Of a stretch of 64,000 nucleotides of DNA, positions 1-64,000 are shown piece after piece. The stretch is from Atopobium sp. oral taxon 416. GTDB taxonomy: Bacteria > Actinomycetota > Coriobacteriia > Coriobacteriales > Atopobiaceae. The DNA is taken from the NCBI RefSeq assembly GCF_018128285.1, contig NZ_CP072380.1, positions 2,914,001 to 2,978,000 on the forward strand, written 5' to 3'. The stretch's first letter is position 1, and each line of letters opens with the position of its first letter. A model generated the notes under the pieces. The model did not search any database and was not told the origin of the DNA. It saw only the letters and a program-made list of their open reading frames with translations. The position numbers and the translations under genes were made by a program.

Positions 1-217
1 TAGGATTGGCGCGGTTGCCACACAGGCTGCTGTTTCCCTATTTCCAAAGGGCTACGACAGACCATAGCTTCACCAGAAGCATGGTATTCTGAGGTGGTTT
101 ATCACACTATGTTTGACGGAGCGATCATGAGCAACCTGTTGGAGACATTCACCTTCCGGATGTAGCGAACACTGTCCTCATCTGGTATTCCTACGTTTCG
201 AAAGAGGTTTCCACCAC

Positions 218-1174
218 ATGCCTATCAATATCCCCGACGACCTCCCCGCCAAAAAGATCCTACACAGGGAACACATCTTCGCACTTGAGGAGGAGGCAGC
301 AAACGAACAGCAGATCCGCCCGTTGCATATTGTCCTGCTCAATCTGATGCCCAACAAGATCGAGACCGAGACCCAGATCCTGCGCCTGATCTCAAAGTCC
401 CCGCTGCAGGTGGACTGCGACTTCATGCGCGTTTCCACCCATGAGGCGCGCCACGTCTCGAAAGACCACCTCGTCAAGTTCTATGAGACCCTCGACACCT
501 ATCAGAACAATGACTATGATGGGCTGATCATCACGGGTGCCCCGGTGGAACAGCTCGAGTTTGAGCAGGTAGACTACTGGAACGAGCTCAAAGAGATCAT
601 GGCATGGGCAGATGAACACGTGCTCTCCACGATGTATCTGTGCTGGGGCGCGATGGCAAAGCTCTATGCAAGCTATGGGATCCCCAAGATCGAACTGCCT
701 GAGAAGCTCTTCGGGATCTTCCCGCAGCGGCTCTGCGATGAGTACGACTTCCTCACGAACGGGTTTGACGACGTGCACTACATGCCGCACTCCCGCCATG
801 CGATGCTCGATGAGTCGAAACTCAGGGAACACCCGGAACTGCAGGTGCTTTCAGAGGGCATCACGAGCGGCCCGGCTATCATCGCTACCCGGGACTTCCA
901 CGAGATCTACCTCACCGGACACTTTGAGTATGGGCGCACGACACTCGCTGAGGAGTACTGGCGCGACAAGACGGCAGGCAAGCCGATCAAGCTTCCGGTC
1001 AACTACTTCCCCGGGGACGACCCACACTACGAGCCCAGATTCACCTGGCGCGCCCATGCCAACCTACTCTACCGCAACTGGCTAAACTGGGTCTACCAGA
1101 TGACCTCCTACGACCTTGACGGGATCCCTCGCATGATCAAGTTCCTCAATCAGCACCTGGAGCAGAAGTTCTGA
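218..1174 (+). CDS. metA: Homoserine O-acyltransferase (probably O-acetyltransferase)
   Basis: MetA acylates the hydroxyl of L-homoserine, the first committed step of methionine synthesis in the cytoplasm. The 318-residue protein has the full MetA length. The nucleophile is Cys142 in the motif LCWGA, and His235 and Glu237 in TGHFEYGR complete the catalytic site. Residue 111 is Glu in ITGAPVEQLEFEQV. In this family Glu111 goes with acetyl-CoA use and Gly111 with succinyl-CoA use, so acetyl transfer is inferred despite the usual succinyltransferase label. The start is supported by AAAGAGG about nine bases before the ATG. It stands alone: the next stretch downstream is IS relic. Identity is secure; acyl donor is prediction. 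Confidence 0.93.
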   Translation: MPINIPDDLPAKKILHREHIFALEEEAANEQQIRPLHIVLLNLMPNKIETETQILRLISKSPLQVDCDFMRVSTHEARHVSKDHLVKFYETLDTYQNNDYDGLIITGAPVEQLEFEQVDYWNELKEIMAWADEHVLSTMYLCWGAMAKLYASYGIPKIELPEKLFGIFPQRLCDEYDFLTNGFDDVHYMPHSRHAMLDESKLREHPELQVLSEGITSGPAIIATRDFHEIYLTGHFEYGRTTLAEEYWRDKTAGKPIKLPVNYFPGDDPHYEPRFTWRAHANLLYRNWLNWVYQMTSYDLDGIPRMIKFLNQHLEQKF

Positions 1175-1195
1175 TCTATGGCACCTGTACAAGCC

Positions 1196-1462
1196 CTAGA
1201 GAAACGCTGATTAATGCCCATAACGTGTTGGAGAGGACCGACCACACGGCTTTTTGCGGCCGGCATGCGGGAAAGGATGCCCATCCAGTACGTGCAGAAG
1301 CCGCTGTCCTTACATCTGTCCTGCCCCATGTGCCGCAAGAGGCCCCAAGACAGATCAAGCGACTCTGGGAGCCGGGCTAAGCAGCCTGCCGGCAAAAGAT
1401 GCACATGGCGAGGTTTGCAAGGGCGAGAAAGACTCGAGTGTGCAGGAGGTCTTCTCTATCCC
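1196..1462 (-). mobile_element. IS5-family 3' end relic with inverted repeat and CTAG target
   Basis: The target tetranucleotide CTAG (1196-1199) is followed by the IS5-type terminal repeat AGAAACGCTGATTAAT (1200-1215). The next ~245 bases are the reverse complement of the 3' end of the IS5-like copies at 34.55-34.81 kb and 63.83-64.0 kb. The relic is cut at about 1462, where the IS110 non-coding end begins. No transposase core remains. Confidence 0.75.
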
Positions 1463-1745
1463 ATTACAGTGAGAGACAGCCCCCTGGGGACTTCTTCGAG
1501 CTTTGGGGTTTTCGACAATGAAGTGCCTGCGGATTCCCTAACCTTGTAGATGGCCCTGAAAGGGGCTGCTGGCTAGCCTTCCCCGGATAGCCGTATGTCC
1601 CTGTCTCTTACGAAGGCCCGGGAGGTGTTGCTGCTAAGGGATGGTGGTCTGTCTGAGAACGGCTGATAGGGATGTGCCACACGATAAGCAGGGTAGTGTG
1701 GATGTCCGCCCCTCAGACACGCGGGACAGTAAGGAAAGTACCACC
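1463..1745 (+). ncRNA. IS110 left-end non-coding region, bridge-RNA candidate
   Basis: This stretch precedes an IS110-type transposase, where IS110-group elements carry the bridge RNA that names target and donor. A second copy lies in reverse at 35665-35922. Possible stems include CCACAC (1677-1682) with GTGTGG (1696-1701), TGTCC with GGGACA (about 1703-1728), and GGCTA/TAGCC near 1570-1592. The two copies differ in a cluster around 1590-1612 while flanking parts agree. The RNA role is inferred from position and structure only. Confidence 0.4.
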
Positions 1746-2977
1746 ATGGAGTGCAAGCAGAAAGACTGGTTCGGGCCGCAGCGCTTCTATCTCGGGATAG
1801 ATGTCAGGAGGCCATTTCACTGGGCAGTGAACCTGAAACCGGGTGGCACCATCGCGATCAGCTACAGGCAGGACAGGTGCCAGGAGAACATCGAGGCTCT
1901 GCTCGACGAGGCGGAATCGGGCGCCCTGGTCAATTGTGGACCAGAAGAACAACATCGGCTCGCTTATCGTGTACAGGTGGTGCGCGAAAAGGATCGATGT
2001 TGGATACCTTCCGGGGAAGGCGATGAAGTACGCCCGGAAGATGTTTCCCCGGAACCGCGAAGAATGACCGAGCAGATACCGATCTCATCGCGCAGGTAGG
2101 GATCGGGATCAGGACGGCCATCAGGCCGATCGCCGAGACCGACGACCTCAGCGTCTGCGTCTCGCTGCTGTCCTTACAGCTCGCATATGCCACGAGGCGC
2201 GCCGGCCCGCAACAGGCTCCATGCGGTGCTTCTTAAGTCCGACCCCGCCGCCGAGCCCGCCGTGCAGCTCTCGAGCGCCTGGCAGCTCGGGGCGATGGCC
2301 GAATACGCAGGGGCAAAGAGCCTTGCCGCGGCAGGCAGGAGGCACTACTGCACGCTGTGCGCGAGACACGGCGTCTCCGCCCGGGCAAGGGATGCCTTCT
2401 GGAAGCTGTCCCACGCTCCCCCCACGTCCTTCCATCCCGATGCGAAGGACATGCTGGCAAGCAGCCTTGCCAGGGAGATCCTCGCGGCCAGCTCCGAGAG
2501 GGGCGGAGCTCTCCGCGGAGCTGGGACGCCTGCTCCAGGACGATAAGACCTACCGCTGCCTGCTTACCATCTTGGGCATAGGGCCCAAGAGTGCCTCGGC
2601 GCTCGCCACCTCGATCGACACCTCACTCTTCCTAAGAGACAGCAAACTTGCCGCATACTGCGGCCTTACTCCCGCAGACCATGATTCCGGGTCGTCCATA
2701 AGGTCGCAGAGGGACGCCCATAAAGGCAACAAGGCGCTGAAGAACCTGCTCATATTCAGCTGCAACTCCCTCGTGGGGACGAAGAAGCGCTTCGGGAAGC
2801 ACTACGATGCTTGGCATCGCCAAGGGCATGAGGCACAACAAGGCACTCAAGGCAGTGGCCCGCAAGATGTCCGAGGGACATTCCAAGCTCGAGGCGATAC
2901 GATGCGTCAAGCGATACATAGCGCGCGAGCTGTACTACGACATCATTGCCCAGAACCGCATGCCCAAAACGACTTGA
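1746..2977 (+). pseudogene. IS110-family transposase, multiply frameshifted
   Basis: The reading starts at an ATG (1746) and shows the N-terminal RuvC-like DEDD start FYLGIDVRRPFHWAVNL, then changes frame near 1935, 2070, 2230 and 2500. The C-terminal transposase domain reads LLTILGIGPKSASALATSID and later AYCGLTPADHDSGSS, with the usual basic tail (HKGNKALKNLL). The final segment, CVKRYIARELYYDIIAQN, is again in another frame and stops near 2977. No single frame covers the protein, so it cannot be active. The element continues through a ~110-base non-coding right end to about 3091; that end is also found at 6975-7055 on the other strand. Confidence 0.85.
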
Positions 2978-3099
2978 CAATTAGAAGGGCATCACAGAGA
3001 CCCCCTTGCACCCGCTCGATCTTAAAGGAAACAGGCATGACAGGAGAGGCTTGGAAAGCAGACCGACGCAGAAGGCGGCTGCAGGGGCCCTCGGTGTGA

Positions 3100-3537
3100 T
3101 TGCCTCCACTCTCTGCGATCTCAAGCTCGGGCGCTACTAGTTCTGGGATCTTGCACAGAGATACCATAGCGATAGACGATGGCTTTCCGATAGATACCGA
3201 TCCGGATCGGCTTGGGGATTGACACCAATAGAAGTATCAGGAGCGCTTCAACGCAGACCAAAGGCTGTACTGGTATTCCCCTCGGCAGGATCCCTCATTC
3301 GCCTTATGAAAGCGGTGCTTGCCGATATAGAGGAGAAGTAGCCGTCTTGCCACTGACATCTCTGAGAAGAGCATGCAGCTGCTTGAGGAGATGGATAGAC
3401 AGCCGAGGCATACCCTTTCCGACGAAGCAAGAAAGCGAATAGACGAGCTTGCACAGCAGAGCATACAGATCGAACTAGGCAAGATTCACGAGACGGGAGA
3501 AGTGGCACAGAGATGGTATAGAATTAAGCCATTCTAA
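3100..3537 (+). pseudogene. Unidentified protein fragment, frame-broken
   Basis: Two readable stretches lie between an IS110 right end and an IS5 end. The first reads GALGVIASTLCDLKLGRY then a stop then FWDLAQRYHSDRRWLSDRYR. The second ends in LSDEARKRIDELAQQSIQIE and RWYRIKPF before a stop at about 3537, with at least one frame change near 3338. The amino-acid composition looks coding, with a helical, charged C-terminus, but I do not recognise the family. It may be chromosomal or IS-borne. Confidence 0.3.
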
Positions 3538-3552
3538 GGGGCTGGTACGGTG

Positions 3553-3681
3553 CATGGGGCAGGACGGCGGTTTCTGCACGTGCTGGATGGGCATCCTTGC
3601 CTGCCTTTCCCGCATGCCGGCTGCGAAAGACCACGTGGTCGGTCTCCTCTGGCACGTCATGGGGCATTAATCATCGTTTCC
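3553..3681 (+). mobile_element. IS5-family 3' end relic
   Basis: The segment matches the last ~130 bases of the IS5-like copies at 34.66-34.81 kb and 63.9 kb. It ends in the terminal repeat ATTAATCATCGTTTCC (3666-3681) followed by the expected target CTAG (3682-3685). The rest of the element is missing on the left. Confidence 0.75.
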
Positions 3682-3687
3682 CTAGAA

Positions 3688-3819
3688 GAGGGCCTCATCG
3701 GCGAGATGACTGAAGAGACGATCCGGTCCATGGGATACATCGGCCGTGCCGGCATGCACCCCGCGGACGTTGAGATCCTGAATATCGTGATCGGAAAGAT
3801 GGTCTGCCAGGTCGCATAG
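3688..3819 (+). pseudogene. C-terminal fragment of an unknown enzyme
   Basis: About 43 residues remain in frame directly after the IS5 end, ending at a stop at 3819. The segment contains TIRSMGYIGRAGMHPADVEI and then LNIVIGK. The GxIGRxGMxxxDxEIL pattern recalls the C-terminal end of serine/cysteine desulfidase-like (UPF0597-type) proteins, but this is a memory-level match only. The 5' part was removed by the IS5 insertion or a later deletion. Confidence 0.3.
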
Positions 3820-4058
3820 GGCTCAAGCACCTTTGATAGCAGAAGCAACGATCTGCACAGCAAGCTCCGTGCTCTCCACGCTTGGATGCCTGCCATCACA
3901 TGCTTAGAGCTGCTCGGCGAGGCGTGCTCCTCCCCCCACATGGATCTCGACCTCACGAGAAAGCTCCTTGCTCAGAAGATCCGGCAGGCCATTGGTACGC
4001 GTGAAGCTGTTGCCAAACATCAGGGCGCAGGATGTATCGATGCCCATAAGAGGCGCAC

Positions 4059-4490
4059 TCACATCTTCTCGAACAGACGAATGACTATATTCATTGCTTC
4101 GTCGTGCTCTGAGTGTTCTTCGGGAGCCAGCTGAGCGAAGGACTCTTCTACCTTTCTCTCTGTCCCTTCAATATGGATCCCGAGGTAGGGGTGCCCCTCA
4201 TCCGTAAGGCTCACAATGTGGCTTCTGCCATCTTCCGGATCGCGCGCAAGTTCCACGAAGCCAAGCTTTCCGAGGCAGGAAACGATCTTCGAAATGTGCT
4301 GCTTCGACAGGAGGAGTTGCCTGGCCAGCCCCTGCTGGCACAGCCCCTCGTTCCCATAGAGAGCTCCTCAAGCACTATCGTCTGCAACCAACAAGGCAAG
4401 CTCGCCTTTAAAGATATCGCAGTAGGGCACCATAATCTTCCGCACAAAGATCGTATGCAGCTGCCAGGCTAGTCTGTCCCTGAGATCCAT
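4059..4490 (-). pseudogene. MarR-family transcriptional regulator with in-frame TGA
   Basis: A 143-codon frame runs from an ATG at 4490, preceded by GAGGAGG, to a stop at 4059. It is interrupted by a single TGA at about 4368-4370. The winged-helix part after the stop reads LARQLLLSKQHISKIVSCLG, then ELARDPEDGRSHIVSLTDEG, the typical MarR recognition helix and wing. The N-terminal ~40 residues (MDLRDRLAWQLHTIFVRKI) are the dimerisation helix. Apart from the stop the frame is clean, so inactivation looks recent. The natural target may have been the lost gene whose pieces lie around 3.7-4.0 kb, but nothing proves it. Confidence 0.65.
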
Positions 4491-5028
4491 CCGTCCTCCT
4501 CGGCGTTTCGCTATCCACAACGTCCTGTCCACCCTCACGGTATTACAGAAGACAGCATGACCGCCCGCTGCTATGCAGTCAGAGAGAGCAGGCGCAGGGT
4601 TCTGCACCTGACGTGGATACCCGTCGACATGGAGATACCGCTATGCGTCGTACTCATTCTTCGGCATCTTGCCCATGCCGGCAGAACTAAGTGCATCTCC
4701 AGACAAGGCGGACTCGCATCCTCTGGCCGGTTCTGCGTTTGGCTCTTCTCCGCTTATGCGTTCAAAGGTCACAGGCTCCTTGGCAGGGAGACGCAGATCG
4801 AGGAGAGACTTTTCGCCAGCACAATCTGGCTCTACAGCACCTGAAGGGCGCGGTGCCCACTTCATGCAGGATGCTTTTTGCATGTTCCTTGATCCCACAT
4901 CGATGCTGGCACAGACCATAGCTGTCTTTGCACTGCACATCATGTTCCCCCAAGAACATCAAAGCTTGTGGCTTCTCGTCGGGACAGGCCATCCGGTACG
5001 GCCGGCAAACCTGTCTCTACCTTGAAGA
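4491..5028. other. Intergenic stretch without a recognised gene
   Basis: Short frames exist on both strands (for example 4641-4943 and 4762-4992 on the minus strand), but none has family motifs, a convincing ribosome site or consistent codon use. It lies between the broken marR and the 3' end of nfo and may be the remains of a lost gene. Confidence 0.4.
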
Positions 5029-5931
5029 CTATGCCTTCTTCTGAGCCTTGTCATCAGCAGCTTTGAGCAGCGCTTCGGCTTCCTCGAGCGAAGCTCCCCG
5101 TGCAAGTGCCCGCAGCGCCGAGATCTCGCGCCGGTAACCGGAAAGCTCGTTCGGTGTCTCCAGTATCATCGGAAGGCCGCTCGTACGTGGGTTCGTCACG
5201 ATCTTCTGGAAGACAGCAAGGCCGAGTGTGCCCTGGCCGAGCCTTTCATGGCGATCCTTGTGGGAAGCAAGGGGATTCTTCGAATCGTTCAGATGCAGTG
5301 CCTTCAAGCGCTCGAGGCCGATCACGTGATCGAACTCGTCGAGCACGCCGTCAAGGTCCTCTGCTATCGGATAGCCCGCATCGTTCACGTGGCAGGTGTC
5401 GAGGCAGACGCCCATGAGCTCGTCGTGTTCAACGCCCTCGAGGATACGCTCGATCTCCTCGAATGTGCGGCCCACTTCGGTCCCCTTTCCTGCCATGGTC
5501 TCGAGCAGCACCATGGTCTTCTGGCCAGGCACGAGTACCTGGTTGAGTCCTTCGACAATGAGTCGGATTCCTTCGTCTGCCCCCTGCTTCAGATGGTTGC
5601 CCGGATGAAAATTGAGGTAGTTGCCGGGCAGCTCTTCCATGCGCTCGATATCGGATGCGAAGGCTTGCCGCGTATACTCCACGACATCTGGCTTCGCAGA
5701 GCACAGATTCATCGTATAGGGAGCATGTGCCACGAGCTTGCCGAACTGGTGGCGCTCCATAAGATCAAGGAGCGCCTGCACATCGGCAGAATCTGGCACC
5801 TTGCCCTTGCCACCCCGGGGATTCCTTGTAAAGAAAGCAAACGTGTTCGCGCCGATCTCGAGCGCGCACTTCCCCATCGCCTCATAGCCCTTCGACGTCG
5901 AGAGATGACAGCCTACCACGATGTCGCCCAT
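5029..5931 (-). CDS. nfo: Endonuclease IV (AP endonuclease)
   Basis: Nfo cleaves DNA 5' of abasic sites in base-excision repair, using a three-zinc centre in a TIM barrel. Metal-ligand motifs are visible in order: VGCHLSTSKGYEAM near the N-terminus, KLVAHAPYTMNL, YLNFHPGNHLKQGADEGI, LLETMAGKGTEVG, GVCLDTCHVNDAGYP, LHLNDSKNPLASHKDRHE and MILETP. The length of about 300 residues fits the family. The start at 5931 (MGDIVVGCHLS) is chosen because AGGAAGG lies nine bases before it; an upstream in-frame start would add 11 residues and has no site. It is a single-gene unit, not obviously in an operon. Confidence 0.93.
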   Translation of the reverse strand: MGDIVVGCHLSTSKGYEAMGKCALEIGANTFAFFTRNPRGGKGKVPDSADVQALLDLMERHQFGKLVAHAPYTMNLCSAKPDVVEYTRQAFASDIERMEELPGNYLNFHPGNHLKQGADEGIRLIVEGLNQVLVPGQKTMVLLETMAGKGTEVGRTFEEIERILEGVEHDELMGVCLDTCHVNDAGYPIAEDLDGVLDEFDHVIGLERLKALHLNDSKNPLASHKDRHERLGQGTLGLAVFQKIVTNPRTSGLPMILETPNELSGYRREISALRALARGASLEEAEALLKAADDKAQKKA

Positions 5932-6040
5932 AGCCTCATACCTTCCTACCCAGACTGTATCCACAGCGATTCTATGCCCACCTGAAGGCTAGCCGCAAAA
6001 GAGCAGAAAGGCTGCAGATGCATGCACTGGCCTCTGACAG

Positions 6041-6077
6041 AAAAAGGCAGCCCGGGATACCTTCCCAGACTGCCTTG
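6041..6077 (-). terminator. Intrinsic terminator of bioY
   Basis: On the minus strand the stem AAGGCAG pairs with CTGCCTT around a ~19-base loop, followed by a T-rich tail. It sits about 30 bases after the bioY stop codon. Confidence 0.6.
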
Positions 6078-6107
6078 ATGAACTTCATAGAGAGTGCGGG
6101 CTGCGCC

Positions 6108-6725
6108 TCAGCGATGCATACTGTCTGCGACGATATGCCCTACCCCCAAGACAGATGCCACAAGGCCTGCCTTTATGAGGTCAAAAACGACGAAGGGAGC
6201 GACGCCTGCTGCAAAGGCAGCGGAAACAGAAAGATGCACGACGAGCACGAGCTGCGCCCATCCACAAAGATAGACAGCTCCTATCATTGCGACGAGAGAG
6301 ATGAAGGCGGACACGGCCCAAGGAAGGTGCGTCTTCGAGAGCTTGGAGAGAAGGAACGATCCTACCCAAGCACCGGCAATGAAGCCGAGGATGAAACCGC
6401 CGGTAGGGCCTGCCAGGCGCCACACGCCGCCCATGCCACCTGCAAAGACCGGCAGGCCGCACGCACCGGCTGCAGCATAGGCGGCAGCAGCCGATGCGGC
6501 CTCTTTCGGCTTCAGCGTTGCAGCAATAAAGCCAAGCGCCAGGATCTGGAGCGTGAAGGGCACGGGCTGAAGCGGAATCTCGAGATTCGCACAGAGCGCA
6601 AGCGCCACAGCTCCGACCGCGATGCACAGAACGCTTGCCTTTGTACTGCTGCTGCGCACAAGGCCAGGGAGACCAGTTGCGACTGGTGCACTTTCGAGAA
6701 CCACGTCATTCATTTTCTTTCTCAT
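6108..6725 (-). CDS. bioY: BioY-type biotin transporter (ECF substrate-binding protein)
   Basis: BioY is the membrane S-component that captures biotin, alone or with an ECF energising module. The ~205-residue protein has about six hydrophobic segments. Family motifs are IPLQPVPFTLQILAL, then AAAYAAAGACGLPVFAGG, GPTGGFILGFIAGAWVG and the final PFVVFDLIKAGLVASVLG. The start at 6725 (MRKKMNDVVLES) has AAAGGAA seven bases upstream; a longer frame would read through the upstream repeats, so it is rejected. No ECF ATPase or biotin synthesis genes are adjacent. The leader carries two identical 38-bp repeats that may hold an operator. Confidence 0.9.
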   Translation of the reverse strand: MRKKMNDVVLESAPVATGLPGLVRSSSTKASVLCIAVGAVALALCANLEIPLQPVPFTLQILALGFIAATLKPKEAASAAAAYAAAGACGLPVFAGGMGGVWRLAGPTGGFILGFIAGAWVGSFLLSKLSKTHLPWAVSAFISLVAMIGAVYLCGWAQLVLVVHLSVSAAFAAGVAPFVVFDLIKAGLVASVLGVGHIVADSMHR

Positions 6726-6759
6726 TTCATTTCCTTTCGAGACAATCCGACAAGGAATA

Positions 6760-6863
6760 TATACAGCAAGCGTAGCAGTTCTGTCGCATGTCTCCCCATT
6801 GTTCTGCAGGGAAAGTTTCATAGAGTATACAGCAAGCGTAGCAGTTCTGTCGCATGTCTCCCC
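6760..6863 (-). repeat. Two identical 38-bp direct repeats upstream of bioY
   Basis: The same 38 bases occur at 6760-6797 and 6826-6863 (period 66). Each contains on the plus strand an imperfect inverted pair, ACAGCAAG ... GTTCTGT. The nearer copy ends 35 bases before the bioY start codon. The spacing and position suggest duplicated operator or promoter sites for a biotin-responsive regulator; this is inference. Confidence 0.55.
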
Positions 6864-6974
6864 TCTGCCTCTCATTCACGAAATCAGACTGAAATATAGA
6901 CACGGTCTCATACTTTAGCATGAGATGTATATTTTAGCGGGTGTCTACATCGCTGCCTCTGCTGCGAAGGTCGG

Positions 6975-8010
6975 CCCCTGCAGCTGCCTTCTGCGTCGGT
7001 CTGTTTACCAAGCCTCTCCTGCCATGCCTGCCTCCTTTAAGATCGAGCGGGTGTGTGAGGGGGCGGTTATGCCTTGCGCGCTATGTAGCGCTTCAGGCAG
7101 CGGCGTATCTCCCTGGCGCTTCAGGCAGCGGCGTATCTCCCTGTCGCAGAGCCCTTCTTTGCGCCTTCTTTTGTGCATATGCGATGGTTCTCGGATCGAT
7201 CTTCCACCTGTGAATGACAATCACGTGCAGCACCCTGTTCGCGCACCTGTCCCTTCCGTGGTAGAGCCTGTAGCGCTCGCTCCCCTCGATGCCTTGAGGG
7301 GCGATGCGCCGCACAGCACCGCGAAGGTCGCCTTCGAGCGCATGCACTTTGGGTTTCCCCCTTTGCGATTGCCACGTCGCTGCAGTCGACAGACACCTCC
7401 GACGAAGCGTACCTGTACAGGATGCTGGCTGTGCCCAACCCTGCAAAGGAGGTGTATGACCTCACGAGGCTCTCGTGTACCACATAGAGCGCCTGCAGCG
7501 CAGCCCTGAGTGCATCTGCGGCATCGCCCTTGCTGCAGATGCGTTTGCAGCCCGAGCGTGACGACCTCGTAGCAGGGGATGCCCCTTCCAGCAAGCTCCC
7601 CGGCCATCCTTGCGCCGTACGATCCGCTGCACCCCACGCCTGCCAACATCGAGATGCTTGTGGCAAAGATCCTGTCGGCGGCCTTTCGCTGTTGCAGGCA
7701 GCTGCTCCAAGCACAGCTTTCTGCCGCGGATGTCGACGACGGAGAGCCAGTTTGTATCTGCATGCGTGTCGCCTCCAGCCCAGAGCTCCCCTTCGGGCAC
7801 ATTTTCGTAATCGACATCTATGATGGCCTTCCTTCTCTGCCAGAAAGCCCTGCATGAACAGCACTTCGATGGGAGGGTGCGGCTTTTGCAGCTGGCAGTT
7901 TGTCCCCAGGCTTCTATCAGGCCACGCCGTCGGCGGGACACGGCTGTACAACATGGGACAGAAGGACAGCCTTGAGGTGTCACCATGCTGCATGTTGTGC
8001 CATGCAGTCT
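6975..8010 (-). pseudogene. IS110-family transposase relic (second subtype)
   Basis: On the minus strand the N-terminal DEDD domain starts GGDTHADTNWLSVVDIRG, typical of actinobacterial IS110, followed after frame changes by SGSYGARMAGELAGRG and KGDAADALRAALQALYVVHE. The C-terminal remnant includes RTIAYAQKKAQRRA and the CLKRYIAR-type end. At least five frame breaks are present and the middle of the transposase domain is shortened. The right end (7055-6975) is the same non-coding segment found after the IS110 copy at 2978-3091, although the transposases differ. Confidence 0.75.
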
Positions 8011-8189
8011 GCACTCTGCAGGCTGATACACACTATCGGAGAACGTTGTTGGTATAGATGCGCTTCCTGAAGGCTGAGGGGAGATCCACAAATACGTCAA
8101 GACATCTGGTTTTTGCCTTCTCTAAACACCCGGTTACTGAAGAGCTGATAGCCTGAAAGCTTATCGTTGTGCTGCACGCTATGAACCAT

Positions 8190-8760
8190 GTACCATATCT
8201 GGGTCTTTCCCCTTGAAGACCTTAGAGATGACTGCTGCGATCTGAGCGCACTTCTCTTTGGTTTTCCCTTTGCTGATCACATCACGCTCTGGATACACAG
8301 CGCAGCGTTGCCACGACGATGTAGGATAGACCTCACGAACTGCATGCTTTAGTCCTTCATGGGCATCTGAGGTTGTGCAGGTAACACCTGTAATACCGCG
8401 TGCTTTGAGGTCCTCTAAGAAGGGTTTTTATCCCTTGCAGTTCTCTGTATCCAGTACGGACAGTCCCACAACATGCCGGTATCCTATGTCATCTAAGATG
8501 ATAGCTCTAACCACTGCAGGGTTAGAGACTCTGCAGCTCTCTTTGCACTTGATGCAGGTGACATCCAACCAAAGAAGCGGGAGGGTGAAGTTTTCAAAGT
8601 GGCGTTCCCTCAATTTTTCTACCTCGTGGTCAAGTGGGGCACACATCCTTGATATCTGGCTTCTCGATAGGCCAGATGCCCCGCTCTTCATTGGCACTTT
8701 TGCTGCTTTTCTAGTAGGTTGTCCCTTCTTTCTTATAGAGCTCGTAGGCAACACCGATCA
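8190..8760 (-). pseudogene. IS256-family (mutator) transposase, C-terminally truncated
   Basis: The minus-strand reading gives GLSRSQISRMCAPLDHEVEK, then the first catalytic Asp in LLWLDVTCIKCKE, a VVRAIILDDIGYRHVVGLSV strand, and the second Asp in TTSDAHEGLKHAVREVYPTS followed by SWQRC. This is the order of IS256 transposases. The frame is broken near 8425. The third acidic residue and the C-terminal third are missing. Confidence 0.8.
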
Positions 8761-8789
8761 GTGCGACATCGGCTCTTTGGTAACGCTTG

Positions 8790-8973
8790 AGAATCTCAGG
8801 TTGAAGCGGATGGCAGCGCATCTGGAGAGATCGCCGCAAGGCTCGGCGACGAGCCCATCAGAATTAGTGAAATCGAGCACGAAGCAAGGAAGCGCTACGA
8901 GCTTTGGGATAGGTACTCGATGCTCTTCTCCGAAATCTGCAAGAGCCGCGAGATGCCTCTTAACACACACTAG
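8790..8973 (+). pseudogene. Detached XRE-like tail of an IS110 transposase
   Basis: The reading GEIAARLGDEPIRISEIEHE ARKRYELWDRYSMLF resembles the C-terminal tail of the IS110 transposase ending near 40425 (VAAALVTDHIRISKIEREAS). Both are followed by a related right end with TAGGAGCGTCATT. The rest of this element is gone, so only the helix-turn-helix-like tail and the end survive. Confidence 0.6.
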
Positions 8974-8994
8974 GAGCGTCATTTGGGATACTAT

Positions 8995-9720
8995 CCAGCG
9001 CTACAAGACCCTCGAGGGTACCCCGGGGGTTCCCACCCCCGCAGACCACGGAGATCAGGGCACAGGAAAACGACCCCACCTTCACAATCAATATCGGTAA
9101 CAGCCGAAAGACCAGCTGCTTCCTCAATCAGAAGTATAATTGCCGCGTGGTCAGATACCTCGCCCAAGGGCGGCGGGTTCTCGACTGCTCCTGCCACGTC
9201 GGGCCGTTCGGCCTCAATGCCGCCGGTGACGCCACCTACGTCCGCGGTGTCGATATCTCCGATATCACCCTTGAGCTGGCACAGAACAAGGCGCGGCTCA
9301 ACAAAGAGAATGGTTCCGTCGATCCGAAAACACCCATCGACTTTACCTGCGCTGATACGGTAGATTATCTCCCCAAGCATGCGCACGACCGCGATTTCCC
9401 CCGTGCTGAGAGTGGCCCGTTTGATCTGATCTCCCTTGATCCTCCGGCGTTCACCAAGAGCAAAGGGTCCCTCAACCATGCCAAGAAGGGCTATGAGGAG
9501 ATCGACGAGGCGGCAGTGCACCTACTCCCCTGCGGCGGGTATCTCGCCACCTGCAGTTGCTCCCACTTTACGACCCAGGAGCTGCTCTCAGAGGCTATCC
9601 AGACCGCTGCGCACCATATGAAGAATGTGCGGCTGCGCCAGATTGAGCTGCGCTAGCAGGCTCCCACCCACCTTATTGGTTGGGGGGTTCTTGAGATCCA
9701 CTATCTGGACTTTCTCCTGT
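8995..9720 (+). pseudogene. RlmI-type 23S rRNA methyltransferase, decayed
   Basis: The frame from about 9051 reads EIRAQENDPTFTINIGNSRK, then RRVLDCSCHVGPFGLNAAGD (SAM-binding motif I), GPFDLISLDPPAFTKSKGSL (motif IV, catalytic region) and GGYLATCSCSHF. These match class I RlmI-like 5-methylcytosine rRNA methyltransferases. The N-terminal PUA half is missing and there is a frame change near 9045. An in-frame TAG at 9654 cuts off the last ~22 residues, which remain readable as QAPTHLIGWGVLEIHYLDF. The expected LDCF/T and Cys-containing motifs are partly altered (CSCHVG). The tail overlaps the convergent tadA 3' end. Confidence 0.8.
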
Positions 9721-10221
9721 TGCAGGTGGTGTGGCCTGTTCGGTCTGTGCTTTCCGCTGCACTCGGCGCTCACGGAAGAAATCTTTCAGGACCTGTGCGC
9801 AGGGCCCTTCCAGAACGCCGCTTGTAACTTCAAACTCATGGTTCAGCTGTGGGTCGTGAGACACATCGTAGCACGATCCTAAGGCACCACCTTTCGGGTC
9901 TTTGGCCCCATAAACACAGCGGTCGATCCTGGAATTGACCATCAAGCCTGCGCACATGAGGCAGGGCTCAAGTGTGACATAGACGGTGCAGCCAGTGAGG
10001 CGCCAGCGGTTCAACACATGCGATGCCTCAATCATCGCCTTGAATTCCGCATGGGCGGACGGATCGCGTTCATATTCGCGGCGGTTGTAGCCCCGAGCGA
10101 TAATGATCCCGTTGTAGACCACCACCGCGCCGATCGGCACTTCCCCCTCAAAGGAAGCGATCTCAGCCTCGATGAGGGCTTCCTGCATATACCGCTCATC
10201 TAATAGATCTTGATCCTCCAT
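9673..10221 (-). CDS. tadA: tRNA-specific adenosine deaminase
   Basis: TadA converts adenosine 34 of tRNA-Arg(ACG) to inosine and is usually essential. The 182-residue protein carries the zinc-dependent deaminase site: His57 and Glu59 in DPSAHAEFKAM, and Cys87 and Cys90 in TLEPCLMCAG. The C-terminal RRVQRKAQTE tail is basic, with a proline-rich extension. The start at 10221 (MEDQDLLDERYMQEAL) is preceded by AAAGG; a longer frame upstream lacks family similarity and runs into the divergent kinase gene. Its 3' end overlaps the decayed tail of the facing rlmI relic. Confidence 0.92.
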   Translation of the reverse strand: MEDQDLLDERYMQEALIEAEIASFEGEVPIGAVVVYNGIIIARGYNRREYERDPSAHAEFKAMIEASHVLNRWRLTGCTVYVTLEPCLMCAGLMVNSRIDRCVYGAKDPKGGALGSCYDVSHDPQLNHEFEVTSGVLEGPCAQVLKDFFRERRVQRKAQTEQATPPATGESPDSGSQEPPNQ

Positions 10222-10392
10222 GCAAACCTTTCTGTGACAAACATCTAACACAGCTGCACAGGCCTGCCTGCGTTGAGCGAATAATCCTAGAGTAAAAATA
10301 CTTGAATCCACCAAAGATGATACGCTGGAATCTATGAAACGTATCACATACCGTGCCCCGCGTCGGCACAGCTGAAAGGGTAGGCCTATACC

Positions 10393-11322
10393 ATGATCAG
10401 AACCATCTGCCTCAATCCGGCGCTTGATAAGACAGCCCTGATTGCAGGGTTTCACGTCAATCAGGTAAACCGCATTGTAAGCTCACGTAAGGACGCCGGC
10501 GGCAAAGGTATCAATGTTTCAAAGGCGGTCGCCAAATTAGGCGGAAATACCTGCGCCTACGCCCTGCTGGGCGGCAATGTTGGCACCTATATTCAGGATG
10601 CAGTTATCAATCTCGGTATCAGCTGCATCTCAGTCCCCATCGAAGAGGAGACCCGCACCGACCTCAAGCTTATCGATACCCAAACAGGAACCCATACCGA
10701 TATCAATGAGCGGGGACCACTCGTAAGCTCACAGGAACTCTTGAATCTGCTGCAGCGGCTGATCAACGATATCAGGCAGGGAGACATCGTGGTGCTCTCC
10801 GGCAGCCTGCCGCGAGGTATTTCCTCAGACACCTATGCCTCGTGGATCAGGGCGAGTAAAAAGGCCGGAGCAAGCGTCTTCCTCGATACCAATGGACGGG
10901 CTTTGGTAGCAGGCATCGATGCCTCTCCCACACTGATCAAGCCAAATCTGCATGAACTGTCTGAACTGGTCGGGCAGGAGATCACCTCTCAGGAAGGCGC
11001 CATACAAGCTGCCCAGGATCTCCTCCGTTCCGGTATCAAAGAAGTCGTGATCTCGAGGGGCGCCGATGGGGCTATCTTTGTTACGCAGGACAAAGTGCTG
11101 GTGGCCCGTGCGCCTCGGGTGCCGGTCGGCTCCACCGCGGGCGCAGGAGACGCACTCCTCGGGGCCATCGCCTATGCCTGGGAGCACTTCTACAGCTTTG
11201 AGGACACCGCGGTTCTCGCTATCGCCTCCGGCTCTGCCAACGTTATGCAATCAGGCTCACAGAGCGCAGAGCGCTCGGTCATTGAATCGCTGCTCCCCAA
11301 GGTCAAACTTGAACGCCCATAG
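10393..11322 (+). CDS. fruK: PfkB-family 1-phosphofructokinase
   Basis: The 309-residue protein belongs to the PfkB carbohydrate kinases and most resembles 1-phosphofructokinase and tagatose-6-phosphate kinase, which phosphorylate ketohexose phosphates to bisphosphates. The first signature is DAGGKGINVSKAVAKLGG (residues 34-51), and the second contains the catalytic Asp253 in GSTAGAGDALLGAI. The segment VVLSGSLPRGIS is the FruK/LacC-type loop. There is no adjacent fructose PTS or FruR gene, so the substrate is inferred. It could also serve the tagatose route missing from the PTS operon near 44 kb. It is divergent from tadA with a ~170-bp shared intergenic region. Confidence 0.85.
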   Translation: MIRTICLNPALDKTALIAGFHVNQVNRIVSSRKDAGGKGINVSKAVAKLGGNTCAYALLGGNVGTYIQDAVINLGISCISVPIEEETRTDLKLIDTQTGTHTDINERGPLVSSQELLNLLQRLINDIRQGDIVVLSGSLPRGISSDTYASWIRASKKAGASVFLDTNGRALVAGIDASPTLIKPNLHELSELVGQEITSQEGAIQAAQDLLRSGIKEVVISRGADGAIFVTQDKVLVARAPRVPVGSTAGAGDALLGAIAYAWEHFYSFEDTAVLAIASGSANVMQSGSQSAERSVIESLLPKVKLERP

Positions 11323-11553
11323 CAGAACCGATCAGTGAAGCTTCTGTACATGTACGATCCTTGCCCGGACCGCATTGCTGCGTATGCCTTCTGCTTTTTT
11401 ACACAGGAATCAGAAACCTTTTGGTGTTGTACCGAGCCTGAGTGTGCTGTTGACAAGCCCAATCGGAGGTACTTCGTCTTTGGGAAACCCGTGAGATATA
11501 GGTTGGCAATAGTCTAAAAGATAAATTTGAGGTATAGTTATATTCTGCTAGTC

Positions 11554-11644
11554 GGAGGGGTGACAGAGTGGCTGAATGTAACGGTCTTGAAAACCGTCAG
11601 ACGGCTGAGCCGTCTCGAGGGTTCAAATCCCTCCCCCTCCGCCA
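11554..11644 (+). tRNA. tRNA-Ser (anticodon TGA)
   Basis: The cloverleaf is complete: acceptor GGAGGGG pairs with CCCTCC plus discriminator G and encoded CCA (11642-11644). The anticodon loop CTTGAAA in CGGTCTTGAAAACCG gives TGA (Ser). A long variable arm (GACGGCTGAGCCGTC) and the T arm GGGTTCAAATCC follow, as expected for a class II tRNA. Confidence 0.95.
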
Positions 11645-11701
11645 CATTCCTTCTTTATTTCAAATCCGCATCAAAGCTTTTATGCAACGGAGGGGAAATA
11701 T

Positions 11702-12253
11702 ATGGCCACTGTTATGATCATCATTGTTATCATCGCTGCGATCATTATTTGGTTCATCGCACTGAGAAATGGCATAATCGAGAAAAACAATCAGTGTGAC
11801 AATGCTCTGCAGACCATCGATGCGCAGCTTCAGCGCCGGTTTGACCTCATTCCTAACCTTGTGGAGACCGTCAAAGGCTACGCCAAACACGAGAGCCAAA
11901 CGCTCGAAGCAGTCACCGCAGCTCGCGCAGAGGCAACGTCGGCAATCGACACGTCAGGACGGCTGGCAGCAGACTCCCATCTGACCCATGCGCTGCGTCA
12001 GCTCTTTGCGGTGTCAGAGCGTTACCCCAACCTCAAGGCGGACAAGAACTTCCAACAGCTTCAGACAGAGCTGCGCAATACTGAAGACCGCATCTCCTAT
12101 GCCCGCCAGAGCTTCAATGACTGCGTCCTCAACTACAACAACGCGATCCAAACGTTCCCGGGCAATATTGTTGCAGGCTCCACCTTTAAGAAGCGTGAGG
12201 GCTTCGCCGTAGAGGACGGTGAGGCGCGCCAGGCACCAAAAGTGCAGTTCTAA
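11702..12253 (+). CDS. lemA: LemA family protein
   Basis: LemA proteins are small membrane-anchored coiled-coil proteins of uncertain function. This 183-residue protein has one N-terminal transmembrane segment (about residues 4-21, rich in I and V). The family core follows: CDNALQTIDAQLQRRFDLIP, NLVETVKGYAKHE, and the C-terminal YNNAIQTFPGNIVAG. Start choice rests on GGAGGGG seven bases upstream. It follows tRNA-Ser and is closed by a strong terminator. Confidence 0.93.
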   Translation: MATVMIIIVIIAAIIIWFIALRNGIIEKNNQCDNALQTIDAQLQRRFDLIPNLVETVKGYAKHESQTLEAVTAARAEATSAIDTSGRLAADSHLTHALRQLFAVSERYPNLKADKNFQQLQTELRNTEDRISYARQSFNDCVLNYNNAIQTFPGNIVAGSTFKKREGFAVEDGEARQAPKVQF

Positions 12254-12289
12254 TACTCCGCGCGTTCTCAGACAGAGATAGTAAGAGCG

Positions 12290-12329
12290 AGTCTCCCGCT
12301 CCCCATGAGGGGAGCGGGAGACTTCTTTT
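12290..12329 (+). terminator. Strong intrinsic terminator after lemA
   Basis: A perfect 15-bp stem (AGTCTCCCGCTCCCC with its complement) closes a four-base ATGA loop and is followed by TTCTTTT. Confidence 0.9.
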
Positions 12330-12434
12330 GTACCGTAATCGGCGGTGAGCCGGTACTGTCCAGTCAGCCGAGGAAGGCGAAGCCGATGCGGTTTTCTATC
12401 GTCCGCACAGCTCGGTCAAGTCCTTTACGATGCG

Positions 12435-15422
12435 TTAGCGCGCGTGCTTCGCCTGTTTGGCATTGCTGTGCGCAGGATGTGTCTTGCGATAATGCTGCCA
12501 GATCTTTACCGTCCCGATCGTGAGGATGAATGCATCGAGGGTGCCGATAACGATACCAAAGATCGGCAATCCTGTGTGTTTGATCGGACGCACCAACTGT
12601 TGCTCAGGATTTGCCTGGTTGTACAGCAGGTTCTCTGATCTAGCATTGAGCCAGGTATAGAGGATATCTTTGGTGGCGCTCCGCAGATCGTTCTGGAAGG
12701 TGTTGGATGTCGTGCCATAGACAAAGGCACCGTTGCGCATGATACCGTCCATATAGAGATCCCCGCCGGCGCGCAGCATTTGATCAGGATTCATATAGGT
12801 ATGATGGTCCGCGTAATCGGTGATCACCGAGCCGCGGAACCCCCACTCATCGCGCAACACATCACGCAAGAGTGCTGGGGAACCGCCAGCCCAGACCGCG
12901 CCGATACGGTTATATGAGCTCATCATGCCCGTAGCACCGCCCTCTTCTACCAGAAGCTGGAAGGGCTTGAGGTAGATCTCACGCAGCGCCTGCTCCGTCA
13001 GCCACGTGTACATACCGTCACGGTTCGTATCCTGATCGTTCAGGATCATATGCTTCACGAAGCAGTAGGTACCGGTCTCTTTGATGCCCTGGACTTCCTG
13101 CACGCAGAGATCGCCGGTCAGCAGCGGATCCTCAGAAAAGTACTCGTAGTTCCTGCCTCCGAAGGGAGAGCGGTGGATATTGGCCGAGGGGGCATAGATA
13201 CCGTCAACACCGAGATCGGCTGCCTCCTGACCCAGCGCCTGCCCGATCTGGTGGGCAAGATCGGTATTCCAGGTCTGCGCGAGTAGGGCATCGTCGGCGA
13301 AACCGACGCCGTGGCGGGGTTGGTTGAAGGACCCCACCTGAGAGGGGCCGTCGACTTCCTTGCTCTGCGGCTTGCCGATGCTTCTGATATCGGTAGTGTT
13401 GGAGTAACCGTGCAGGACCAGGTCCTCCTGCTCCTGCGTCGTCATCTGGTTAAGCAGTCCATCCCACTGGGGATCGTTGTAGTTCATACCAAGGGCATAG
13501 CCGAGGTTGGTGATCGATCCGTCGTCTCCGAGCATCTGATTGCCAGACTGTCCAGTCTTCACACTGGGTCCACTAGGGTCAATGGTAGCTTCAGCCTGCT
13601 GTCTGCTGTAGAGATTGAGCGCCTGGATGTTCTCTGTCATCGCCCGGTTATCCGCCCGCTCATGCGGGAAGGTGCCCGCAAAATCCGCGCGGTCAAGCCA
13701 GGTGATATTCCCATCGGAATTGCTGCCGTCGATCGATACTCCATCCACAGCGCCCGAGCCGGTGAAGCGGTTGGTAACCGTGGCACCGGTTGCCGGATCC
13801 GTACCCAGCTCGATGGTGCGCGGGATATTCAGCGTCAGCGATCCATCCTCGATATCCGCTGGAGTGTGCGCGTCATGGCGAAGCTGCACCGTATAGGCTC
13901 CGCTGTCCAGCTCGTAGCCGGAGAACCCGTCATGGTTCGCGTCATAGCAATCATAGGAGGCCATGTCCCTGCCTGTGACGGTCAGGGTCACGTCCTGGCT
14001 CTGCCCAGGGGCAAGCATATCGGTCTTGGCAAACGCCCCTAACACCCAAGCGGGTTTTTGGATCTCCCCCAGTTTGTACGGAGGTGAAAAATAGAGTTCT
14101 ACGACCTCTTTCCCGGGCACCGATCCAGTATTGGTTACCCGCACGGTATAGCTGATCTGCGTATTCTCGTCGATCCAATTGCCGGTTTGGGGATAGCGGT
14201 CGATGACCTGCCAATCAAAGGTGGTGTAGGAGAGCCCATAGCCAAAAGGGTACTGCACGACCCCCTGATAGCCGGTTCCGTACTCGTTGGAGACATCGTC
14301 CCAATAGCCTTCTGCATCCGCAGTCTCATACCAGCGGTACCCGACGTAGATACCCTCCTGGTAGTCGTAGTAGCTCACCCCATTGTATTGGGCGATGGTG
14401 CCGACGTTACCGTTGAGCGTACCGTCTGCGGGATAGTAGCCCTGTCCATTGGTATAGGTCCCGTGTCCCCAGCTGCCACTGTTAACATAGCTGGGATTGG
14501 TTTTGAAGTCATAGGGGTGGGTATCCGCAGTCCTACCTGAAGGACTCGCATCGCCCCACAGCAACTGGGGGATCGCATTGGCGCCGGTGGTACCCGTTGT
14601 CCCTACGAGCAGACAGGCGTCGATGCCAGGAATCGTATTGAGGGGACCGAGCTCCATCGGGTTGGTGGAGTTTACCAGCACAACCACTTTGTCGAAGTGC
14701 GTCCCCACATACGTGAGCAGGTCAAGTTCCTGCGTCGAGAGCTCAAGATAGTTTCTGTTAGGGTCTCGCGTCACGGTACCGGTATTGGAGAGTTTGCTCT
14801 GCGTACCGGGGGCATCGATACTCTCACCGCCGACGCGACTGATAACAACGAGGGCGGCATCGGAATAGTTCTGGGCGTCATCCAGAATCTTCTGGGTATA
14901 CCAAGCCCGGTTTTGGATTGAAGGTTCCACCAGTCGGCAGTAGTCATCCGCAAATGAGTTGAGCGAGCCCTGCGAGGAGCGGGGGCGGCTTTCGCTGTAG
15001 CGCTGGTACATATCGCTCAGTTCGGTGTTGTAGGAGACCCCATAATTGACCAGCGCATCGAGGATGCCGACCGAGTTTCCCGCCACGCCGCCTGAGCCTG
15101 AACCGCTTGCAACCCACTGCGTTGAGCTCCACCCGAAGACGTTCACCTTATCAGTGTTTCTGGAAAACGGAAGTGTCTGATTGTCGTTTTTAACCAGGAC
15201 GATGCCTTCAGCCTGCTCCTGCGTAGCCAAGCGCCTGTCGCTTGCGATCCGTGCATCATAGTCGGCCTGGCCTACATCCACATGGTCCATCGAAATCCAT
15301 GAATTGAGCGTCTTCCCGAATTGGGCCACTGCGATGTTGGCGGCGACAGTGAGACCGATAAAGACGATACCGAGAACACGGCGACGTACGGTTTTGGCAG
15401 GTGTCAGCGATTTTTTCGGCAC
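12435..15422 (-). CDS. GH3 beta-glucosidase, domain-permuted and membrane-anchored
   Basis: This 995-residue protein belongs to glycoside hydrolase family 3 but with the domains in swapped order. After an N-terminal transmembrane anchor (about residues 15-35) come the GH3 C-terminal sandwich features (GIVLVKNDNQTLPF about 73-86, PSGRTADTHP, YPFGYGLSYTTF). A fibronectin-III-like segment follows (NTGSVPGKEVVELYF), and only then the TIM barrel: GIYAPSANIHRSPFGGRNYE, YFSEDPLLTG, VKHMILNDQ, and the nucleophile Asp869 in GSVITDYAD. A second transmembrane segment lies at about 952-972, before a basic tail. The start is a GTG with AAGGGA five bases upstream. Permuted GH3 enzymes are known in rumen bacteria. 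Substrate is likely a beta-glucoside or related oligosaccharide outside the cell. Confidence 0.88.
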   Translation of the reverse strand: MPKKSLTPAKTVRRRVLGIVFIGLTVAANIAVAQFGKTLNSWISMDHVDVGQADYDARIASDRRLATQEQAEGIVLVKNDNQTLPFSRNTDKVNVFGWSSTQWVASGSGSGGVAGNSVGILDALVNYGVSYNTELSDMYQRYSESRPRSSQGSLNSFADDYCRLVEPSIQNRAWYTQKILDDAQNYSDAALVVISRVGGESIDAPGTQSKLSNTGTVTRDPNRNYLELSTQELDLLTYVGTHFDKVVVLVNSTNPMELGPLNTIPGIDACLLVGTTGTTGANAIPQLLWGDASPSGRTADTHPYDFKTNPSYVNSGSWGHGTYTNGQGYYPADGTLNGNVGTIAQYNGVSYYDYQEGIYVGYRWYETADAEGYWDDVSNEYGTGYQGVVQYPFGYGLSYTTFDWQVIDRYPQTGNWIDENTQISYTVRVTNTGSVPGKEVVELYFSPPYKLGEIQKPAWVLGAFAKTDMLAPGQSQDVTLTVTGRDMASYDCYDANHDGFSGYELDSGAYTVQLRHDAHTPADIEDGSLTLNIPRTIELGTDPATGATVTNRFTGSGAVDGVSIDGSNSDGNITWLDRADFAGTFPHERADNRAMTENIQALNLYSRQQAEATIDPSGPSVKTGQSGNQMLGDDGSITNLGYALGMNYNDPQWDGLLNQMTTQEQEDLVLHGYSNTTDIRSIGKPQSKEVDGPSQVGSFNQPRHGVGFADDALLAQTWNTDLAHQIGQALGQEAADLGVDGIYAPSANIHRSPFGGRNYEYFSEDPLLTGDLCVQEVQGIKETGTYCFVKHMILNDQDTNRDGMYTWLTEQALREIYLKPFQLLVEEGGATGMMSSYNRIGAVWAGGSPALLRDVLRDEWGFRGSVITDYADHHTYMNPDQMLRAGGDLYMDGIMRNGAFVYGTTSNTFQNDLRSATKDILYTWLNARSENLLYNQANPEQQLVRPIKHTGLPIFGIVIGTLDAFILTIGTVKIWQHYRKTHPAHSNAKQAKHAR

Positions 15423-15467
15423 AAGAATCCCTTTTTCAGTGCATCATTCCAAAAAGACCATCATAGG

Positions 15468-16310
15468 CTATCTGCTGGCCTTCTTGTACTCCTTCTTAAA
15501 CGACTCGAACATTGAGCCCATTTTACCAATTTGCTTCCCGACAGCGCGTGCGGCCTGGGCACTCACATCTTTCTGTTCCGTAGCCTTCTTTTTGGCCGGT
15601 TTTCCGCTCACCTCGTCAAACTCCTTCTTGGATTCCTCCATCGCCTGCTTGGTTTCTAAGATACGGTGCCCCAGCTTATAGGCGCCTTTATCCATGGCTT
15701 TCTGCGTCTTTTTCCCGGCTTCCTTTCCTTTGATTTTGGCCTTGGCGTAGTTCTCGCCGGCCTTGGCGGCAAGGCCGCCGTCCAATCCGAGGTGTGCAGC
15801 CTCCGGAGCAACAACCATGTAGCCCTTGTGATACCCCTTGAGCATTGAGACTGGGATCTCAATGGCACCGACAAGCTTGCGGGAGAGGCTGTCATCACCG
15901 ACAAAGAACTTTGAGACCTTACCGGTTTCCGGGTCATATTCCGCATCGTCGATGTAGCCGAGCTCCTTGCCATCAGTGGTCTTCGCATCCATACCGGTAC
16001 AGATCAGACAGTGGTCCCAGTCGATATGGAGGCGTTCACGGGCTTTGTTATCAAAGCTCTCGTCCCCCTGGGTAGGGACAATCCCCTTCTCATCTACTAC
16101 TGTAAAGGAGTCGTAGGCGATAAAGACATCAGGGCGTTTCACCATGCCTGCAATATCGGGGCGTGAGATCGTAAAGCCCACCACACGCTTGCCGGACGGG
16201 GAGAACACAGTCATATGGATACGGCCGAGACGGGTCTCCTTTGTTTTCCCATGGCGATCTTTCTTTTCGGTATAGACCGGCATCCTATACATCTTTCCTA
16301 TACGCAGCAC
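15468..16310 (-). CDS. PRC-barrel domain protein
   Basis: The 280-residue protein has an N-terminal region (GRIHMTVFSPSGKRVVGFTI) and a second barrel-like repeat (DGKELGYIDDAEYDPETGKV). It ends in a lysine-rich coiled C-terminus (residues about 200-280). PRC-barrel domains bind RNA, proteins or membranes-associated partners; the precise role here is unknown. The gene lies 45 bases upstream of the permuted GH3 gene on the same strand, so co-transcription is possible. The start is uncertain: GTG at 16310 or ATG codons 18 and 27 bases further on. Confidence 0.7.
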   Translation of the reverse strand: MLRIGKMYRMPVYTEKKDRHGKTKETRLGRIHMTVFSPSGKRVVGFTISRPDIAGMVKRPDVFIAYDSFTVVDEKGIVPTQGDESFDNKARERLHIDWDHCLICTGMDAKTTDGKELGYIDDAEYDPETGKVSKFFVGDDSLSRKLVGAIEIPVSMLKGYHKGYMVVAPEAAHLGLDGGLAAKAGENYAKAKIKGKEAGKKTQKAMDKGAYKLGHRILETKQAMEESKKEFDEVSGKPAKKKATEQKDVSAQAARAVGKQIGKMGSMFESFKKEYKKASR

Positions 16311-16332
16311 GGTGCCCCCATCCTTCCCGTAT

Positions 16333-16372
16333 AAACAACAAGGCGCAACTGATACGCTGCGCCTTGTTGTTT
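16333..16372 (-). terminator. Intrinsic terminator after the YtxH gene
   Basis: A 15-bp stem (AAACAACAAGGCGCA and its complement) with a 10-base loop lies 24 bases beyond the stop codon of the YtxH-like gene. The distal arm of the stem on the minus strand ends TTGTTGTTT. Confidence 0.85.
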
Positions 16373-16395
16373 CAACTCACTGCTGTAGACAAAAC

Positions 16396-16863
16396 CTACT
16401 CGGTCTCTGAGGTATCCCCAGCGTCTTTGTTGTCCTCAACGTCGACGTGCACGGAGCCGCTGCTGGGCTCAGCTGCCGACTCATCAGTGCCTGCAACGGC
16501 GTTTACAGTGTCGGCGACGTCTGAAGCCGCATTTGCAACGGTATCGGAAGTCGCCGCCACGGCATCATTCAGGGAGTCACGGAGCTGGTCCATGCGCTCA
16601 CGGGCAAGGTCAATCTTTGCGCGGAGCTCATCGGTGCGTGCATCCACCTGAGGACGGAAATCATTGATCTTTGTGTTAACGACACGGGAACCGCGCTCAT
16701 AGGAGTCAACCGCATTATCCCACGCATCATTCATGGCATCTGCTGCCATCGCACGACTCTCGGCGCCAGAACGTGGAGCAAGCAACATCCCCGCAATGGC
16801 ACCTACCGCAGCGCCAAACATGCCGCCCAAAACAAATCCAAGACCTGTGCTTCCCTTGCTCAT
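16396..16863 (-). CDS. YtxH-like small membrane protein
   Basis: The 155-residue product begins with a glycine/alanine-rich membrane segment (GLGFVLGGMFGAAVGAIAGM) followed by LLAPRSGAESR, the YtxH domain signature. A long amphipathic helical region and an acidic C-terminal tail follow. Such proteins are linked to envelope stress but have no settled function. The start at 16863 has AGGAAGGA seven bases upstream; a longer frame has no site. It is the last gene of a minus-strand run with the cyanophycin-synthetase-like and CorC-like genes. Confidence 0.78.
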   Translation of the reverse strand: MSKGSTGLGFVLGGMFGAAVGAIAGMLLAPRSGAESRAMAADAMNDAWDNAVDSYERGSRVVNTKINDFRPQVDARTDELRAKIDLARERMDQLRDSLNDAVAATSDTVANAASDVADTVNAVAGTDESAAEPSSGSVHVDVEDNKDAGDTSETE

Positions 16864-16968
16864 ATAGCGTCCTTCCTTTTTGTTTGCGCCGTGCAATGCG
16901 GCTCCACTTTTTTGTCTGTGAATTATACCCAGTTTACCGTATAGGGTGTTCACAACCAAGTGCGTAGA

Positions 16969-17562
16969 TCAATCCTTAGCCTGATCAAAAGATATAGTAT
17001 CAGAATCCTCAGGGTTCGGCGCCGGTTCTTCTGATTCCTGCAGCTGTCCGTTTTCAGGGTGTTCCGGGGTATTCCCCTGGTCATCCTGGTCAACCCGCTG
17101 GACCAGCGCGAGAAGTCCTGAGACGATTGCCTCGATATCCGGCTCGGGCTCCCCTCCACCGTCAAACGCCCACTGCAGGGTCCAGGCGGCGCTTGAGAGT
17201 GCCCCCACGCAGAGCACGTCGTCGGGGCAGTCAAGCTGCACGATATAGGTCCGCTGTGCACTGTCATCCGCCCGGGTCCTACCATAGGAGATGTCAGGCC
17301 CCAGGTTTGTGCGGGCCATCAGTTCAACCGTCACGTGCTCAAGCAGGTGCGCCACATCAGTGGCGCCCATCACATCGCGGAAGGTCTTGCCGCCGTCACC
17401 GACACAGACGTGGTTGGCAATCTGGGGCATCAGGCGCCAGATCCGCGTAGTCGCCTCAAGATCCTCGTCCGTCATCACTGGGTACCCATCGCCGATGTGG
17501 ATGCGGGCAGTCAGATACTGGGGTCCCACGCTGATTTTTTTAAATTCGATCATCTGTGCCAT
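16969..17562 (-). CDS. Stand-alone cyanophycin-synthetase-like N-terminal domain protein
   Basis: The ~197-residue protein has the pattern of the N-terminal domain of cyanophycin synthetases: RIWRLMPQIANHVCVGDGGK, TFRDVMGATDVAHLLEHVTV and ISYGRTRADDSAQRTYIVQL. The ATP-grasp and Mur-ligase domains that make the polymer are absent, and the C-terminal 60 residues are acidic and low complexity. It therefore cannot make cyanophycin alone; its role is unknown. It starts 18 bases after the CorC-like gene stops, so the two are probably co-transcribed. Confidence 0.65.
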   Translation of the reverse strand: MAQMIEFKKISVGPQYLTARIHIGDGYPVMTDEDLEATTRIWRLMPQIANHVCVGDGGKTFRDVMGATDVAHLLEHVTVELMARTNLGPDISYGRTRADDSAQRTYIVQLDCPDDVLCVGALSSAAWTLQWAFDGGGEPEPDIEAIVSGLLALVQRVDQDDQGNTPEHPENGQLQESEEPAPNPEDSDTISFDQAKD

Positions 17563-17580
17563 AGCCGTTAACGCTCATTT

Positions 17581-19002
17581 CTATCGATCGTCCGCTTTGG
17601 AGTTGTTGCTATTCTCCGACGACTCGTCTTTGGTATCCTTCTTGTCCTCTTCTATATCAGAGGCTTTCTCCTCATCCTTCTTCTGATCAAAATCCTCGTC
17701 CGCCTCCTCAGGCTCAGGAGGTTCGGGTGCGGTCACACGCAAAAGCGCGATACGTCTTCCGCGCATTGACTGCACTTTGAAGATATAGCCATCCTTAGTA
17801 TACACATCACCCGGAGACGGCAGTTGGTCTGCCAGATCCAGGATAAAGCCTGCTACAGTCTCATATTCCTCGTTGTCTGGAATCGGCCAGCCAAGGTCTA
17901 CCGCGTCGTCAACCGAGAAGCGACCGTCCACGAGCCATTCACGGTCATTGAGCTGGGTGAGGTACTTGTTGTCCGGGTCAAACTCATCCTCGATCTCGCC
18001 CACAACCTCCTCGACGATATCCTCGATCGTAATTACGCCGGCAGTGCCGCCGTACTCATCGACGACGATCACCATCTGGTCGTGGCTCGACTGCATCTCC
18101 TGGAGCAGGGGGATAATATCCTTGGTATCCGGGACAAAGTCTGCATCACGCATGTAGCGGGAGATCGGTGCGCCATCCCTATTCTCGTCAAGTAACGGAG
18201 TGATGATATCCTTGATGTGAGCGATACCGACGATGCGGTCCACATCCTCGTGGTAGATCGGGATACGAGAGTATCCGGTTTTCCGCATAACGGTCAGCAC
18301 TTCGTCGAGCGTGGAGGTATCCTCCATTGCGGTCATATCGACACGCGGCACCATCACCTCACGCGCGATTGCGTCACCCAGATCGAAGATCTCGTGGATC
18401 ATCGACTTCTCTTCGTCTGAAAGGTCATCCGCGTCGTGCACCATGTACTTGATCTCGTCTTCGGAGACGTTGTTGCGCTCCTCGGGGCTCTTCACCCCAA
18501 AGATGTATCCTAACCCCCGCGCGGAAGCAGAGGTCAGCCAGACCAACGGTTTGACGGCGACCGTGAAGTGCGCCAGCGGTCCGGCGACGCTTTTCGCCAT
18601 GCGCTCAGGATCCGAGAGCGCGATGCTCTTCGGCAAGAGCTCACCGACAACGATAGAGAAATAGGAGACGATCAGGGTGATGATGATCGGCGCTAAGACC
18701 GCAGCCACGCCCTCTGCCATCCCGAGGGACTCCATCCAGCCGGCAAACGGCTCGGAAAGATTGGTTGCTGCGAAGGCGGAGCTTGCAAACCCAACCAGAG
18801 TGATTGCGACCTGGATCGCCGCCAACGCCTCCGTCGGATCATCGCTGATCTTGGCCGCCAAGGCAGCCCGGGTGTCACCCTCTTCGGCATCGTGATCCAA
18901 CATTACTTTTTTGGCCGTCGAGATGGCCATCTCAGACATGGAGAAATACCCGTTTGCGAGTGTGAGGACAAACGTAACGATTATGCTAATTGCTATGTCC
19001 AT
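17581..19002 (-). CDS. HlyC/CorC (CNNM plus CBS) family membrane protein
   Basis: This is a hemolysin-III/CorC type protein thought to move or sense divalent cations. In order it has a CNNM transmembrane domain (LANGYFSMSEMAISTAKK, then FSIVVGELLPKSIAL), a CBS pair (REVMVPRVDMTAM and VVDEYGGTAGVITIEDIVEE), the C-terminal transporter-associated domain (LVDGRFSVDDAVDLGWPIPD), and a long acidic-lysine tail of about 55 residues. The start at 19002 (MDIAISIIVTF) is chosen because the in-frame TTG further up abuts the AGGAGG site; the 15-base spacing to this ATG is unusual. Confidence 0.88.
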   Translation of the reverse strand: MDIAISIIVTFVLTLANGYFSMSEMAISTAKKVMLDHDAEEGDTRAALAAKISDDPTEALAAIQVAITLVGFASSAFAATNLSEPFAGWMESLGMAEGVAAVLAPIIITLIVSYFSIVVGELLPKSIALSDPERMAKSVAGPLAHFTVAVKPLVWLTSASARGLGYIFGVKSPEERNNVSEDEIKYMVHDADDLSDEEKSMIHEIFDLGDAIAREVMVPRVDMTAMEDTSTLDEVLTVMRKTGYSRIPIYHEDVDRIVGIAHIKDIITPLLDENRDGAPISRYMRDADFVPDTKDIIPLLQEMQSSHDQMVIVVDEYGGTAGVITIEDIVEEVVGEIEDEFDPDNKYLTQLNDREWLVDGRFSVDDAVDLGWPIPDNEEYETVAGFILDLADQLPSPGDVYTKDGYIFKVQSMRGRRIALLRVTAPEPPEPEEADEDFDQKKDEEKASDIEEDKKDTKDESSENSNNSKADDR

Positions 19003-19071
19003 GCGTACTAGACGCAACCTCCTGTAGGTGAAAAAATAAACACAGCTTATTTTATCAGATGCAGATGAAAC

Positions 19072-19100
19072 ACGGGCGGAAGCGCTGGTCTTCCGCCCGT
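19072..19100 (-). terminator. Intrinsic terminator after the flavodiiron gene
   Basis: An 11-bp GC-rich stem, ACGGGCGGAAG with CTTCCGCCCGT around a seven-base loop, lies 30 bases after the stop codon. On the minus strand it is followed by GTTTC, a weak T-tract. Confidence 0.7.
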
Positions 19101-19130
19101 CTGTGCGCAGTTTCTATATACCCGAAATGC

Positions 19131-20336
19131 CTACTTGGTTTGGTCTACAAGGTCCTCTATCTGAGATTTAACCTGATTGAGTGCATCCTTGCTCGGAATG
19201 TAGTTGTAAGACACAGGCTTCAGCGGTATCTGGAAGCCAACTTCGCTCAGGGCAGCCTGGATCTGCTTCTGGCCGAGCGGGACCCAGCCATAGGAACCAA
19301 AGGCGACCCCGATGCGCTGATCATTCTTGGGCGAGAGCCCCTGCATGTAGTTCAGCATGCCGGCCACGGTCGGGAGCATGTGGCTGTTGAAGGTCGGAGA
19401 TCCCACGCAGATGTACTTGGAATCCAGGAAGACATCCATAATGTCGGATTCATCGTTGGCCTTGAGGTCCATGAGCTGAACCGGGATACCCCTCTCAGAG
19501 AAGGCATCCGTGATCGAGCGGGCAATCTTCTCCGTAGAGCCCCACATCGTATCATAGAGCACGAGGGCCTTGTCCTGTACCTTGCCTGAGGTGAACACGT
19601 CTTCATAGGCCTTCAGGATATCCTCAACATGGGAGCGCCAGATCACGCCGTGTGACGGGGCGATCATATCGAGGGCATCTGGGCCAAGACCGCGGACGGC
19701 CTTCACAGCGCTGGCCGCCTGCATGCGGTAGGGCTGCACAATGTTGGCGTAGTACTTGCGCGCCTGGGCCATCGCCTCGTGGAAGTCCACTTCGTCGTCG
19801 AAGCGGCCGGAGGTCGCAAAGTGCTGTCCGAAGGCATCGTTGGAGAACAGGATCTTGTCATAGGCATCATAGGTGACCATGTTGTCAGGCCAATGGACCA
19901 TCGGAGTCTGCACGAAGGTGAGGATGCGCTTACCGATGTTGAGCGTGTCGCCGGTCTTGACGCCGTGGTAGCCTAGGCCCCCGTAGTGAGCGGTGAGCCC
20001 CTTCACACCCTGCGGCGCTGAAGTGTAGATCTCCACATTGGGCGCCAGTGCCTTGATCGTAGGGATATTGCCGGAGTGATCCATCTCGACGTGATTGCTG
20101 ATCAGCACGTTGATCTTAGAAGGATCGATTACAGACGAGATGCGCTGCAGGAACTCATCCTTGAACGTGATCTTCGTGGTATCGATCAGTGTGACCTTCT
20201 CATCCAGGATCAGGTACGCATTGTACGTGATGCCCTTCTCAGTCTTGAAACCGTGGAAGCTCCGAGCATTCCAATCAAGGGCACCTACCCAGTACACATC
20301 GGGTTTAATTTGTACTGCACTCAGCATTTCCATCAT
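19131..20336 (-). CDS. FprA-family flavodiiron protein
   Basis: Flavodiiron proteins reduce O2 or NO to water or N2O in the cytoplasm and protect anaerobes. The 401-residue protein has a metallo-beta-lactamase-like di-iron domain with His82, Glu84, Asp86 and His87 in NHVEMDHSGN, further ligands in MVHWPDNM and APSHGVIW, and a flavodoxin FMN-binding domain starting ALVLYDTMWGSTEKIA. There is no fused rubredoxin. The start is one of three closely spaced ATG codons. It stands alone with its own terminator. Its presence fits an anaerobic gut or oral host organism. Confidence 0.92.
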   Translation of the reverse strand: MMEMLSAVQIKPDVYWVGALDWNARSFHGFKTEKGITYNAYLILDEKVTLIDTTKITFKDEFLQRISSVIDPSKINVLISNHVEMDHSGNIPTIKALAPNVEIYTSAPQGVKGLTAHYGGLGYHGVKTGDTLNIGKRILTFVQTPMVHWPDNMVTYDAYDKILFSNDAFGQHFATSGRFDDEVDFHEAMAQARKYYANIVQPYRMQAASAVKAVRGLGPDALDMIAPSHGVIWRSHVEDILKAYEDVFTSGKVQDKALVLYDTMWGSTEKIARSITDAFSERGIPVQLMDLKANDESDIMDVFLDSKYICVGSPTFNSHMLPTVAGMLNYMQGLSPKNDQRIGVAFGSYGWVPLGQKQIQAALSEVGFQIPLKPVSYNYIPSKDALNQVKSQIEDLVDQTK

Positions 20337-20463
20337 CCTAGTTCTCTTTGGTTGCGCTTATGGTTCACCATCCCCAGGGGTTGTCGCGCATGTGCCTTAG
20401 GGATACATCACATTCTATTGTACCCAATTGATCCCTTGTCTCATAGATAGTAACAATTCTCAA

Positions 20464-20494
20464 AGAGCCTACAACTTTCTGTGTTGTAGGCTCT
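20464..20494 (-). terminator. Hairpin terminator after the EF-G-like gene
   Basis: A perfect 12-bp stem, AGAGCCTACAAC with GTTGTAGGCTCT, closes a seven-base loop 20 bases beyond the stop codon. Its distal arm on the minus strand runs into TCTTTGAG. Confidence 0.8.
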
Positions 20495-20513
20495 GATACG
20501 TGCTTTTCAGTTA

Positions 20514-22589
20514 CTATCTGACGCCAGCGGCTCTGCGCTCTTCGTACTCCTCGTGCAGCTTCTCCTGTACGTCGTGAGGTACCTGCTCATAGCCTTCGAT
20601 CTCCATCGTGAACTCGCCGGTACCACGGGAGAGGGAACGCAGGCGCGTCGCGTAATCCACAACTTCCGCATACGGCACGGTCGCCGCGATGGTCGTCATC
20701 CCCTGCTGCTTGCTGTCGGCGGCTTCCATGCCTTCAACTTGGCCACGGGACGCGGAGATGTCACCCATGATGGAGCCCGCGTAGCTTTCCGGCACCGTGA
20801 TGCTCATCTTTGCCATCGGCTCCAGGATGACCGGCTCTGCCTGCTCCGCTGCCTTCTGGAAGGCGATGCGCGCAGCGGTCTTGAAGGCCATCTCATTGGA
20901 GTCCACCGGGTGATAGGAGCCATCGTAGACGGCGACTTTCACGTCGATCACCGGATAGCCAGCCAGGACGCCTTCCTGCATGGTCTCCTGAACGCCTTTA
21001 TCAACAGCCGGAATAAAGTTCTTGGGGATATGGCCGCCAGTGACCTCGTCGACGAACTCATAACCCTGACCCGGGTTCGGCTCAAGCCTGAGCCAGCAGT
21101 CCGCGAACTGTCCGGCACCGCCCGTCTGCTTCTTGTGTCTGCCTTCGGCGGAAGCGACACGGCGGATCGTCTCACGGTACGGGATACGCAGTTTGACGGT
21201 GTGCGCCGTGATGTGGACACGATCCTCGAGACGGGCAAGCAGGACCGAGACCTGGGCTTCACCGATCGCGGAGATAACCGTCTGGTTGGTCTCCTCATCG
21301 CGCTCCACCTTGAGGGTCGGATCTGCGGAGGCAGCCTTCTCTAGGAAGGTGTAGAGCTTGTCCTCAGTACCACGCTTATCCGGCTCAATCGCGATGCGAT
21401 ATAACGAGTTGGGGAACCGGAAGGCCGCGGCCTCGACTTTGCCGGTCACCGACAGGGTGTCGCCTGCCATTACGTCGAGCTTCGGGATCACACAGATATC
21501 GCCTGCGGAGACGGATTTGATCTCTCTCGTCTCGTGCCCCATCATCCGATAGAGGTGTGTCAGGCGCTCACTCTTACGAGTGCGTGCGCAGACCAACGAT
21601 GACCCCGAGGTCAGAGTACCAGCTAACACTTTCACAAAGCTCAGTTTGCCATTCTGGGGATCCTGCAGCGTCTTGAAGACAAAGGCCACCGGCCGCTCGT
21701 CATCCGGGGAGATGTCAAGCTGCTCACCGTTGATCAGCGGGATACGGCCGAAGTCGCTCATCGTTGGGAAGTAGTCCGCGATGTTATCCATCAGCGAGAT
21801 AACGCCCTCCTCGCGGATGCAAGAGCCAGCGAAGACCGGGACAAAGATGCGCTGGACTAACGCTTTGTGCAGCAGGCTCTCAAGCTCCTCCTGGGTGATC
21901 CCCTCACCGTCGAGGTACTTCATCATCAGATCGTCATCCGCTTCGACGACAAGTTCGCAGAGCGCGTCGCGTGCCTTAGCTGCCTGCTCCTTGTAGTCGT
22001 CCGGAATGGGCTCCTCAACCGGCTTTCCGTTATCGTTGTGCCGCGCTATACCGTGGACAATATCGATGATGCCCTTGAAGTCATCGCCGACGCCCATCGG
22101 GATCGTGACGGCGGCCAAACGGTTACCAAAGCGGACCCTCAGCAGATCCATCGTAGCATCGAAGTTCGCCTCTGCGCGGTCAATACGGTTGACGAAGATG
22201 GCACGGGAGAGGGAAAGGTCCTCTGCGGCGTACCATAGCCGTGTGGTCACGGTCTCCGGACCGCCTGCTGCGTCAACAACGAAGAGCGCGGCCTCACAGG
22301 CGCTCATGGATGTATAGGCGTCACCGATAAAGTCAGGATAGCAGGGAGCATCGAGGACATTGATGCGGGCATTTTCCCACTCAATGGGTGCGATCGCGGT
22401 CGAAATCGAGAATCCGCGGTTTTCCTCTTCGCTGTCGTAGTCAAGCGTGGGTTTGGTTCCGGCGTGGCCACCGAGCCGTGTTGTTTTCCCTGTCACGTGG
22501 AGCATAGCCTCAGCCAGCATGGTCTTACCCACGCCGCCTTGGCCCACCAATACCACATTCTTGACCGTTTTGCTTTCTGTATCTGCCAT
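20514..22589 (-). CDS. EF-G-like GTPase (FusA paralogue)
   Basis: This 691-residue protein has the five-domain layout of elongation factor G but belongs to the EF-G-like paralogue group. The G1 loop reads GQGGVGKT instead of AHxDAGKT, G3 reads DAPCYPDF instead of DTPGHVDF, and G4 is NRID. Domain IV retains TGGAGQFADCWLRLEP and PAVDKGVQE, and domain V ends SLSRGTGEFTMEIEGYEQVP. These paralogues likely act in ribosome rescue or specialised translation; GTP hydrolysis may be altered by the missing His of G3. The start at 22589 (MADTESKTVK) has GGGAGAA upstream. It is a single gene. Confidence 0.88.
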   Translation of the reverse strand: MADTESKTVKNVVLVGQGGVGKTMLAEAMLHVTGKTTRLGGHAGTKPTLDYDSEEENRGFSISTAIAPIEWENARINVLDAPCYPDFIGDAYTSMSACEAALFVVDAAGGPETVTTRLWYAAEDLSLSRAIFVNRIDRAEANFDATMDLLRVRFGNRLAAVTIPMGVGDDFKGIIDIVHGIARHNDNGKPVEEPIPDDYKEQAAKARDALCELVVEADDDLMMKYLDGEGITQEELESLLHKALVQRIFVPVFAGSCIREEGVISLMDNIADYFPTMSDFGRIPLINGEQLDISPDDERPVAFVFKTLQDPQNGKLSFVKVLAGTLTSGSSLVCARTRKSERLTHLYRMMGHETREIKSVSAGDICVIPKLDVMAGDTLSVTGKVEAAAFRFPNSLYRIAIEPDKRGTEDKLYTFLEKAASADPTLKVERDEETNQTVISAIGEAQVSVLLARLEDRVHITAHTVKLRIPYRETIRRVASAEGRHKKQTGGAGQFADCWLRLEPNPGQGYEFVDEVTGGHIPKNFIPAVDKGVQETMQEGVLAGYPVIDVKVAVYDGSYHPVDSNEMAFKTAARIAFQKAAEQAEPVILEPMAKMSITVPESYAGSIMGDISASRGQVEGMEAADSKQQGMTTIAATVPYAEVVDYATRLRSLSRGTGEFTMEIEGYEQVPHDVQEKLHEEYEERRAAGVR

Positions 22590-22768
22590 AGTTGGTTCTC
22601 CCGTAGTCCCAAAGAAGGACAAGGCTTCCCCGCCCCTCGAACGTATGAGATCTTTTCTACCATAGCCGTAGGGGCTGGAAAGACGCCGCGGATATCGGGA
22701 GGCGTAGGGAGCCTTGGGGATGGACGGTCAGCCATGGGCCTTCGGATAGTACGTTTTTCGTTCTTCAC

Positions 22769-23331
22769 TCAGTACGGAATCATGTTCTTCATCAATACTG
22801 CGGCAGACTTTGTAGGGGCCCCGAAAGCGAGGCTGTGGGCGAGGATATCGTGGTTGACCAAGCTTTTGGCGCCGATTGCAGATCTTTCGCCAATTGTGAC
22901 TCCCGGAAGGATCGTGACGTCTCTCCCGATCCCGCGGTTGTCCCTATCGTAATCGGAAACGCACGCTCAAAGCCAGAGTCCCGTTCTTTCGGAAGCAGGG
23001 AATGCCACGCGGTGTAGGTACCCAGATCTGGCCCGATAAAGCAGCGTTTGCTGATATGGATCGGCGCGCCATCCATCAGGTAGGCCTCACGGTTGATGAA
23101 GCTATCGTCGCCGATCGTGCAGTTGGACCCATAGTCGCACTCGAAGGGCGAGAGTATCTCACAGCGCTCGCCGAAGCTGTCTATCAGTTTTTTGAAACAG
23201 GGTCAGACGACAGTCCTGATTGCGAGGTTCAATCTGATTGAACTGCGTCTGCGTGGCTTTTTCGCGCAGACACAAGGGTTCAGGGTCGAAGAGTATGCAT
23301 CGTACCATTCACCGATCGGAATACGTACCAT
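22769..23331 (-). pseudogene. Maltose/galactoside O-acetyltransferase, frameshifted
   Basis: The minus strand encodes a hexapeptide-repeat sugar acetyltransferase in pieces. The N-terminus reads GEWYDAYSSTLNP, then after a frame change LFQKLIDSFGERCEILSPFE and CDYGSNCTIGDDSFINREAY. It continues with GPDLGTYTAWHSLLPKERDS, where the catalytic-type His lies in TAWH. A second frame change near 22935 separates the left-handed helix end (RDVTILPGVTIGERSAIGAK). The reading stops at 22769. At least two indels disable it. Confidence 0.8.
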
Positions 23332-23333
23332 AC

Positions 23334-23758
23334 CTACCCCACGATCCTTTGTCCGAGCGTCACCGCGGCGAGGCCGACAATGCGATATAGATACAGGCCT
23401 CACCCCATGATCCCCGCCATAGCAGGCCCGCGGCCTCCAACGCAAAGGTGGAAAAGGTAGTAGATCCGCCGCAGAGACCCGTTTCTAAGAAGAGCTCCAT
23501 GCGCGGACCCACGGCACCTTTTAAGACCCAAGCGGTGGTACAGCCGAACAGAGAGGAGCCGATCAGGTTGATGTACAGTGTTTTGTACGGAGATCCCGAT
23601 TCAAGAGTGTGCGGGATCAGCGTAATAAGATAGTGGAGCATCGCGGTCGATGAGAACCGCCCGCTCTGACAATAAGATGCCTGACCACCGACAGACTTTC
23701 TATGCTCACAGATAGATTCAGTATGAGGTTTGAGGCCCAAATCTGCAAAGTTTCTCAT
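23334..23758 (-). pseudogene. crcB: CrcB-type fluoride channel, decayed
   Basis: The readable core is KTLYINLIGSSLFGCTTAWV and GLCGGSTTFSTFALEAAGLL, the CrcB/Fluc helix break and TTFSTF motif. The expected N-terminal helix is not recognisable in frame. The C-terminal helix seems to continue in another frame (AAVTLGQRIVG, stop near 23334), so the gene carries at least one indel. A functional Fluc needs about 120 intact residues. It could still be a short divergent protein, but decay is more likely given the neighbouring broken acetyltransferase. Confidence 0.6.
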
Positions 23759-23823
23759 CTGCAGGGCAAAACTCTCTCCCCCGTACGATTCGGCTTCTCC
23801 ACACGATACTGCCTATAGACATG

Positions 23824-23856
23824 AAAAAGGGCCGGTACCCAAAAGCATCGGCCCTT
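23824..23856 (-). terminator. Intrinsic terminator after hsp20
   Basis: AAGGGCCG pairs with CGGCCCTT around a ~14-base loop and is followed on the minus strand by a T-run (CCCTTTTTC). It lies 20 bases after the hsp20 stop. Confidence 0.85.
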
Positions 23857-23875
23857 CAATTCTTTGCACTTCCAA

Positions 23876-24307
23876 TCACTCAATTGTGATCTTGGTCGCG
23901 TTGTTCTGCTTCTCAGCAATCTTCGGAACGTTGACACTCAACATACCATCTGCAAGTCTCGCGCTCAAACCCTCATTTGCAGCATCCTTCAGATAGACGC
24001 CACGGCTTGCATGAAGCTCTGAGGTCTCCTTCTGCAGATAGTTCTTATTCTTCTCTTCGTCAGATTCTTTCTTGTCTACCGTGATGGAGAGACGGCCCTC
24101 ATTGAGCTCGACGTCGATATCTTCCTTCTTCACACCCGGAAGATGAGCGGTCACAACGTACTTGTCAGCGGCATCCTCAACATCCATCTTGAAAGCGTCA
24201 CTGTTATCGATCGTCAGAAACGGCTCCATGAAGTCGTCAAATGCGTTGAACGGCCAAACTCTACGAAGTGCCTTCTCATAATCGCTGTACGGAACCATCC
24301 TCGCCAT
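23876..24307 (-). CDS. Small heat-shock protein (Hsp20/alpha-crystallin)
   Basis: A 143-residue holding chaperone. The alpha-crystallin domain runs from about residue 40: DAADKYVVTAHLPGVKKEDI, then VELNEGRLSITVDKKES, and ends with the family motif LADGMLSVNVPKI. The ending KITIE replaces the classic I-x-I tail. Start at 24307 is supported by GAGGAG nine bases upstream; the extra in-frame TTG is not needed. No HspR/HAIR or CIRCE box was found in the AT-rich 165-bp upstream region. Confidence 0.92.
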   Translation of the reverse strand: MARMVPYSDYEKALRRVWPFNAFDDFMEPFLTIDNSDAFKMDVEDAADKYVVTAHLPGVKKEDIDVELNEGRLSITVDKKESDEEKNKNYLQKETSELHASRGVYLKDAANEGLSARLADGMLSVNVPKIAEKQNNATKITIE

Positions 24308-24474
24308 AGTTACCAACTCCTCTACGTTTACGAGATTGGACGCCCTTCTTTCTTTTTGGCATCCTCTGGTTTCACATATATATGTATCCCGGCTTAGTCT
24401 TTATATACATATTTTTATAAAATTTTCTGAGTGCTTATAACTAAATATATCTAAGCGTGTCTATATAAGATCTT

Positions 24475-25011
24475 CTATTTCTTTGCCTTGTTATTGCTTG
24501 AGGGCGGCATGATCCAGAACTTCAGGAGCGGGAAGCTGACGATCACCGCGAGCAGGGTATTGATGACCGAGGCAATCGTACCAGAGAGCCCGGCGCCCAA
24601 ACCCCAGGTGACTTCGCAGAAGTTAGTGATGTAGCCCGGCAGGATCAGATTTACGACGACGATGATGACAGCTAAGACCGCATACTTCGGCGCCGCCTCC
24701 CCAAAGGTCGCATCAGACTTAAAGACCCACTTCATCTGGACAAAGAAGTTCACGACCTGCGCCAGTACCTCGGCGATCAAAAACGTGATAAAGCCACCCA
24801 ACCCGTGGGAGCCGGGAGATGTGTAGTTGAAGATCAGGAAGGAAAAGGGTGCTGTGAGCCCTAAGGTATCGATAAAGAAATAGGTACCGACCCACGTGCA
24901 GACAAAGCGGGTGATCGTGGAGATATTGCTCAGCACATTGAACTTGATAAACTCCCACAGTCCCTCATGCTCTTGTGTCCAATCAGCAAAACTCACAAGA
25001 TTCTCCTTCAT
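24475..25011 (-). CDS. GtrA-like multi-pass membrane protein
   Basis: The 178-residue protein has four predicted membrane segments and the GtrA-type pattern EFIKFNVLSNISTITRFVCT near the N-terminus and LAQVVNFFVQMKWVFKSD in the middle. GtrA-like proteins are thought to help flip lipid-linked sugars. Its ATG lies three bases after the stop codon of the GH3 gene upstream, which implies translational coupling. The link to a glucosidase that also has a membrane tail is unusual. Family call is moderate. Confidence 0.65.
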   Translation of the reverse strand: MKENLVSFADWTQEHEGLWEFIKFNVLSNISTITRFVCTWVGTYFFIDTLGLTAPFSFLIFNYTSPGSHGLGGFITFLIAEVLAQVVNFFVQMKWVFKSDATFGEAAPKYAVLAVIIVVVNLILPGYITNFCEVTWGLGAGLSGTIASVINTLLAVIVSFPLLKFWIMPPSSNNKAKK

Positions 25012-25014
25012 GAA

Positions 25015-27564
25015 TTACGAGCGTTTATCCTGAGCAGCAAGCGTGCGCTCACCCTGAGCGTTGAGCACCGCATTCTTGATGAGCTCAATGAGGAGCGGCG
25101 CCACAAACCACAGGAACCAGACGAGTATAAAGAAATTCCCCGTAAGCACCTGTACGATCACCGCCGGGACCACGCCTGCCAGGCCCCAGCCTTTAGCTTC
25201 CCGAACAAGGGCATCCACAAATCCCATCGAGATCAGATTCCCTGCATTCTTTGCCATCGACCGCAACGGCATGTTGTAGACAAAGAAGGTATTGGTGTTG
25301 GGGTTCGTCTTAACTGCATGCTGAGCGATCGCTCTGAAAAGCCACAGGATCGGGCTCTTCCCGTGGTTCAGGTCCCTGACGCACAGGTTTCTGTCCAGCA
25401 CAGGGCTCTCCTTGGGGATCGGATGCCCCAACAGCACCTCAAACGTAGCTCGAGAGACCTGCTGCACGCGTCCGAAATGGTACGGAAGCAGTTTCTCGTC
25501 CCCCTGTATGTGCGGCGCGGCCGTGCCCTTAATCTTCACATTCTTATAGAGATAGAGGTCCGCGCTTGAGGTGCCCACATAGATCCGGTAGACGCCCGAT
25601 TCCGATTCCCAAGCATTCGTTTCAGCATCGAAGTAGCGGAAAGCTGTTTCATTGAGCTTAACGGTTACCCGCTTGGTCTCCTGAGGGTCAAGCGCGACCT
25701 TGACAAACCCTTTGAGTTCCCGCTCCGGCCTGAAGATCCCGGCATCCTCACGCGCGACGTAGATCTGCGCGATCTCCGCTCCCCGGTACGTCCCAGTGTT
25801 AGTGAGGTCAAAGCTGACGTTCGCTTTGGGCAGCCGTTGCGCCTCGTCCACCTGCACCCTGAGGCGGGAATAGGCAAACGTCGTGTAGGAGAGTCCAAAA
25901 CCAAAGGGATAGGCCACCGCTACATGGGCGGTCTCGTAGTAGCGATATCCAACGTAGGGGCCCTCCCGATACTGCGCCTGCACCGTATCGGAGGGGAACC
26001 GATCGGCGAGCGGGGTCTCGGAGAGCTGGTTTGGCCAGGACTCCGCCAATTTGCCGGACGGATTGACCTCACCGGTGATCACCTGCACCACGGCAGAGGC
26101 CCCTGCCTGTCCGCCAAGCCCTTCATAGAGCAGCGATTGGCAGAAGGCTGACCACGGAGTCGTCAGGACTCCGCCCGAAGAGAGGACAATGATCATCGGC
26201 TTGCGCGTTTTCGCCAAGGCCTCGATGAGCTGCGCCTGGTTGTCCGCAAGGTCAAGCGCCGTTCGGTCGAGCCCCTCTGCTTCGGCGGCTTCGGAAAGGC
26301 CGACGTTGAGGAGGATTGCGTCAGCTTTTGCGGCGAGCTGCAGCGCCTTTTGCGCTTTCTCGTCGTTTCTTGTATCGGTACGGTCAAAGCCCGGCTCGTA
26401 GCCGACAAAATCGAGAGCGGAGCCTTTGACAGCGTCGATCAAATTGTCCACCTGTGTCGCATTGACCCGGGAGGAGCCGGAGCCTTGATAGCGGGGGGTG
26501 CCAGCCAAATCACCGATCACGGCTACCTTGGTACCTGCAGCCAGCGGCAAGAGCGGATGCGCCGCGCCTTTCCCAGTGAGCGGCGCCACCTTTTCATTCT
26601 TGAGCAACACGATGCCTGCGGCAGCTGCCCGCTGTGCAAGGGCGTGGTGCGCCTTCTTGTCAAAGGTATGGGGGTGCTGTTTCAGCGCTGCATCAGTTGG
26701 GAGAATGAGGTTGAGGGCGTCTTCCACACACTGGTCGACATCGCTCTCATCGACCTTCCTTTGCTTCACCGCATGGATCAGGGAGCGAGTGGAATCCAGC
26801 CCACCGCCCGGCATCTCAAAGGTAGAGCGGCACTTCACAGCCTTAACATGATCATTTGAGCCACCCCAGTCGCTGACAACTACGCCGGTGTAACCCCACT
26901 CATCTCTCAGAATATCTTTGAGTAGGTGCTTATTTTCGTTCGCGTACTCCCCGTTGATCCGATTGTAGCTCGTCATCACGCATGCCGGATGGGCCTCTTT
27001 GACGATGATCTCAAAGGCAGTGAGATAGAGCTCTCGCAGCGTCCGCTCATCGAGGATGGAGTCAGAAGCTTGGCGGCGGGTTTCCTGACTGTTTGCCGCA
27101 AAGTGTTTGACGCAGGCGCCGATGCCGGTGGACTGCACACCTTGCACGTAGGCGCTCCCCAGTCTTCCTGCAAGATAGGGGTCCTCGGAGAAGTATTCGA
27201 AGTTCCGCCCGCACAGCGGACTGCGCTTGATATTCACACCGGGTCCCAGGATCACATTGACGCCCTGGCTGGCAGCTTCCTCTCCCAAGGCTTTCCCGAT
27301 TTCTTTAAGAAGGTCGGTATCCCAGGTATCCGCAAGGGTCACCGCGCAGGGGAAACAGGTTGCCGGGAGACTTTCGCCGATCCCCAGATGGTTCGCATGA
27401 TCCGCCTGGTGACGCAGGCCGTGGGGACCATCGGAAAACTCCAGCTCGGGGATCCCGAGGGATGCATACGGCCTGGTGCCGAAGGTAGTATACCCGCACA
27501 GCAGGGCACACTTCTGCTCTAAGGTCATCTTTTGAATGATATCTGCGTGTGACACATCAACCAC
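25015..27564 (-). CDS. GH3 beta-glucosidase with C-terminal membrane segments
   Basis: An 849-residue glycoside hydrolase family 3 enzyme in the canonical order. The TIM barrel (residues 1-300) has GPGVNIKRSPLCGRNFEYFS, ACVKHFAANSQETRR and the nucleophile Asp232 in GVVVSDWGG. The sandwich domain has AGIVLLKNE and YPFGFGLSYTTFAYS; a fibronectin-III-like domain follows (NTGTYRGAEIAQIYVA). The extra ~150 C-terminal residues contain hydrophobic segments (about 795-825, VLTGNFFILVWFLWFVAPLL), so the enzyme is probably membrane-tethered although no signal peptide is seen. The start codon is a GTG with a weak site and may be placed later at MTLEQK. Upstream is a lactose/cellobiose-type PTS IIA gene, which suggests beta-glucoside use, possibly on phosphorylated sugars. 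Confidence 0.88.
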   Translation of the reverse strand: MVDVSHADIIQKMTLEQKCALLCGYTTFGTRPYASLGIPELEFSDGPHGLRHQADHANHLGIGESLPATCFPCAVTLADTWDTDLLKEIGKALGEEAASQGVNVILGPGVNIKRSPLCGRNFEYFSEDPYLAGRLGSAYVQGVQSTGIGACVKHFAANSQETRRQASDSILDERTLRELYLTAFEIIVKEAHPACVMTSYNRINGEYANENKHLLKDILRDEWGYTGVVVSDWGGSNDHVKAVKCRSTFEMPGGGLDSTRSLIHAVKQRKVDESDVDQCVEDALNLILPTDAALKQHPHTFDKKAHHALAQRAAAAGIVLLKNEKVAPLTGKGAAHPLLPLAAGTKVAVIGDLAGTPRYQGSGSSRVNATQVDNLIDAVKGSALDFVGYEPGFDRTDTRNDEKAQKALQLAAKADAILLNVGLSEAAEAEGLDRTALDLADNQAQLIEALAKTRKPMIIVLSSGGVLTTPWSAFCQSLLYEGLGGQAGASAVVQVITGEVNPSGKLAESWPNQLSETPLADRFPSDTVQAQYREGPYVGYRYYETAHVAVAYPFGFGLSYTTFAYSRLRVQVDEAQRLPKANVSFDLTNTGTYRGAEIAQIYVAREDAGIFRPERELKGFVKVALDPQETKRVTVKLNETAFRYFDAETNAWESESGVYRIYVGTSSADLYLYKNVKIKGTAAPHIQGDEKLLPYHFGRVQQVSRATFEVLLGHPIPKESPVLDRNLCVRDLNHGKSPILWLFRAIAQHAVKTNPNTNTFFVYNMPLRSMAKNAGNLISMGFVDALVREAKGWGLAGVVPAVIVQVLTGNFFILVWFLWFVAPLLIELIKNAVLNAQGERTLAAQDKRS

Positions 27565-27668
27565 TTCATCGCAATCGCGTATCGATCTGCTCTCTCAGTT
27601 TTTAGTGTGCCACAAGTATCGCACTCTGCCGCATTACAGCACGCGAACACATGAGCTCTGAAGAATAC

Positions 27669-28022
27669 CTAGACTTCCATCTGCTGGAGCCGCCTGTAGA
27701 CGTCGATGAATTTGTCAGCCAGCGTGCGAACGGTCTCAGTATCGCTTAACTGGTCCTCCGCGTGGATAAGGAGCAGGTTGATCGGAATATTCTGGCCCTT
27801 GGCATTGTGGGCAAGCAGCTGCAAGTGTGCGTTTCTCCCCTTGATAAAGGCCTCATCGCCCTCTTTGACCAGCTGCTGTGCCTCATCGAAATGGTAATCC
27901 TGAGCCTTGGAGATCGAATCGATGTAGAGTGACTTCGCCGTACCCACGCTCGAGATGATCTGATAGCACAGCTCTGTAACTTCCTGTTCAGTCAGCGGTT
28001 TGTCACCTAATTGGCCTGCCAT
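27669..28022 (-). CDS. PTS lactose/cellobiose-type IIA component
   Basis: A 117-residue all-helical phosphocarrier of the PTS Lac family. The phosphorylated His is predicted to be His87 in NLLLIHAEDQLSD, aligned with His78 of LacF-type IIA. Other family features are the N-terminal CYQIISSVGTAKSLYI and AQQLVKEGDEAF. AAAGGAG lies six bases before the ATG. No IIB or IIC of this family lies nearby, so the permease must be elsewhere. It sits between dedA (22-bp gap) and the GH3 gene, all on the minus strand. Confidence 0.9.
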   Translation of the reverse strand: MAGQLGDKPLTEQEVTELCYQIISSVGTAKSLYIDSISKAQDYHFDEAQQLVKEGDEAFIKGRNAHLQLLAHNAKGQNIPINLLLIHAEDQLSDTETVRTLADKFIDVYRRLQQMEV

Positions 28023-28043
28023 GTTTCGCTCCTTTGTGCATTG

Positions 28044-28700
28044 CTATTCCTCAGAGGGTTCTCTCTTTTTGAATTTGGCTCTGAGAGCCCCCACCACTGC
28101 GGGGATCACGCTGACTAAGATGATACCGACTATAACAAGCTCAAAGTGCTCCTGCACGGCCGGGATTCCGCCAAAGAAATACCCAAGGAGCGTGAAGAGC
28201 GTCGACCAACAGATACCACCCAGGACATTGAAGGGCACAAAGTGCTTCCAGTGCATGCCACCCATACCCGCGAGGAACGGGACGAAGGTACGGATGAAAG
28301 GGAAGAACCGGCCAAGGAAGATCGCGAGACGGCCCCACTTATCCAGGAAAGCTTCAGTTTTCTCCACCCGCTCCGGCGTCATCGCCTTCACTTTCCCGGA
28401 CTGGACAATGCACCTTCCGAAGAAGTGACCGATCATAAAGTTACATTGATCGCCGAGGATTGCGGCGGCCCAGGCGATCGTCAAAAGCAGGTAGAGGTTG
28501 AATCCTCCGCTGTGGGCAAAAAATCCTGCCGCAAAGAGCAGCGAGTCGCCCGGCAAAAAGGGAAAGAAGACGACACCGGTCTCTATGAAGACGATCAGGA
28601 AGATGAAACCATAGGCGTACAGGGGACCGGCGACGATCCACCCCGCAATGGCAGCACGTGGGTCGTGCAATAGATTGGTGATAGCATCAAAAAAGGACAC
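28044..28700 (-). CDS. DedA-family membrane protein
   Basis: DedA proteins are polytopic membrane proteins that move undecaprenyl phosphate or phospholipids across the membrane. The ~218-residue product shows IETGVVFFPFLPGDSLLFAA, the conserved FFGRCIV turn and the second repeat LGRFFPFIRTFVPFLAGMG followed by NVLGGICWS. The GTG start at 28700 is chosen because AGGAG lies seven bases upstream; another GTG 15 bases earlier overlaps that site. It probably begins the operon dedA, PTS IIA, GH3, gtrA-like. Confidence 0.88.
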   Translation of the reverse strand: MSFFDAITNLLHDPRAAIAGWIVAGPLYAYGFIFLIVFIETGVVFFPFLPGDSLLFAAGFFAHSGGFNLYLLLTIAWAAAILGDQCNFMIGHFFGRCIVQSGKVKAMTPERVEKTEAFLDKWGRLAIFLGRFFPFIRTFVPFLAGMGGMHWKHFVPFNVLGGICWSTLFTLLGYFFGGIPAVQEHFELVIVGIILVSVIPAVVGALRAKFKKREPSEE

Positions 28701-28742
28701 AGGCCGACTCCTCACGGTCGTCTTTGGTAGGCTCTCTACATC

Positions 28743-28782
28743 AAGAGTGCCTCCAAGACCTGAAAGATCCTGAAGGCACTCA
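28743..28782 (-). other. Long hairpin between SRP RNA and dedA
   Basis: AGTGCCT and AGGCACT flank a nearly self-complementary interior, giving about 15 pairs with G-U matches and a short loop. There is no clear T-run. It may end the SRP transcript or attenuate dedA. Confidence 0.4.
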
Positions 28783-28794
28783 AAAGTATGCTCA

Positions 28795-28881
28795 ATGGGA
28801 ACGGACGCCCGCCCGAGGCTCCTTATGGCTGCTGCCTCCCGGCCCTGACCAGGTTCGGAACAGTACGTCGTCCGAACCCAT
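28795..28881 (-). ncRNA. ffs: Signal recognition particle RNA (small bacterial type)
   Basis: The minus strand carries the universally conserved SRP apex: GGTCAGGGCCGGGAGGCAGC followed by AGCC, where the asymmetric loop and GGAA-type tetraloop (here GGAG) bind Ffh. The outer helix pairs ATGGG/GACG at the 5' side with CGTC/CCCAT at the 3' side. Ends are approximate. Confidence 0.85.
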
Positions 28882-29000
28882 CGAACATACTGCTATATCA
28901 GTATAGGTGAAATAAATATTTTTCGACAGCCTCAATGACGTTCTTTCAGCATACTCACACGAAACCCTTAATTTCCCAATCGTTCGGGCCTATCTCTAGC

Positions 29001-29042
29001 AAAAAAGGGGATCTAAAGCCCTCAGCCTTTGGATCCCCTTTA
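29001..29042 (-). terminator. Intrinsic terminator after pgi
   Basis: AAAGGGGATC pairs with GATCCCCTTT around an 18-base loop and runs into a T-tract on the minus strand, seven bases beyond the stop codon. Confidence 0.9.
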
Positions 29043-29048
29043 GAACAA

Positions 29049-30725
29049 CTAGTGGCGATGCGCACGATAGAACCTGATGAGCGCCTGCGTTGAAGCATCC
29101 TGTTCAGCGAGTGCCTTGTCATCATGGAAGGCAGGCGTGATCTGCTTGGCAAGCTGTTTACCAAGCTCAACGCCCCACTGGTCGAAGGAGTCGATGCCCC
29201 AGATGCTGCCCTCGACGAAGACGATGTGCTCATAGAGTGCAATGAGCTCGCCTAAGGTCTTCGGCGTCAGGTCCGTACCGAAGATGGAGGTCGTCGGACG
29301 GTTGCCAGCGAAGCAGCGGGCCGGGACCATCCACTCGGCGGTTCCCTCTCTGCGGACCTCGTCAGCGGTCTTCCCGAAGGCCAACGCCTTTGTCTGCGCC
29401 AAGAAGTTGCCTAGGAAGAGCTCGTGAATATCCTGATCCCCATCCTTCGTCGGGTTCTTCGTATTCACGAAGGCGATGAAGTCAGCCGGAATCAGGTGCG
29501 TACCCTGATGGATCAGCTGATAGAAGGCATGCTGTCCGTTGGTGCCTGCCTCGCCCCAGAAGATCTCGCCGGTCTTAGTGGTAACCGGGGTACCATCCCA
29601 ACGCGTGCTCTTGCCGTTGGACTCCATGGTCAGCTGCTGCAGGTAGGCCGGGAAGCGGTGGAGGTACTGGTTGTACGGCAAGATCGCGTGGCTCTCAGCG
29701 CCGAAGAAGTTGTTGTACCAGACATTGATGAGGCCCATCAACATGACCGCGTTCTCTTCAATCGGCGTATTCACAAAGTAGGTATCCATTGTGTGGAAGC
29801 CGTCGAGGAAGTCCTCAAATATCTTGGGGCCAAAGGCGATGATCAGCGAGAGACCGACCGCGGAGTCAACGGAGTAACGGCCGCCGACCCAACTCCAGAA
29901 GCCGAAGGCATTATTCGGGTCGATACCAAAGTCTGCCACTGCCTTGAGGTTCGTGGAGACTGCCACAAAGTGATGCTTGGTGGCATCCGCATCGGAGCCG
30001 GTGTATCCCTGAGCCTTCAAGCCCTTAAGCAGCCAGGTCCTGACCTCACGTGCATTGGTCATGGTCTCCAGCGTCGTAAAGGTCTTGGAGACGATGATGA
30101 CGAGGGTCGTCTCGGGATCAAGGCCTTTGAGCTTCTCTGCAGCGTCATTCGGATCGATGTTAGAGATATAGTGCACCGCAATGCCGGCATTCGCATAGGG
30201 CTTTAGCGCTTCGTAGACCATGACCGGACCCAAGTCGGAGCCGCCGATACCGATGCTCACAACATCGGTAATCTTCTTGCCGGTGACGCCCTGCCACTTG
30301 CCTAAACGTACATCATTGGCAAAGGCATACATCCTGTCAAGTACCTCGTGGACATCTTTCACGACATCCTGGCCGTCAACAATAAGTTCGCCCTCATCAG
30401 AGACCGGACGGCGCAGTGCAGTGTGCAGGACGGCACGATCCTCAGTAGTATTCAGATGTACACCGGAGAACATCTGTGCCCTGCGGCCCTCGACGTGCAT
30501 TGCCTTCGCAAGCGCAACCAGATCCTGGATGATTTGGTCAGTTACCAGGTTCTTTGAAAGATCGATATGAAAATCCGCCACATCAAAGCTCAGCTTGTTG
30601 ACGCGGTCCGGATCCTCCTTGAACCATTTCTTCAGAGAGATACCCTGCTTCTGCAGGTCCTCATAGTCTTGCTTGAGCTTTTTCCATTCGCGTGTTTGCG
30701 TCACATTGATCGGTTCTGCAATCAT
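29049..30725 (-). CDS. pgi: Glucose-6-phosphate isomerase
   Basis: Pgi interconverts glucose-6-phosphate and fructose-6-phosphate in glycolysis. The ~558-residue protein has both family signatures: [20 protein letters not shown] and [16 protein letters not shown]. Active-site elements include [25 protein letters not shown] and the glutamate region in [16 protein letters not shown]. The start at 30725 ([10 protein letters not shown]) has AGGAGGG eight bases upstream. It is a single gene with its own terminator and is the glycolytic entry point for glucose released by the GH3 enzymes. Confidence 0.96.
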
Positions 30726-30837
30726 AGTTACAATGCCCTCCTTAGATCGTTCCACTCAAGAACTTCTTACTTCCAAGATTAATGCTAGTCAGGCCCTCAA
30801 TCAGGGGAAACTTACAAATATTGTGCTAACGACAGCA

Positions 30838-31392
30838 TCAATAGGGCGCTACCTCAGGCGGTAACTCCTTTAAGCGCGCCCACATAATCTGTTTTTCGTG
30901 TGCATCGTTGAGCGAAGCCTCAAATCCTCCAAGATTCATCACCCGCATACCACAGATGTAGGCGATCGCCCCCGGTTGGAGCATCGCGCAGGAGAAATCA
31001 TCAAGGGCGGAAAGCTCCTCTGCATAGGCCTCCCTCATCACTGCGGCGGCGGTGTCATCCACGATAATGACCGTCTGAGGGTCAAGCGCCGCGATCGTCT
31101 GACGCAACAGTGTCGGATCAAGACTTTCGCCCTGCGTATTCCAACTTGCGACACCACACCAACCCGCCGGATCATATCCCAACGCACGCAGTGAAGCCTG
31201 CAGTGCTTTTCCATCTGGCCCGGTAAATAGGGTCTTTCCGTTCCCGTCCTGCGGTCCGGGATCACCTTTGAGAAAGAGCACTGTGGAAAAGGCATTGCCA
31301 CAGAGTATGACGCCCTGATTGACTAAAGCATCCACTTCAGCCTGTTGTTTTTCAGCATATATTCGCTTACGGTCTACCCGTGTCTGCACCAT
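30838..31392 (-). CDS. Uracil-DNA glycosylase superfamily protein
   Basis: The ~185-residue protein resembles the actinobacterial small uracil-DNA glycosylase-like group that removes uracil in base-excision repair. The N-terminal motif is CGNAFSTVLFLKGDPGPQDG, then GPDGKALQASLRALGYDPAG. The DPQTVIIVDDTAAAV strand and VMNLGGFEASLNDAHEKQIM complete the fold. The classic GQDPY loop is replaced by GDPGPQDG. The start is uncertain; ATG at 31392 or an upstream GTG at 31404. Confidence 0.72.
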   Translation of the reverse strand: MVQTRVDRKRIYAEKQQAEVDALVNQGVILCGNAFSTVLFLKGDPGPQDGNGKTLFTGPDGKALQASLRALGYDPAGWCGVASWNTQGESLDPTLLRQTIAALDPQTVIIVDDTAAAVMREAYAEELSALDDFSCAMLQPGAIAYICGMRVMNLGGFEASLNDAHEKQIMWARLKELPPEVAPY

Positions 31393-31617
31393 GATTACCA
31401 CCACAACACGTTGTCTTTATCTATATAAGTAAAGCTTACCCCAAATAGGTATCCCTCAAAGCGATGAGGCCAGGACAACATCGTGGATCATCAGTCTATT
31501 GAAGAAGAGCAGAGGGTGGAATTACTCGACTGGATGAGCCCTTTGGAAGACCGCCAGTCACTGGGTTGGAGTAGTTACCATATACTGGACACCAGGATAA
31601 GGGTGAAAGGTGTTAGA

Positions 31618-31779
31618 TATGCCCCAAAGAAGAGAGCGCTACGACAAGCAGTTTAAGATCTCTGCTGTAGAGGTAGTACTCAGTGATGGGAAGCACGTGA
31701 AGAAGCTCTCAGGAGAATTGGGTGTCAAGGATTCAACACTGAGGCGTTGGGACAATGGGATAAAACTCAACCTAACAGT
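31618..31779 (+). pseudogene. IS3-family OrfA fragment
   Basis: About 52 codons from an ATG read MPQRRERYDKQFKISAVEVV and KKLSGELGVKDSTLRRW, the N-terminal helix-turn-helix of IS3 OrfA. The reading stops at the CTAG target of the IS5 insertion (31780). The OrfB part is not found on the far side. Confidence 0.7.
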
Positions 31780-32242
31780 CTAGGGAAACGATGATTAATT
31801 CGGCTCGATGAGGCCAGTGGGGCCACACACTGTATGACATCGGCTCAAAATGTCTCGAACCACGCAGTGCCCATACCCACATAGATGCCTATCTGTCTTC
31901 TGGATATGGTATAGCTACATCCACACATTCCAGCATATCCAGAAGGCAGATATGGACAGCCAGATGAGCTTTCAAGACCTTAAATCCTAAGATCTGAGGA
32001 GAAAGACCAGGCGAGAGGCACACCTGGAGCGGATGGATACAATCGTTGTGTGGGATAGCTGGATTGCATGGGTAGATACCAGCTACCGCTGACAGGCTCT
32101 TGTCAGGCATGTGCGCGCTGCAAAGACAAAGCTTTAGATAATATGAAGTGACCTCACATTAGTAGCAACGTGGATTTGCCGCTATACGATAGGTGTTTAA
32201 CATAAAGTAAGCTGGTTTACCACATACAAAAGGAGATCACTA

Positions 32243-33377
32243 ATGAATAGAGTACTCAAAATCGCAATGGATGTCCATAGTTCGAATTACACTTTGTGTG
32301 CAATGGAGCCTGTGGTTGGGGCAAAGGACAGGGTCTTCGCCAACATCCAGGTACCCCCTGATTATAAAAACGTTCTCCAATTTATTGAGAACCTTAAAAA
32401 GAAACTTGGCCTTACCGATACTTATTCTGTTGAATGCGGCTACGAAGCCGGATGTCTTGGATACTCCTTATACCATCAGCTAACGAACGCCGGTGTAAAA
32501 TGCGTCATTCTTGCGCCGAGCACAATGCTAGCCCCTCAGGGCAAGCGGGTGAAGACGGATGCACGTGATGCCAACATGATCGCTCAGTGTCTTTGCTATG
32601 GCGGATATCTTGCGGTTCATGTTCCCACCGATAAGGATGACTCTGTAAAAGAATATCTTCGTATGAGGGATGACCACAAACTGGCACTCAAGAAGATCAA
32701 ACAGCAGATCAATGCTTTCTGCCTGCGTCATGGCTTTTTCTATGATGGCAACAAATGGACAATCAAGCACTGGAACTGGCTGAAGACACTTGGAGCTGGA
32801 TGATCTGCTGCGCGAGACCCTCGACGAGTATCTGGCATCCTATAAGGAACACTCATCAAAGATCGAACGCTTCGACAAACGGATCGAGGAACTTGCTGGC
32901 GATGATGATTACAAGGAAAGTGTCAAAAAGCTTGGCTGTCTTCTCGGTATAAAGACTCATACGGCACCTTCACTGATTGTAGAAACCGGCGATTTCAGTC
33001 GTTTTGCCAAAGGCAATACCTATGCTGCATTCCTCGAGCTTGCGCCGGGAGAATCTTCCAGTGGAACAAAGATCCAACGTAGCGGAATTTCAAAAGCTGG
33101 CAACAGTCATCTTCGTACGCTTCTCATTGAAGGGGCAAAAGGAATCTGCAAGGGACAGATCAGACATAAATCCAAGGAACTGCGCTGCAGGCAGGACGGA
33201 AATACAGCTGATGTCATTGCATATGCTGACAGAGCAAACACAAGACTTCGAAGCAAGTATTACCGGATGATCCGCCATGGGAAAAAAAGAAATGTAGCGG
33301 TTGCTGCAGTTGCCAGGGAACTTGCCTGCTTTATATGGGCAATGATGACAGGCACTATCGCTTTCAGAGAAGCCTAA
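32243..33377 (+). pseudogene. IS1111-type transposase with one frameshift
   Basis: The DEDD domain starts KIAMDVHSSNYTLCAMEP (Asp10), continues with VECGYEAGCLGYSLYHQL and KTDARDANMIAQCLCYGG. The C-terminal domain has LGCLLGIKTHTAPSLIVETG and GESSSGTKIQRSGISKAGNS, where a serine is proposed as nucleophile in this family. The first frame ends at 32803 and the second opens at 32790; one base indel near 32790 would restore a ~378-residue protein. AAAGGAG precedes the ATG. A programmed frameshift is possible but no slippery heptamer is seen. Confidence 0.88.
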
Positions 33378-33543
33378 AAGAAGGCAGCATGAGTAACATC
33401 TGGTCCATTTGTCTGTCAAGGGTGCTACGCACCGCTTACGCGGCAAGTCCTGTGACAGCCATCTGTCTATGATGTCTATGGGCAGCCAAGGCATAAATCC
33501 ACAGGAATCTGCGGATTTATGCAGTAATAGACAAAGTAAATAC

Positions 33544-33748
33544 CTGACAGCATCTGGAAGGAGCTGTGATCACTGTAAGGTTTAAGCCATCCGCGTCCAT
33601 CCTATGTTGGCACTGGAAACAGTAATCCACGCTTTTAGATCGCAGGGCTCACGGCAAAACCATTAGCCTGTTGGTAGCCAATCCACGTATAACAGAGTGG
33701 CCACATGCCGGGAACTGTTAAATCAGAGCTCTTTCCAGATGCTGTCAG
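33544..33748 (+). ncRNA. IS1111 right-end RNA, bridge/seek-RNA candidate
   Basis: The non-coding right end contains a 16-base inverted repeat: CTGACAGCATCTGGAA at 33544-33559 and its complement at 33733-33748, extended by GAGCT/AGCTC just inside. Together they would close a ~205-nt RNA. A separate perfect hairpin lies at 33491-33522 (GCATAAATCC with GGATTTATGC). IS1111-group elements encode their guide RNA downstream of the transposase, which fits. Function is inferred from position and fold. Confidence 0.45.
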
Positions 33749-34871
33749 AGAAACACAAATGTGGCTAGCCAGGGGGGGAAATTTCCTGAAATTGCCTCTT
33801 GACAACGGTCACTTCATAACAGGATGTAGCCTGCTTTAGGTCATGTTTGCTCTCTTAAGACGAGGAAACCTAAGGATGCTATCCTGGATTGTCGGTCCTG
33901 GTAGCGCTTCTGTGCACGTAGACCTCATGCAAGCGCAGGTACCAGATGCGACGACACTTGCGAAATTCCGCCATAGCCTTAAAGCGAGAGGAGTTCGGTA
34001 AAGCTTGTGCTTCACGCCTGGACTTAAAAGCTAGAGGCAGGGATCACGGCGCGGGGTGGCTCCATGGTGGATGCGACCTTCACCTGGGCCCTAAAGCTTA
34101 ACGAAGAACAAGGACCATGCGCGCGACCCTTAAAGCGCACCAGTCCAAGAAAGGGGGGGAGCCTGGCGTATCGGATACAAGGCGCATATTGGCGTGGATG
34201 CCGGTAGCTGCCTTGTGCATGGTGTGGAGACGATCGCTTAGAATGTATCTGACATATCCTGTGGCACATGCACTCGTAAGGGAGTATGACAGGTTCTGCT
34301 GCGCAGACTTTAGGCTATATAGGTATAGCGAAGCGCCCTTAAGGACGCATAAAGACCCACACCTCTCATCTATGCGCTAAAGCGTTGCTAAGGAAGCCTT
34401 CGACCATAGAAGGTCTTACCTGTGCACTCTTCTCCGAAAAGGACATCGAGTCCAGGAAGGCATCCATCCGCTCAAAGGCAGAAGCACCCTTCCCTATCGT
34501 GAAGCGGCGCTTCTACCCCTTAAGGAAGCGCTACAGGGGGATAGAGAAGACCTCCTGTATGCTCAAGTCTGCTTCGCCCTTGCAAACCTTGCCATGTGCA
34601 TCTTTTGCCGGCAGGCTGCACCTCCCGGCTCCCAGAGTCGCTTGATCCGTCTTGGAGCCTTCTTGCGGTGCATGGGGCAGGACAAATGTAAGGATAGCGG
34701 CTCCTGCACGTGCTGGATGAGCATTCTTCCCTGCCTTTCCCGCATACCGACCGCGAAAAGTCGTGTGGTCGGTCCCCTCTGGTACGTCATGGGGTATTAA
34801 TCATCGTTTCCTTAGACACAACCTTTTGAATATCTAGGTAGATGTCGGCCTGTTCCACATGCTGCCTCTGC

Positions 34872-34908
34872 AAAGAAAAGCCCATTTACGTGGGCTTTTC
34901 TTTTTTAT
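34872..34908 (+). terminator. Strong bidirectional intrinsic terminator
   Basis: AAAGAAAAGCCCA pairs with TGGGCTTTTCTTT around a five-base loop, with T-runs on both sides. No intact gene lies directly upstream on either strand, so it is probably left over from a gene lost to IS invasion. Confidence 0.8.
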
Positions 34909-34976
34909 CTTAGGGCCCATTCCTTATCGGAGGTGATATAGCATAGGTAGTAGTTCAGGTGGTGAATAGAGCAGAC

Positions 34977-35664
34977 ATGGGAAAATACTCGCTGCCGGCC
35001 GAGATCAGGGCGATGAGGCCGCAGCACACGATGGTCAAGGCCATCTCCGGCGGCTACTACGTCTACGAGTACGCATGCGAAAAGTGCCCCGACGGGAAGT
35101 GGCGCAACAGGATGGGGCGCTGCGTGGGAAAGATCGACCTTGCGCGTGAGCTCGTCCCCAATGCGGGGTCCCTGCGTAACGAGGAGGTCTCGGCGCTCGA
35201 CTTCGGTAAGTGGGCAGTGGCGCTCGCGAACTCGAAGAAGACGCTCGCCATGCTGCGCTAGCATTTCTCGGCCCGTAACGCCGAGCGCATATATGCCATC
35301 GTCCTCATCCACTTCGTGCAGGGCTTCACCTACATGCGCGATGTGGCGCCACTCTACGAGATGAGTACGCTGCAGCTGCGCTGTGCGTGCCTCAGGCTTA
35401 GCTACGACGCGCTCGAGTGCCTCTTATGGGGACCTGGGGAGGAGGCAGGGGCTCAAGTCCTGTCCTTCGAGCAGGCCCTGATCGACAGGTGCTCGGGGCA
35501 GATCGCCATCGACGGCCACGCCATAGGCACGCGCTTCTGGGAGGGGGACCTCGCCGACAAGGGATACAAGTTCGTAAAGCTCGGCGAGGAGCAGGCCAAC
35601 CTCCTGATGGCCTTAGACGTCAACACCGCCATCCCCTTCATGTCCTGCTTCTACGAGGGGGGGT
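34977..35664 (+). pseudogene. IS1634/IS4-type DDE transposase, truncated
   Basis: The frame starts MGKYSLPAEIRAMRPQHTMV and runs to an in-frame TAG at 35259-35261, then continues in the same frame: RIYAIVLIHFVQGFTYMRDV and RCSGQIAIDGHAIGTRFWEG, where the first catalytic Asp lies, then NTAIPFMSCFYEGG. This is the DDE_Tnp_1 layout of IS1634-like elements. The C-terminal half is lost where the IS110 end begins at about 35665. Confidence 0.7.
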
Positions 35665-35922
35665 GTCTGAGGGACGACATCCACACTACCCTGCTATCGT
35701 GTGGCACATCCCTATCAGCCGTTCTCAGACAGACCACCATCCCTTAGCAGCAACACCCCCCCGGGCCTTCGCAAGAGGCAGGGGTACACGGCTGTCCGGG
35801 GAAGGCTAGCCAGCAGCCCCCTTCAGGACCATCTACAAGGTTAGGGAATCCGCAGGCACTTCATTGTCGAAAACCCCAAAGCTCTAAGAAGTCCCCAGGG
35901 GCTGGCTCTCACTGTAATGGGG
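35665..35922 (-). mobile_element. Second copy of the IS110 left end (non-coding)
   Basis: The reverse complement matches 1461-1720, the structured leader of the IS110 relic at 1.5-3.1 kb, with scattered substitutions that cluster around 35795-35815. Only the non-coding end and none of the transposase is present. Confidence 0.7.
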
Positions 35923-35924
35923 TT

Positions 35925-36770
35925 CGAGATCACGTAGAACAGCTCCAGCTACCCCTGCAGGTCGCCCCTGTCGAACCCCGGATGAGAGCCGAGGAAGCTC
36001 TTCAGCAGGAAGCATGCTCGGTTCAGCGGGCACAACGGGTTGAGGTCATCCGGGCCCTCTTCAAAAGCTTGGGCACTGTAGCTTTCGCTCGACAGCCCCA
36101 GGTCCTCCATGTCGTGGAGAAGCGTCGATCCCCTCTCGATGCGCACACCGAACGTGGCGCGCGTCTTGGCCTTGCTGGTCTTGCCGAAGCCCTCGTGGAG
36201 GTAGATGAAGGTTCCCGAGTCGTCCACCCCGGCTCCTATGCACATCTGGTTGGCCGAAAGCCCCCAAAGCAGCTTCCTGACAGCGTCTTTGGCGGTAAGC
36301 GGCCAGTACGTCTCGTCGATCCAGACCCTGTCCGACAGCATGATGCCCTCCTGGACACCCTCGAGCACGGCGAACAGCTTTCCCATCCAAAAGGTGGCAT
36401 CAGACCTCCTTTCCTCTCTGCTCATTGACGCGAAGCTGTCACAGGAGAATACCTGGAGCAGGAAATCGGAGTACACCGACAGCGTGAGCTTGCGGTCCTC
36501 GAAGATCGTGCCCGTCTGCGGGAAGAACGACTTCTTGCAGGCTGAGCAAAAAATAGCGCTGGACGCCGGTCGCGTCCTTGCCGCGCTTGGACACCTCGGC
36601 GCTGTTGCATCTTAGGCAGGCGCGCCGTTCGCATCGCCGTTGAGGTGGCAATGCCTGAACGAGTACATGCTTCTATGGCTCGCATCCACGAGCGCCTGAG
36701 CTGGTTTCAAGCTCGCTTTCTGCAAGGTCGTCCCAAGGCGTGACCGAAGCGGCGAGCCTTCGCTTCGCGT
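35925..36770 (-). pseudogene. IS1595-family (ISXO2-like) transposase, frameshifted
   Basis: The zinc-ribbon start reads CNSAEVSKRGKDATGVQRYF, changes frame twice between 36530 and 36600, and continues YSDFLLQVFSCDSFASMS, DRVWIDETYWPLTAKDA (first acidic residues) and LLWGLSANQMCIGAGVDDSG. The end is HPGFDRGDLQG, a TAG in place of a Tyr codon, then LELFYV. It is related to the intact element at 53.7 kb but of clearly different, GC-rich origin. Confidence 0.8.
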
Positions 36771-37044
36771 GTTTGCCCTTTGTGGCAGTCTTTGACGGCC
36801 CGGAAGGATAGCAGGGGCCAGGACTACCACATCCGCAAGAACCCCGCTGCCCATCCGGGCTTTCTTGTGGATAGACGAGCAATTCCCATGATTGTAGACC
36901 TGCTCTTATTAATGGGCTGCCCAGATTAGACCTCCAGACTGCAAGGAGGGATTTTATAGGCAAAAACGTGTACCCTGATTTCACTTGACACAGCAGGTCA
37001 GATAGCCTGTTTGCCGCTACGAACTCGAAGGAAGGCGGCGGCGA

Positions 37045-37459
37045 ATGACGAAGGCGAGATGCCCCGTTTGCGGGAGCGCGATGAAGGGGCACGGCAAGAC
37101 GAGGGCCGGGCGGCAGGAGGTGGCAGTGCATGTCGTGCGCCACGACGACGCGCGCCGTCAGCACCGACGCGAGGCTGCTCGCCATGTTCCTGGCCTGGCT
37201 GCTCTCCAAGCAGACCCAGGCGTAGATGGGGATGCCGGCGCGCACCTTCAGGGAGAGGATCTCGGAGTTCTGGAGGGTCTGGCCAATAGCGCCGGTCTGC
37301 GACGAGGTCTACTACGTGGTCCACGTCTACGGGATATGGCTCAAGAGGAGCTGCGTGGTGCTCATCGTCTGCACGCCGGAGCACGTCGTGGGCTGGCACC
37401 TCACCAGGAAGGCAATAGATGCCAGCCTTGAGCTTGCAGATGGGATGGAGTCGGCATAG
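37045..37459 (+). pseudogene. IS1249-type transposase, 3'-truncated
   Basis: MTKARCPVCGSAMKGHGKTR is the N-terminal zinc-binding start of IS1249 transposases. After frame changes near 37120 and 37225 it continues MGMPARTFRERISEFW and YYVVHVYGIWLKRSCVVLIV. The catalytic core beyond about 37460 is missing. Confidence 0.7.
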
Positions 37460-37549
37460 GATAGCCCCAGGGATTCGGGACGGCCTCCTGGCCCCGGGCA
37501 GAATCGGACCTACACCAACACTGATAATTGACCCCTGTCAATATAATGG

Positions 37550-38850
37550 ACAGAGGAATCTCAGATTTTTTATGCGGTCTGCATCACCTTTGGATCGTAT
37601 GCAAGGCCTCTCTCGAGGCGCTCGAAGAACTCCTGCATCACCTCTTCCGGCACGCGATCTCCTATGGACTTATGCGGGCGGAAGCGGTTGTAGTATGACT
37701 CGATTAAACTCGTGTGCCTTGTGCTTGGTCGTGGATGCATCTAAGAGGCGCTTGTGGTAGTACCATTCGTTCTTGAGCGTGGCGAAGAAGGATTTGGCTA
37801 CAGCGTTGTCGTGGCAGCTTCCGGTTCTCCCCACGGAGAGCCTCACGTCGGGTACGGCTGAGCAGGCGGTCAGCTCTGAGCTTATGTACTGGCTGCCTGG
37901 GCTGCTTAGAATATGGCCCCTCCAGCCACGTATCCGCGCGAATATGCCATCTTCAGGGCAAAGACGACAAGGCCTGCCCTCATGTTGTCCTGTATGCTTC
38001 AGCCCACCACCATGTGTGTGCACAGATCGTGTGCGACGGTAAGATATATAAAGCCTGCCGTGGTCTTGAGATAGGTTATATCGCCCACGAGCTTGGCTGT
38101 CGGCACAAGACACGAAAAGCCGCGCCGGGTGAGGGCGGAGCGCTCGGGGGTATCAGGTGCGGGCAGTATCGTCCTCTTCGATGCATTGGATCAGATGCCG
38201 CCTATCCCAGTTTAGCCATGCACCTGCGCACATGGTAGCGGGTCGTGCCTGCGAATTCCGTGTACTGCGGATCTCCTGTGAGCTTGGTCCATACCTTGCA
38301 GGAGCCGAAGCGCCTGTCGCTTTCCTCCCATATCGCGCAGATGGCTTCCTTGATAGGACCCCATAGGTCCTCACCGCCTTTGGCCTTGAGCCATCTGTAG
38401 AAGTGAGCCCTGCTCACCTCCAGTACGCGCTCCATCATCGAGACGCTGTAGGTTGCCCTCTTCTCCAGCATGAGCTAAAACCTGTCCTTCAACAGAGGCT
38501 TCCGGCGAAGAAGGCTGCCTCTTTTTTAGGAACTTATTTTCGCTTTCGAGCTCGTGTATGCGCCTGTTGGCCCTGTCGAGCTGCTTGTGCACCTCGGTCC
38601 TTGCCTGGGTCACCCTTTTGGTCTTTGAGTGCTTGATGATCCAGTCGTTTAAGGTCTTGTCGTTGGCCTCAAGCTTCGCGGCGCATCCTTTGATGCTCTT
38701 CTTCGGGTTGGCCTTACGTGCCTTCCTGTAGTAGTCGATAGCCTCGAGGCAATACTTCTTCAGTGTAGTGTTTGGGTGTTTCCGGCTTCGTGCGGGACTT
38801 TGCCTTCTCTATCTCGCTTGCACTTAGCGACATCTCATCTCTTCAATCTG
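37550..38850 (-). pseudogene. IS3-family element, OrfA and OrfB relics
   Basis: On the minus strand OrfA pieces read YCLEAIDYYRKARKANPKKS and RANRRIHELESENKFLKK (leucine-zipper region). OrfB pieces read MLEKRATYSVSMMERVLEVS, KLVGDITYLKTTAGFIYLTV (first Asp), NAVAKSFFATLKNEWYYHKR (Glu) and YYNRFRPHKSIGDRVPEEVM at the end. There are more than six frame breaks or stops, so it is dead. Confidence 0.8.
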
Positions 38851-38983
38851 TTGGCGGTGCTGAGTGGGTATCTGGACAGAGCATATCTGTTGTTAGTCCC
38901 TGAATCCCACTGTCCATCAAAAGATTACAGCTCAAATGATATCGCGGTTGCAATTGCGCCAACACTCGCGCAAAGTCGACCGT

Positions 38984-39092
38984 GGGAGCGCATACTCCCA
39001 TCGTAGTAGCTTGCGACAGGGCGCTGGCCCATACACCAACCGTCGTCGCAAGGACTGACCTTGAAATGACTTGCCGTGCCCTGCCGCGGGCA
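38984..39092 (+). ncRNA. IS110 left-end bridge-RNA candidate
   Basis: Three possible stems follow one another: GGGAG/CTCCC (38984-38999), a perfect 8-bp CTTGCGAC/GTCGCAAG (39010-39052) closing a 27-base loop, and TGCCC/GGGCA (about 39077-39092). Stem-loops with large internal loops upstream of an IS110 transposase are the layout of bridge RNAs. Only position and fold support this. Confidence 0.42.
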
Positions 39093-39223
39093 TCCCGAAG
39101 GCCCGCCATGATTTCACAGGAGCATGGGCGCTGCCAGCAGGCCGAACAGCCTGCTTCTAGCGCTCCCTTTCAGTGTTGTGTCTGGCCCACCGGCGGGGTG
39201 CCCGGTGAAGACAGGGAGGCTGC

Positions 39224-40425
39224 ATGGAAGGCACGTCTGTCGTTTACGCCGGCATCGACACGCACAAGGAGGCGTACGTGCTGTGTGTGCTGGGCGCGCT
39301 TGGCAGGATCGTCTACGAGGGCGGGTTCGCCGCCGACGGCGCCGGCTACCGATCGCTCGCCCACACCATCAGCGACGCCGGCCGCTGCGCGCTCGTCGGT
39401 ATCGAGGGTACAGCCTTATACGGCGCTGGGATCTGCTCTTACCTGCGTGAGCGCGGCTACACTGTCATGGAGATCCTGCGGCCCAAGTGCGACAAGAGGC
39501 GCAGGGGCTCCAGCAAAAACGACGCCATAGACGCGGAACACGGCAGCGGGGCACGGCACCTGTATCCTAAAGTCGAAGGACGGGTGGTCCGAAGCCGTCA
39601 GGGCACTGCTGGACTTAAAAGAGCTATGCGTGAGGACCTCGACGGCGGCATCCAGCGCTGCGAAGTCCCTGGACAACATCGCGCCGGAGCCCATAAGGTC
39701 GAAGTACGAAAAGATGAGCGTTTTAGCGATGATGAAGTCGCTCGCCAGGAAAAGGTCCGCAACCGGCAGTGCCGTCACGGATGCGCTGCACACTTCGCTC
39801 CATGTTCTCGCGAAGACGTGGATCGACGCCAAGCAACGGGCCGACGAGCTCGAGGCGCTCATATCCGACCTGGTGCGCGACAACGCGCCGGCCCTGCTGG
39901 AGATCGACGGCTGCGGCGCTCGACAACGCCGCGGGCGACAACCCCGAAAGGCTCCGCTCAAAAGCAGTACTCGCCTCGCTTTGCGGCGCCTTGCCGATAG
40001 AGGCGTCGAGCGACAAGATCGTCAGGCGCAGGCTCAACCGGGGAGGTAACAGGCAGGCCAACAGGGCCTTGCACACCATTGCCCTCAACCGGATGAAGTA
40101 CGATGGGCGCACGCAGGAGTATGTCGCGAAGCGGATGGCCGAGGGCACATCGAAGCGCGAGGCAATCAGATGCCTCAAGAGATACATCGCCCGGGAAGTC
40201 TGCTGCGCGCTGATGAACCCGACAGCTAAAACCCACGAGGACGAAAGGTCGCTCAGGGCGAAAAGGGCCGAAGCCGCGATGACGCAGGAAGAGGTCGCCG
40301 CCGCACTCGTCACCGACCACATCCGCATAAGTAAGATCGAGCGCGAGGCCAGCAAGCATTACGAGATTCGCGATAGGTACTCCGCATTCATGAAGAGCAA
40401 GTTAGCGAACCTGAAAATGGCTTGA
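39224..40425 (+). pseudogene. IS110 transposase with XRE-like C-terminal tail, frameshifted
   Basis: The DEDD domain reads VVYAGIDTHKEAYVLCVLGA (Asp11), GIEGTALYGAGICSYLRERG and SSKNDAIDAE. Frame changes occur near 39535 and 39915. The C-terminal domain has LASLCGALPIEASSDKIVRR and REAIRCLKRYIAREVCCALM. A further ~50 residues follow that ordinary IS110 proteins lack: RAEAAMTQEEVAAALVTDHI, RISKIEREASKHYEIRDRYS, which look like a Cro/XRE helix-turn-helix. Two indels keep it from being a single protein. Confidence 0.82.
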
Positions 40426-40558
40426 CACAGCATAGGAGCGTCATTCTCGACACGACCATGCGCATCATCGTTGGAACGCTGCGGCCCACCTCTCCTCCCC
40501 GGCACGAGCCAGAATTTATCTCCTGTCCGAGGGGGAGGAAGGCTACCACTTTTTTAGA

Positions 40559-41311
40559 TCATGCGCATATGACCTGGGTAAGATTTTGCAACTGGGTCAC
40601 TGCCTCAGGATTGGCTTTCCGGTCTGTGATGAGACCTGTCACGCTCTGCCAGTCACAGATTTTGTAGAGGCTGCGCTTAGAGAACTTGGTGTGGTCGGCG
40701 AGGATGTAGCTCTTCTCTGATTGCTTGAGAATCTCGCTGTCGACGAAAGCGTCAGAGAATGAGGGCGTTGAAGGGCCAGAGATGTTGGAGAAGCCGTCCG
40801 TGCCCATGAAGCAGAGATCAGCTTGGATGAGTCGGATTTGCGAGACCGTCCAGCCTCCGCAAAGCGAGAAACTCTGCGGGCGTAGCTCCCCGCCAAACAG
40901 GAAGACCTGGTTGTGGGACGAGATGAGGGCAGAGGCTACGGGGAGCGAGTCGGTGAAGACCTTGAGCCCGGACCTTAGGGCAATCAGCCTAGCGAGTTCG
41001 AGCGTGGTACTTCCGGTACAGACGATCACCGATGAGGACTCAGGTATAAGTTCTATGGCCTTCTGGGCGATGAGAGCCTTGTCCTCAACGTTTTCCTGTT
41101 CGCGCAGTCCAAACGAGAGCTCGATGGCGTTCTGTTTGAGGATCGCCCCCCCATGTCCCCTGATGACAAGGCCCTGACTCTCAAGATGAGCCAAGTCCTT
41201 GCGTATAGTCTCGGAGGTCACGCCCAACTGTTCTGCCAAGGCGCTCACCTGCACCGAGCCGGTGAGCGCGAGCTGTTCCATGATCTTCTGGCGGCGTTCC
41301 TCCATCAGCAT
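40559..41311 (-). CDS. DeoR/GlpR-family transcriptional regulator
   Basis: A ~250-residue sugar-phosphate-responsive repressor. The N-terminal helix-turn-helix reads GSVQVSALAEQLGVTSETIR then GLVIRGHGGA. The effector domain has SSVIVCTGSTTLELARLIA (phosphosugar loop), KVFTDSLPVASAL and DLCFMGTDGFSN. The start is taken at 41311 (MLMEERRQ), though the ATG at 41320 is possible; AGGAG lies just upstream. It is divergent from the PTS operon at 43.5 kb and was probably its regulator before IS relics separated them. Confidence 0.88.
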   Translation of the reverse strand: MLMEERRQKIMEQLALTGSVQVSALAEQLGVTSETIRKDLAHLESQGLVIRGHGGAILKQNAIELSFGLREQENVEDKALIAQKAIELIPESSSVIVCTGSTTLELARLIALRSGLKVFTDSLPVASALISSHNQVFLFGGELRPQSFSLCGGWTVSQIRLIQADLCFMGTDGFSNISGPSTPSFSDAFVDSEILKQSEKSYILADHTKFSKRSLYKICDWQSVTGLITDRKANPEAVTQLQNLTQVICA

Positions 41312-41464
41312 GGTATGCATCACTCCTATTCTTCCTGCACTGTCTACAAACGAAGTTTATTCCCACAAAGCCAACTCTTCAAAGGATATAAATCTGTGTG
41401 TTTCATTAAAAACACAAGCATTATAGGAGTCATCTGCACAATGTATGAACCGATATGTGAGCGC

Positions 41465-42687
41465 TAGGCCCTCCCCAGCAGCGGCACCTGGAGCCCCGAG
41501 CATCTGAGCATCACCATCGCGAAGAGGTTGTCGAGGCTGCGAAAGCTATAGGCCATCCTCACAGTCAGCTTGATCTTGTTGTTGATGGCCTCCACGCGTG
41601 CGTTGGACAGGCCGCTCTCCAAGGTGGCGACTATGGCATCCAGATGCCTTCTGATCTTCTTTTAGAGCTCGATGAACTTAGGGGATCCTCGAGCGCCAGG
41701 CCCTGCCCCTACACTTCCCGATGCCCTCCCTGATCTCGTTAGCGGGCAGCTTCAGGGCAAGTCTCAACCCTTCCTTCAGCAGATATGCCCTGTGGAGCTG
41801 CAGCTGCAAGATCGTGGTGAGCTGAAGCGCCGCCTTCTGCCTTTCGGTCAGGCTCTCTGGGTTCTTGAAGGAGGGGATAGCTTGGGCCCTTCACGGATGC
41901 AGCGGCCTTCCTTTCGGGGGCTGGCCTTCTCCCCCTTCCTGAGGCGGGCGCGCCTCCCCTTCGGTGCTGCCTTTCTCCATGACTGCTTTCGCAGCTCGTC
42001 GAGCAGCTCTGCTGCCCACTGGACGATGTGGAAGGTGTCTGTACAGCGCATGCGCCATCTATTCGGCTATCGCATCGTCCACCCAACGCGCTCCGTCCGC
42101 GCTCACAAGGTCGATGGACTCTCTTCCCTTAACGCTGATCTGCTCGAAGAAGGCGTCGAAGACCTTGCGGCTATGCCCGTCATGTAGCTGTGGCCCTTCT
42201 TGTAGCTTGTCTCGTCCACACCTATCCGCCTGAGGCCTGCCGTCTTTGGCGGCTGCGCCAGATTGAGCCTTGCCAGCACGCGCGAGCATATCGCGCCCAC
42301 CAACCTCCACAAGATGCGCAGAAGCCTTTGACAGGCAGGCTTGCTCATCGACAGCACAAGCCAGCAGCAGCTGTCCTTAAAGGCACGGGTTGCCAGCTAC
42401 CATGGTCTGCCCAGGGCAGCTTCCGCACCGCGGTATCGCATTTTGGGCACCTCACCTTGAATGCATCCGCCTGGATATACACCTTCGTCCCGACGACATC
42501 GGGACATCTCCAGAGCCTGGTTCCCCTGCCTGCATCGTAGCAGGGGGGCCTTCTGCTCGCACTTGCCGCATCTGCAGGAGTGGGGCCTGTAGGGCCTTAT
42601 CGCCTGTGCGCCCTCGTCGAAGGACACATCCTTTACGACGATATTCTCGATGCCGATCATGATCTTGGCTAAGCTTGAAATGCGCAC
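41465..42687 (-). pseudogene. ISL3-family transposase, decayed
   Basis: The minus strand begins near 42687 with a zinc-finger-like start (PHSCRCGKCEQKAPLLRCR), then in other frames LRRIGVDETSYKKGHSYMTG (first DDE Asp), SIDLVSADGARWVDDAIAE and the end SNARVEAINNKIKLTVRMAY, which matches the ISL3 relic ending at 56.77 kb. Multiple stops and frame breaks are present. Confidence 0.8.
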
Positions 42688-42720
42688 GGTGCGCTCCTTT
42701 TGCCGGGTCTTTACTTCACA

Positions 42721-43120
42721 CCTAAAACCTACAGGAGAACGTGCCGTGCCACCTGCGCATTCGCATATTCTTCATTCACACATCGTGTCGAAGAGCCGCA
42801 TTATATTGCCGCTTGCCCCATAAAGCCAACCGATTGCCGATGTCGTCTGGGTTGCCGCCCTTGCCTCCCCATCAAGGACTATCAGAAGAATAGTTTGGAA
42901 TATCACCAGGTAGATTAGCTAATTTTCGCAACAATATCGAGTTTAGATCGGCAGTAGACTACGATATACTTTGAAAAACCAAATAAATCTCTAAAAATAC
43001 CAATAAAAACAAAGTTTATAATTCTGTTCAGTTGGTAAAGCATCAGGAGAAAGGAGACCAGCTATATGAAGTTAAGACCCAAAAGATAGATTCCCAGCAC
43101 AAAAGTTTTTGCAAGTAAGA
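42721..43120 (+). other. AT-rich leader with a stranded ribosome site
   Basis: This 400-bp gap has an AT-rich part (42890-43030) and then AGGAGAAAGGAG seven bases before ATG at 43066, which opens a frame of only seven codons (MKLRPKR) before a stop. It looks like the promoter and start of the first gene of the PTS operon, cut off by the IS110-type relic that follows. No other gene was recognised. Confidence 0.35.
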
Positions 43121-43535
43121 GTTGCACTTTGAGAGCTGAATATCGAATGCTTCCAAAGGCCGGTCCTAGCGATCGGGGTCGTAGGGAGCCTGTCTGCGCA
43201 TGACGGCGAAGATGATATGGCAGAGCTTCCTCGCCACGGCCGTCACGGCCACTCTATGGGGGCTTCCCCTCGCGGCGCTTCTTGTCGTAGAAGGCTTTCC
43301 TTCGTCGACTTCGGCGGGGCCTACCCGGCACCTAGAACCGCAACCTCCTAAAAGAGATCCGAGGTAACGAGATGTGAAGTTCCTCATCCAGCTAATTCGC
43401 AGCCTGCTCTAGATGGGGCAGGATGCCACTTCCCCTTTGCGAGGTCTTGTAGCCTCAGTTTCCATGTCGGCAATACTGCCCGCCAGATGCTGCATTGCAT
43501 TTGAAAGCATTCGATACTCAGCTCTCAAATGCAAC
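43121..43535. repeat. IS110 remnant flanked by ~36-bp inverted repeats
   Basis: The left repeat (43121-43156) and the right one (43497-43535) are near-perfect inverted copies; the right copy is itself an imperfect palindrome with GCATTTGA/TCAAATGC ends. A third copy sits alone at 62775-62820. Between them the minus strand encodes the last residues of an IS110 transposase (KAFYDKKRREGKP, frame change, VAVTAVARKLCHIIFAVM, stop at 43166). It may be a deletion derivative mobilised through its ends. Confidence 0.55.
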
Positions 43536-43556
43536 AACTAAAAGATAGGAGCCTTC
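43455..43556 (+). promoter_or_regulatory. Leader segment shared with the ABC operon at 62.8 kb
   Basis: From about CATGTCGGCA to the ribosome site AAAGATAGGAG the sequence matches the reverse complement of 62757-62850 with few changes. The match ends at the start codons of two unrelated genes. It includes the palindrome described above. It could carry a promoter, an operator or an IS end; which is not known. Confidence 0.5.
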
Positions 43557-44081
43557 GTGACAACCAAGATCGCACTTGCCTGCGATGACGTCGGTTTTGA
43601 GAGAAAGGAAGAAATCCAGCAGTATCTGATCTCTCGGAAGGATGCGGAGATTGTCTACGACCCGGTCAAGACGCCAGAGGACGGTAAGAACACTTTCGCT
43701 CGTCTGGCTGACGAGATGTGCGAGCTGATCCAGAGGGACGTATGCCGCCTGGGCGTCTATATCTGCGGCACGGGAATCGGGTTTACCTGCCAAGCCAACA
43801 AGCATTGGGGCATCCGCGCCGTCATGGTGTCCAATCCTTACACAGCACAGCGTGCTCGCCTCTCCAACAACGCCCAGATAATAGGGATGGGCGCTCGCGT
43901 GCTTGGCTTGCCATACATGGAGCAGGTGCTCGACGCTTGGTACGACGAACCCTTCGACTTTGCTACGGCGCGGGAGGACTCCAAGTTCAACCTGCTGGAG
44001 GCGAAAGCAAGTGACTACCGCAACCTGGCAAAGCCTGACTACGTGGCATGGAACATGGGCTTTGAGCCCGACGAAGCATAG
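43557..44081 (+). CDS. RpiB/LacA-LacB-type sugar-phosphate isomerase
   Basis: A 174-residue aldose-ketose isomerase of the RpiB/LacAB family, which isomerises ribose-5-phosphate, galactose-6-phosphate or similar aldose phosphates. The key motif is GVYICGTGIGFTCQANK with the Cys/Thr active loop, followed by GIRAVMVSNPYTAQRARLSN and AQIIGMGARVLG. The N-terminal DDVGFERKEEIQQYL replaces the usual D(H/N)xxxxLK. The start codon is GTG with TAGGAG five bases upstream. The stop is 12 bases before the PTS IIC gene. The C-terminal 20 residues extend beyond the minimal family. Substrate is not resolved. Confidence 0.85.
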   Translation: MTTKIALACDDVGFERKEEIQQYLISRKDAEIVYDPVKTPEDGKNTFARLADEMCELIQRDVCRLGVYICGTGIGFTCQANKHWGIRAVMVSNPYTAQRARLSNNAQIIGMGARVLGLPYMEQVLDAWYDEPFDFATAREDSKFNLLEAKASDYRNLAKPDYVAWNMGFEPDEA

Positions 44082-44093
44082 GGAGGTACAAGA

Positions 44094-45449
44094 ATGGAAC
44101 TCGTCACGCAGTTCATCAACGACCTGGGAAATTTCATCTTCATCCCCTTGATTTTCCTAACCATCATGAAGATCCTGAGAAGACCTTGGAAGGAAGCCAT
44201 CCAGTGTGCCATGAAGGTTGGCATAGGCTTCATCGCCCTTACAATGACGATCAACCTCATGCTCGAGAAGGTGGCACCGGCCATTACGGGAATGACTGAG
44301 AAGCTCGGGTCCTCGCTTGACGCCATCGACGTCGGCGGCGCCGCGACGGCGGTCATGGGATTCGGATCGCCCCTTGGAGCCATCATCATCCCGCTCTGTG
44401 TGGCTGTCAACATCGTAATGCTCGTGCTCAAGCTCACTGACTGCATTAACGTGGACGTGTTCAACCTGCACCAGAATGCCTCGATGGGTGCCATCGTCTA
44501 TGCTTTCTCGGGCAACTTCCTCTATGGCGTTCTCACTGCCGCCCTCTTCCATGTCTGGGCACTCATTGCCGCCGACTTGGGTGCCGAGCAGAACGAGAGG
44601 TTCTTCAGCCTGCCCAAGGGTGTATCAATCTCTCATCCCGTGGCAAACACCTACCTCATCTTCGCCTATCCGTTCAACTGGCTCTTCGACCACATTCCTG
44701 GCCTACGCAATATTAACCTCACGGCCGAGACCGTTCAGAAGCGTTTCGGCATCCTGGGAGACCCTACCGTCATCGGCTTCATCATCGGCATCCTGCTTGC
44801 CGTTCTGGGCTATGACTGGGGCGACCCCTACCACTCGGTAATCGACGCGCTCCAGTTGGGCATGTATTTAGCTGCTGTTATGCTCCTCATGCCCAAGATG
44901 ACCTCCATCATGATGGAAGGTCTGGTTCCCCTCTCGAACGCGATACGCAAGAACCTTGTGAAGCGCTTCCCCGACCGTGATATCACGGTGGGCATGGATA
45001 CCGCCCTCATTGTGGGCAACCCCTCAGTCATCGCCCCCGCTCTCCTGCTCATCCCCTGCATGGTTCTGCTTGCCGTCATCCTCCCCGGGAACCGTGTCAT
45101 GCCTCTGGGCGACCTCTCCCAGTTCGTATTCTTCATCGCTTGCATGGTGCCAGTCTTCGGCGGCAATATCTTCCGCACTTGGCTCACCTCGCTCATCTGC
45201 TTCGGCGGCGGCCTCTACATCGCCTCCTGGGCCACTGACGCGACCAACACCATGTTCCAGCAGTTTGGCGCAGGCGCGGAACCTGGCGTGGTATACTCCT
45301 CTCTCAACCCCTCAGCCAACCCCTTCACGGGGCTGTTCATGTGGTGCAGCCAAGTAGGCATCTTGGCCTATATCCTGATTGCTGCCATCCTTGTGGGCGT
45401 AGCCATTCTGCTCAAGCATCGTGAACATGCAAAGCTTGCTGCCTCCTAG
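44094..45449 (+). CDS. gatC: PTS galactitol-type IIC permease
   Basis: A 451-residue polytopic membrane permease of the EIIC-GatC family, which imports and phosphorylates hexitols or pentitols. About ten to twelve hydrophobic segments are seen. Family features include FINDLGNFIFIPLIFLTIMK at the N-terminus, the substrate-pocket segment TDCINVDVFNLHQNASMGAI, FGILGDPTVIGFIIGILLAV and GGNIFRTWLTSLICFGGGLY. GGGAGG precedes the start. The separate IIB and IIA genes follow, although the order with isomerases inserted differs from the E. coli gat operon. Confidence 0.9.
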   Translation: MELVTQFINDLGNFIFIPLIFLTIMKILRRPWKEAIQCAMKVGIGFIALTMTINLMLEKVAPAITGMTEKLGSSLDAIDVGGAATAVMGFGSPLGAIIIPLCVAVNIVMLVLKLTDCINVDVFNLHQNASMGAIVYAFSGNFLYGVLTAALFHVWALIAADLGAEQNERFFSLPKGVSISHPVANTYLIFAYPFNWLFDHIPGLRNINLTAETVQKRFGILGDPTVIGFIIGILLAVLGYDWGDPYHSVIDALQLGMYLAAVMLLMPKMTSIMMEGLVPLSNAIRKNLVKRFPDRDITVGMDTALIVGNPSVIAPALLLIPCMVLLAVILPGNRVMPLGDLSQFVFFIACMVPVFGGNIFRTWLTSLICFGGGLYIASWATDATNTMFQQFGAGAEPGVVYSSLNPSANPFTGLFMWCSQVGILAYILIAAILVGVAILLKHREHAKLAAS

Positions 45450-45634
45450 GGTAATACCGGGGAGCGCGTCGCCATCCAACCGGGCCGGCGGAGGCATCTT
45501 CCGATCCGCTAGCCTTCGACTACTTCATATCTGTCCGAGCATTCGTTAGCGTTTTGACGTATTGAGCCAAGATAGTTGGTACAGGTAAAGGGGTTGCCTT
45601 GTGAGGCTGCCCGATAAGGGAAAGGATTATTCTC

Positions 45635-45913
45635 ATGAAGAATATTATCGTTGTCTGCGGCAACGGTATCGCCTCCTCATCTATTATGATGGCCGCTCTC
45701 CAGGACCTCCTGGACGAAAACGGCCTCGAGGCTAACCTCGAGAAGGCGTCGCTTATGGACTGCACTCCCGAGCGCTTTAACAGCAAGGATCTCATCGTAT
45801 CCTCAACAGCCATCGATAATCCCGAAATCACTACTCCCGTCATTGTAGGCGTATCCCTGCTCACGGGCATCGGCGAAGAGGAGACGCTCGAGCAAATCAA
45901 GAGCTACCTCTAG
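45635..45913 (+). CDS. gatB: PTS galactitol-type IIB component
   Basis: A 92-residue cytoplasmic phosphocarrier. The phosphorylated residue is predicted to be Cys8 in IIVVCGNGIASSSIM, the P-loop-like signature of the GatB/ascorbate IIB family. Further features are DLIVSSTAIDNPEITTPVIV and the terminal helix GEEETLEQIKSYL. The 185-bp gap after IIC holds no gene and a GGAAAGGA ribosome site before the ATG. Confidence 0.88.
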   Translation: MKNIIVVCGNGIASSSIMMAALQDLLDENGLEANLEKASLMDCTPERFNSKDLIVSSTAIDNPEITTPVIVGVSLLTGIGEEETLEQIKSYL

Positions 45914-45993
45914 GTCTGCCGAGCATTGAAGGCAGCATGGCACAGATTCTGGCTTCGAGAGGGCCATGCGACTTCCATTGCGTTGGTGTCGCC

Positions 45994-46023
45994 AGCCCGC
46001 TAGGGGATTGGACGGGCTTTTCT
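45994..46023 (+). terminator. Putative terminator or attenuator inside the PTS operon
   Basis: AGCCCG pairs with CGGGCT around a 13-base loop and is followed by TTTCTT. It lies between the IIB and SIS genes, so it may lower expression of the distal genes. Confidence 0.5.
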
Positions 46024-46049
46024 TGGGATTTTACGGAAGGGCGATTGAA

Positions 46050-46592
46050 ATGGACTATCTGAGAACGGTGCTGGATGAGCTCAATCTGACAGGGATGAAG
46101 ATGTCACAGCGAACCCTCGAGTCTCTTGCGGATGCAATATTGGATGCAGGGCGGGTGTTCGTATCTGGCGCCGGCAGATCTGGGCTTATGGTAAGGGCCT
46201 TTGCAAACCGTCTCATGCACTTGGGCCTCTCCGTTGGTATCGTGGGGGATGTGAGCTGCCCGCACAGTACGCCAGGCGACCTCCTGGTGATCGGCTCAGG
46301 GTCAGGCTCCGCCGAATCCCTGCGCGCCCTAGCGCAGAAGGCGAAGGATGCCAGGATGAAGGTCGCTCTCGTCACCGCGACCCCAAGGTCTCCGATTGCT
46401 CAGATGGCTGACATCGTGGTGACCATTCCTGCCGCTTCGAAAGATAGGAGCGAGGTGGTGTCTGCCCAGCCCATGGCAAGTCTTTTCGAGCAGATGTGCC
46501 TCATCACCTACGACGCGCTCGTGCTTGCTCTCATGGATAGGACGGGCGAGACGAGCGCCTCCATGTTTGCCCGACATGCCGATCTCGAGTAG
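46050..46592 (+). CDS. SIS-domain sugar isomerase (6-phospho-3-hexuloisomerase-like)
   Basis: A ~180-residue SIS-fold protein close to 6-phospho-3-hexuloisomerase, which interconverts hexulose-6-phosphate and fructose-6-phosphate. Motifs: GRVFVSGAGRSGLMVRAFAN, RLMHLGLSVGIVGDV, DLLVIGSGSGSAESLRALAQ and VTATPRSPIAQMADIVVTIP. The start at 46050 (MDYLRTVLDEL) is chosen from AAGGG nine bases upstream; the longer frame crosses the putative terminator. Within this operon it could feed the imported sugar phosphate into glycolysis as fructose-6-phosphate. Confidence 0.82.
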   Translation: MDYLRTVLDELNLTGMKMSQRTLESLADAILDAGRVFVSGAGRSGLMVRAFANRLMHLGLSVGIVGDVSCPHSTPGDLLVIGSGSGSAESLRALAQKAKDARMKVALVTATPRSPIAQMADIVVTIPAASKDRSEVVSAQPMASLFEQMCLITYDALVLALMDRTGETSASMFARHADLE

Positions 46593-46682
46593 GGCAGGCG
46601 CTCAATCAACAGCGAGTATGTATCGCTGGACTTCGCAGACTGCATCTGTTTTGCCTCGACAAACGTTTGAGAGGAAATGACC

Positions 46683-47126
46683 ATGGCATCCCTGAAATTT
46701 GACGAGAGCCTCGTGAAGATTTTCGAGCAGCCTCCGAATCGCGAGAAGGTGGAGCGTGACCTTGCTGCCAAGCTGGTGGAGCAGGGCTACGCGAAGCTTT
46801 CATTTACTGAAGCCATTCTCCAGCGCGAACTTACCTATCCCACAGGTCTCGAGTTCGGGTCTTTTGCTGCAGCGATTCCGCATTGCGCTCCCGAGAATGT
46901 CAACACGCCTGCGCTCTGCGTCGGAGTACTCAAAAGTCCCATTACCTGGGGGCGCATGGATGACAAGAATCAGACTTGCCAAGTAAGCTTTGTCACCATG
47001 CTTGCAATAATCGACCCCAAGGATCACCTCTCCATGCTTCAAAAGGTGGTTGGGCTCATACGTGACGCCGACCTCGCGCAGCGAATCTTTTGTATGCAGG
47101 AGACCCGGCAGAGGTCTATGGTTTAG
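46683..47126 (+). CDS. gatA: PTS fructose/galactitol-type IIA component
   Basis: A 147-residue IIA of the fructose-mannitol/GatA fold. The phosphorylated residue is predicted to be His67 in SFAAAIPHCAPENV; the segment GYAKLSFTEAILQRELTYPT and the C-terminal PKDHLSMLQKVVGLI fit the family. AGAGGA lies seven bases before this ATG; another ATG six bases earlier is too close to the site. It completes a IIA-IIB-IIC set and is the last gene of the operon. Confidence 0.86.
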   Translation: MASLKFDESLVKIFEQPPNREKVERDLAAKLVEQGYAKLSFTEAILQRELTYPTGLEFGSFAAAIPHCAPENVNTPALCVGVLKSPITWGRMDDKNQTCQVSFVTMLAIIDPKDHLSMLQKVVGLIRDADLAQRIFCMQETRQRSMV

Positions 47127-47195
47127 TGCATGACAAGCTTGCGTAGCATGCCTGTAGACTTCTGATATATAGCTCTTCCTGTCAAGAGGTTTAGC

Positions 47196-47228
47196 GACCC
47201 CAGCCCCGAATTTATCGGAGTTGGGGTC
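47196..47228 (+). terminator. Hairpin after the PTS operon
   Basis: GACCCCA pairs with TGGGGTC, with a partial inner stem CCGA/TCGG. It follows the IIA stop by 70 bases. There is no strong T-run, so terminator activity is uncertain. Confidence 0.45.
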
Positions 47229-47384
47229 ATCTACTATAAGGTCTACCAAGACGCCAATATCATCGTGGCGTGTCTGATTCGACGCACGGCTGTGAGTCTG
47301 ATGTCCATGTGTTGGTAGCTAATCCGTAATTCCCGTACGTATTTCTGGCTTTTCCGCGTTTTTAGTGGGCAGCACAGGCCAGGG

Positions 47385-47640
47385 ATGTCTGAGCTGAGAG
47401 GTCGAGCTTTCCCAGCCTGAGCAAGATCATCGTCTCAAAGTAGGACGTGTTCTTAAAGCCCCTTGCTGCCCGCTTGATGGGTTGGACAAGGAAGTTGAGA
47501 CCCTCAAGGATCGCGTTGGTGGAGTTTTTTGTCCCACCAGTTTAAGATCCCCTCGCGCTCTTTTCTGAGGATCTTGGCCAGCGTCTTCATCTGCTCCACG
47601 TTGGAGTGCATGGTCCAAGAGATGTGCTTGTCTGGAGCTG
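47385..47640 (-). pseudogene. ISL3-family transposase C-terminal relic
   Basis: The minus strand reads HSNVEQMKTLAKILRKEREG, ILNWWDKK, then after a frame change STNAILEGLNFLVQPIKRAA and GFKNTSYFETMILLRLGKLD. This is the C-terminal part of ISL3-type transposases, where a Glu in the LEGLN motif is catalytic. The rest is absent. Confidence 0.65.
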
Positions 47641-47774
47641 CGGTATCAGATGCACGCTTTGGGGACGTACAGCCGTGCATGGCCTTTTGTCATCTTGGTG
47701 CTAGCATATAAATAGGACGTCTTAAATATGACCTTTTCATACAGCATAATATATAAGAGATGGAGGAAAGAGTC

Positions 47775-49015
47775 ATGGCAAAGGGTAAAAGGTATTCTCA
47801 ACAGTTCAAAAATGATGCTGTCCAGTACAAAAAGGATCATCCAGAGATGACGCTCATCGATACAGCTAATCACATCTGGGTGTTAAGCAAATCAGCCCTC
47901 AAACACTGGAGTGCATCCGCAAAGCAAAATGATGGAGACGTCATTTCCTGTGGATCCGGTAATTATTCAAGTGATGAGGCAAAAGAGATTGCCCGGCTAC
48001 GCCGGCAGCTGCGGGATGCGAAGGATGCCCTTGAAATCCTAAAAAAGCAATCAGTATCCTGGGAAAATGACCGTTACTGTTTATTCTGAGACTCAAAGAT
48101 ATACCGATGAGATCAGACAGAACAATCCGAAACGCCATGTTTCGGTCAGCGGGATACTGTTTTATCTCGGCGTTTCCAAATCTGGTTACTATGCCTGGAG
48201 GAGCCATACTCCCTCCAGGACAGAAGATACACAGAAATAAAATGAAAGGCAAAATTCAGGAAATTTATCAGCAGTCACATCAGATTTATGGCGCTCCGAA
48301 AATAGCGGCAGTTCTTTATAAGAATGGGGATTAGATTAGCGAACGGACTACAGGAAAATATATGCGGAAGATGGGGATTTGTGCCCTGTGGGTGCGTCAT
48401 TGGACGCATACAACAACAGATTCAGACTTTGATCTGAGACTGCAGAATATCCTGGATGAGCAGTTTAGCCCGGATATGGCGAATGCTGTATGGGTATCGG
48501 ATATCACATATATTTGGACTGAAAAGGGCTTTGTTTACCTCACCAGCGTCATGGATCTGTTCTCCCGTAAGATTTTGGCATGGGTGTTGAGCCGCACACT
48601 GGAGGCAAAAAATGTCGTAGAAACAGTACAGAAGGCTGTCGGAGAACGTAATGGAGTGAAACCAAAGGTATTCCATAATGATCGTGGATGCCAGTATGTA
48701 TCAGATGAATTCCTTGAGGTAACCCGGGAAATGACAAACAGTTATTCAAAGAAAGGCTATCCATGGGATAACGCATGCATCGAGTCTTTTCATTCGCTCA
48801 TCAAAAGAGAATGGCTGAACAGATTCAAAATCGAGAATTATGACCAGGCATATCGCTATGTATTCGAATATATCAATACGTTTTAATAACACGGTTCGGA
48901 TTCACAGCCATTGTAAATATCAATCTCCAGATGAATATGAAGCAGCATATTCGAAGCGATTGTCTGAGCTCAAGCAGGGACTGGCAGGAGAGAGTGAAAA
49001 AAGCTATGTTTAACC
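47775..49015 (+). pseudogene. IS3-family element (IS150-like), OrfA plus broken OrfB
   Basis: OrfA (47775-48089) is intact: MAKGKRYSQQFKNDAVQYKK, helix-turn-helix DTANHIWVLSKSALKHW and a zipper. OrfB starts near 48067 in another frame, as is normal for IS3, but has a TAG at 48333 after YGAPKIAAVLYKNGD and a frame break near 48885. The DDE residues are present: VWVSDITYIWTEKGF, KVFHNDRGCQYVSDEF and WDNACIESFHSLIKRE. The reading ends with CKYQSPDEYEAAYSKRLSEL. The lower GC points to a Firmicute-like source. The right end carries ACTTGACATAGGACCA. Confidence 0.82.
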
Positions 49016-49029
49016 TGTCCGAAAACTTG

Positions 49030-49408
49030 ACATAGGACCAACCTGAGCCCTATCCTCGGCTGCTTCGACAGCGCGATCGTGAGCAGGACGTCGTCGAGGA
49101 CAGCGAACGTAGCTGCCACTGCTGCTGGCCAGAAGTGGATATCGATCTGTAAAGAGGCCGGCATCGAAAGGTCGATGTCGCGCAAAGGGTTGCTCTTCCG
49201 ACAACCAGCGCATCAGAAGGCTTTCTTCGGAGCTTCTGGAGACGGAGGTGTTCAGGAAGCACAAGTGGGGTGGCGTGACCCTTAAGGAGCTGGAGGAGCG
49301 CATCAACCGTTACATCGTCTGGTATAACACGACAATGCGCAAGCGCTCGCTTAAAGGAGTGAGCCCGATGGAGTTCAGGCAGAGCCTCGGCCTCGCGCTG
49401 GCAGCTTA
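49030..49408 (+). pseudogene. IS3-family OrfB C-terminal relic
   Basis: Across frame changes it reads GASMSRKG, SSELLETEVFRKHKWGGVTL and KELEERINRYIVWYNTTMRK, then RSLKGVSPMEFRQSLGLALA before a stop. This is the C-terminal part of a GC-rich IS3 OrfB, of a type different from the element immediately upstream, which seems to have inserted beside it. Confidence 0.72.
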
Positions 49409-49599
49409 GGTTTGTAGGTGGAATGGTACAGAAAACCGTTACCACCCTCATCTGGCGCATTCCTTTGCCTTGATTGGCAGCTTCTAGATTGCCATCTCGC
49501 TGTTAGACCATGATTGACCTAAGAAGGGCCCAAAAGTGTCCGGGCCTTTGCCTACAATGCATGTCGTCAAACAAAAACATCGAGGATCAAAGGACCCGG

Positions 49600-50559
49600 A
49601 TGGATCCAATGATACTGCAGCAGATCAAAAAGATGGGGATCGCCGAGAAACGCGAGCTCTTAGAGAGGCTGAAGGCGCTCATAGCCAAGAAGATGGCAGG
49701 CTCTGCCCTTGCGGGAACACCCAAGAGGTGCCCGAGGTGCAAATCGCTTAGCTTCTATTGCAAGGGCCACGACGCGTGTGGCCTTAAGAGATGGAAGTGT
49801 TGCTCGTGAGGCAAGACCTTCTTTGTAAAGGCGGGATCTATCCTGGCTATGTCAAAGCCCACAGCCACCACATGGGCCGCATATGCAAAGGGCACGCTTA
49901 CAGGCATGTCCCTTAAGGGAGCTTGCGAAGAGCTGCCATGTGAGCCTTAAGGACATTGTGGTTCCATGCGCATGAGGCTCTTCGAGCTGCTGCAGGCAGC
50001 GCTTGGCACCTTCAGGTATGGACCCACCGTCTCCTGCCAGGCAGACGGCCTCTATCTCGACGAGTCGCTTGCGAACAACAGGGACAAGGTCGGCCATCCA
50101 GATGCTGAGAAAGGCGCACACGCACGGCCATGTAGTGCATTGCTGTGGCATATCGAACAAGAAGGTCTGCGTGGGGTGCTGCGCGAACGACCTAGGGAAA
50201 CAATGATTAATTCCCAATGATGTGCCAGAAAGGACCAGCCACGTGGCCTTTCGCGGCCGGCATAGGTATTAATCATCGTTTCCCTAGGAGACGAATATGC
50301 CATCCTCTGCGGCAGGGGCAGGCCCGAGGACGGGAAGCTCACAGATGCCCTTTCAAGTATCGTGGGCAGCTTATGGGTCGCCACCGGCGACCATGCAGGC
50401 TATGTGCGCGTGGCTCTCCTCGCTTGGGGTCTTCAAGCACACAGCGAGCTCGACCTCGTCAATGCGATGCAGCGAAGGCTGTGCGAGTTCCTGCTTTTCT
50501 TCCATGGGGTCTTCTACGAAGTGGCTGGGGCACTTGTCTTGCCTGCTTTCTGTGGATAG
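49600..50559 (+). pseudogene. IS1595-like transposase interrupted by a MITE
   Basis: The zinc-ribbon domain reads PKRCPRCKSLSFYCKGHDAC and LKRWKCCS, a TGA, then GKTFFVKAGSILAMSKPTAT. The catalytic part appears in other frames (VSCQADGLYLDESLANNRDK) and resumes after the 88-bp insertion as DEYAILCGRGRPEDGKLTDA and ATGDHAGYVRVALLAWGLQA. Removing the insert and one CTAG restores the reading NDLGDEYA across the junction. Confidence 0.68.
50196..50283. mobile_element. 88-bp IS5-derived MITE with CTAG duplication
   Basis: The element has terminal repeats GGAAACAATGATTAAT (50196-50211) and ATTAATCATCGTTTCC (50268-50283) and a direct CTAG duplication on both sides (50192-50195 and 50284-50287). Its interior matches the 3' end of the IS5-like copies (the GCGGCCGGCAT region), so it is an internal deletion product. 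It has no coding capacity and would need a transposase in trans. Confidence 0.85.
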
Positions 50560-50727
50560 AGCAGGTAAGGCATTCTGAGCGGGAGAAGAAGGATATACTC
50601 TCAGGACAGCTTGCAGGAGGCAGGTATGTCCATACCAGGCGTGCGCTCATAGACATAGAGCAACCCTTCTGGAGCTATTGGAAGGACAGGGGCGTCAGGC
50701 CAATTATGGTCTAACAGCGAGATCGCC

Positions 50728-50836
50728 ATTAACAACACTCCAAGCTCGAGGTGATCCGATGTGTCAAGCGATACATCACACGCGAGCTCTATTACGACAT
50801 CATCGCACAGAATTGCATGCTGAAAACGACTTGACA
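50728..50836 (+). pseudogene. IS110 transposase C-terminal relic
   Basis: The reading HSKLEVIRCVKRYITRELYY DIIAQN, ending at a TGA, repeats the C-terminus of the IS110 relic at 2.88-2.98 kb with a few substitutions. The following ACTTGACAATTAGAAAGGCATCACAG also matches before the homology ends. Confidence 0.7.
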
Positions 50837-50869
50837 ATTAGAAAGGCATCACAGTTGAACCAAAGAAAA

Positions 50870-51171
50870 CAGGCGAGAGCGTGCATATGGTCACATTCGA
50901 CAGGGGCAAGGAGTTCTCGGATGCAGAAGGCCTCCAGGAGGCACTGGGGGCGACCGTGTACTTCTGCCATCCCTACCATTCCTGGGAGAGAGACCAATGA
51001 GAACACCAACAGGCTTCTCAGAGACTGATTTCCGAAGGGCAAAAGTCTCGACGATGTCGCCGACAGAAAGGTGCAAAAGGTATACGATTCACTCAACCGA
51101 GGACCCTGCAAGCGCCTGGGCTGGAAGTGTCTCTGGGAGGTCTACTATTACCAGTCGTTGCACTTGCTTTG
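50870..51171 (+). pseudogene. IS30-family transposase C-terminal relic
   Basis: It reads VHMVTFDRGKEFSDAEGLQE (second catalytic Asp), then VYFCHPYHSWERD, frame change, NENTNRLLRD (third acidic Glu) and FPKGKSLDDVADRKVQKVYD. The C-terminus matches IS30 (LNRGPCKRLGWKCLWEVYYY). The first half is missing. Confidence 0.78.
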
Positions 51172-51208
51172 AGGATTCGCCCTATATATTTACCCTGCCT
51201 TTTGTGCG

Positions 51209-51568
51209 TTAGTGTTGGTTAGCGTTGTTTTGATCGTTGTGGTCATGTTCCCAGAGCGCTATCTCTTGAGCGAGGCTTTCGACCTTATCTGTCAGACGGG
51301 ATACGTCGGAGGAGAGATTGAAAAGCTTTATAAGCATCAGGGCAATAATGACAACGAAGACGAAGTTGCTCGGTGACAAAAACCCCAAGAGCCGGGAAAA
51401 GAAGAAGGCGATGCCCGGGAAAACAGCCAGAATAACTAACAGCACTGCGGATATAACCCAAAAAATTGAATCTTTGATACGTATCTTAGACTTCTTGACT
51501 TTGTCTATGACGATCGCGAGTGCTAGTACAGAACCGACAATCAGCACAACACGTAAGACTGGTGACAT
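51209..51568 (-). CDS. DUF2304 family membrane protein
   Basis: A 119-residue protein with three hydrophobic segments (residues about 5-20, 33-58 and 68-84) followed by a charged coiled tail (LSSDVSRLTDKVESLAQEIA). This is the layout of DUF2304 proteins, usually found beside polyprenyl-phosphate glycosyltransferases, as here: it starts nine bases after the glycosyltransferase stops. It probably helps the transferase at the membrane. Confidence 0.8.
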   Translation of the reverse strand: MSPVLRVVLIVGSVLALAIVIDKVKKSKIRIKDSIFWVISAVLLVILAVFPGIAFFFSRLLGFLSPSNFVFVVIIALMLIKLFNLSSDVSRLTDKVESLAQEIALWEHDHNDQNNANQH

Positions 51569-51577
51569 ATAGATTCC

Positions 51578-52258
51578 TTACCTAAACCATTGGAAAAGGA
51601 TGAGGGAGATACAGGTTCGGGCCATATAGGAGATGGAACTCCAGAACCTCAGATAGCTGGTGCCACCTTGACGCTCACGCATTTCCGCCGGTATCTCAAT
51701 AACTTTTGCGCCTTTGCGCATCAGGAGAGAAATGGTATCTGGTTCAGGGGAGACATCGAATGCATGCGTGAAGAGATCAATCATTTTACGGTTATACATA
51801 CGCATGCCAGAGGTAGGGTCTTGAATCGTTTGCCCAGTTGCACCCTTTATCAATGCGGTGAGCAGTTTTGCACCTGCCCCTCGAGCCCCCACCGCTCCAC
51901 TGCCGGCGGCACCACGGGAGGCAATCACAATGTCTGCATCCTGCTGCTCCATCGCACGGGCCATATCTGGTATGTACCCGGGTCTGTGTTGTCCATCTGC
52001 ATCAAACTGAACTGTTGCGTCATACCCGTGTCGAGCGGCGTACTTCATACCTGTCACAAAGCCTGATGTGAGTCCCGTGTTGATGGGAAGGTTTACATGA
52101 TTGAAGTTATTTTCATCGAGTATCTCGCTGGTTTTATCCCTGGATCCATCGTTGATTACCACATAGTCAACCTCTGGGCAAACGCGCCTAAGCTCTAAAA
52201 CGGTAGCTTTAATGCATTCCTCTTCATTGAAAGCAGGAATGATCGCAAGGATTCTCAC
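51578..52258 (-). CDS. GT2-family glycosyltransferase (dolichyl-phosphate-mannose synthase type)
   Basis: A 226-residue family 2 glycosyltransferase that likely moves a sugar from a nucleotide donor to a polyprenyl phosphate. Motifs: ILAIIPAFNEEECIKATVLE at the N-terminus, VDYVVINDGSRDKTSEIL, the DxD region VQFDADGQHRPGYIPDMARA, and DPTSGMRMYNRKMIDLF. The C-terminus ends in a hydrophobic stretch but no full transmembrane pair, so DUF2304 may supply the anchor. The start is GTG with GGAGG seven bases upstream. Confidence 0.9.
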   Translation of the reverse strand: MRILAIIPAFNEEECIKATVLELRRVCPEVDYVVINDGSRDKTSEILDENNFNHVNLPINTGLTSGFVTGMKYAARHGYDATVQFDADGQHRPGYIPDMARAMEQQDADIVIASRGAAGSGAVGARGAGAKLLTALIKGATGQTIQDPTSGMRMYNRKMIDLFTHAFDVSPEPDTISLLMRKGAKVIEIPAEMRERQGGTSYLRFWSSISYMARTCISLILFQWFR

Positions 52259-52261
52259 GAG

Positions 52262-52572
52262 CTAACCTCCGTTTAGACAGTCAAACTTCTTGGTTGAACG
52301 CATGCTTCGATCTGAATGATGTTAGTAAACCTCTATAGACGCGCTCAGGTTTACTAAAAAAGTGCTCTTTTCAGTATAAACAGGTTAGGACTGATAACAA
52401 ACCCTTACAAAAGAGATTCACTGTAACTATGGCTATTCAGTCACTTACATAATCGTTCCGCGCCAGCGTCGTCGATTTATATTCTAAAAAATTGCACTTG
52501 ATATGAGAAATTACAAGTGTGTCCGTAGCAGATTGAAGAGACCGCCTCTCCAAGAGGACCACTGTAGAGGTG
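52262..52572. other. AT-rich intergenic region
   Basis: About 310 bp between the divergent-facing ends of the glycosyltransferase promoter and the terminator of the bifunctional nuclease gene. It must hold the glycosyltransferase promoter, but I see no convincing -35/-10 pair, repeat or gene. Confidence 0.4.
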
Positions 52573-52620
52573 TTAAAACCTCATGTGCAGGATCAGAAAG
52601 GTCCAAGCACATGAGGCTTT
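52573..52620 (-). terminator. Intrinsic terminator after the bifunctional nuclease gene
   Basis: CCTCATGTGC pairs with GCACATGAGG around a ~19-base loop and is followed on the minus strand by TTTTAAC. It lies 23 bases after the stop codon. Confidence 0.85.
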
Positions 52621-52642
52621 GATACTATCGATACGTTCTTCT

Positions 52643-53197
52643 TTATTGCTTATTGCTCTGCTTGTTGCTCTCGTTGAAGTCCTCCGGAGAGAGCCCCTCA
52701 ACAAATTTATGGAACTCACTCAACTCATGTTGCTTCTCTTCCTCCTCGACGTCCTCGAAATCAGGGAATGATGCAGTATTCAAGACATCGGTTGTGGTGT
52801 AGATTGGAGTGCCGGTACGGACCGCCAAGGCAACCGCATCAGAGGGACGGCAATCGACGAATGCCATGCTGCCATCCGACTTGATGAGTCTCAGCTGCGC
52901 GAAGAAGGTGGTTCCCTCCACGGCGTTGATCACCACCGCATCGAGCGTGGCACCGAGTGCTTTGATTGTCATCGCCAGCAGGTCGTGCGTCATCGGACGT
53001 CCGCCTTGGGTGCTGCTGCTATTGACGCCGGTGCCGATTGACATAGCTTCGACAGGGCCGATCTGGATGGGAAGGCGTCCTCTGTTGTGATTTTTCGTAT
53101 GGATGTTGTCAGATGCATGTGTCTTTAGAATCATCAGTGAGGAGACGGGACCTCCACCAACGACGATCGTCTGTATGTCTAATCGAATGAGTGCCAT
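52643..53197 (-). CDS. Bifunctional nuclease (BFN/DUF151) family protein
   Basis: A ~184-residue cytoplasmic protein with the BFN domain, found in actinobacteria beside central regulators. Motifs: RLPIQIGPVEAMSIGTGV, GRPMTHDLLAMTIKALGATL, VINAVEGTTFFAQLRLI and the core FVDCRPSDAVALAVRTGTPI. The C-terminal 45 residues are acidic and polar. The DNase/RNase activity is reported for plant and some bacterial members but not certain here. Start at 53197 with AAGG upstream; a longer frame begins with TTG and has no better site. Confidence 0.88.
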   Translation of the reverse strand: MALIRLDIQTIVVGGGPVSSLMILKTHASDNIHTKNHNRGRLPIQIGPVEAMSIGTGVNSSSTQGGRPMTHDLLAMTIKALGATLDAVVINAVEGTTFFAQLRLIKSDGSMAFVDCRPSDAVALAVRTGTPIYTTTDVLNTASFPDFEDVEEEEKQHELSEFHKFVEGLSPEDFNESNKQSNKQ

Positions 53198-53449
53198 GAC
53201 TATCAAACCTTACCTTGCTTCTCTATTATGGCAATCATACCCATGTATGTACCATATCAAAGAGCTGTAAACGATATTTTTACTGAGCGGCTACATCACC
53301 ATGGAAGTAGTCATGTACTGCAGAGTTCAGAGGCTCTATTCTGCACTCTGTATCCATAGTATTCCCAGAGCATGGGACTCAAAATCAGAAAACTCCTCAA
53401 TTAGTTGTTGACGTGAGATAGATTTGAGCATAATATGTTTCTCTACGTT

Positions 53450-53526
53450 GGGCCTGTAGCTCAGTTGGTTAGAGCGTCCGGCTGATAACCGGGAGGTCAC
53501 AAGTTCAAACCTTGTCAGGCCCACCA
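53450..53526 (+). tRNA. tRNA-Ile (anticodon GAT)
   Basis: Acceptor GGGCCTG pairs with CAGGCCC, discriminator A and encoded CCA at 53524-53526. The anticodon loop CTGATAA in CGGCTGATAACCG gives GAT (Ile). D arm and T arm (AAGTTCAAACCTT) are standard. Confidence 0.96.
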
Positions 53527-53534
53527 CTTCTTTT

Positions 53535-53586
53535 TGAGAATAATCACCCCAGCGCTTGCCGAGTCGCCGCTGGAGTGATTATTATC
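53535..53586 (+). other. Long hairpin between tRNA-Ile and tRNA-Ala
   Basis: AATAATCACYCCAGCG pairs with its complement across a ~13-base loop (15-16 bp with one mismatch). It separates the two tRNAs and may guide processing or partial termination; no T-run follows. Confidence 0.55.
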
Positions 53587-53588
53587 AG

Positions 53589-53664
53589 GGGGATGTAGCT
53601 CAGCTGGGAGAGCGCGGGCTTTGCAAGCCTGAGGTCGCGGGTTCGATCCCCACCATCTCCACCA
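53589..53664 (+). tRNA. tRNA-Ala (anticodon TGC)
   Basis: Acceptor GGGGATG pairs with CATCTCC (one G-U), then A and CCA at 53662-53664. The anticodon loop TTTGCAA in GGCTTTGCAAGCC gives TGC (Ala). The T arm GGGTTCGATCCC is complete. Confidence 0.96.
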
Positions 53665-53673
53665 CGAATTTTC

Positions 53674-53706
53674 AGGTTGGAATGTTACTATTCCAACCTT
53701 TATTTT
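53674..53706 (+). terminator. Intrinsic terminator of the tRNA-Ile/Ala unit
   Basis: AGGTTGGAAT pairs with ATTCCAACCT around a six-base loop, then TTATTTTAT. The IS1595 element has inserted directly after this T-rich tail. Confidence 0.88.
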
Positions 53707-53708
53707 AT

Positions 53709-54813
53709 AAAACGTTATTTGCACACGGTGCTTTCCGATGCTTGATTTAAGCCAAATTGATCCCGATATCTAAGCGATTTGGGATCTTCAAAAACCATTT
53801 TGATGATTTTTTCGACTTTTTTAAGCTGTTCTGCAGGCGGATTGATTACAAATGCATACAGGTCAAGGTAGCCTTGTAAATCATCCCTATTAAATCCGCT
53901 GTGAGCATTCAGGAACATCTTTAGCAACGCATGAATACGGTTCACTGGATCCAACGGGTTTTCGCTGTCTGCAAGTCCCTTAAGGTCCTTTGACGCATAG
54001 GCTTTGCTTGTTAATGACAGCTTTTCTACCAGTTTCTTATGCGTGGTTTGCTTGTCATGTATCAGCAATGAGCCGGGCCTTATATGATCCTTAAAGCACT
54101 CATAACTGCTCCGTTGAGAAGGCTTTCCGTACCCTTCTAAGAGGCAGACCGTATGTTTTTTGTCAGTTGCAACACCAATACAAATCTGATTACGTGATAG
54201 GCCACGAACAAAGTTGCCGTCCTCTTTCTTTTCCCTGTCTCTCATCAGAACAGCATAATAAGTTTCGTCCAACCATACTGTATCATCAAGGAGAATATCG
54301 TTTTGAGAGCCTTGAAGCGTAAGAAACAGCTTTTCAAGCCAGTATTTCGATGTAGAAAGTGCGTTACGATTATTCCATGAATCGGCATTCAGGCTGACGT
54401 ATTGAAAGATATTAAGACAATATTCCATCCATTCACTGATTGGAATCTTTCGAGAATCAAAGATGGTACCAGTGGTAGGGCGAAATGTTTGCCCACAAGA
54501 AGAGCACCGATACCGTCTTATGCCATTCGGGTCGAGACCCTTCCTTATGAAGCTTTCCGAACCACAATAGGGGCATTTAGATGGCTCATAAGAGTTGATC
54601 AAAGCTGCCTCGCCGGATTCGCTTATTTTGGGATGTCGTTGATCGTAACGTGCTTTATAATGCATCTTCAAAAACTCCTGCGTTGGGGTGAGATCATCTC
54701 CACCATCCCATGGAGTTTGCTTATGTGATTTTCCGTGTCTGGACAAGCTTGCCACCTCCTTGAAGTGGCTTTATGGTAGTAGTTTCAGGCACCGTGTGCA
54801 AGTAACGTTTTTT
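53709..54813 (-). mobile_element. Apparently intact IS1595-family insertion sequence
   Basis: The ends are inverted repeats: AAAACGTTATTTGCACACGG TGC at 53709-53731 and its near complement at 54789-54813. The flanks carry an 8-bp direct repeat TATTTTAT (53701-53708 and 54814-54821), the duplication length expected for IS1595. Low GC and lack of frame breaks mark it as the most recent arrival in the window. Confidence 0.85.
53715..54755 (-). CDS. IS1595-family (ISXO2-like) transposase
   Basis: A 346-residue DDE-type transposase, full length. The N-terminal zinc ribbon is PSKCPYCGSESFIRKGLDPN with the second pair in RYRCSSCGQTFRPTTG. The catalytic core begins DDTVWLDETYYAVLMRD (first Asp), then RGLSRNQICIGVATDKKHTV, IRPGSLLIHDKQTTHKKLVE (second Asp/His) and VNRIHALLKMFLNAHSGFNR (NxxE/H-type third position) before the end DDLQGYLDLYAFVINP. 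It nearly fills the element. It is low in GC compared with its neighbours and has no stops or frameshifts, so it may be active. Confidence 0.9.
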   Translation of the reverse strand: MASLSRHGKSHKQTPWDGGDDLTPTQEFLKMHYKARYDQRHPKISESGEAALINSYEPSKCPYCGSESFIRKGLDPNGIRRYRCSSCGQTFRPTTGTIFDSRKIPISEWMEYCLNIFQYVSLNADSWNNRNALSTSKYWLEKLFLTLQGSQNDILLDDTVWLDETYYAVLMRDREKKEDGNFVRGLSRNQICIGVATDKKHTVCLLEGYGKPSQRSSYECFKDHIRPGSLLIHDKQTTHKKLVEKLSLTSKAYASKDLKGLADSENPLDPVNRIHALLKMFLNAHSGFNRDDLQGYLDLYAFVINPPAEQLKKVEKIIKMVFEDPKSLRYRDQFGLNQASESTVCK

Positions 54814-54834
54814 TATTTTATTTCAAGCCCAATT

Positions 54835-55480
54835 TGCATAGCTGTGCTGCCCGCATACCCTGCTAGCTGGTCTTCTTCGCATAGAAGTCCCTGTATCTGA
54901 GCACTTTTCGGCAGCGCATGGCGCGGTCCAGCACCCATGCCACCTTCTCGTCCATGTTATCGCCGATGTTGCGGGAGACCCACCAGAGGTCGAGCCATCC
55001 TCTGAATGTCTGCGACCCTGAAGCCGCTGTGGGACCTCAGGAGACTCTTTAGCAGGTTGCATTCCTGGTTGACCATGTCCTAAGGGTTGTCCCTGTCAGG
55101 GAGCGTGCAGCACTTCTTCGCGTCGTATGCCTTACTCTCGAGATTCAGGCGCTTTGCGAGGACGGCGTGCGACTTCTCCTTGTCGAGCATGTGCTCGGAT
55201 CTCCGCTCAATATGGCCTCCGAAGGCATCCCATGTCCTCTTCCGGCTCGTCTTGCCGAGCCCTTCGTCCAGGCAAAGCGATGTCTCGTGGACGTCCACGG
55301 CGACGCCGATGCAGACCTTGTTCCTTGAGAGGCCCCACATCGTACTGCCATCAGCATTGCGCAGATGCTCTTCTGGGTCGAGCGGCCACTACGTCTCGTC
55401 GAGCCATATCCTCTCGAAGAGAGAGTGGCGCCCTCCTGGCAAAGTGCGATCACGCCGAAGAGCTTCGCCGTCCACTACGC
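54835..55480 (-). pseudogene. IS1595-family transposase relic
   Basis: The minus strand reads MIALCQEGATLSS, then the catalytic start WLDET(Y) region, MWGLSRNKVCIGVAVDVHET, GGHIERRSEHMLDKEKSHAV and LLKSLLRSHSGF with frame breaks near 55080, 55030 and 55400. The zinc-ribbon start is missing. It is GC-rich and lies just beyond the intact IS1595 copy, but is a different lineage. Confidence 0.7.
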
Positions 55481-55514
55481 AGGGGTCTCAAAGGAGCGCT
55501 GGTCGCCGTGGGCT

Positions 55515-56772
55515 CATGAACAGGATACTACGCTGTGTGCTTACACTGGCACACACAGTGATCGAATACGTACACATCGAAGGCGATCGAGTCGTGATTA
55601 GGGTGAGGCCTGCACTGCCCGATCTGCAACAGGAAATGCGATTGCTACGACAGATCGCCGAGGCCCTCAGCTCGTAGCGGGCGATGGACCTGGCTCGGTC
55701 GATGTGCTCATCTGGAATACGCGCTGCACAGGGTAAGGTGGCCAGAGCACGGCGTGCTGGTAGAGTCAATGCCCTGGGCGAGGCGCAAAGTGTGCTTCAC
55801 GCGCGGCTTTAAGGAGTGGGTGGTGTGCCTGGTGCTGCGCGGATCCGGCCAGCGCCGTCGTGGTGCTCGCGCGCGTGGAGTGGCACACGCTCGGTGAGGT
55901 GTGCGCGTCTGCGCCGATCTTGAGGCCGTGCGCGGCAGGGGCCTTCGAGGGTGCAAGGCGCATCGGGATCGATAAGACCTCCTACAAGAAGGGCCACAAG
56001 TACCTGATTGTCGTCGTCGACCACGACCGGAGATGGCTGATATGGGTCCACGAGGAGTACGGCAAGGATGTGCTGAATCTGTTTTTCGACGAGCTCACCT
56101 GAGAGCAGAGGCGCGCTATCGAGGCCGTCACCGCCGACAGTGCGAGGTGGATAAAGACGCTACTTCGGCGCCGTTGCCCGAATGCGCGCTGGGTCATGGA
56201 CCCGTTCCATGTCGTGCAAGGGATAACCGATACGCTCGACGAGGTGCGCTGTAAGGAATGGCAGGTCGCGAAGAAGGCGGCGCACGACGCGATGGCGAGG
56301 CGCGACCGGCCAGGCCGGCCGCGCAAGGGCGAGAAGGCCACCGACGCGATCAAGGGCAGCCGTTTCGCGCTCGTCAAGAACCCCTGAGGATCTCACCGCT
56401 GCCCAGCGCGCCAAGCTCTACTCTCTGGAGAAGAAGGCAGCTTCGCGCCTGTTCAGAGCAAGGACGGCCGATAAGGCCGCGGCGCTGCTCGAGGAGTGGA
56501 TGTGCGATGCGATGTATTGTAGGATCAAGCCGCTCGTCGCCATCGAGAAGAAGGTGCGAAGACACAAGGTCGACATCGCGGCGGTAGTCGAGCTCGGAAT
56601 CGGCAACGGCCGCGTCGAGGCGATCAACAACAAGATCAAGGTGACAATCAGGATGGGCTATGGCTTCCGCAACACCGACAACCTCATCGGAGTGCTCATA
56701 TTGAGGTGCTCCGACAGCAGGCCGACGCTTCCGGGAAGGGCCGAGGAAAGCACGAAGAAGAAGGCTGCTTAG
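55515..56772 (+). pseudogene. ISL3-family transposase, decayed
   Basis: The N-terminus reads VIEYVHIEGDRVVIRVRPAL, then frames change. The DDE part starts RRIGIDKTSYKKGHKYLIVV (Asp), with VTADSARWIKTLLRRR and ARWVMDPFHVVQGITDTLDE (second Asp). The end is GNGRVEAINNKIKVTIRMGY with the catalytic Glu, stopping at 56772. In-frame stops at 56100 and 56386 and shifts near 55680-55860 disable it. Confidence 0.82.
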
Positions 56773-56791
56773 ATGAACTTCTCACCCATAA

Positions 56792-58240
56792 CCCACAGAA
56801 ACTACCGAAGGCTCTAAAATTGGCAAGTATGTGTCGGCGCTCAGTAACAAGACAAATCTAGCGGGGAGCACGGCCGGCTGGCTTGTGTTCGGTGTGAGAA
56901 ACAGTACTTGGCGCGTAGTCGGGACTGAGTACAGGCGGGACCCTGAGAGGCTGAACGGCCTCAAGAAGCAGGTGTCCGATGGCACAGGGCCGAGCCTAAC
57001 GCTCCGGAGCATCCGCGTGTTCGACCGCCCGAACGGCCGTGTCATCATCTTCGAGATTCCTCCTGCACCCCAGGGGATACCGATATCCTGGAAGGGGCAT
57101 TTCTACTCAAGAGCAGGCGAATCGCTCGAGCCACTCTCTATCGAAAAACAGGACGCTATACGACAGGAAAGCTCCATGCTCGACTGGACGGGACAGACAC
57201 TGGAAGATGCGAGCGTCGACGACCTCTCTCCCAAGGCTCTCGCCGTCGCGCGCGAGGCCTTCACTCAGCGGAACTCGGCGCGCATCCCCCGAAAAGAAAT
57301 CGAAGGCTGGGATGACGACCAGGTCTTGACACATGTAGGGCTCGAGACAAAGCACGGTCTGACGAGAGCTGCAATCTTGCTGTTGGGAAAGCCCGAGTCC
57401 GCATACATCCTGAACCCACTCATGGCCGAATTAACATGAAAGCTGCTCGGACAGGGCGAAGCCTACGAACATCTCACCATCCCGTTCATCCTTGCCACTA
57501 CAGACTTGTACAAACACATACGCAACGTAAAAATGCGTCTCCTCCCTCCCGGTAAACTCGTCCAGTGCGAGGTTGAAAAGTACGACCAGCGCAGCGTCCT
57601 CGAGGCCATGCACAACTGCATTGCACACCAGGACCACACCAAGAGCTCCCGCGTTAGCGTTGTCGAGCGCCCAGACAGGATTGAGTTTACGAATACCAGC
57701 ACATTCTACGAAGGAAAACCCGATGACTACGCCCTTTCCGGCCACGTCCCTATGAGATATCGCAACCCAACACTCGTGCAGGCAATGACTCAGCTGAACA
57801 TGATCGACCACTTAGGGTATGGGATAGAGCGGATGAACCGCTCCCAAGCAGAACGCTACCTGCCGCTGCCCGACTACGACCTGAGCGAGCCTGGCCTCGT
57901 CAAGCTCACGATATACGGAAGCGTCGTCGACGAGTCATATACCAGGATGCTCATGCGTGACAGCGAGCTGCCTTTCGAGGACGTGCTCGCCCTAGACCGA
58001 GTCCAGAAAGGAATTCCAATTCCCGATGCTGCCTTGCGGAGGTTGCGGCGAAAGAAGCTCATAGAGGGTCGGAGACCCCATGTGAGAGTCGCTGCCTCCA
58101 TCGCGGAAATCACAGGAACGCGAGCGAGCTACGTCGAATCTCGCGGCAAATCGGAGGAGTATTGCCAGGCACTCGTCACTGATTATCTGAAGAAGCATGG
58201 TACAACCTCGCGAAATGAGCTAAATGAGACGGCGGATTAG
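56792..58240 (+). pseudogene. AlbA_2 (Schlafen-like) domain protein with in-frame TGA
   Basis: The frame runs from about 56792 to 58240 with a single TGA at 57437-57439. It encodes the AlbA_2 putative DNA-binding domain (KYVSALSNKTNL, then AGWLVFGVRNSTWRVVG), a linker, then the ATPase-like C-terminal region of the RecG-like/AlbA_2 family: AILLLGKPESAYILNP, LEAMHNCIAHQDHTKSSRVS and DHLGYGIERMNRSQAERYLP. A winged-helix tail follows. The stop replaces the Trp expected in the ITWKL motif. The first ~30 residues are lost at the ISL3 end and the C-terminus seems cut by the IS30 relic. Members act in gene control or defence; the role here is unknown. Confidence 0.75.
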
Positions 58241-58339
58241 CATTCTGAGTGCAACAGGATGGCCCGCTGAATGCAGGTGTGGCACACTCCGGAAGGCTAC
58301 GATGTTGGTTGTCTCAATCAACGTCGAAAGCTAAAAGGA

Positions 58340-59287
58340 ATGTGCCACTACAAGCATCTCAAGCCTACAGGAGAGGAACTGCATAGCCGAGCTGTGTGGC
58401 ACAAGGGAAGCTCCATCGGCTATATCGCGGCAGAGATCGGCAGGGACAGCTCCAGCATCTGCCACAAGCTCAAGAGGAACGCACGGCACGGCCGCTTTAG
58501 GGCATGCGCTGCCCAAAAGGAGATCGGATGAGCGCCGCAGGAGATGCAGGGCGAAAAGGCGGCTTTCAGACCGTGCACTCTCTCATCATGGACAGACACT
58601 GGTCCCTGGAGGAGATAGACGACATCTCAGGCTCGAGGGTGGTGTCAGCTGCATCGTTGAGCCTGCCGACTATTCTACCGGCAGGTCCATAGCCGCCACG
58701 CTCGAGCTGCCGGGATCTGGCCCGCAAGGCAAGATGCGGCACCACCTGCGCAGGAAGGGGCTTAAGACCAAAGGCAAGATCGAGATCTTACACACCGTAA
58801 AGGAGAGGCCAAAGCAGGCCGATGCGAGGTTTCGTCTCGGAGAGTGGGCAGACGACACGCTCGTGGCAGCGGGACCCGTGTGCCTGCTCGTACTTGCCGA
58901 CAGGGCAGTGAGGCTGCTTCTCGCAAAGAGATGCCACCACGACAGCGGAAGCGTCTCTAAGGCCGCCTTCGGGCTTTTGCAGGGATGTCCCCTTAAGACG
59001 CTCACTTCCGGATAGGGGCAAGCAGTTCGCAGGGCATGCAGGGTTCACAAAGGCCTTGGGAGGCGTGCAGTTCTACTTCTGCGACCCTCACCATCTATGG
59101 CAGAAGCTAACAGTTAAGAACACCAACGGGCTCCTGCGAAAGTTCTTCCCCTAAGGGCAGCGACTTCAGCAAGGTCACAGACGAGGAGATCCGGCATGCG
59201 GTGACCCTGATCTGTGACAGGCCAAGGAAGGTCCTGAAGTACAGGACAGTCAGCGAGGTCTTTAGGGAGATGTTGCACTCAGCTTGA
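58340..59287 (+). pseudogene. IS30-family transposase, decayed
   Basis: The helix-turn-helix start is MCHYKHLKPTGEELHSRAVW, then SSIGYIAAEIGRDSSSICHK LKRN. Further pieces in several frames include the HSLIMDRHWSLEEID region, GKQFAGHAGF-like second Asp segment near 59010, and the end VTLICDRPRKVLKYRTVSEV. At least six frame breaks are present. Confidence 0.75.
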
Positions 59288-59569
59288 CAATCTGCCCCTG
59301 AAAATCGTCCATGTTCTACCGCTCCTTTTGCAAGCTTGCCCTGCCGGGCGTCCCGGTCGAGGTGCGCCTCGCCTTCGGTGGCTCTTCGTACCGCCACGAT
59401 TGCCAGCATCGCAACCGTCCCAGCAGGTGCTGGCGTTTCCGTTGTCTGCGACCATCATAGACACGACTGCTTCGAAAGATAGGCATGCACCAATAAGTGA
59501 AGTACTACCCGTTTGGAAACATTGCTTACCATCAGGCTTTTTCATGGCATTCCGGATAATAGCGCAAGA

Positions 59570-59602
59570 AACCTGACAAATGACCTGTCCCTTTGTCAGG
59601 TT
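59570..59602 (-). terminator. Intrinsic terminator of the ABC exporter operon
   Basis: AACCTGACAAA pairs with TTTGTCAGGTT around an 11-base loop, followed on the minus strand by TCTTGC. It lies 12 bases after the permease stop codon. Confidence 0.75.
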
Positions 59603-59613
59603 CTTGTCGGGTT

Positions 59614-62040
59614 TTACTCCTGCACCTTGAGGGCCAGGGCAAGCGGAATGCGTTTGATGCGGCGCAGGTGGAAGAGCGCCACCACCAGGTAGGTCGCAAA
59701 GCCGATGGCCAGATCTTCTACGATAACCTGCGACGTGTACGTGACCACGAAATTGCCGGGATAGGAGAGCATCATCATTTCCATGGTCGTGCTGACGCCC
59801 CACATCGCCAGCGGCAACCCCACCACCAGCGAGATGGCGACCGCCAAGGTAATCGTCGAAAGGTAGAGCCGACGGATCTCTCGATTGCGATACCCGAATA
59901 CCTTCATGAGCGAAATGGACCGGGCGCTATGATCCAGGACGGTCTTTGTCAGCAGATACATGACCACGAAGAACACGACCGCGGCGGCTACCAGGATAAG
60001 CTGCACCATATCGGAGAATGTATCGATCATCTGACCTGCCAGATTCTGCATATCCTGCGGCGTGATATCCGACGAAAGGTAGTCGGAATCTATGTTGAGT
60101 TCCTTGTTGCTCACATAGGCGTTGAACCAGTCGTCCGCGTAGCCGAAGGCATCTCGGAAGGCGCCGCACGACATGTACACGTTCATGTTGGCACTATCGC
60201 CCGTTGCCGCATCGATGACGAACGCGTAGCTCTTGTCGGTAAACCGATCGTAGAGCACCACGGTGTCGCCTACTCGCATGCCACATTTGTCCAGGAGCCC
60301 CTGCCCCACTAGTACACGTCCATCCGATACGTCTAGGCCAGTCCAGTAGCGCGAATTCTTCTGGATACCGTAGGCTGAAACGTCCTCTTCACCCTTACCC
60401 ATCTTGCGCGAGACCTGAAGCGAAGCAACGCAGGCCTTCTCCGCATGGTCGATAGCCTCCGAGGAGAACGTACCTTTCTTTGCTACTGGGTGAATATCGG
60501 CAGCGATGCTTTCAGCCATGTCCGAAAGCCCCAGCTCGTCGGCGCCCGGAAGAAACTTGTCGATTCCAGCGAGCACGCCGAGCTGGTCGCGCAGCTTCTG
60601 CTGGTGGTCGGTCATCTGCAACTCATAGGGGGCCTTGAGCACGTAGATGTGCTTGGCGGGCATCGAATCGGCCACGTGATCGGCATAGTCATTGAACATG
60701 GGCAACAAGACCAGCGAATACAACACCAGAAAACTGCTTGCGAGCACCCCGATGAACAGTGTGACGAACGTCGAGGTGTTCCGCATCAGGAAGCGCAGGC
60801 GAAAACGCGTCGCATAACCCAACTGCGCAGGCAAATGCAGGTTGTGGCGCCTGCGGCCATGCGAGACCTCATGCCGTAGGAAGGCGAGCGGGGTTTCGCC
60901 GAGCTTGCGCGCCAGCCCCACGAACGTGATTGCCACGAGCAGCGTGTATGGGAGCACTGAGGTAAGCAGGAACGTCTGCGCATCGAACGTCGCATGGTAC
61001 GGCGGAATGCTGTACGAACCGTAGTAGAGTTCCCGCGCCACTCCGGAGACCACCGTGTACCCCAAGACGTTGCCGACTACGACGGTAACGAGCCCGACGA
61101 AGCATGGTAGGAACAGATAGTGGCGGATGATCTCGTCCTTGCGCCACCCGGACGCGCGGAGCGTGCCGATGACCGATGACTCCTGCACCACCGTCGCATT
61201 AACCAAAACGACGAAGATGAACGCCATGATGGCCACAAGCACATAGAGGAGAACCAGGTACACGGCACTGTCACCGTTCATGTCCGTAGCAAGATAGCTG
61301 ATGCCCTGGTTCTGCTCCCGGTCGAGCAGGGACGTAACCGTGGTGCCGTGCTCCTCGAGCTTCTTGGTAACTTTCGTCTCCTGCTCGATACGATCCGATA
61401 CCGAAAGGGTCTTGTCGTCGAGGATGAGCGAATAGGTGTATGTCGTCGAGACTCCCGAAAGCCGCGTGAACCCCTTTTCGGTCACCAGCGCCACGCTGAA
61501 GGTCTGCATATCCATCACGAAATCGGTGTTCGAGCGCATAAGCGTGTTGTAATCTGGCAGCACCATGATGCCGCAGATGGTGAAATGCTTTCCTTCCAAA
61601 TCGAGGGAATCCCCCACGGAGAGGCCGTGCTTCGAGCAGAACGTATCGTCGAGCGCAATCTCGTCGCTTGCTTCGGGCGCACGCCCGGCGAAGTAGCTCG
61701 GCGTATCCACGCTCGTGCGATTACAATAGGTACGGATGGTTGCCTCGACGCCGTCAATCGTGGAGGAGGCATCGCGGCTCCAGTTGTTATAGGCCGTTAC
61801 ACCCAGATCTTCGACCGCCTGGCGCACGTCCTTGCCGATTGCCGCAGAGGTCTCGACGCGCGCGTCTTCAAGAGAGCTCGACGCCTGCTGCTCTGCAATA
61901 ACGTGCTGGATGGACGAAATGGTAGCAAGAAAGCCCGAGGTCACCGATATCGTGACCACCAGCAGAACGAAGATGCCGATGTAGCGTCCCGCATCGTGGA
62001 CGAGTTGGCGTGGATAACGTTTGTGCAGGGGGTTACGCAT
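59614..62040 (-). CDS. FtsX/MacB-type ABC transporter permease
   Basis: An 808-residue permease with two FtsX-like repeats. The N-terminal signal-anchor helix is at about 20-42, then a ~210-residue extracytoplasmic domain, three helices (about 260-375: AVYLVLLYVLVAIMAFIFVV first), a second anchor (FVTLFIGVLASSFLVLYSLV, about 430), another extracytoplasmic domain and the final three helices from QLILVAAAVVFFVVMYLLTK. The cytoplasmic motif LRASGWRKDEIIRHYLF recurs as LMKVFGYRNREIRRLYLST, typical of this fold. AGGAGG lies five bases before the ATG. It starts nine bases after the ATPase gene stops. Substrate could be a peptide, lipid or antimicrobial; the sequence does not tell. Confidence 0.9.
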   Translation of the reverse strand: MRNPLHKRYPRQLVHDAGRYIGIFVLLVVTISVTSGFLATISSIQHVIAEQQASSSLEDARVETSAAIGKDVRQAVEDLGVTAYNNWSRDASSTIDGVEATIRTYCNRTSVDTPSYFAGRAPEASDEIALDDTFCSKHGLSVGDSLDLEGKHFTICGIMVLPDYNTLMRSNTDFVMDMQTFSVALVTEKGFTRLSGVSTTYTYSLILDDKTLSVSDRIEQETKVTKKLEEHGTTVTSLLDREQNQGISYLATDMNGDSAVYLVLLYVLVAIMAFIFVVLVNATVVQESSVIGTLRASGWRKDEIIRHYLFLPCFVGLVTVVVGNVLGYTVVSGVARELYYGSYSIPPYHATFDAQTFLLTSVLPYTLLVAITFVGLARKLGETPLAFLRHEVSHGRRRHNLHLPAQLGYATRFRLRFLMRNTSTFVTLFIGVLASSFLVLYSLVLLPMFNDYADHVADSMPAKHIYVLKAPYELQMTDHQQKLRDQLGVLAGIDKFLPGADELGLSDMAESIAADIHPVAKKGTFSSEAIDHAEKACVASLQVSRKMGKGEEDVSAYGIQKNSRYWTGLDVSDGRVLVGQGLLDKCGMRVGDTVVLYDRFTDKSYAFVIDAATGDSANMNVYMSCGAFRDAFGYADDWFNAYVSNKELNIDSDYLSSDITPQDMQNLAGQMIDTFSDMVQLILVAAAVVFFVVMYLLTKTVLDHSARSISLMKVFGYRNREIRRLYLSTITLAVAISLVVGLPLAMWGVSTTMEMMMLSYPGNFVVTYTSQVIVEDLAIGFATYLVVALFHLRRIKRIPLALALKVQE

Positions 62041-62049
62041 GGCGGCCTC

Positions 62050-62754
62050 CTACCATTCGAGCTGGGCGGCGGGAACGGGATCGGCATTGATCTCGTTCCC
62101 GACAAGCACCCCTTCGCGCAACTTAAGCCGTCGCGTCGCCATCTGGCCGATAGCGTTGTTATGGGTGACGATGATGGTCGTGCACCCATGGTCATGACAG
62201 ACCTGCTCAATGAAGGCGAGTATTTCCTTCGAGGTTTCGTAGTCCAAAGCGCCCGTCGGCTCGTCGCAGAGCAGCAGACGGGGCTTCTTCACCAGTGCAC
62301 GCCCGATGGAACAGCGTTGCTGTTGACCACCGGAGACCTGTGTGGGGAACTTGTCGCGATGACCCCACAGGCCCAGCGAATGAAGCAGCTCGTCAACATC
62401 GAGTGGGTCACGAGACAGATAAGCGCACACCTCGATGTTCTCGCGGATGGTGAGGTCTTCGACAAGGTTGTAGAATTGGAAGACGAAGCCGAGCGATTCG
62501 CGCCGGTAATCGTCAAGCCCTCGACCTGAAAGCTCAGTAAGGTTGACGCCGCCAACTTCGATCGTGCCGCCGTCGGGCTGCTCAAGCCCGCCTACCAGGT
62601 TGAGAAATGTTGACTTGCCCGAGCCGGAGGGCCCCAACAGAGCGCACAGCTCGCCGGTACCAACATCGACGTCGATCCCCTCAAGAACCTCGACGCGCGA
62701 TCCGCTTTCCCCATAGCCTTTTCGGAGATCCCGCACCCTCAGAAAGTCGTCCAT
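62050..62754 (-). CDS. MacB/LolD-type ABC transporter ATP-binding protein
   Basis: A 234-residue ATPase that powers the neighbouring permease. It has Walker A GPSGSGKST (about residues 42-50), the Q-loop GFVFQFYNLVEDLT, the signature VSGGQQQRCSIGRAL, Walker B LLLCDEPTGALD and the H-loop IIVTHNNAIGQM. The LTELSGRGLDDYRRESLGFV segment is typical of the MacB/LolD group. The ATG has AAAGATAGGA upstream, which belongs to the leader segment shared with the PTS operon at 43.5 kb. No two-component system lies beside it. Confidence 0.95.
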   Translation of the reverse strand: MDDFLRVRDLRKGYGESGSRVEVLEGIDVDVGTGELCALLGPSGSGKSTFLNLVGGLEQPDGGTIEVGGVNLTELSGRGLDDYRRESLGFVFQFYNLVEDLTIRENIEVCAYLSRDPLDVDELLHSLGLWGHRDKFPTQVSGGQQQRCSIGRALVKKPRLLLCDEPTGALDYETSKEILAFIEQVCHDHGCTTIIVTHNNAIGQMATRRLKLREGVLVGNEINADPVPAAQLEW

Positions 62755-62756
62755 GA

Positions 62757-62850
62757 TAGTTCCTATCTTTTAGCTATTGCATTTGAGAGCTGAGTATCGA
62801 ATGCTTTCAGATACAATGCAGAATCTGGCGGGTAGGGATGCCAACATGTC
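62757..62850 (-). promoter_or_regulatory. Leader segment shared with the PTS operon at 43.5 kb
   Basis: On the minus strand this matches 43455-43556, including the 36-base imperfect palindrome (copy at 62775-62820) and the ribosome-site stretch CTAAAAGATAGGA. The similarity stops at the start codons. It may be a transplanted promoter or an IS110-related end. Confidence 0.5.
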
Positions 62851-62924
62851 AGCCCCTCTCCCAACCTCTGTCAGTTAGATAAGATTAACATATCGGGAAG
62901 TTAGCGTAAACTGACAATCTGCCG

Positions 62925-64000
62925 ACCTTAAACTCTAGGGCCTGAGGAGAAAGACCCGACGGGAGGCACACCTGGAGCGGATGGGTGCAATCGTTGTGTG
63001 GGATAGCTGGATTGTTCTGGTAGATACCAGCTACCACGGACAGGCGCGTGGCAGGTATGTGCGCGCTACAGAGACGAAGCTTAGGATGTATCTGCTTTAG
63101 GTTATGTTTGCTCTCTTAAGACGAGTAAACCTAAAGATGCTATCCTGGATTGCCACTCCTGGCAGCGCTTCTGTGCACGTGGACCTCATGCAGGCGCAGG
63201 TACCAGATGCAACGACACTTGCGAAGATGCGCCATAGCCTTAAAGCGAGAGGAGTTCGGCAAGGCTTGTGCTTCACGACCTGAACTTAGAGCTCGAAAAG
63301 GCAGGGATCATGGCGCGGGGTGGCCCCATAGTGGATGTGACCTTCACCTGGGCCCTAAAGCTTAACGAAGAACAAAGACCACGCGCGACCCTTAAAGCGC
63401 ACCAGTCCAAGAAAGGGGGGCCTGGCGTATCGGATACAAGGCGCATATCGGCGTGGACGTCGAAGGTGGCCTTGTGCATGGTGTGGAGACGATCGCCTAG
63501 AATGTATCTGACATATCCTGTGGCACACGTACTTGTAAGGGAGTATGACAGGTTCTGCTATGCAGATTCCGGCTATACCGGTATAGCGAAGCGCCCTTAA
63601 GGACACATAAAGACCCACACCTCTCATCTATGCGCTAAAGCGTTGCTAAGGAAGCCTTCGACCATAAAGGACCTTGCCTGTGCACTCTTGTCCGAGAAAG
63701 GCATCGAGTCCAGGAAGGCATCCGGTCGCTCAAAGGTAGAGCATCCCTTCCTTATCGTGAAGTGGCGCTTCTGCCCCTTAAGGAAGCGCTACAGAAGGAT
63801 AGAGAAGATGCCTGCACACTCAAGTCTTTCTCGCCCTTGCAAACCTTACCCATGTGTATCTTTTGCCGGCAGGCTGCACCTCCCGGCTCTCAGCGTCGCT
63901 TGATCCATCTTGGAGCCTTATTGCGGTGCATGCGGCAGGACAAATGTAAGGATGGCGGCTCCTGCACGTGCTGGATGAGCATCCTTCCCTGCCTTTCCCG
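62925..64000 (+). pseudogene. IS5-family transposase relic, runs off the window
   Basis: It matches the split IS5 element at 31.8-34.8 kb without the IS1111 insert. Pieces in several frames read LRRKTRREAHLERM, VMFALLRRVNLKMLSWIATP, QVPDATTLAKMRHSLK, ARGGPIVDVTFTWALKLNEE (first DDE Asp) and FCYADSGYTGIAKRP (second Asp). The first ~140 bases of the IS5 element, including the left repeat, are missing; the right terminal repeat lies beyond base 64000. Confidence 0.8.

Follow-up and report, generated by a model that had tools for sequence, protein, structure and literature searches.

An IS110-family lineage of Coriobacteriia with a predicted guide RNA that appears programmed for translation starts

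Introduction

IS110-family elements with a bridge RNA are already known (PMC11208160). The lineage described here resembles the IS621/IS110 group of that paper in (i) its DEDD recombinase, left-end guide RNA and CT core, (ii) the layout of the predicted RNA, with a 5′ stem-loop, target and donor loops and two guides for opposite strands, and (iii) a sigma-70 promoter at the right-left junction, which in our case is predicted from the ends. It differs in that IS621 targets REP elements, whereas the programme of the present lineage is a Shine-Dalgarno sequence together with a start codon, and in that its ends share an inverted repeat of about 30–47 bp, compared with the 2–3 bp described for the IS110 group (PMC11208160). 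The seekRNA elements of the IS1111/IS110 type, for instance ISEc11 and ISEc21, share RNA-guided targeting, natural reprogramming, the lack of a target duplication and a circular intermediate that forms a promoter (PMC11187229), the last of these being presumed for our elements; the RNA of IS1111 usually lies downstream of the transposase, whereas here it lies upstream. Junction promoters have been described for IS110 elements in both sources (PMC11208160, PMC11187229).

In the parts of this literature considered here, each bridge-RNA target named is a specific sequence, for example a REP element or a segment of another mobile element. Neither 'ribosome' nor 'Shine' appears in the main text of PMC11208160; the portion of PMC11187229 considered uses 'ribosome' once, concerning a cargo gene, and gives no Shine-Dalgarno or start-codon target for seekRNA elements. 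Alike in aim are the TnGBS/p-MULT transposons, which insert in one orientation at a general gene-expression signal; they use a DDE transposase, insert upstream of sigma-A promoters and are not relatives, and the portion of PMC3942029 considered mentions no guide RNA. We found no IS110 element programmed for gene starts in the open-access literature, a search that does not prove absence from print.

Here we analyse a leader shared by two operons of Atopobium sp. oral taxon 416 and conclude that it very probably represents the left end of an IS110-family element whose bridge RNA, in this Coriobacteriia lineage, has a target loop naturally programmed for translation starts.

Results

The shared leader and its copies

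We analysed a stretch of 64,000 nucleotides (the window) from a host genome of 3.0 Mb in one contig. The preliminary description had reported a unit of about 95 bp common to the leaders of two unrelated operons, and this is borne out: in a search of the 3.0-Mb genome, window segments 43455–43556 and 62757–62850 are 89% identical over 88 bp (E 1.8e-26). The similarity was said to reach the ribosome site, as it does, and to stop exactly at the start codons; in both leaders it ends at the Shine-Dalgarno sequence, 5 bases earlier. Copy A has the Shine-Dalgarno sequence GATAGGAG at 43544–43551, and in copy C the ATG at 62754 (minus strand) is preceded by GATAGGA(A), with GATAGGAA where copy A has GATAGGAG.

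The leader unit gives 16 matches in its own genome, comprising eight gene-proximal copies (A–H), six inverted palindrome copies, which sit at the opposite end of elements, and two 14-base matches; a ninth host left-end fragment (L057) is not at a start codon. The genes downstream of the copies are unrelated among themselves: an rpiB-family gene and PTS EIIC (A), a CAAX-protease family gene (B), an ABC ATPase and FtsX permease (C), a TacA1-like antitoxin gene (D), a DeoC family gene (E), a type III pantothenate kinase gene (F) and a PTS IIB gene (H).

Judged from its sequence, the leader common to the two operons belongs to an IS110-family insertion sequence, of which it forms the left end. Behind the unit, longer copies carry an IS110-family transposase, or what is left of one, on the opposite strand. 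The transposase of two intact relatives carries PF01548 and PF02371 (DEDD_Tnp_IS110 and Transposase_20), the domains that mark the family, and host copy D matches both Pfam families in separate pieces. The left end starts 235–281 nt ahead of the transposase match and its RNA region has a conserved fold, which fits the IS110 group, recognised by a noncoding left-end RNA region that precedes the transposase. The IS1111 group is recognised by a right-end guide RNA and subterminal inverted repeats of 7–17 bp; we do not assign the lineage to it, because the RNA region lies in the left end and the inverted repeat is longer.

Copy D measures 1552 bp and its transposase is frameshifted; longer relatives are mostly 1552–1610 bp in length. 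Copy A (497 bp) is internally deleted and retains the RNA region and the right end, copy C retains about 89 bp of the left end, and short left-end remnants with matches of 54 bp (copy E), 36 bp (G) and 30 bp (H) adjoin genes. No intact transposase was found among the host copies of this lineage that were read. Copies A and C comprise the following features:

43055..43551, minus strand: copy A, MITE-like IS110-family element, 497 bp core to core; its left end adjoins the rpiB/PTS operon
43492..43535, minus strand: 5′ stem-loop of the predicted bridge RNA, identical with the palindrome; conserved fold
43457..43468, minus strand: predicted left target guide GACATGGAAACT (start codon, N5, core)
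43430..43439, minus strand: predicted right target guide CAAAGGGGAA (Shine-Dalgarno); AAGGAG in most relatives
43385..43395, minus strand: predicted left donor guide TTAGCTGGATG, like the right end ATAGCTGGTCT (by-eye comparison)
43344..43354, minus strand: predicted right donor guide CTTTTAGGAGG; its TAGGAG is complementary to CTCCTA of the left end (by-eye comparison)
43166..43300, minus strand: transposase C-terminus remnant (VAVTAVARKLCHIIFAVMRRQAPYDPDR, then stop); upper limit approximate
43121..43154, minus strand: right-end stem-loop motif, inverted relative to the left end
43070..43075, minus strand: right-end −35-like hexamer TTAACT; TTGACT in most relatives
43542..43547, minus strand: left-end −10-like hexamer TATCTT, which would lie 17 bp from the right-end −35 in a circle (by eye)
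43544..43559, plus strand: hybrid ribosome-binding site GATAGGAG, 5 bases and GTG (43557) of the rpiB-family gene 43557–44081
62760..62848, plus strand: copy C, truncated left end, about 89 bp, before the ABC-exporter ATPase gene 62050–62754 (minus strand)

The inverted palindrome copy that had been noted near 43121 is present, at 43121–43154. A test of protein binding to the palindrome had been suggested; it corresponds to the stem-loop with which the predicted guide RNA begins at its 5′ side. Further IS110-family transposase matches lie in the window at about 2554–2805, 32264–33140 and 39248–40125.

A scan of named genomes gave 78 related loci, in Collinsella, Enteroscipio, Thermophilibacter, Gordonibacter, Kribbibacterium and other Coriobacteriia and, at roughly 29–44% identity, mostly in Clostridia. 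The left end occurs in at least 35 of 395 genomes of the order, a lower bound because two candidates were scored per genome, and in 9 of 60 genomes of a nearer set (own genome included in both counts). The host also harbours a second IS110 lineage (L028–L031), which has another target, since four of the five copies read have identical flanking sequence.

Ends, target and an empty site

The left end starts CT-CCTATCTT and the right end terminates TTGACTTCATATAGCTGGT-CT, and joining the flanks of 22 elements shows the target: on the gene strand, 19 read AAGGAG, GAGGAG or GGGGAG with ATG or GTG 3–7 bases on, the exceptions being L096 and L097 (altered sites) and L218 (changed target). One orthologous empty site agrees with this. 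The element lies between rsmD and coaD in Collinsella sp. An2, and one of two congeners has an uninterrupted AAGGAGGCACATCATG before coaD; the second has a different start region without the target signal. No empty site was found for the window copies: the rpiB gene of copy A was unmatched in 10 genomes, and the ABC gene of copy C was matched in five of 10, of which the three read had no AAGGAG-ATG near the estimated start.

Joined in a circle, the ends would give TTGACT-17-TATCTT, and those of Clostridia TTGACT-17-TATAAT (counted by eye). An inverted repeat of about 30–47 bp is common to the left and right ends and was compared in 16 elements of the related loci. The repeat score is 49.3 between an element's own ends, 33.8 with ends of other elements and 16.9 with shuffled sequence (0/5000 permutations); the two repeats evolve in concert. 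Transcription across the right end would yield RNA antisense to the predicted RNA's 5′ stem-loop.

Two side observations concern right ends. Read in the gene direction, some carry ATGAAG shortly after the original Shine-Dalgarno sequence (window 43050–43080 and related loci); it is present in 27 of the 84 right ends found in both lineages (chance expectation not computed) and opens a mini-ORF of 6–7 codons in 25 of these 27. At L138 / L222 two right ends stand in tandem, which suggests repeated insertion or excision at one site.

Left-end sites at gene starts

We compiled left-end sites of Coriobacteriia from 120 raw matches to a loose pattern, of which 59 were kept. Sites qualified with at most 4 mismatches or as divergent copies (L242, L245–L248), identical 20-base flanks were merged, at least 25 bases of flank were required, and L166, L033, L027 and L232 were excluded by name; copy D, merged away with identical flanks, was added by eye, giving 60 distinct sites. 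ATG or GTG follows GGAG (GGAA in three) by 3–8 nt at 57 of them, so that the preliminary question whether the unit always abuts start codons is answered by 'nearly always', and at 54 an ORF of 30 codons or more begins. The six others are the L057 fragment, the reprogrammed L218 and L221, and L108, L220 and L240, with short ORFs of 4, 22 and 17 codons, respectively.

In comparison, AAGGAG in a 400-kb sample of the host genome passes the start test in 53/351 cases, and random positions in 1875/20000 (Fisher p 1.5e-30 overall; host copies alone 7/9, p 7e-5). The spacing between Shine-Dalgarno sequence and start is 5 or 6 nt at 44 of 53 left-end sites versus 17 of 72 native ATG sites, under slightly different rules, the native set being ATG starts of ORFs with 100 codons or more. 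Of 39 clostridial sites, 24 qualify as starts, with a wider range of spacing, against 1423/12400 random positions in the same loci.

The predicted guide RNA and its fit to the target

From its sequence pattern, the left end appears to hold a bridge RNA with a 5′ stem-loop, a target loop and a donor loop. This architecture is visible in the fold of 20 aligned left-end RNA regions (of 21 candidates; L222 left out), in which 25 of 58 pairs have at least one compensatory change. A search of Rfam with L112 and L018 gave no match up to E 1. In the donor loop, TAGCTGG and TAGGAG fit the ends by eye, the ends hardly varying.

The Coriobacteriia target guides read CAT-N5-NT on one side of the loop and AAGGAG or a variant on the other, which together are the reverse complement of a translation start, AAGGAG-N5-ATG. 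Among 29 unique left guides, one of them spurious, CAT stands in exact register in 24 and within one base in 26. We compared the N5 of left guides, extracted from 46 of the 60 copies with the spurious L108 left in, with their own and with permuted targets (n = 46 pairs). At register 0 only 1/5000 permutations (5/5000 with wobble) and at register −1 0/5000 were as good, whereas none of the remaining five registers gave fewer than 274/5000 (shift −3). Two left-guide registers seem to be in use. A stricter earlier extraction of 17 left guides gave 10/5000, and 3/5000 with wobble. These are tests of ensembles: single left guides fit CAT-N5-CT at 1 to 10 of 10 positions with wobble, and copy A fits at 8/10, its right guide having GGGG versus GGAG in its target.

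Right guides, taken from 19 of 22 elements (none was readable in L096 and L222, and L233, which lies at a contig end, was omitted), agree with their targets at 6.79 of 8 bases compared with 5.47 when permuted (0/5000); GGGGAG guides occur at GGGGAG sites, and one GAGGAG guide at a GAGGAG site. The clostridial left guide reads Shine-Dalgarno sequence plus spacer (6.44/10 vs 5.08; 0/5000, with three probably misread guides, L158, L199 and L201, retained), while five control positions outside the guide gave 1927/5000. All permutations ignore kinship, in that guides recur among related elements; the targets are separate insertions. The permutation tests bring out the hallmark of a bridge RNA, a two-part guide that matches opposite target strands and varies with the target.

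Individual copies follow the same rule. L161 and L162 have similar RNA regions and different guides, each fitting its own site. In L218 (1501–1750) and L221 (1501–1733) both target guides are changed and lack CAT and AAGGAG, and both elements are inserted at GGGAAACGTCCC, where a start codon is lacking; guides and target have changed together, a case of natural reprogramming.

Discussion

The adjacency of left ends to genes might arise if only the Shine-Dalgarno hexamer were recognised, by RNA or by protein, and start codons came along as a by-product combined with selection against intragenic copies. Insertions within genes are often harmful, such selection could add to the start bias, and clostridial guides read just CTCC plus spacer, with 24/39 sites still at starts. 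We nevertheless regard this explanation as unlikely. AAGGAG by itself yields 15% at starts and not 90%, the spacing is tighter than at native sites, and CAT keeps its exact register in 24/29 unique Coriobacteriia left guides while the adjoining five bases vary; common descent could explain some of the CAT conservation, and selection against insertions within genes does not account for the guide sequence.

The preliminary description put forward a mobile promoter or regulon element. The unit is mobile and nearly always abuts gene starts, but that it is retained for transcribing or regulating the downstream gene is in our view highly improbable. In favour of this reading, remnants of 30, 36 and 54 bp do persist beside genes that are unrelated, but the ribosome-binding site alone can explain their retention, since all remnants include GATAGGAG. 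A simple promoter scan detected nothing promoter-like within the unit that reads towards the gene; copy A has two weak sites upstream of the whole element (42942–42998), about what chance gives (0.6 expected). A shared regulon likewise gained no support, and we rejected the palindrome as an operator, as it is the stem-loop of a conserved RNA fold. Copies at IS ends had been named as the observation that would speak against this reading, and the unit is an IS110-family left end, with the right end and transposase remains opposite it in longer copies.

We consider it likely, on comparative grounds, that the copies belong to a natural lineage of RNA-guided elements whose guide spells Shine-Dalgarno sequence plus start codon, and which can insert before very many genes in one orientation, keeps the coding sequence unbroken and leaves ready-made ribosome-binding sites, with reprogramming visible copy by copy. 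By analogy with IS621, the bridge RNA would be produced, pair with DNA and hold target and donor while the recombinase, if active, exchanges strands at the CT core. Copies would land just ahead of genes because the predicted guide spells the ribosome-binding site and the start codon. With the CT/AG core inside the Shine-Dalgarno sequence and the start codon read by the left guide, the left end would always face the gene and rebuild the hybrid site GATAGGAG, the original leader remaining at the right end; insertion inside AG would leave GATAGGAG in place and so explain why the similarity stops beside the start codon. If a circular intermediate forms, it would bring the right-end −35 and the left-end −10 together as a promoter from which the RNA is transcribed. 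With age, copies would decay yet retain the bases that now serve as ribosome-binding site, and they may affect expression; a remnant kept as the gene's ribosome-binding site would explain the survival of pieces down to 30 bp (copy H).

These elements supply a natural set of guide-target pairs and a possible tool for placing DNA directly before genes. Guides directed at a general gene signal would give RNA-guided mobile DNA a new natural strategy, one that, if true, offers many sites per genome, spares coding sequence and rebuilds the gene's ribosome-binding site from the end of the element.
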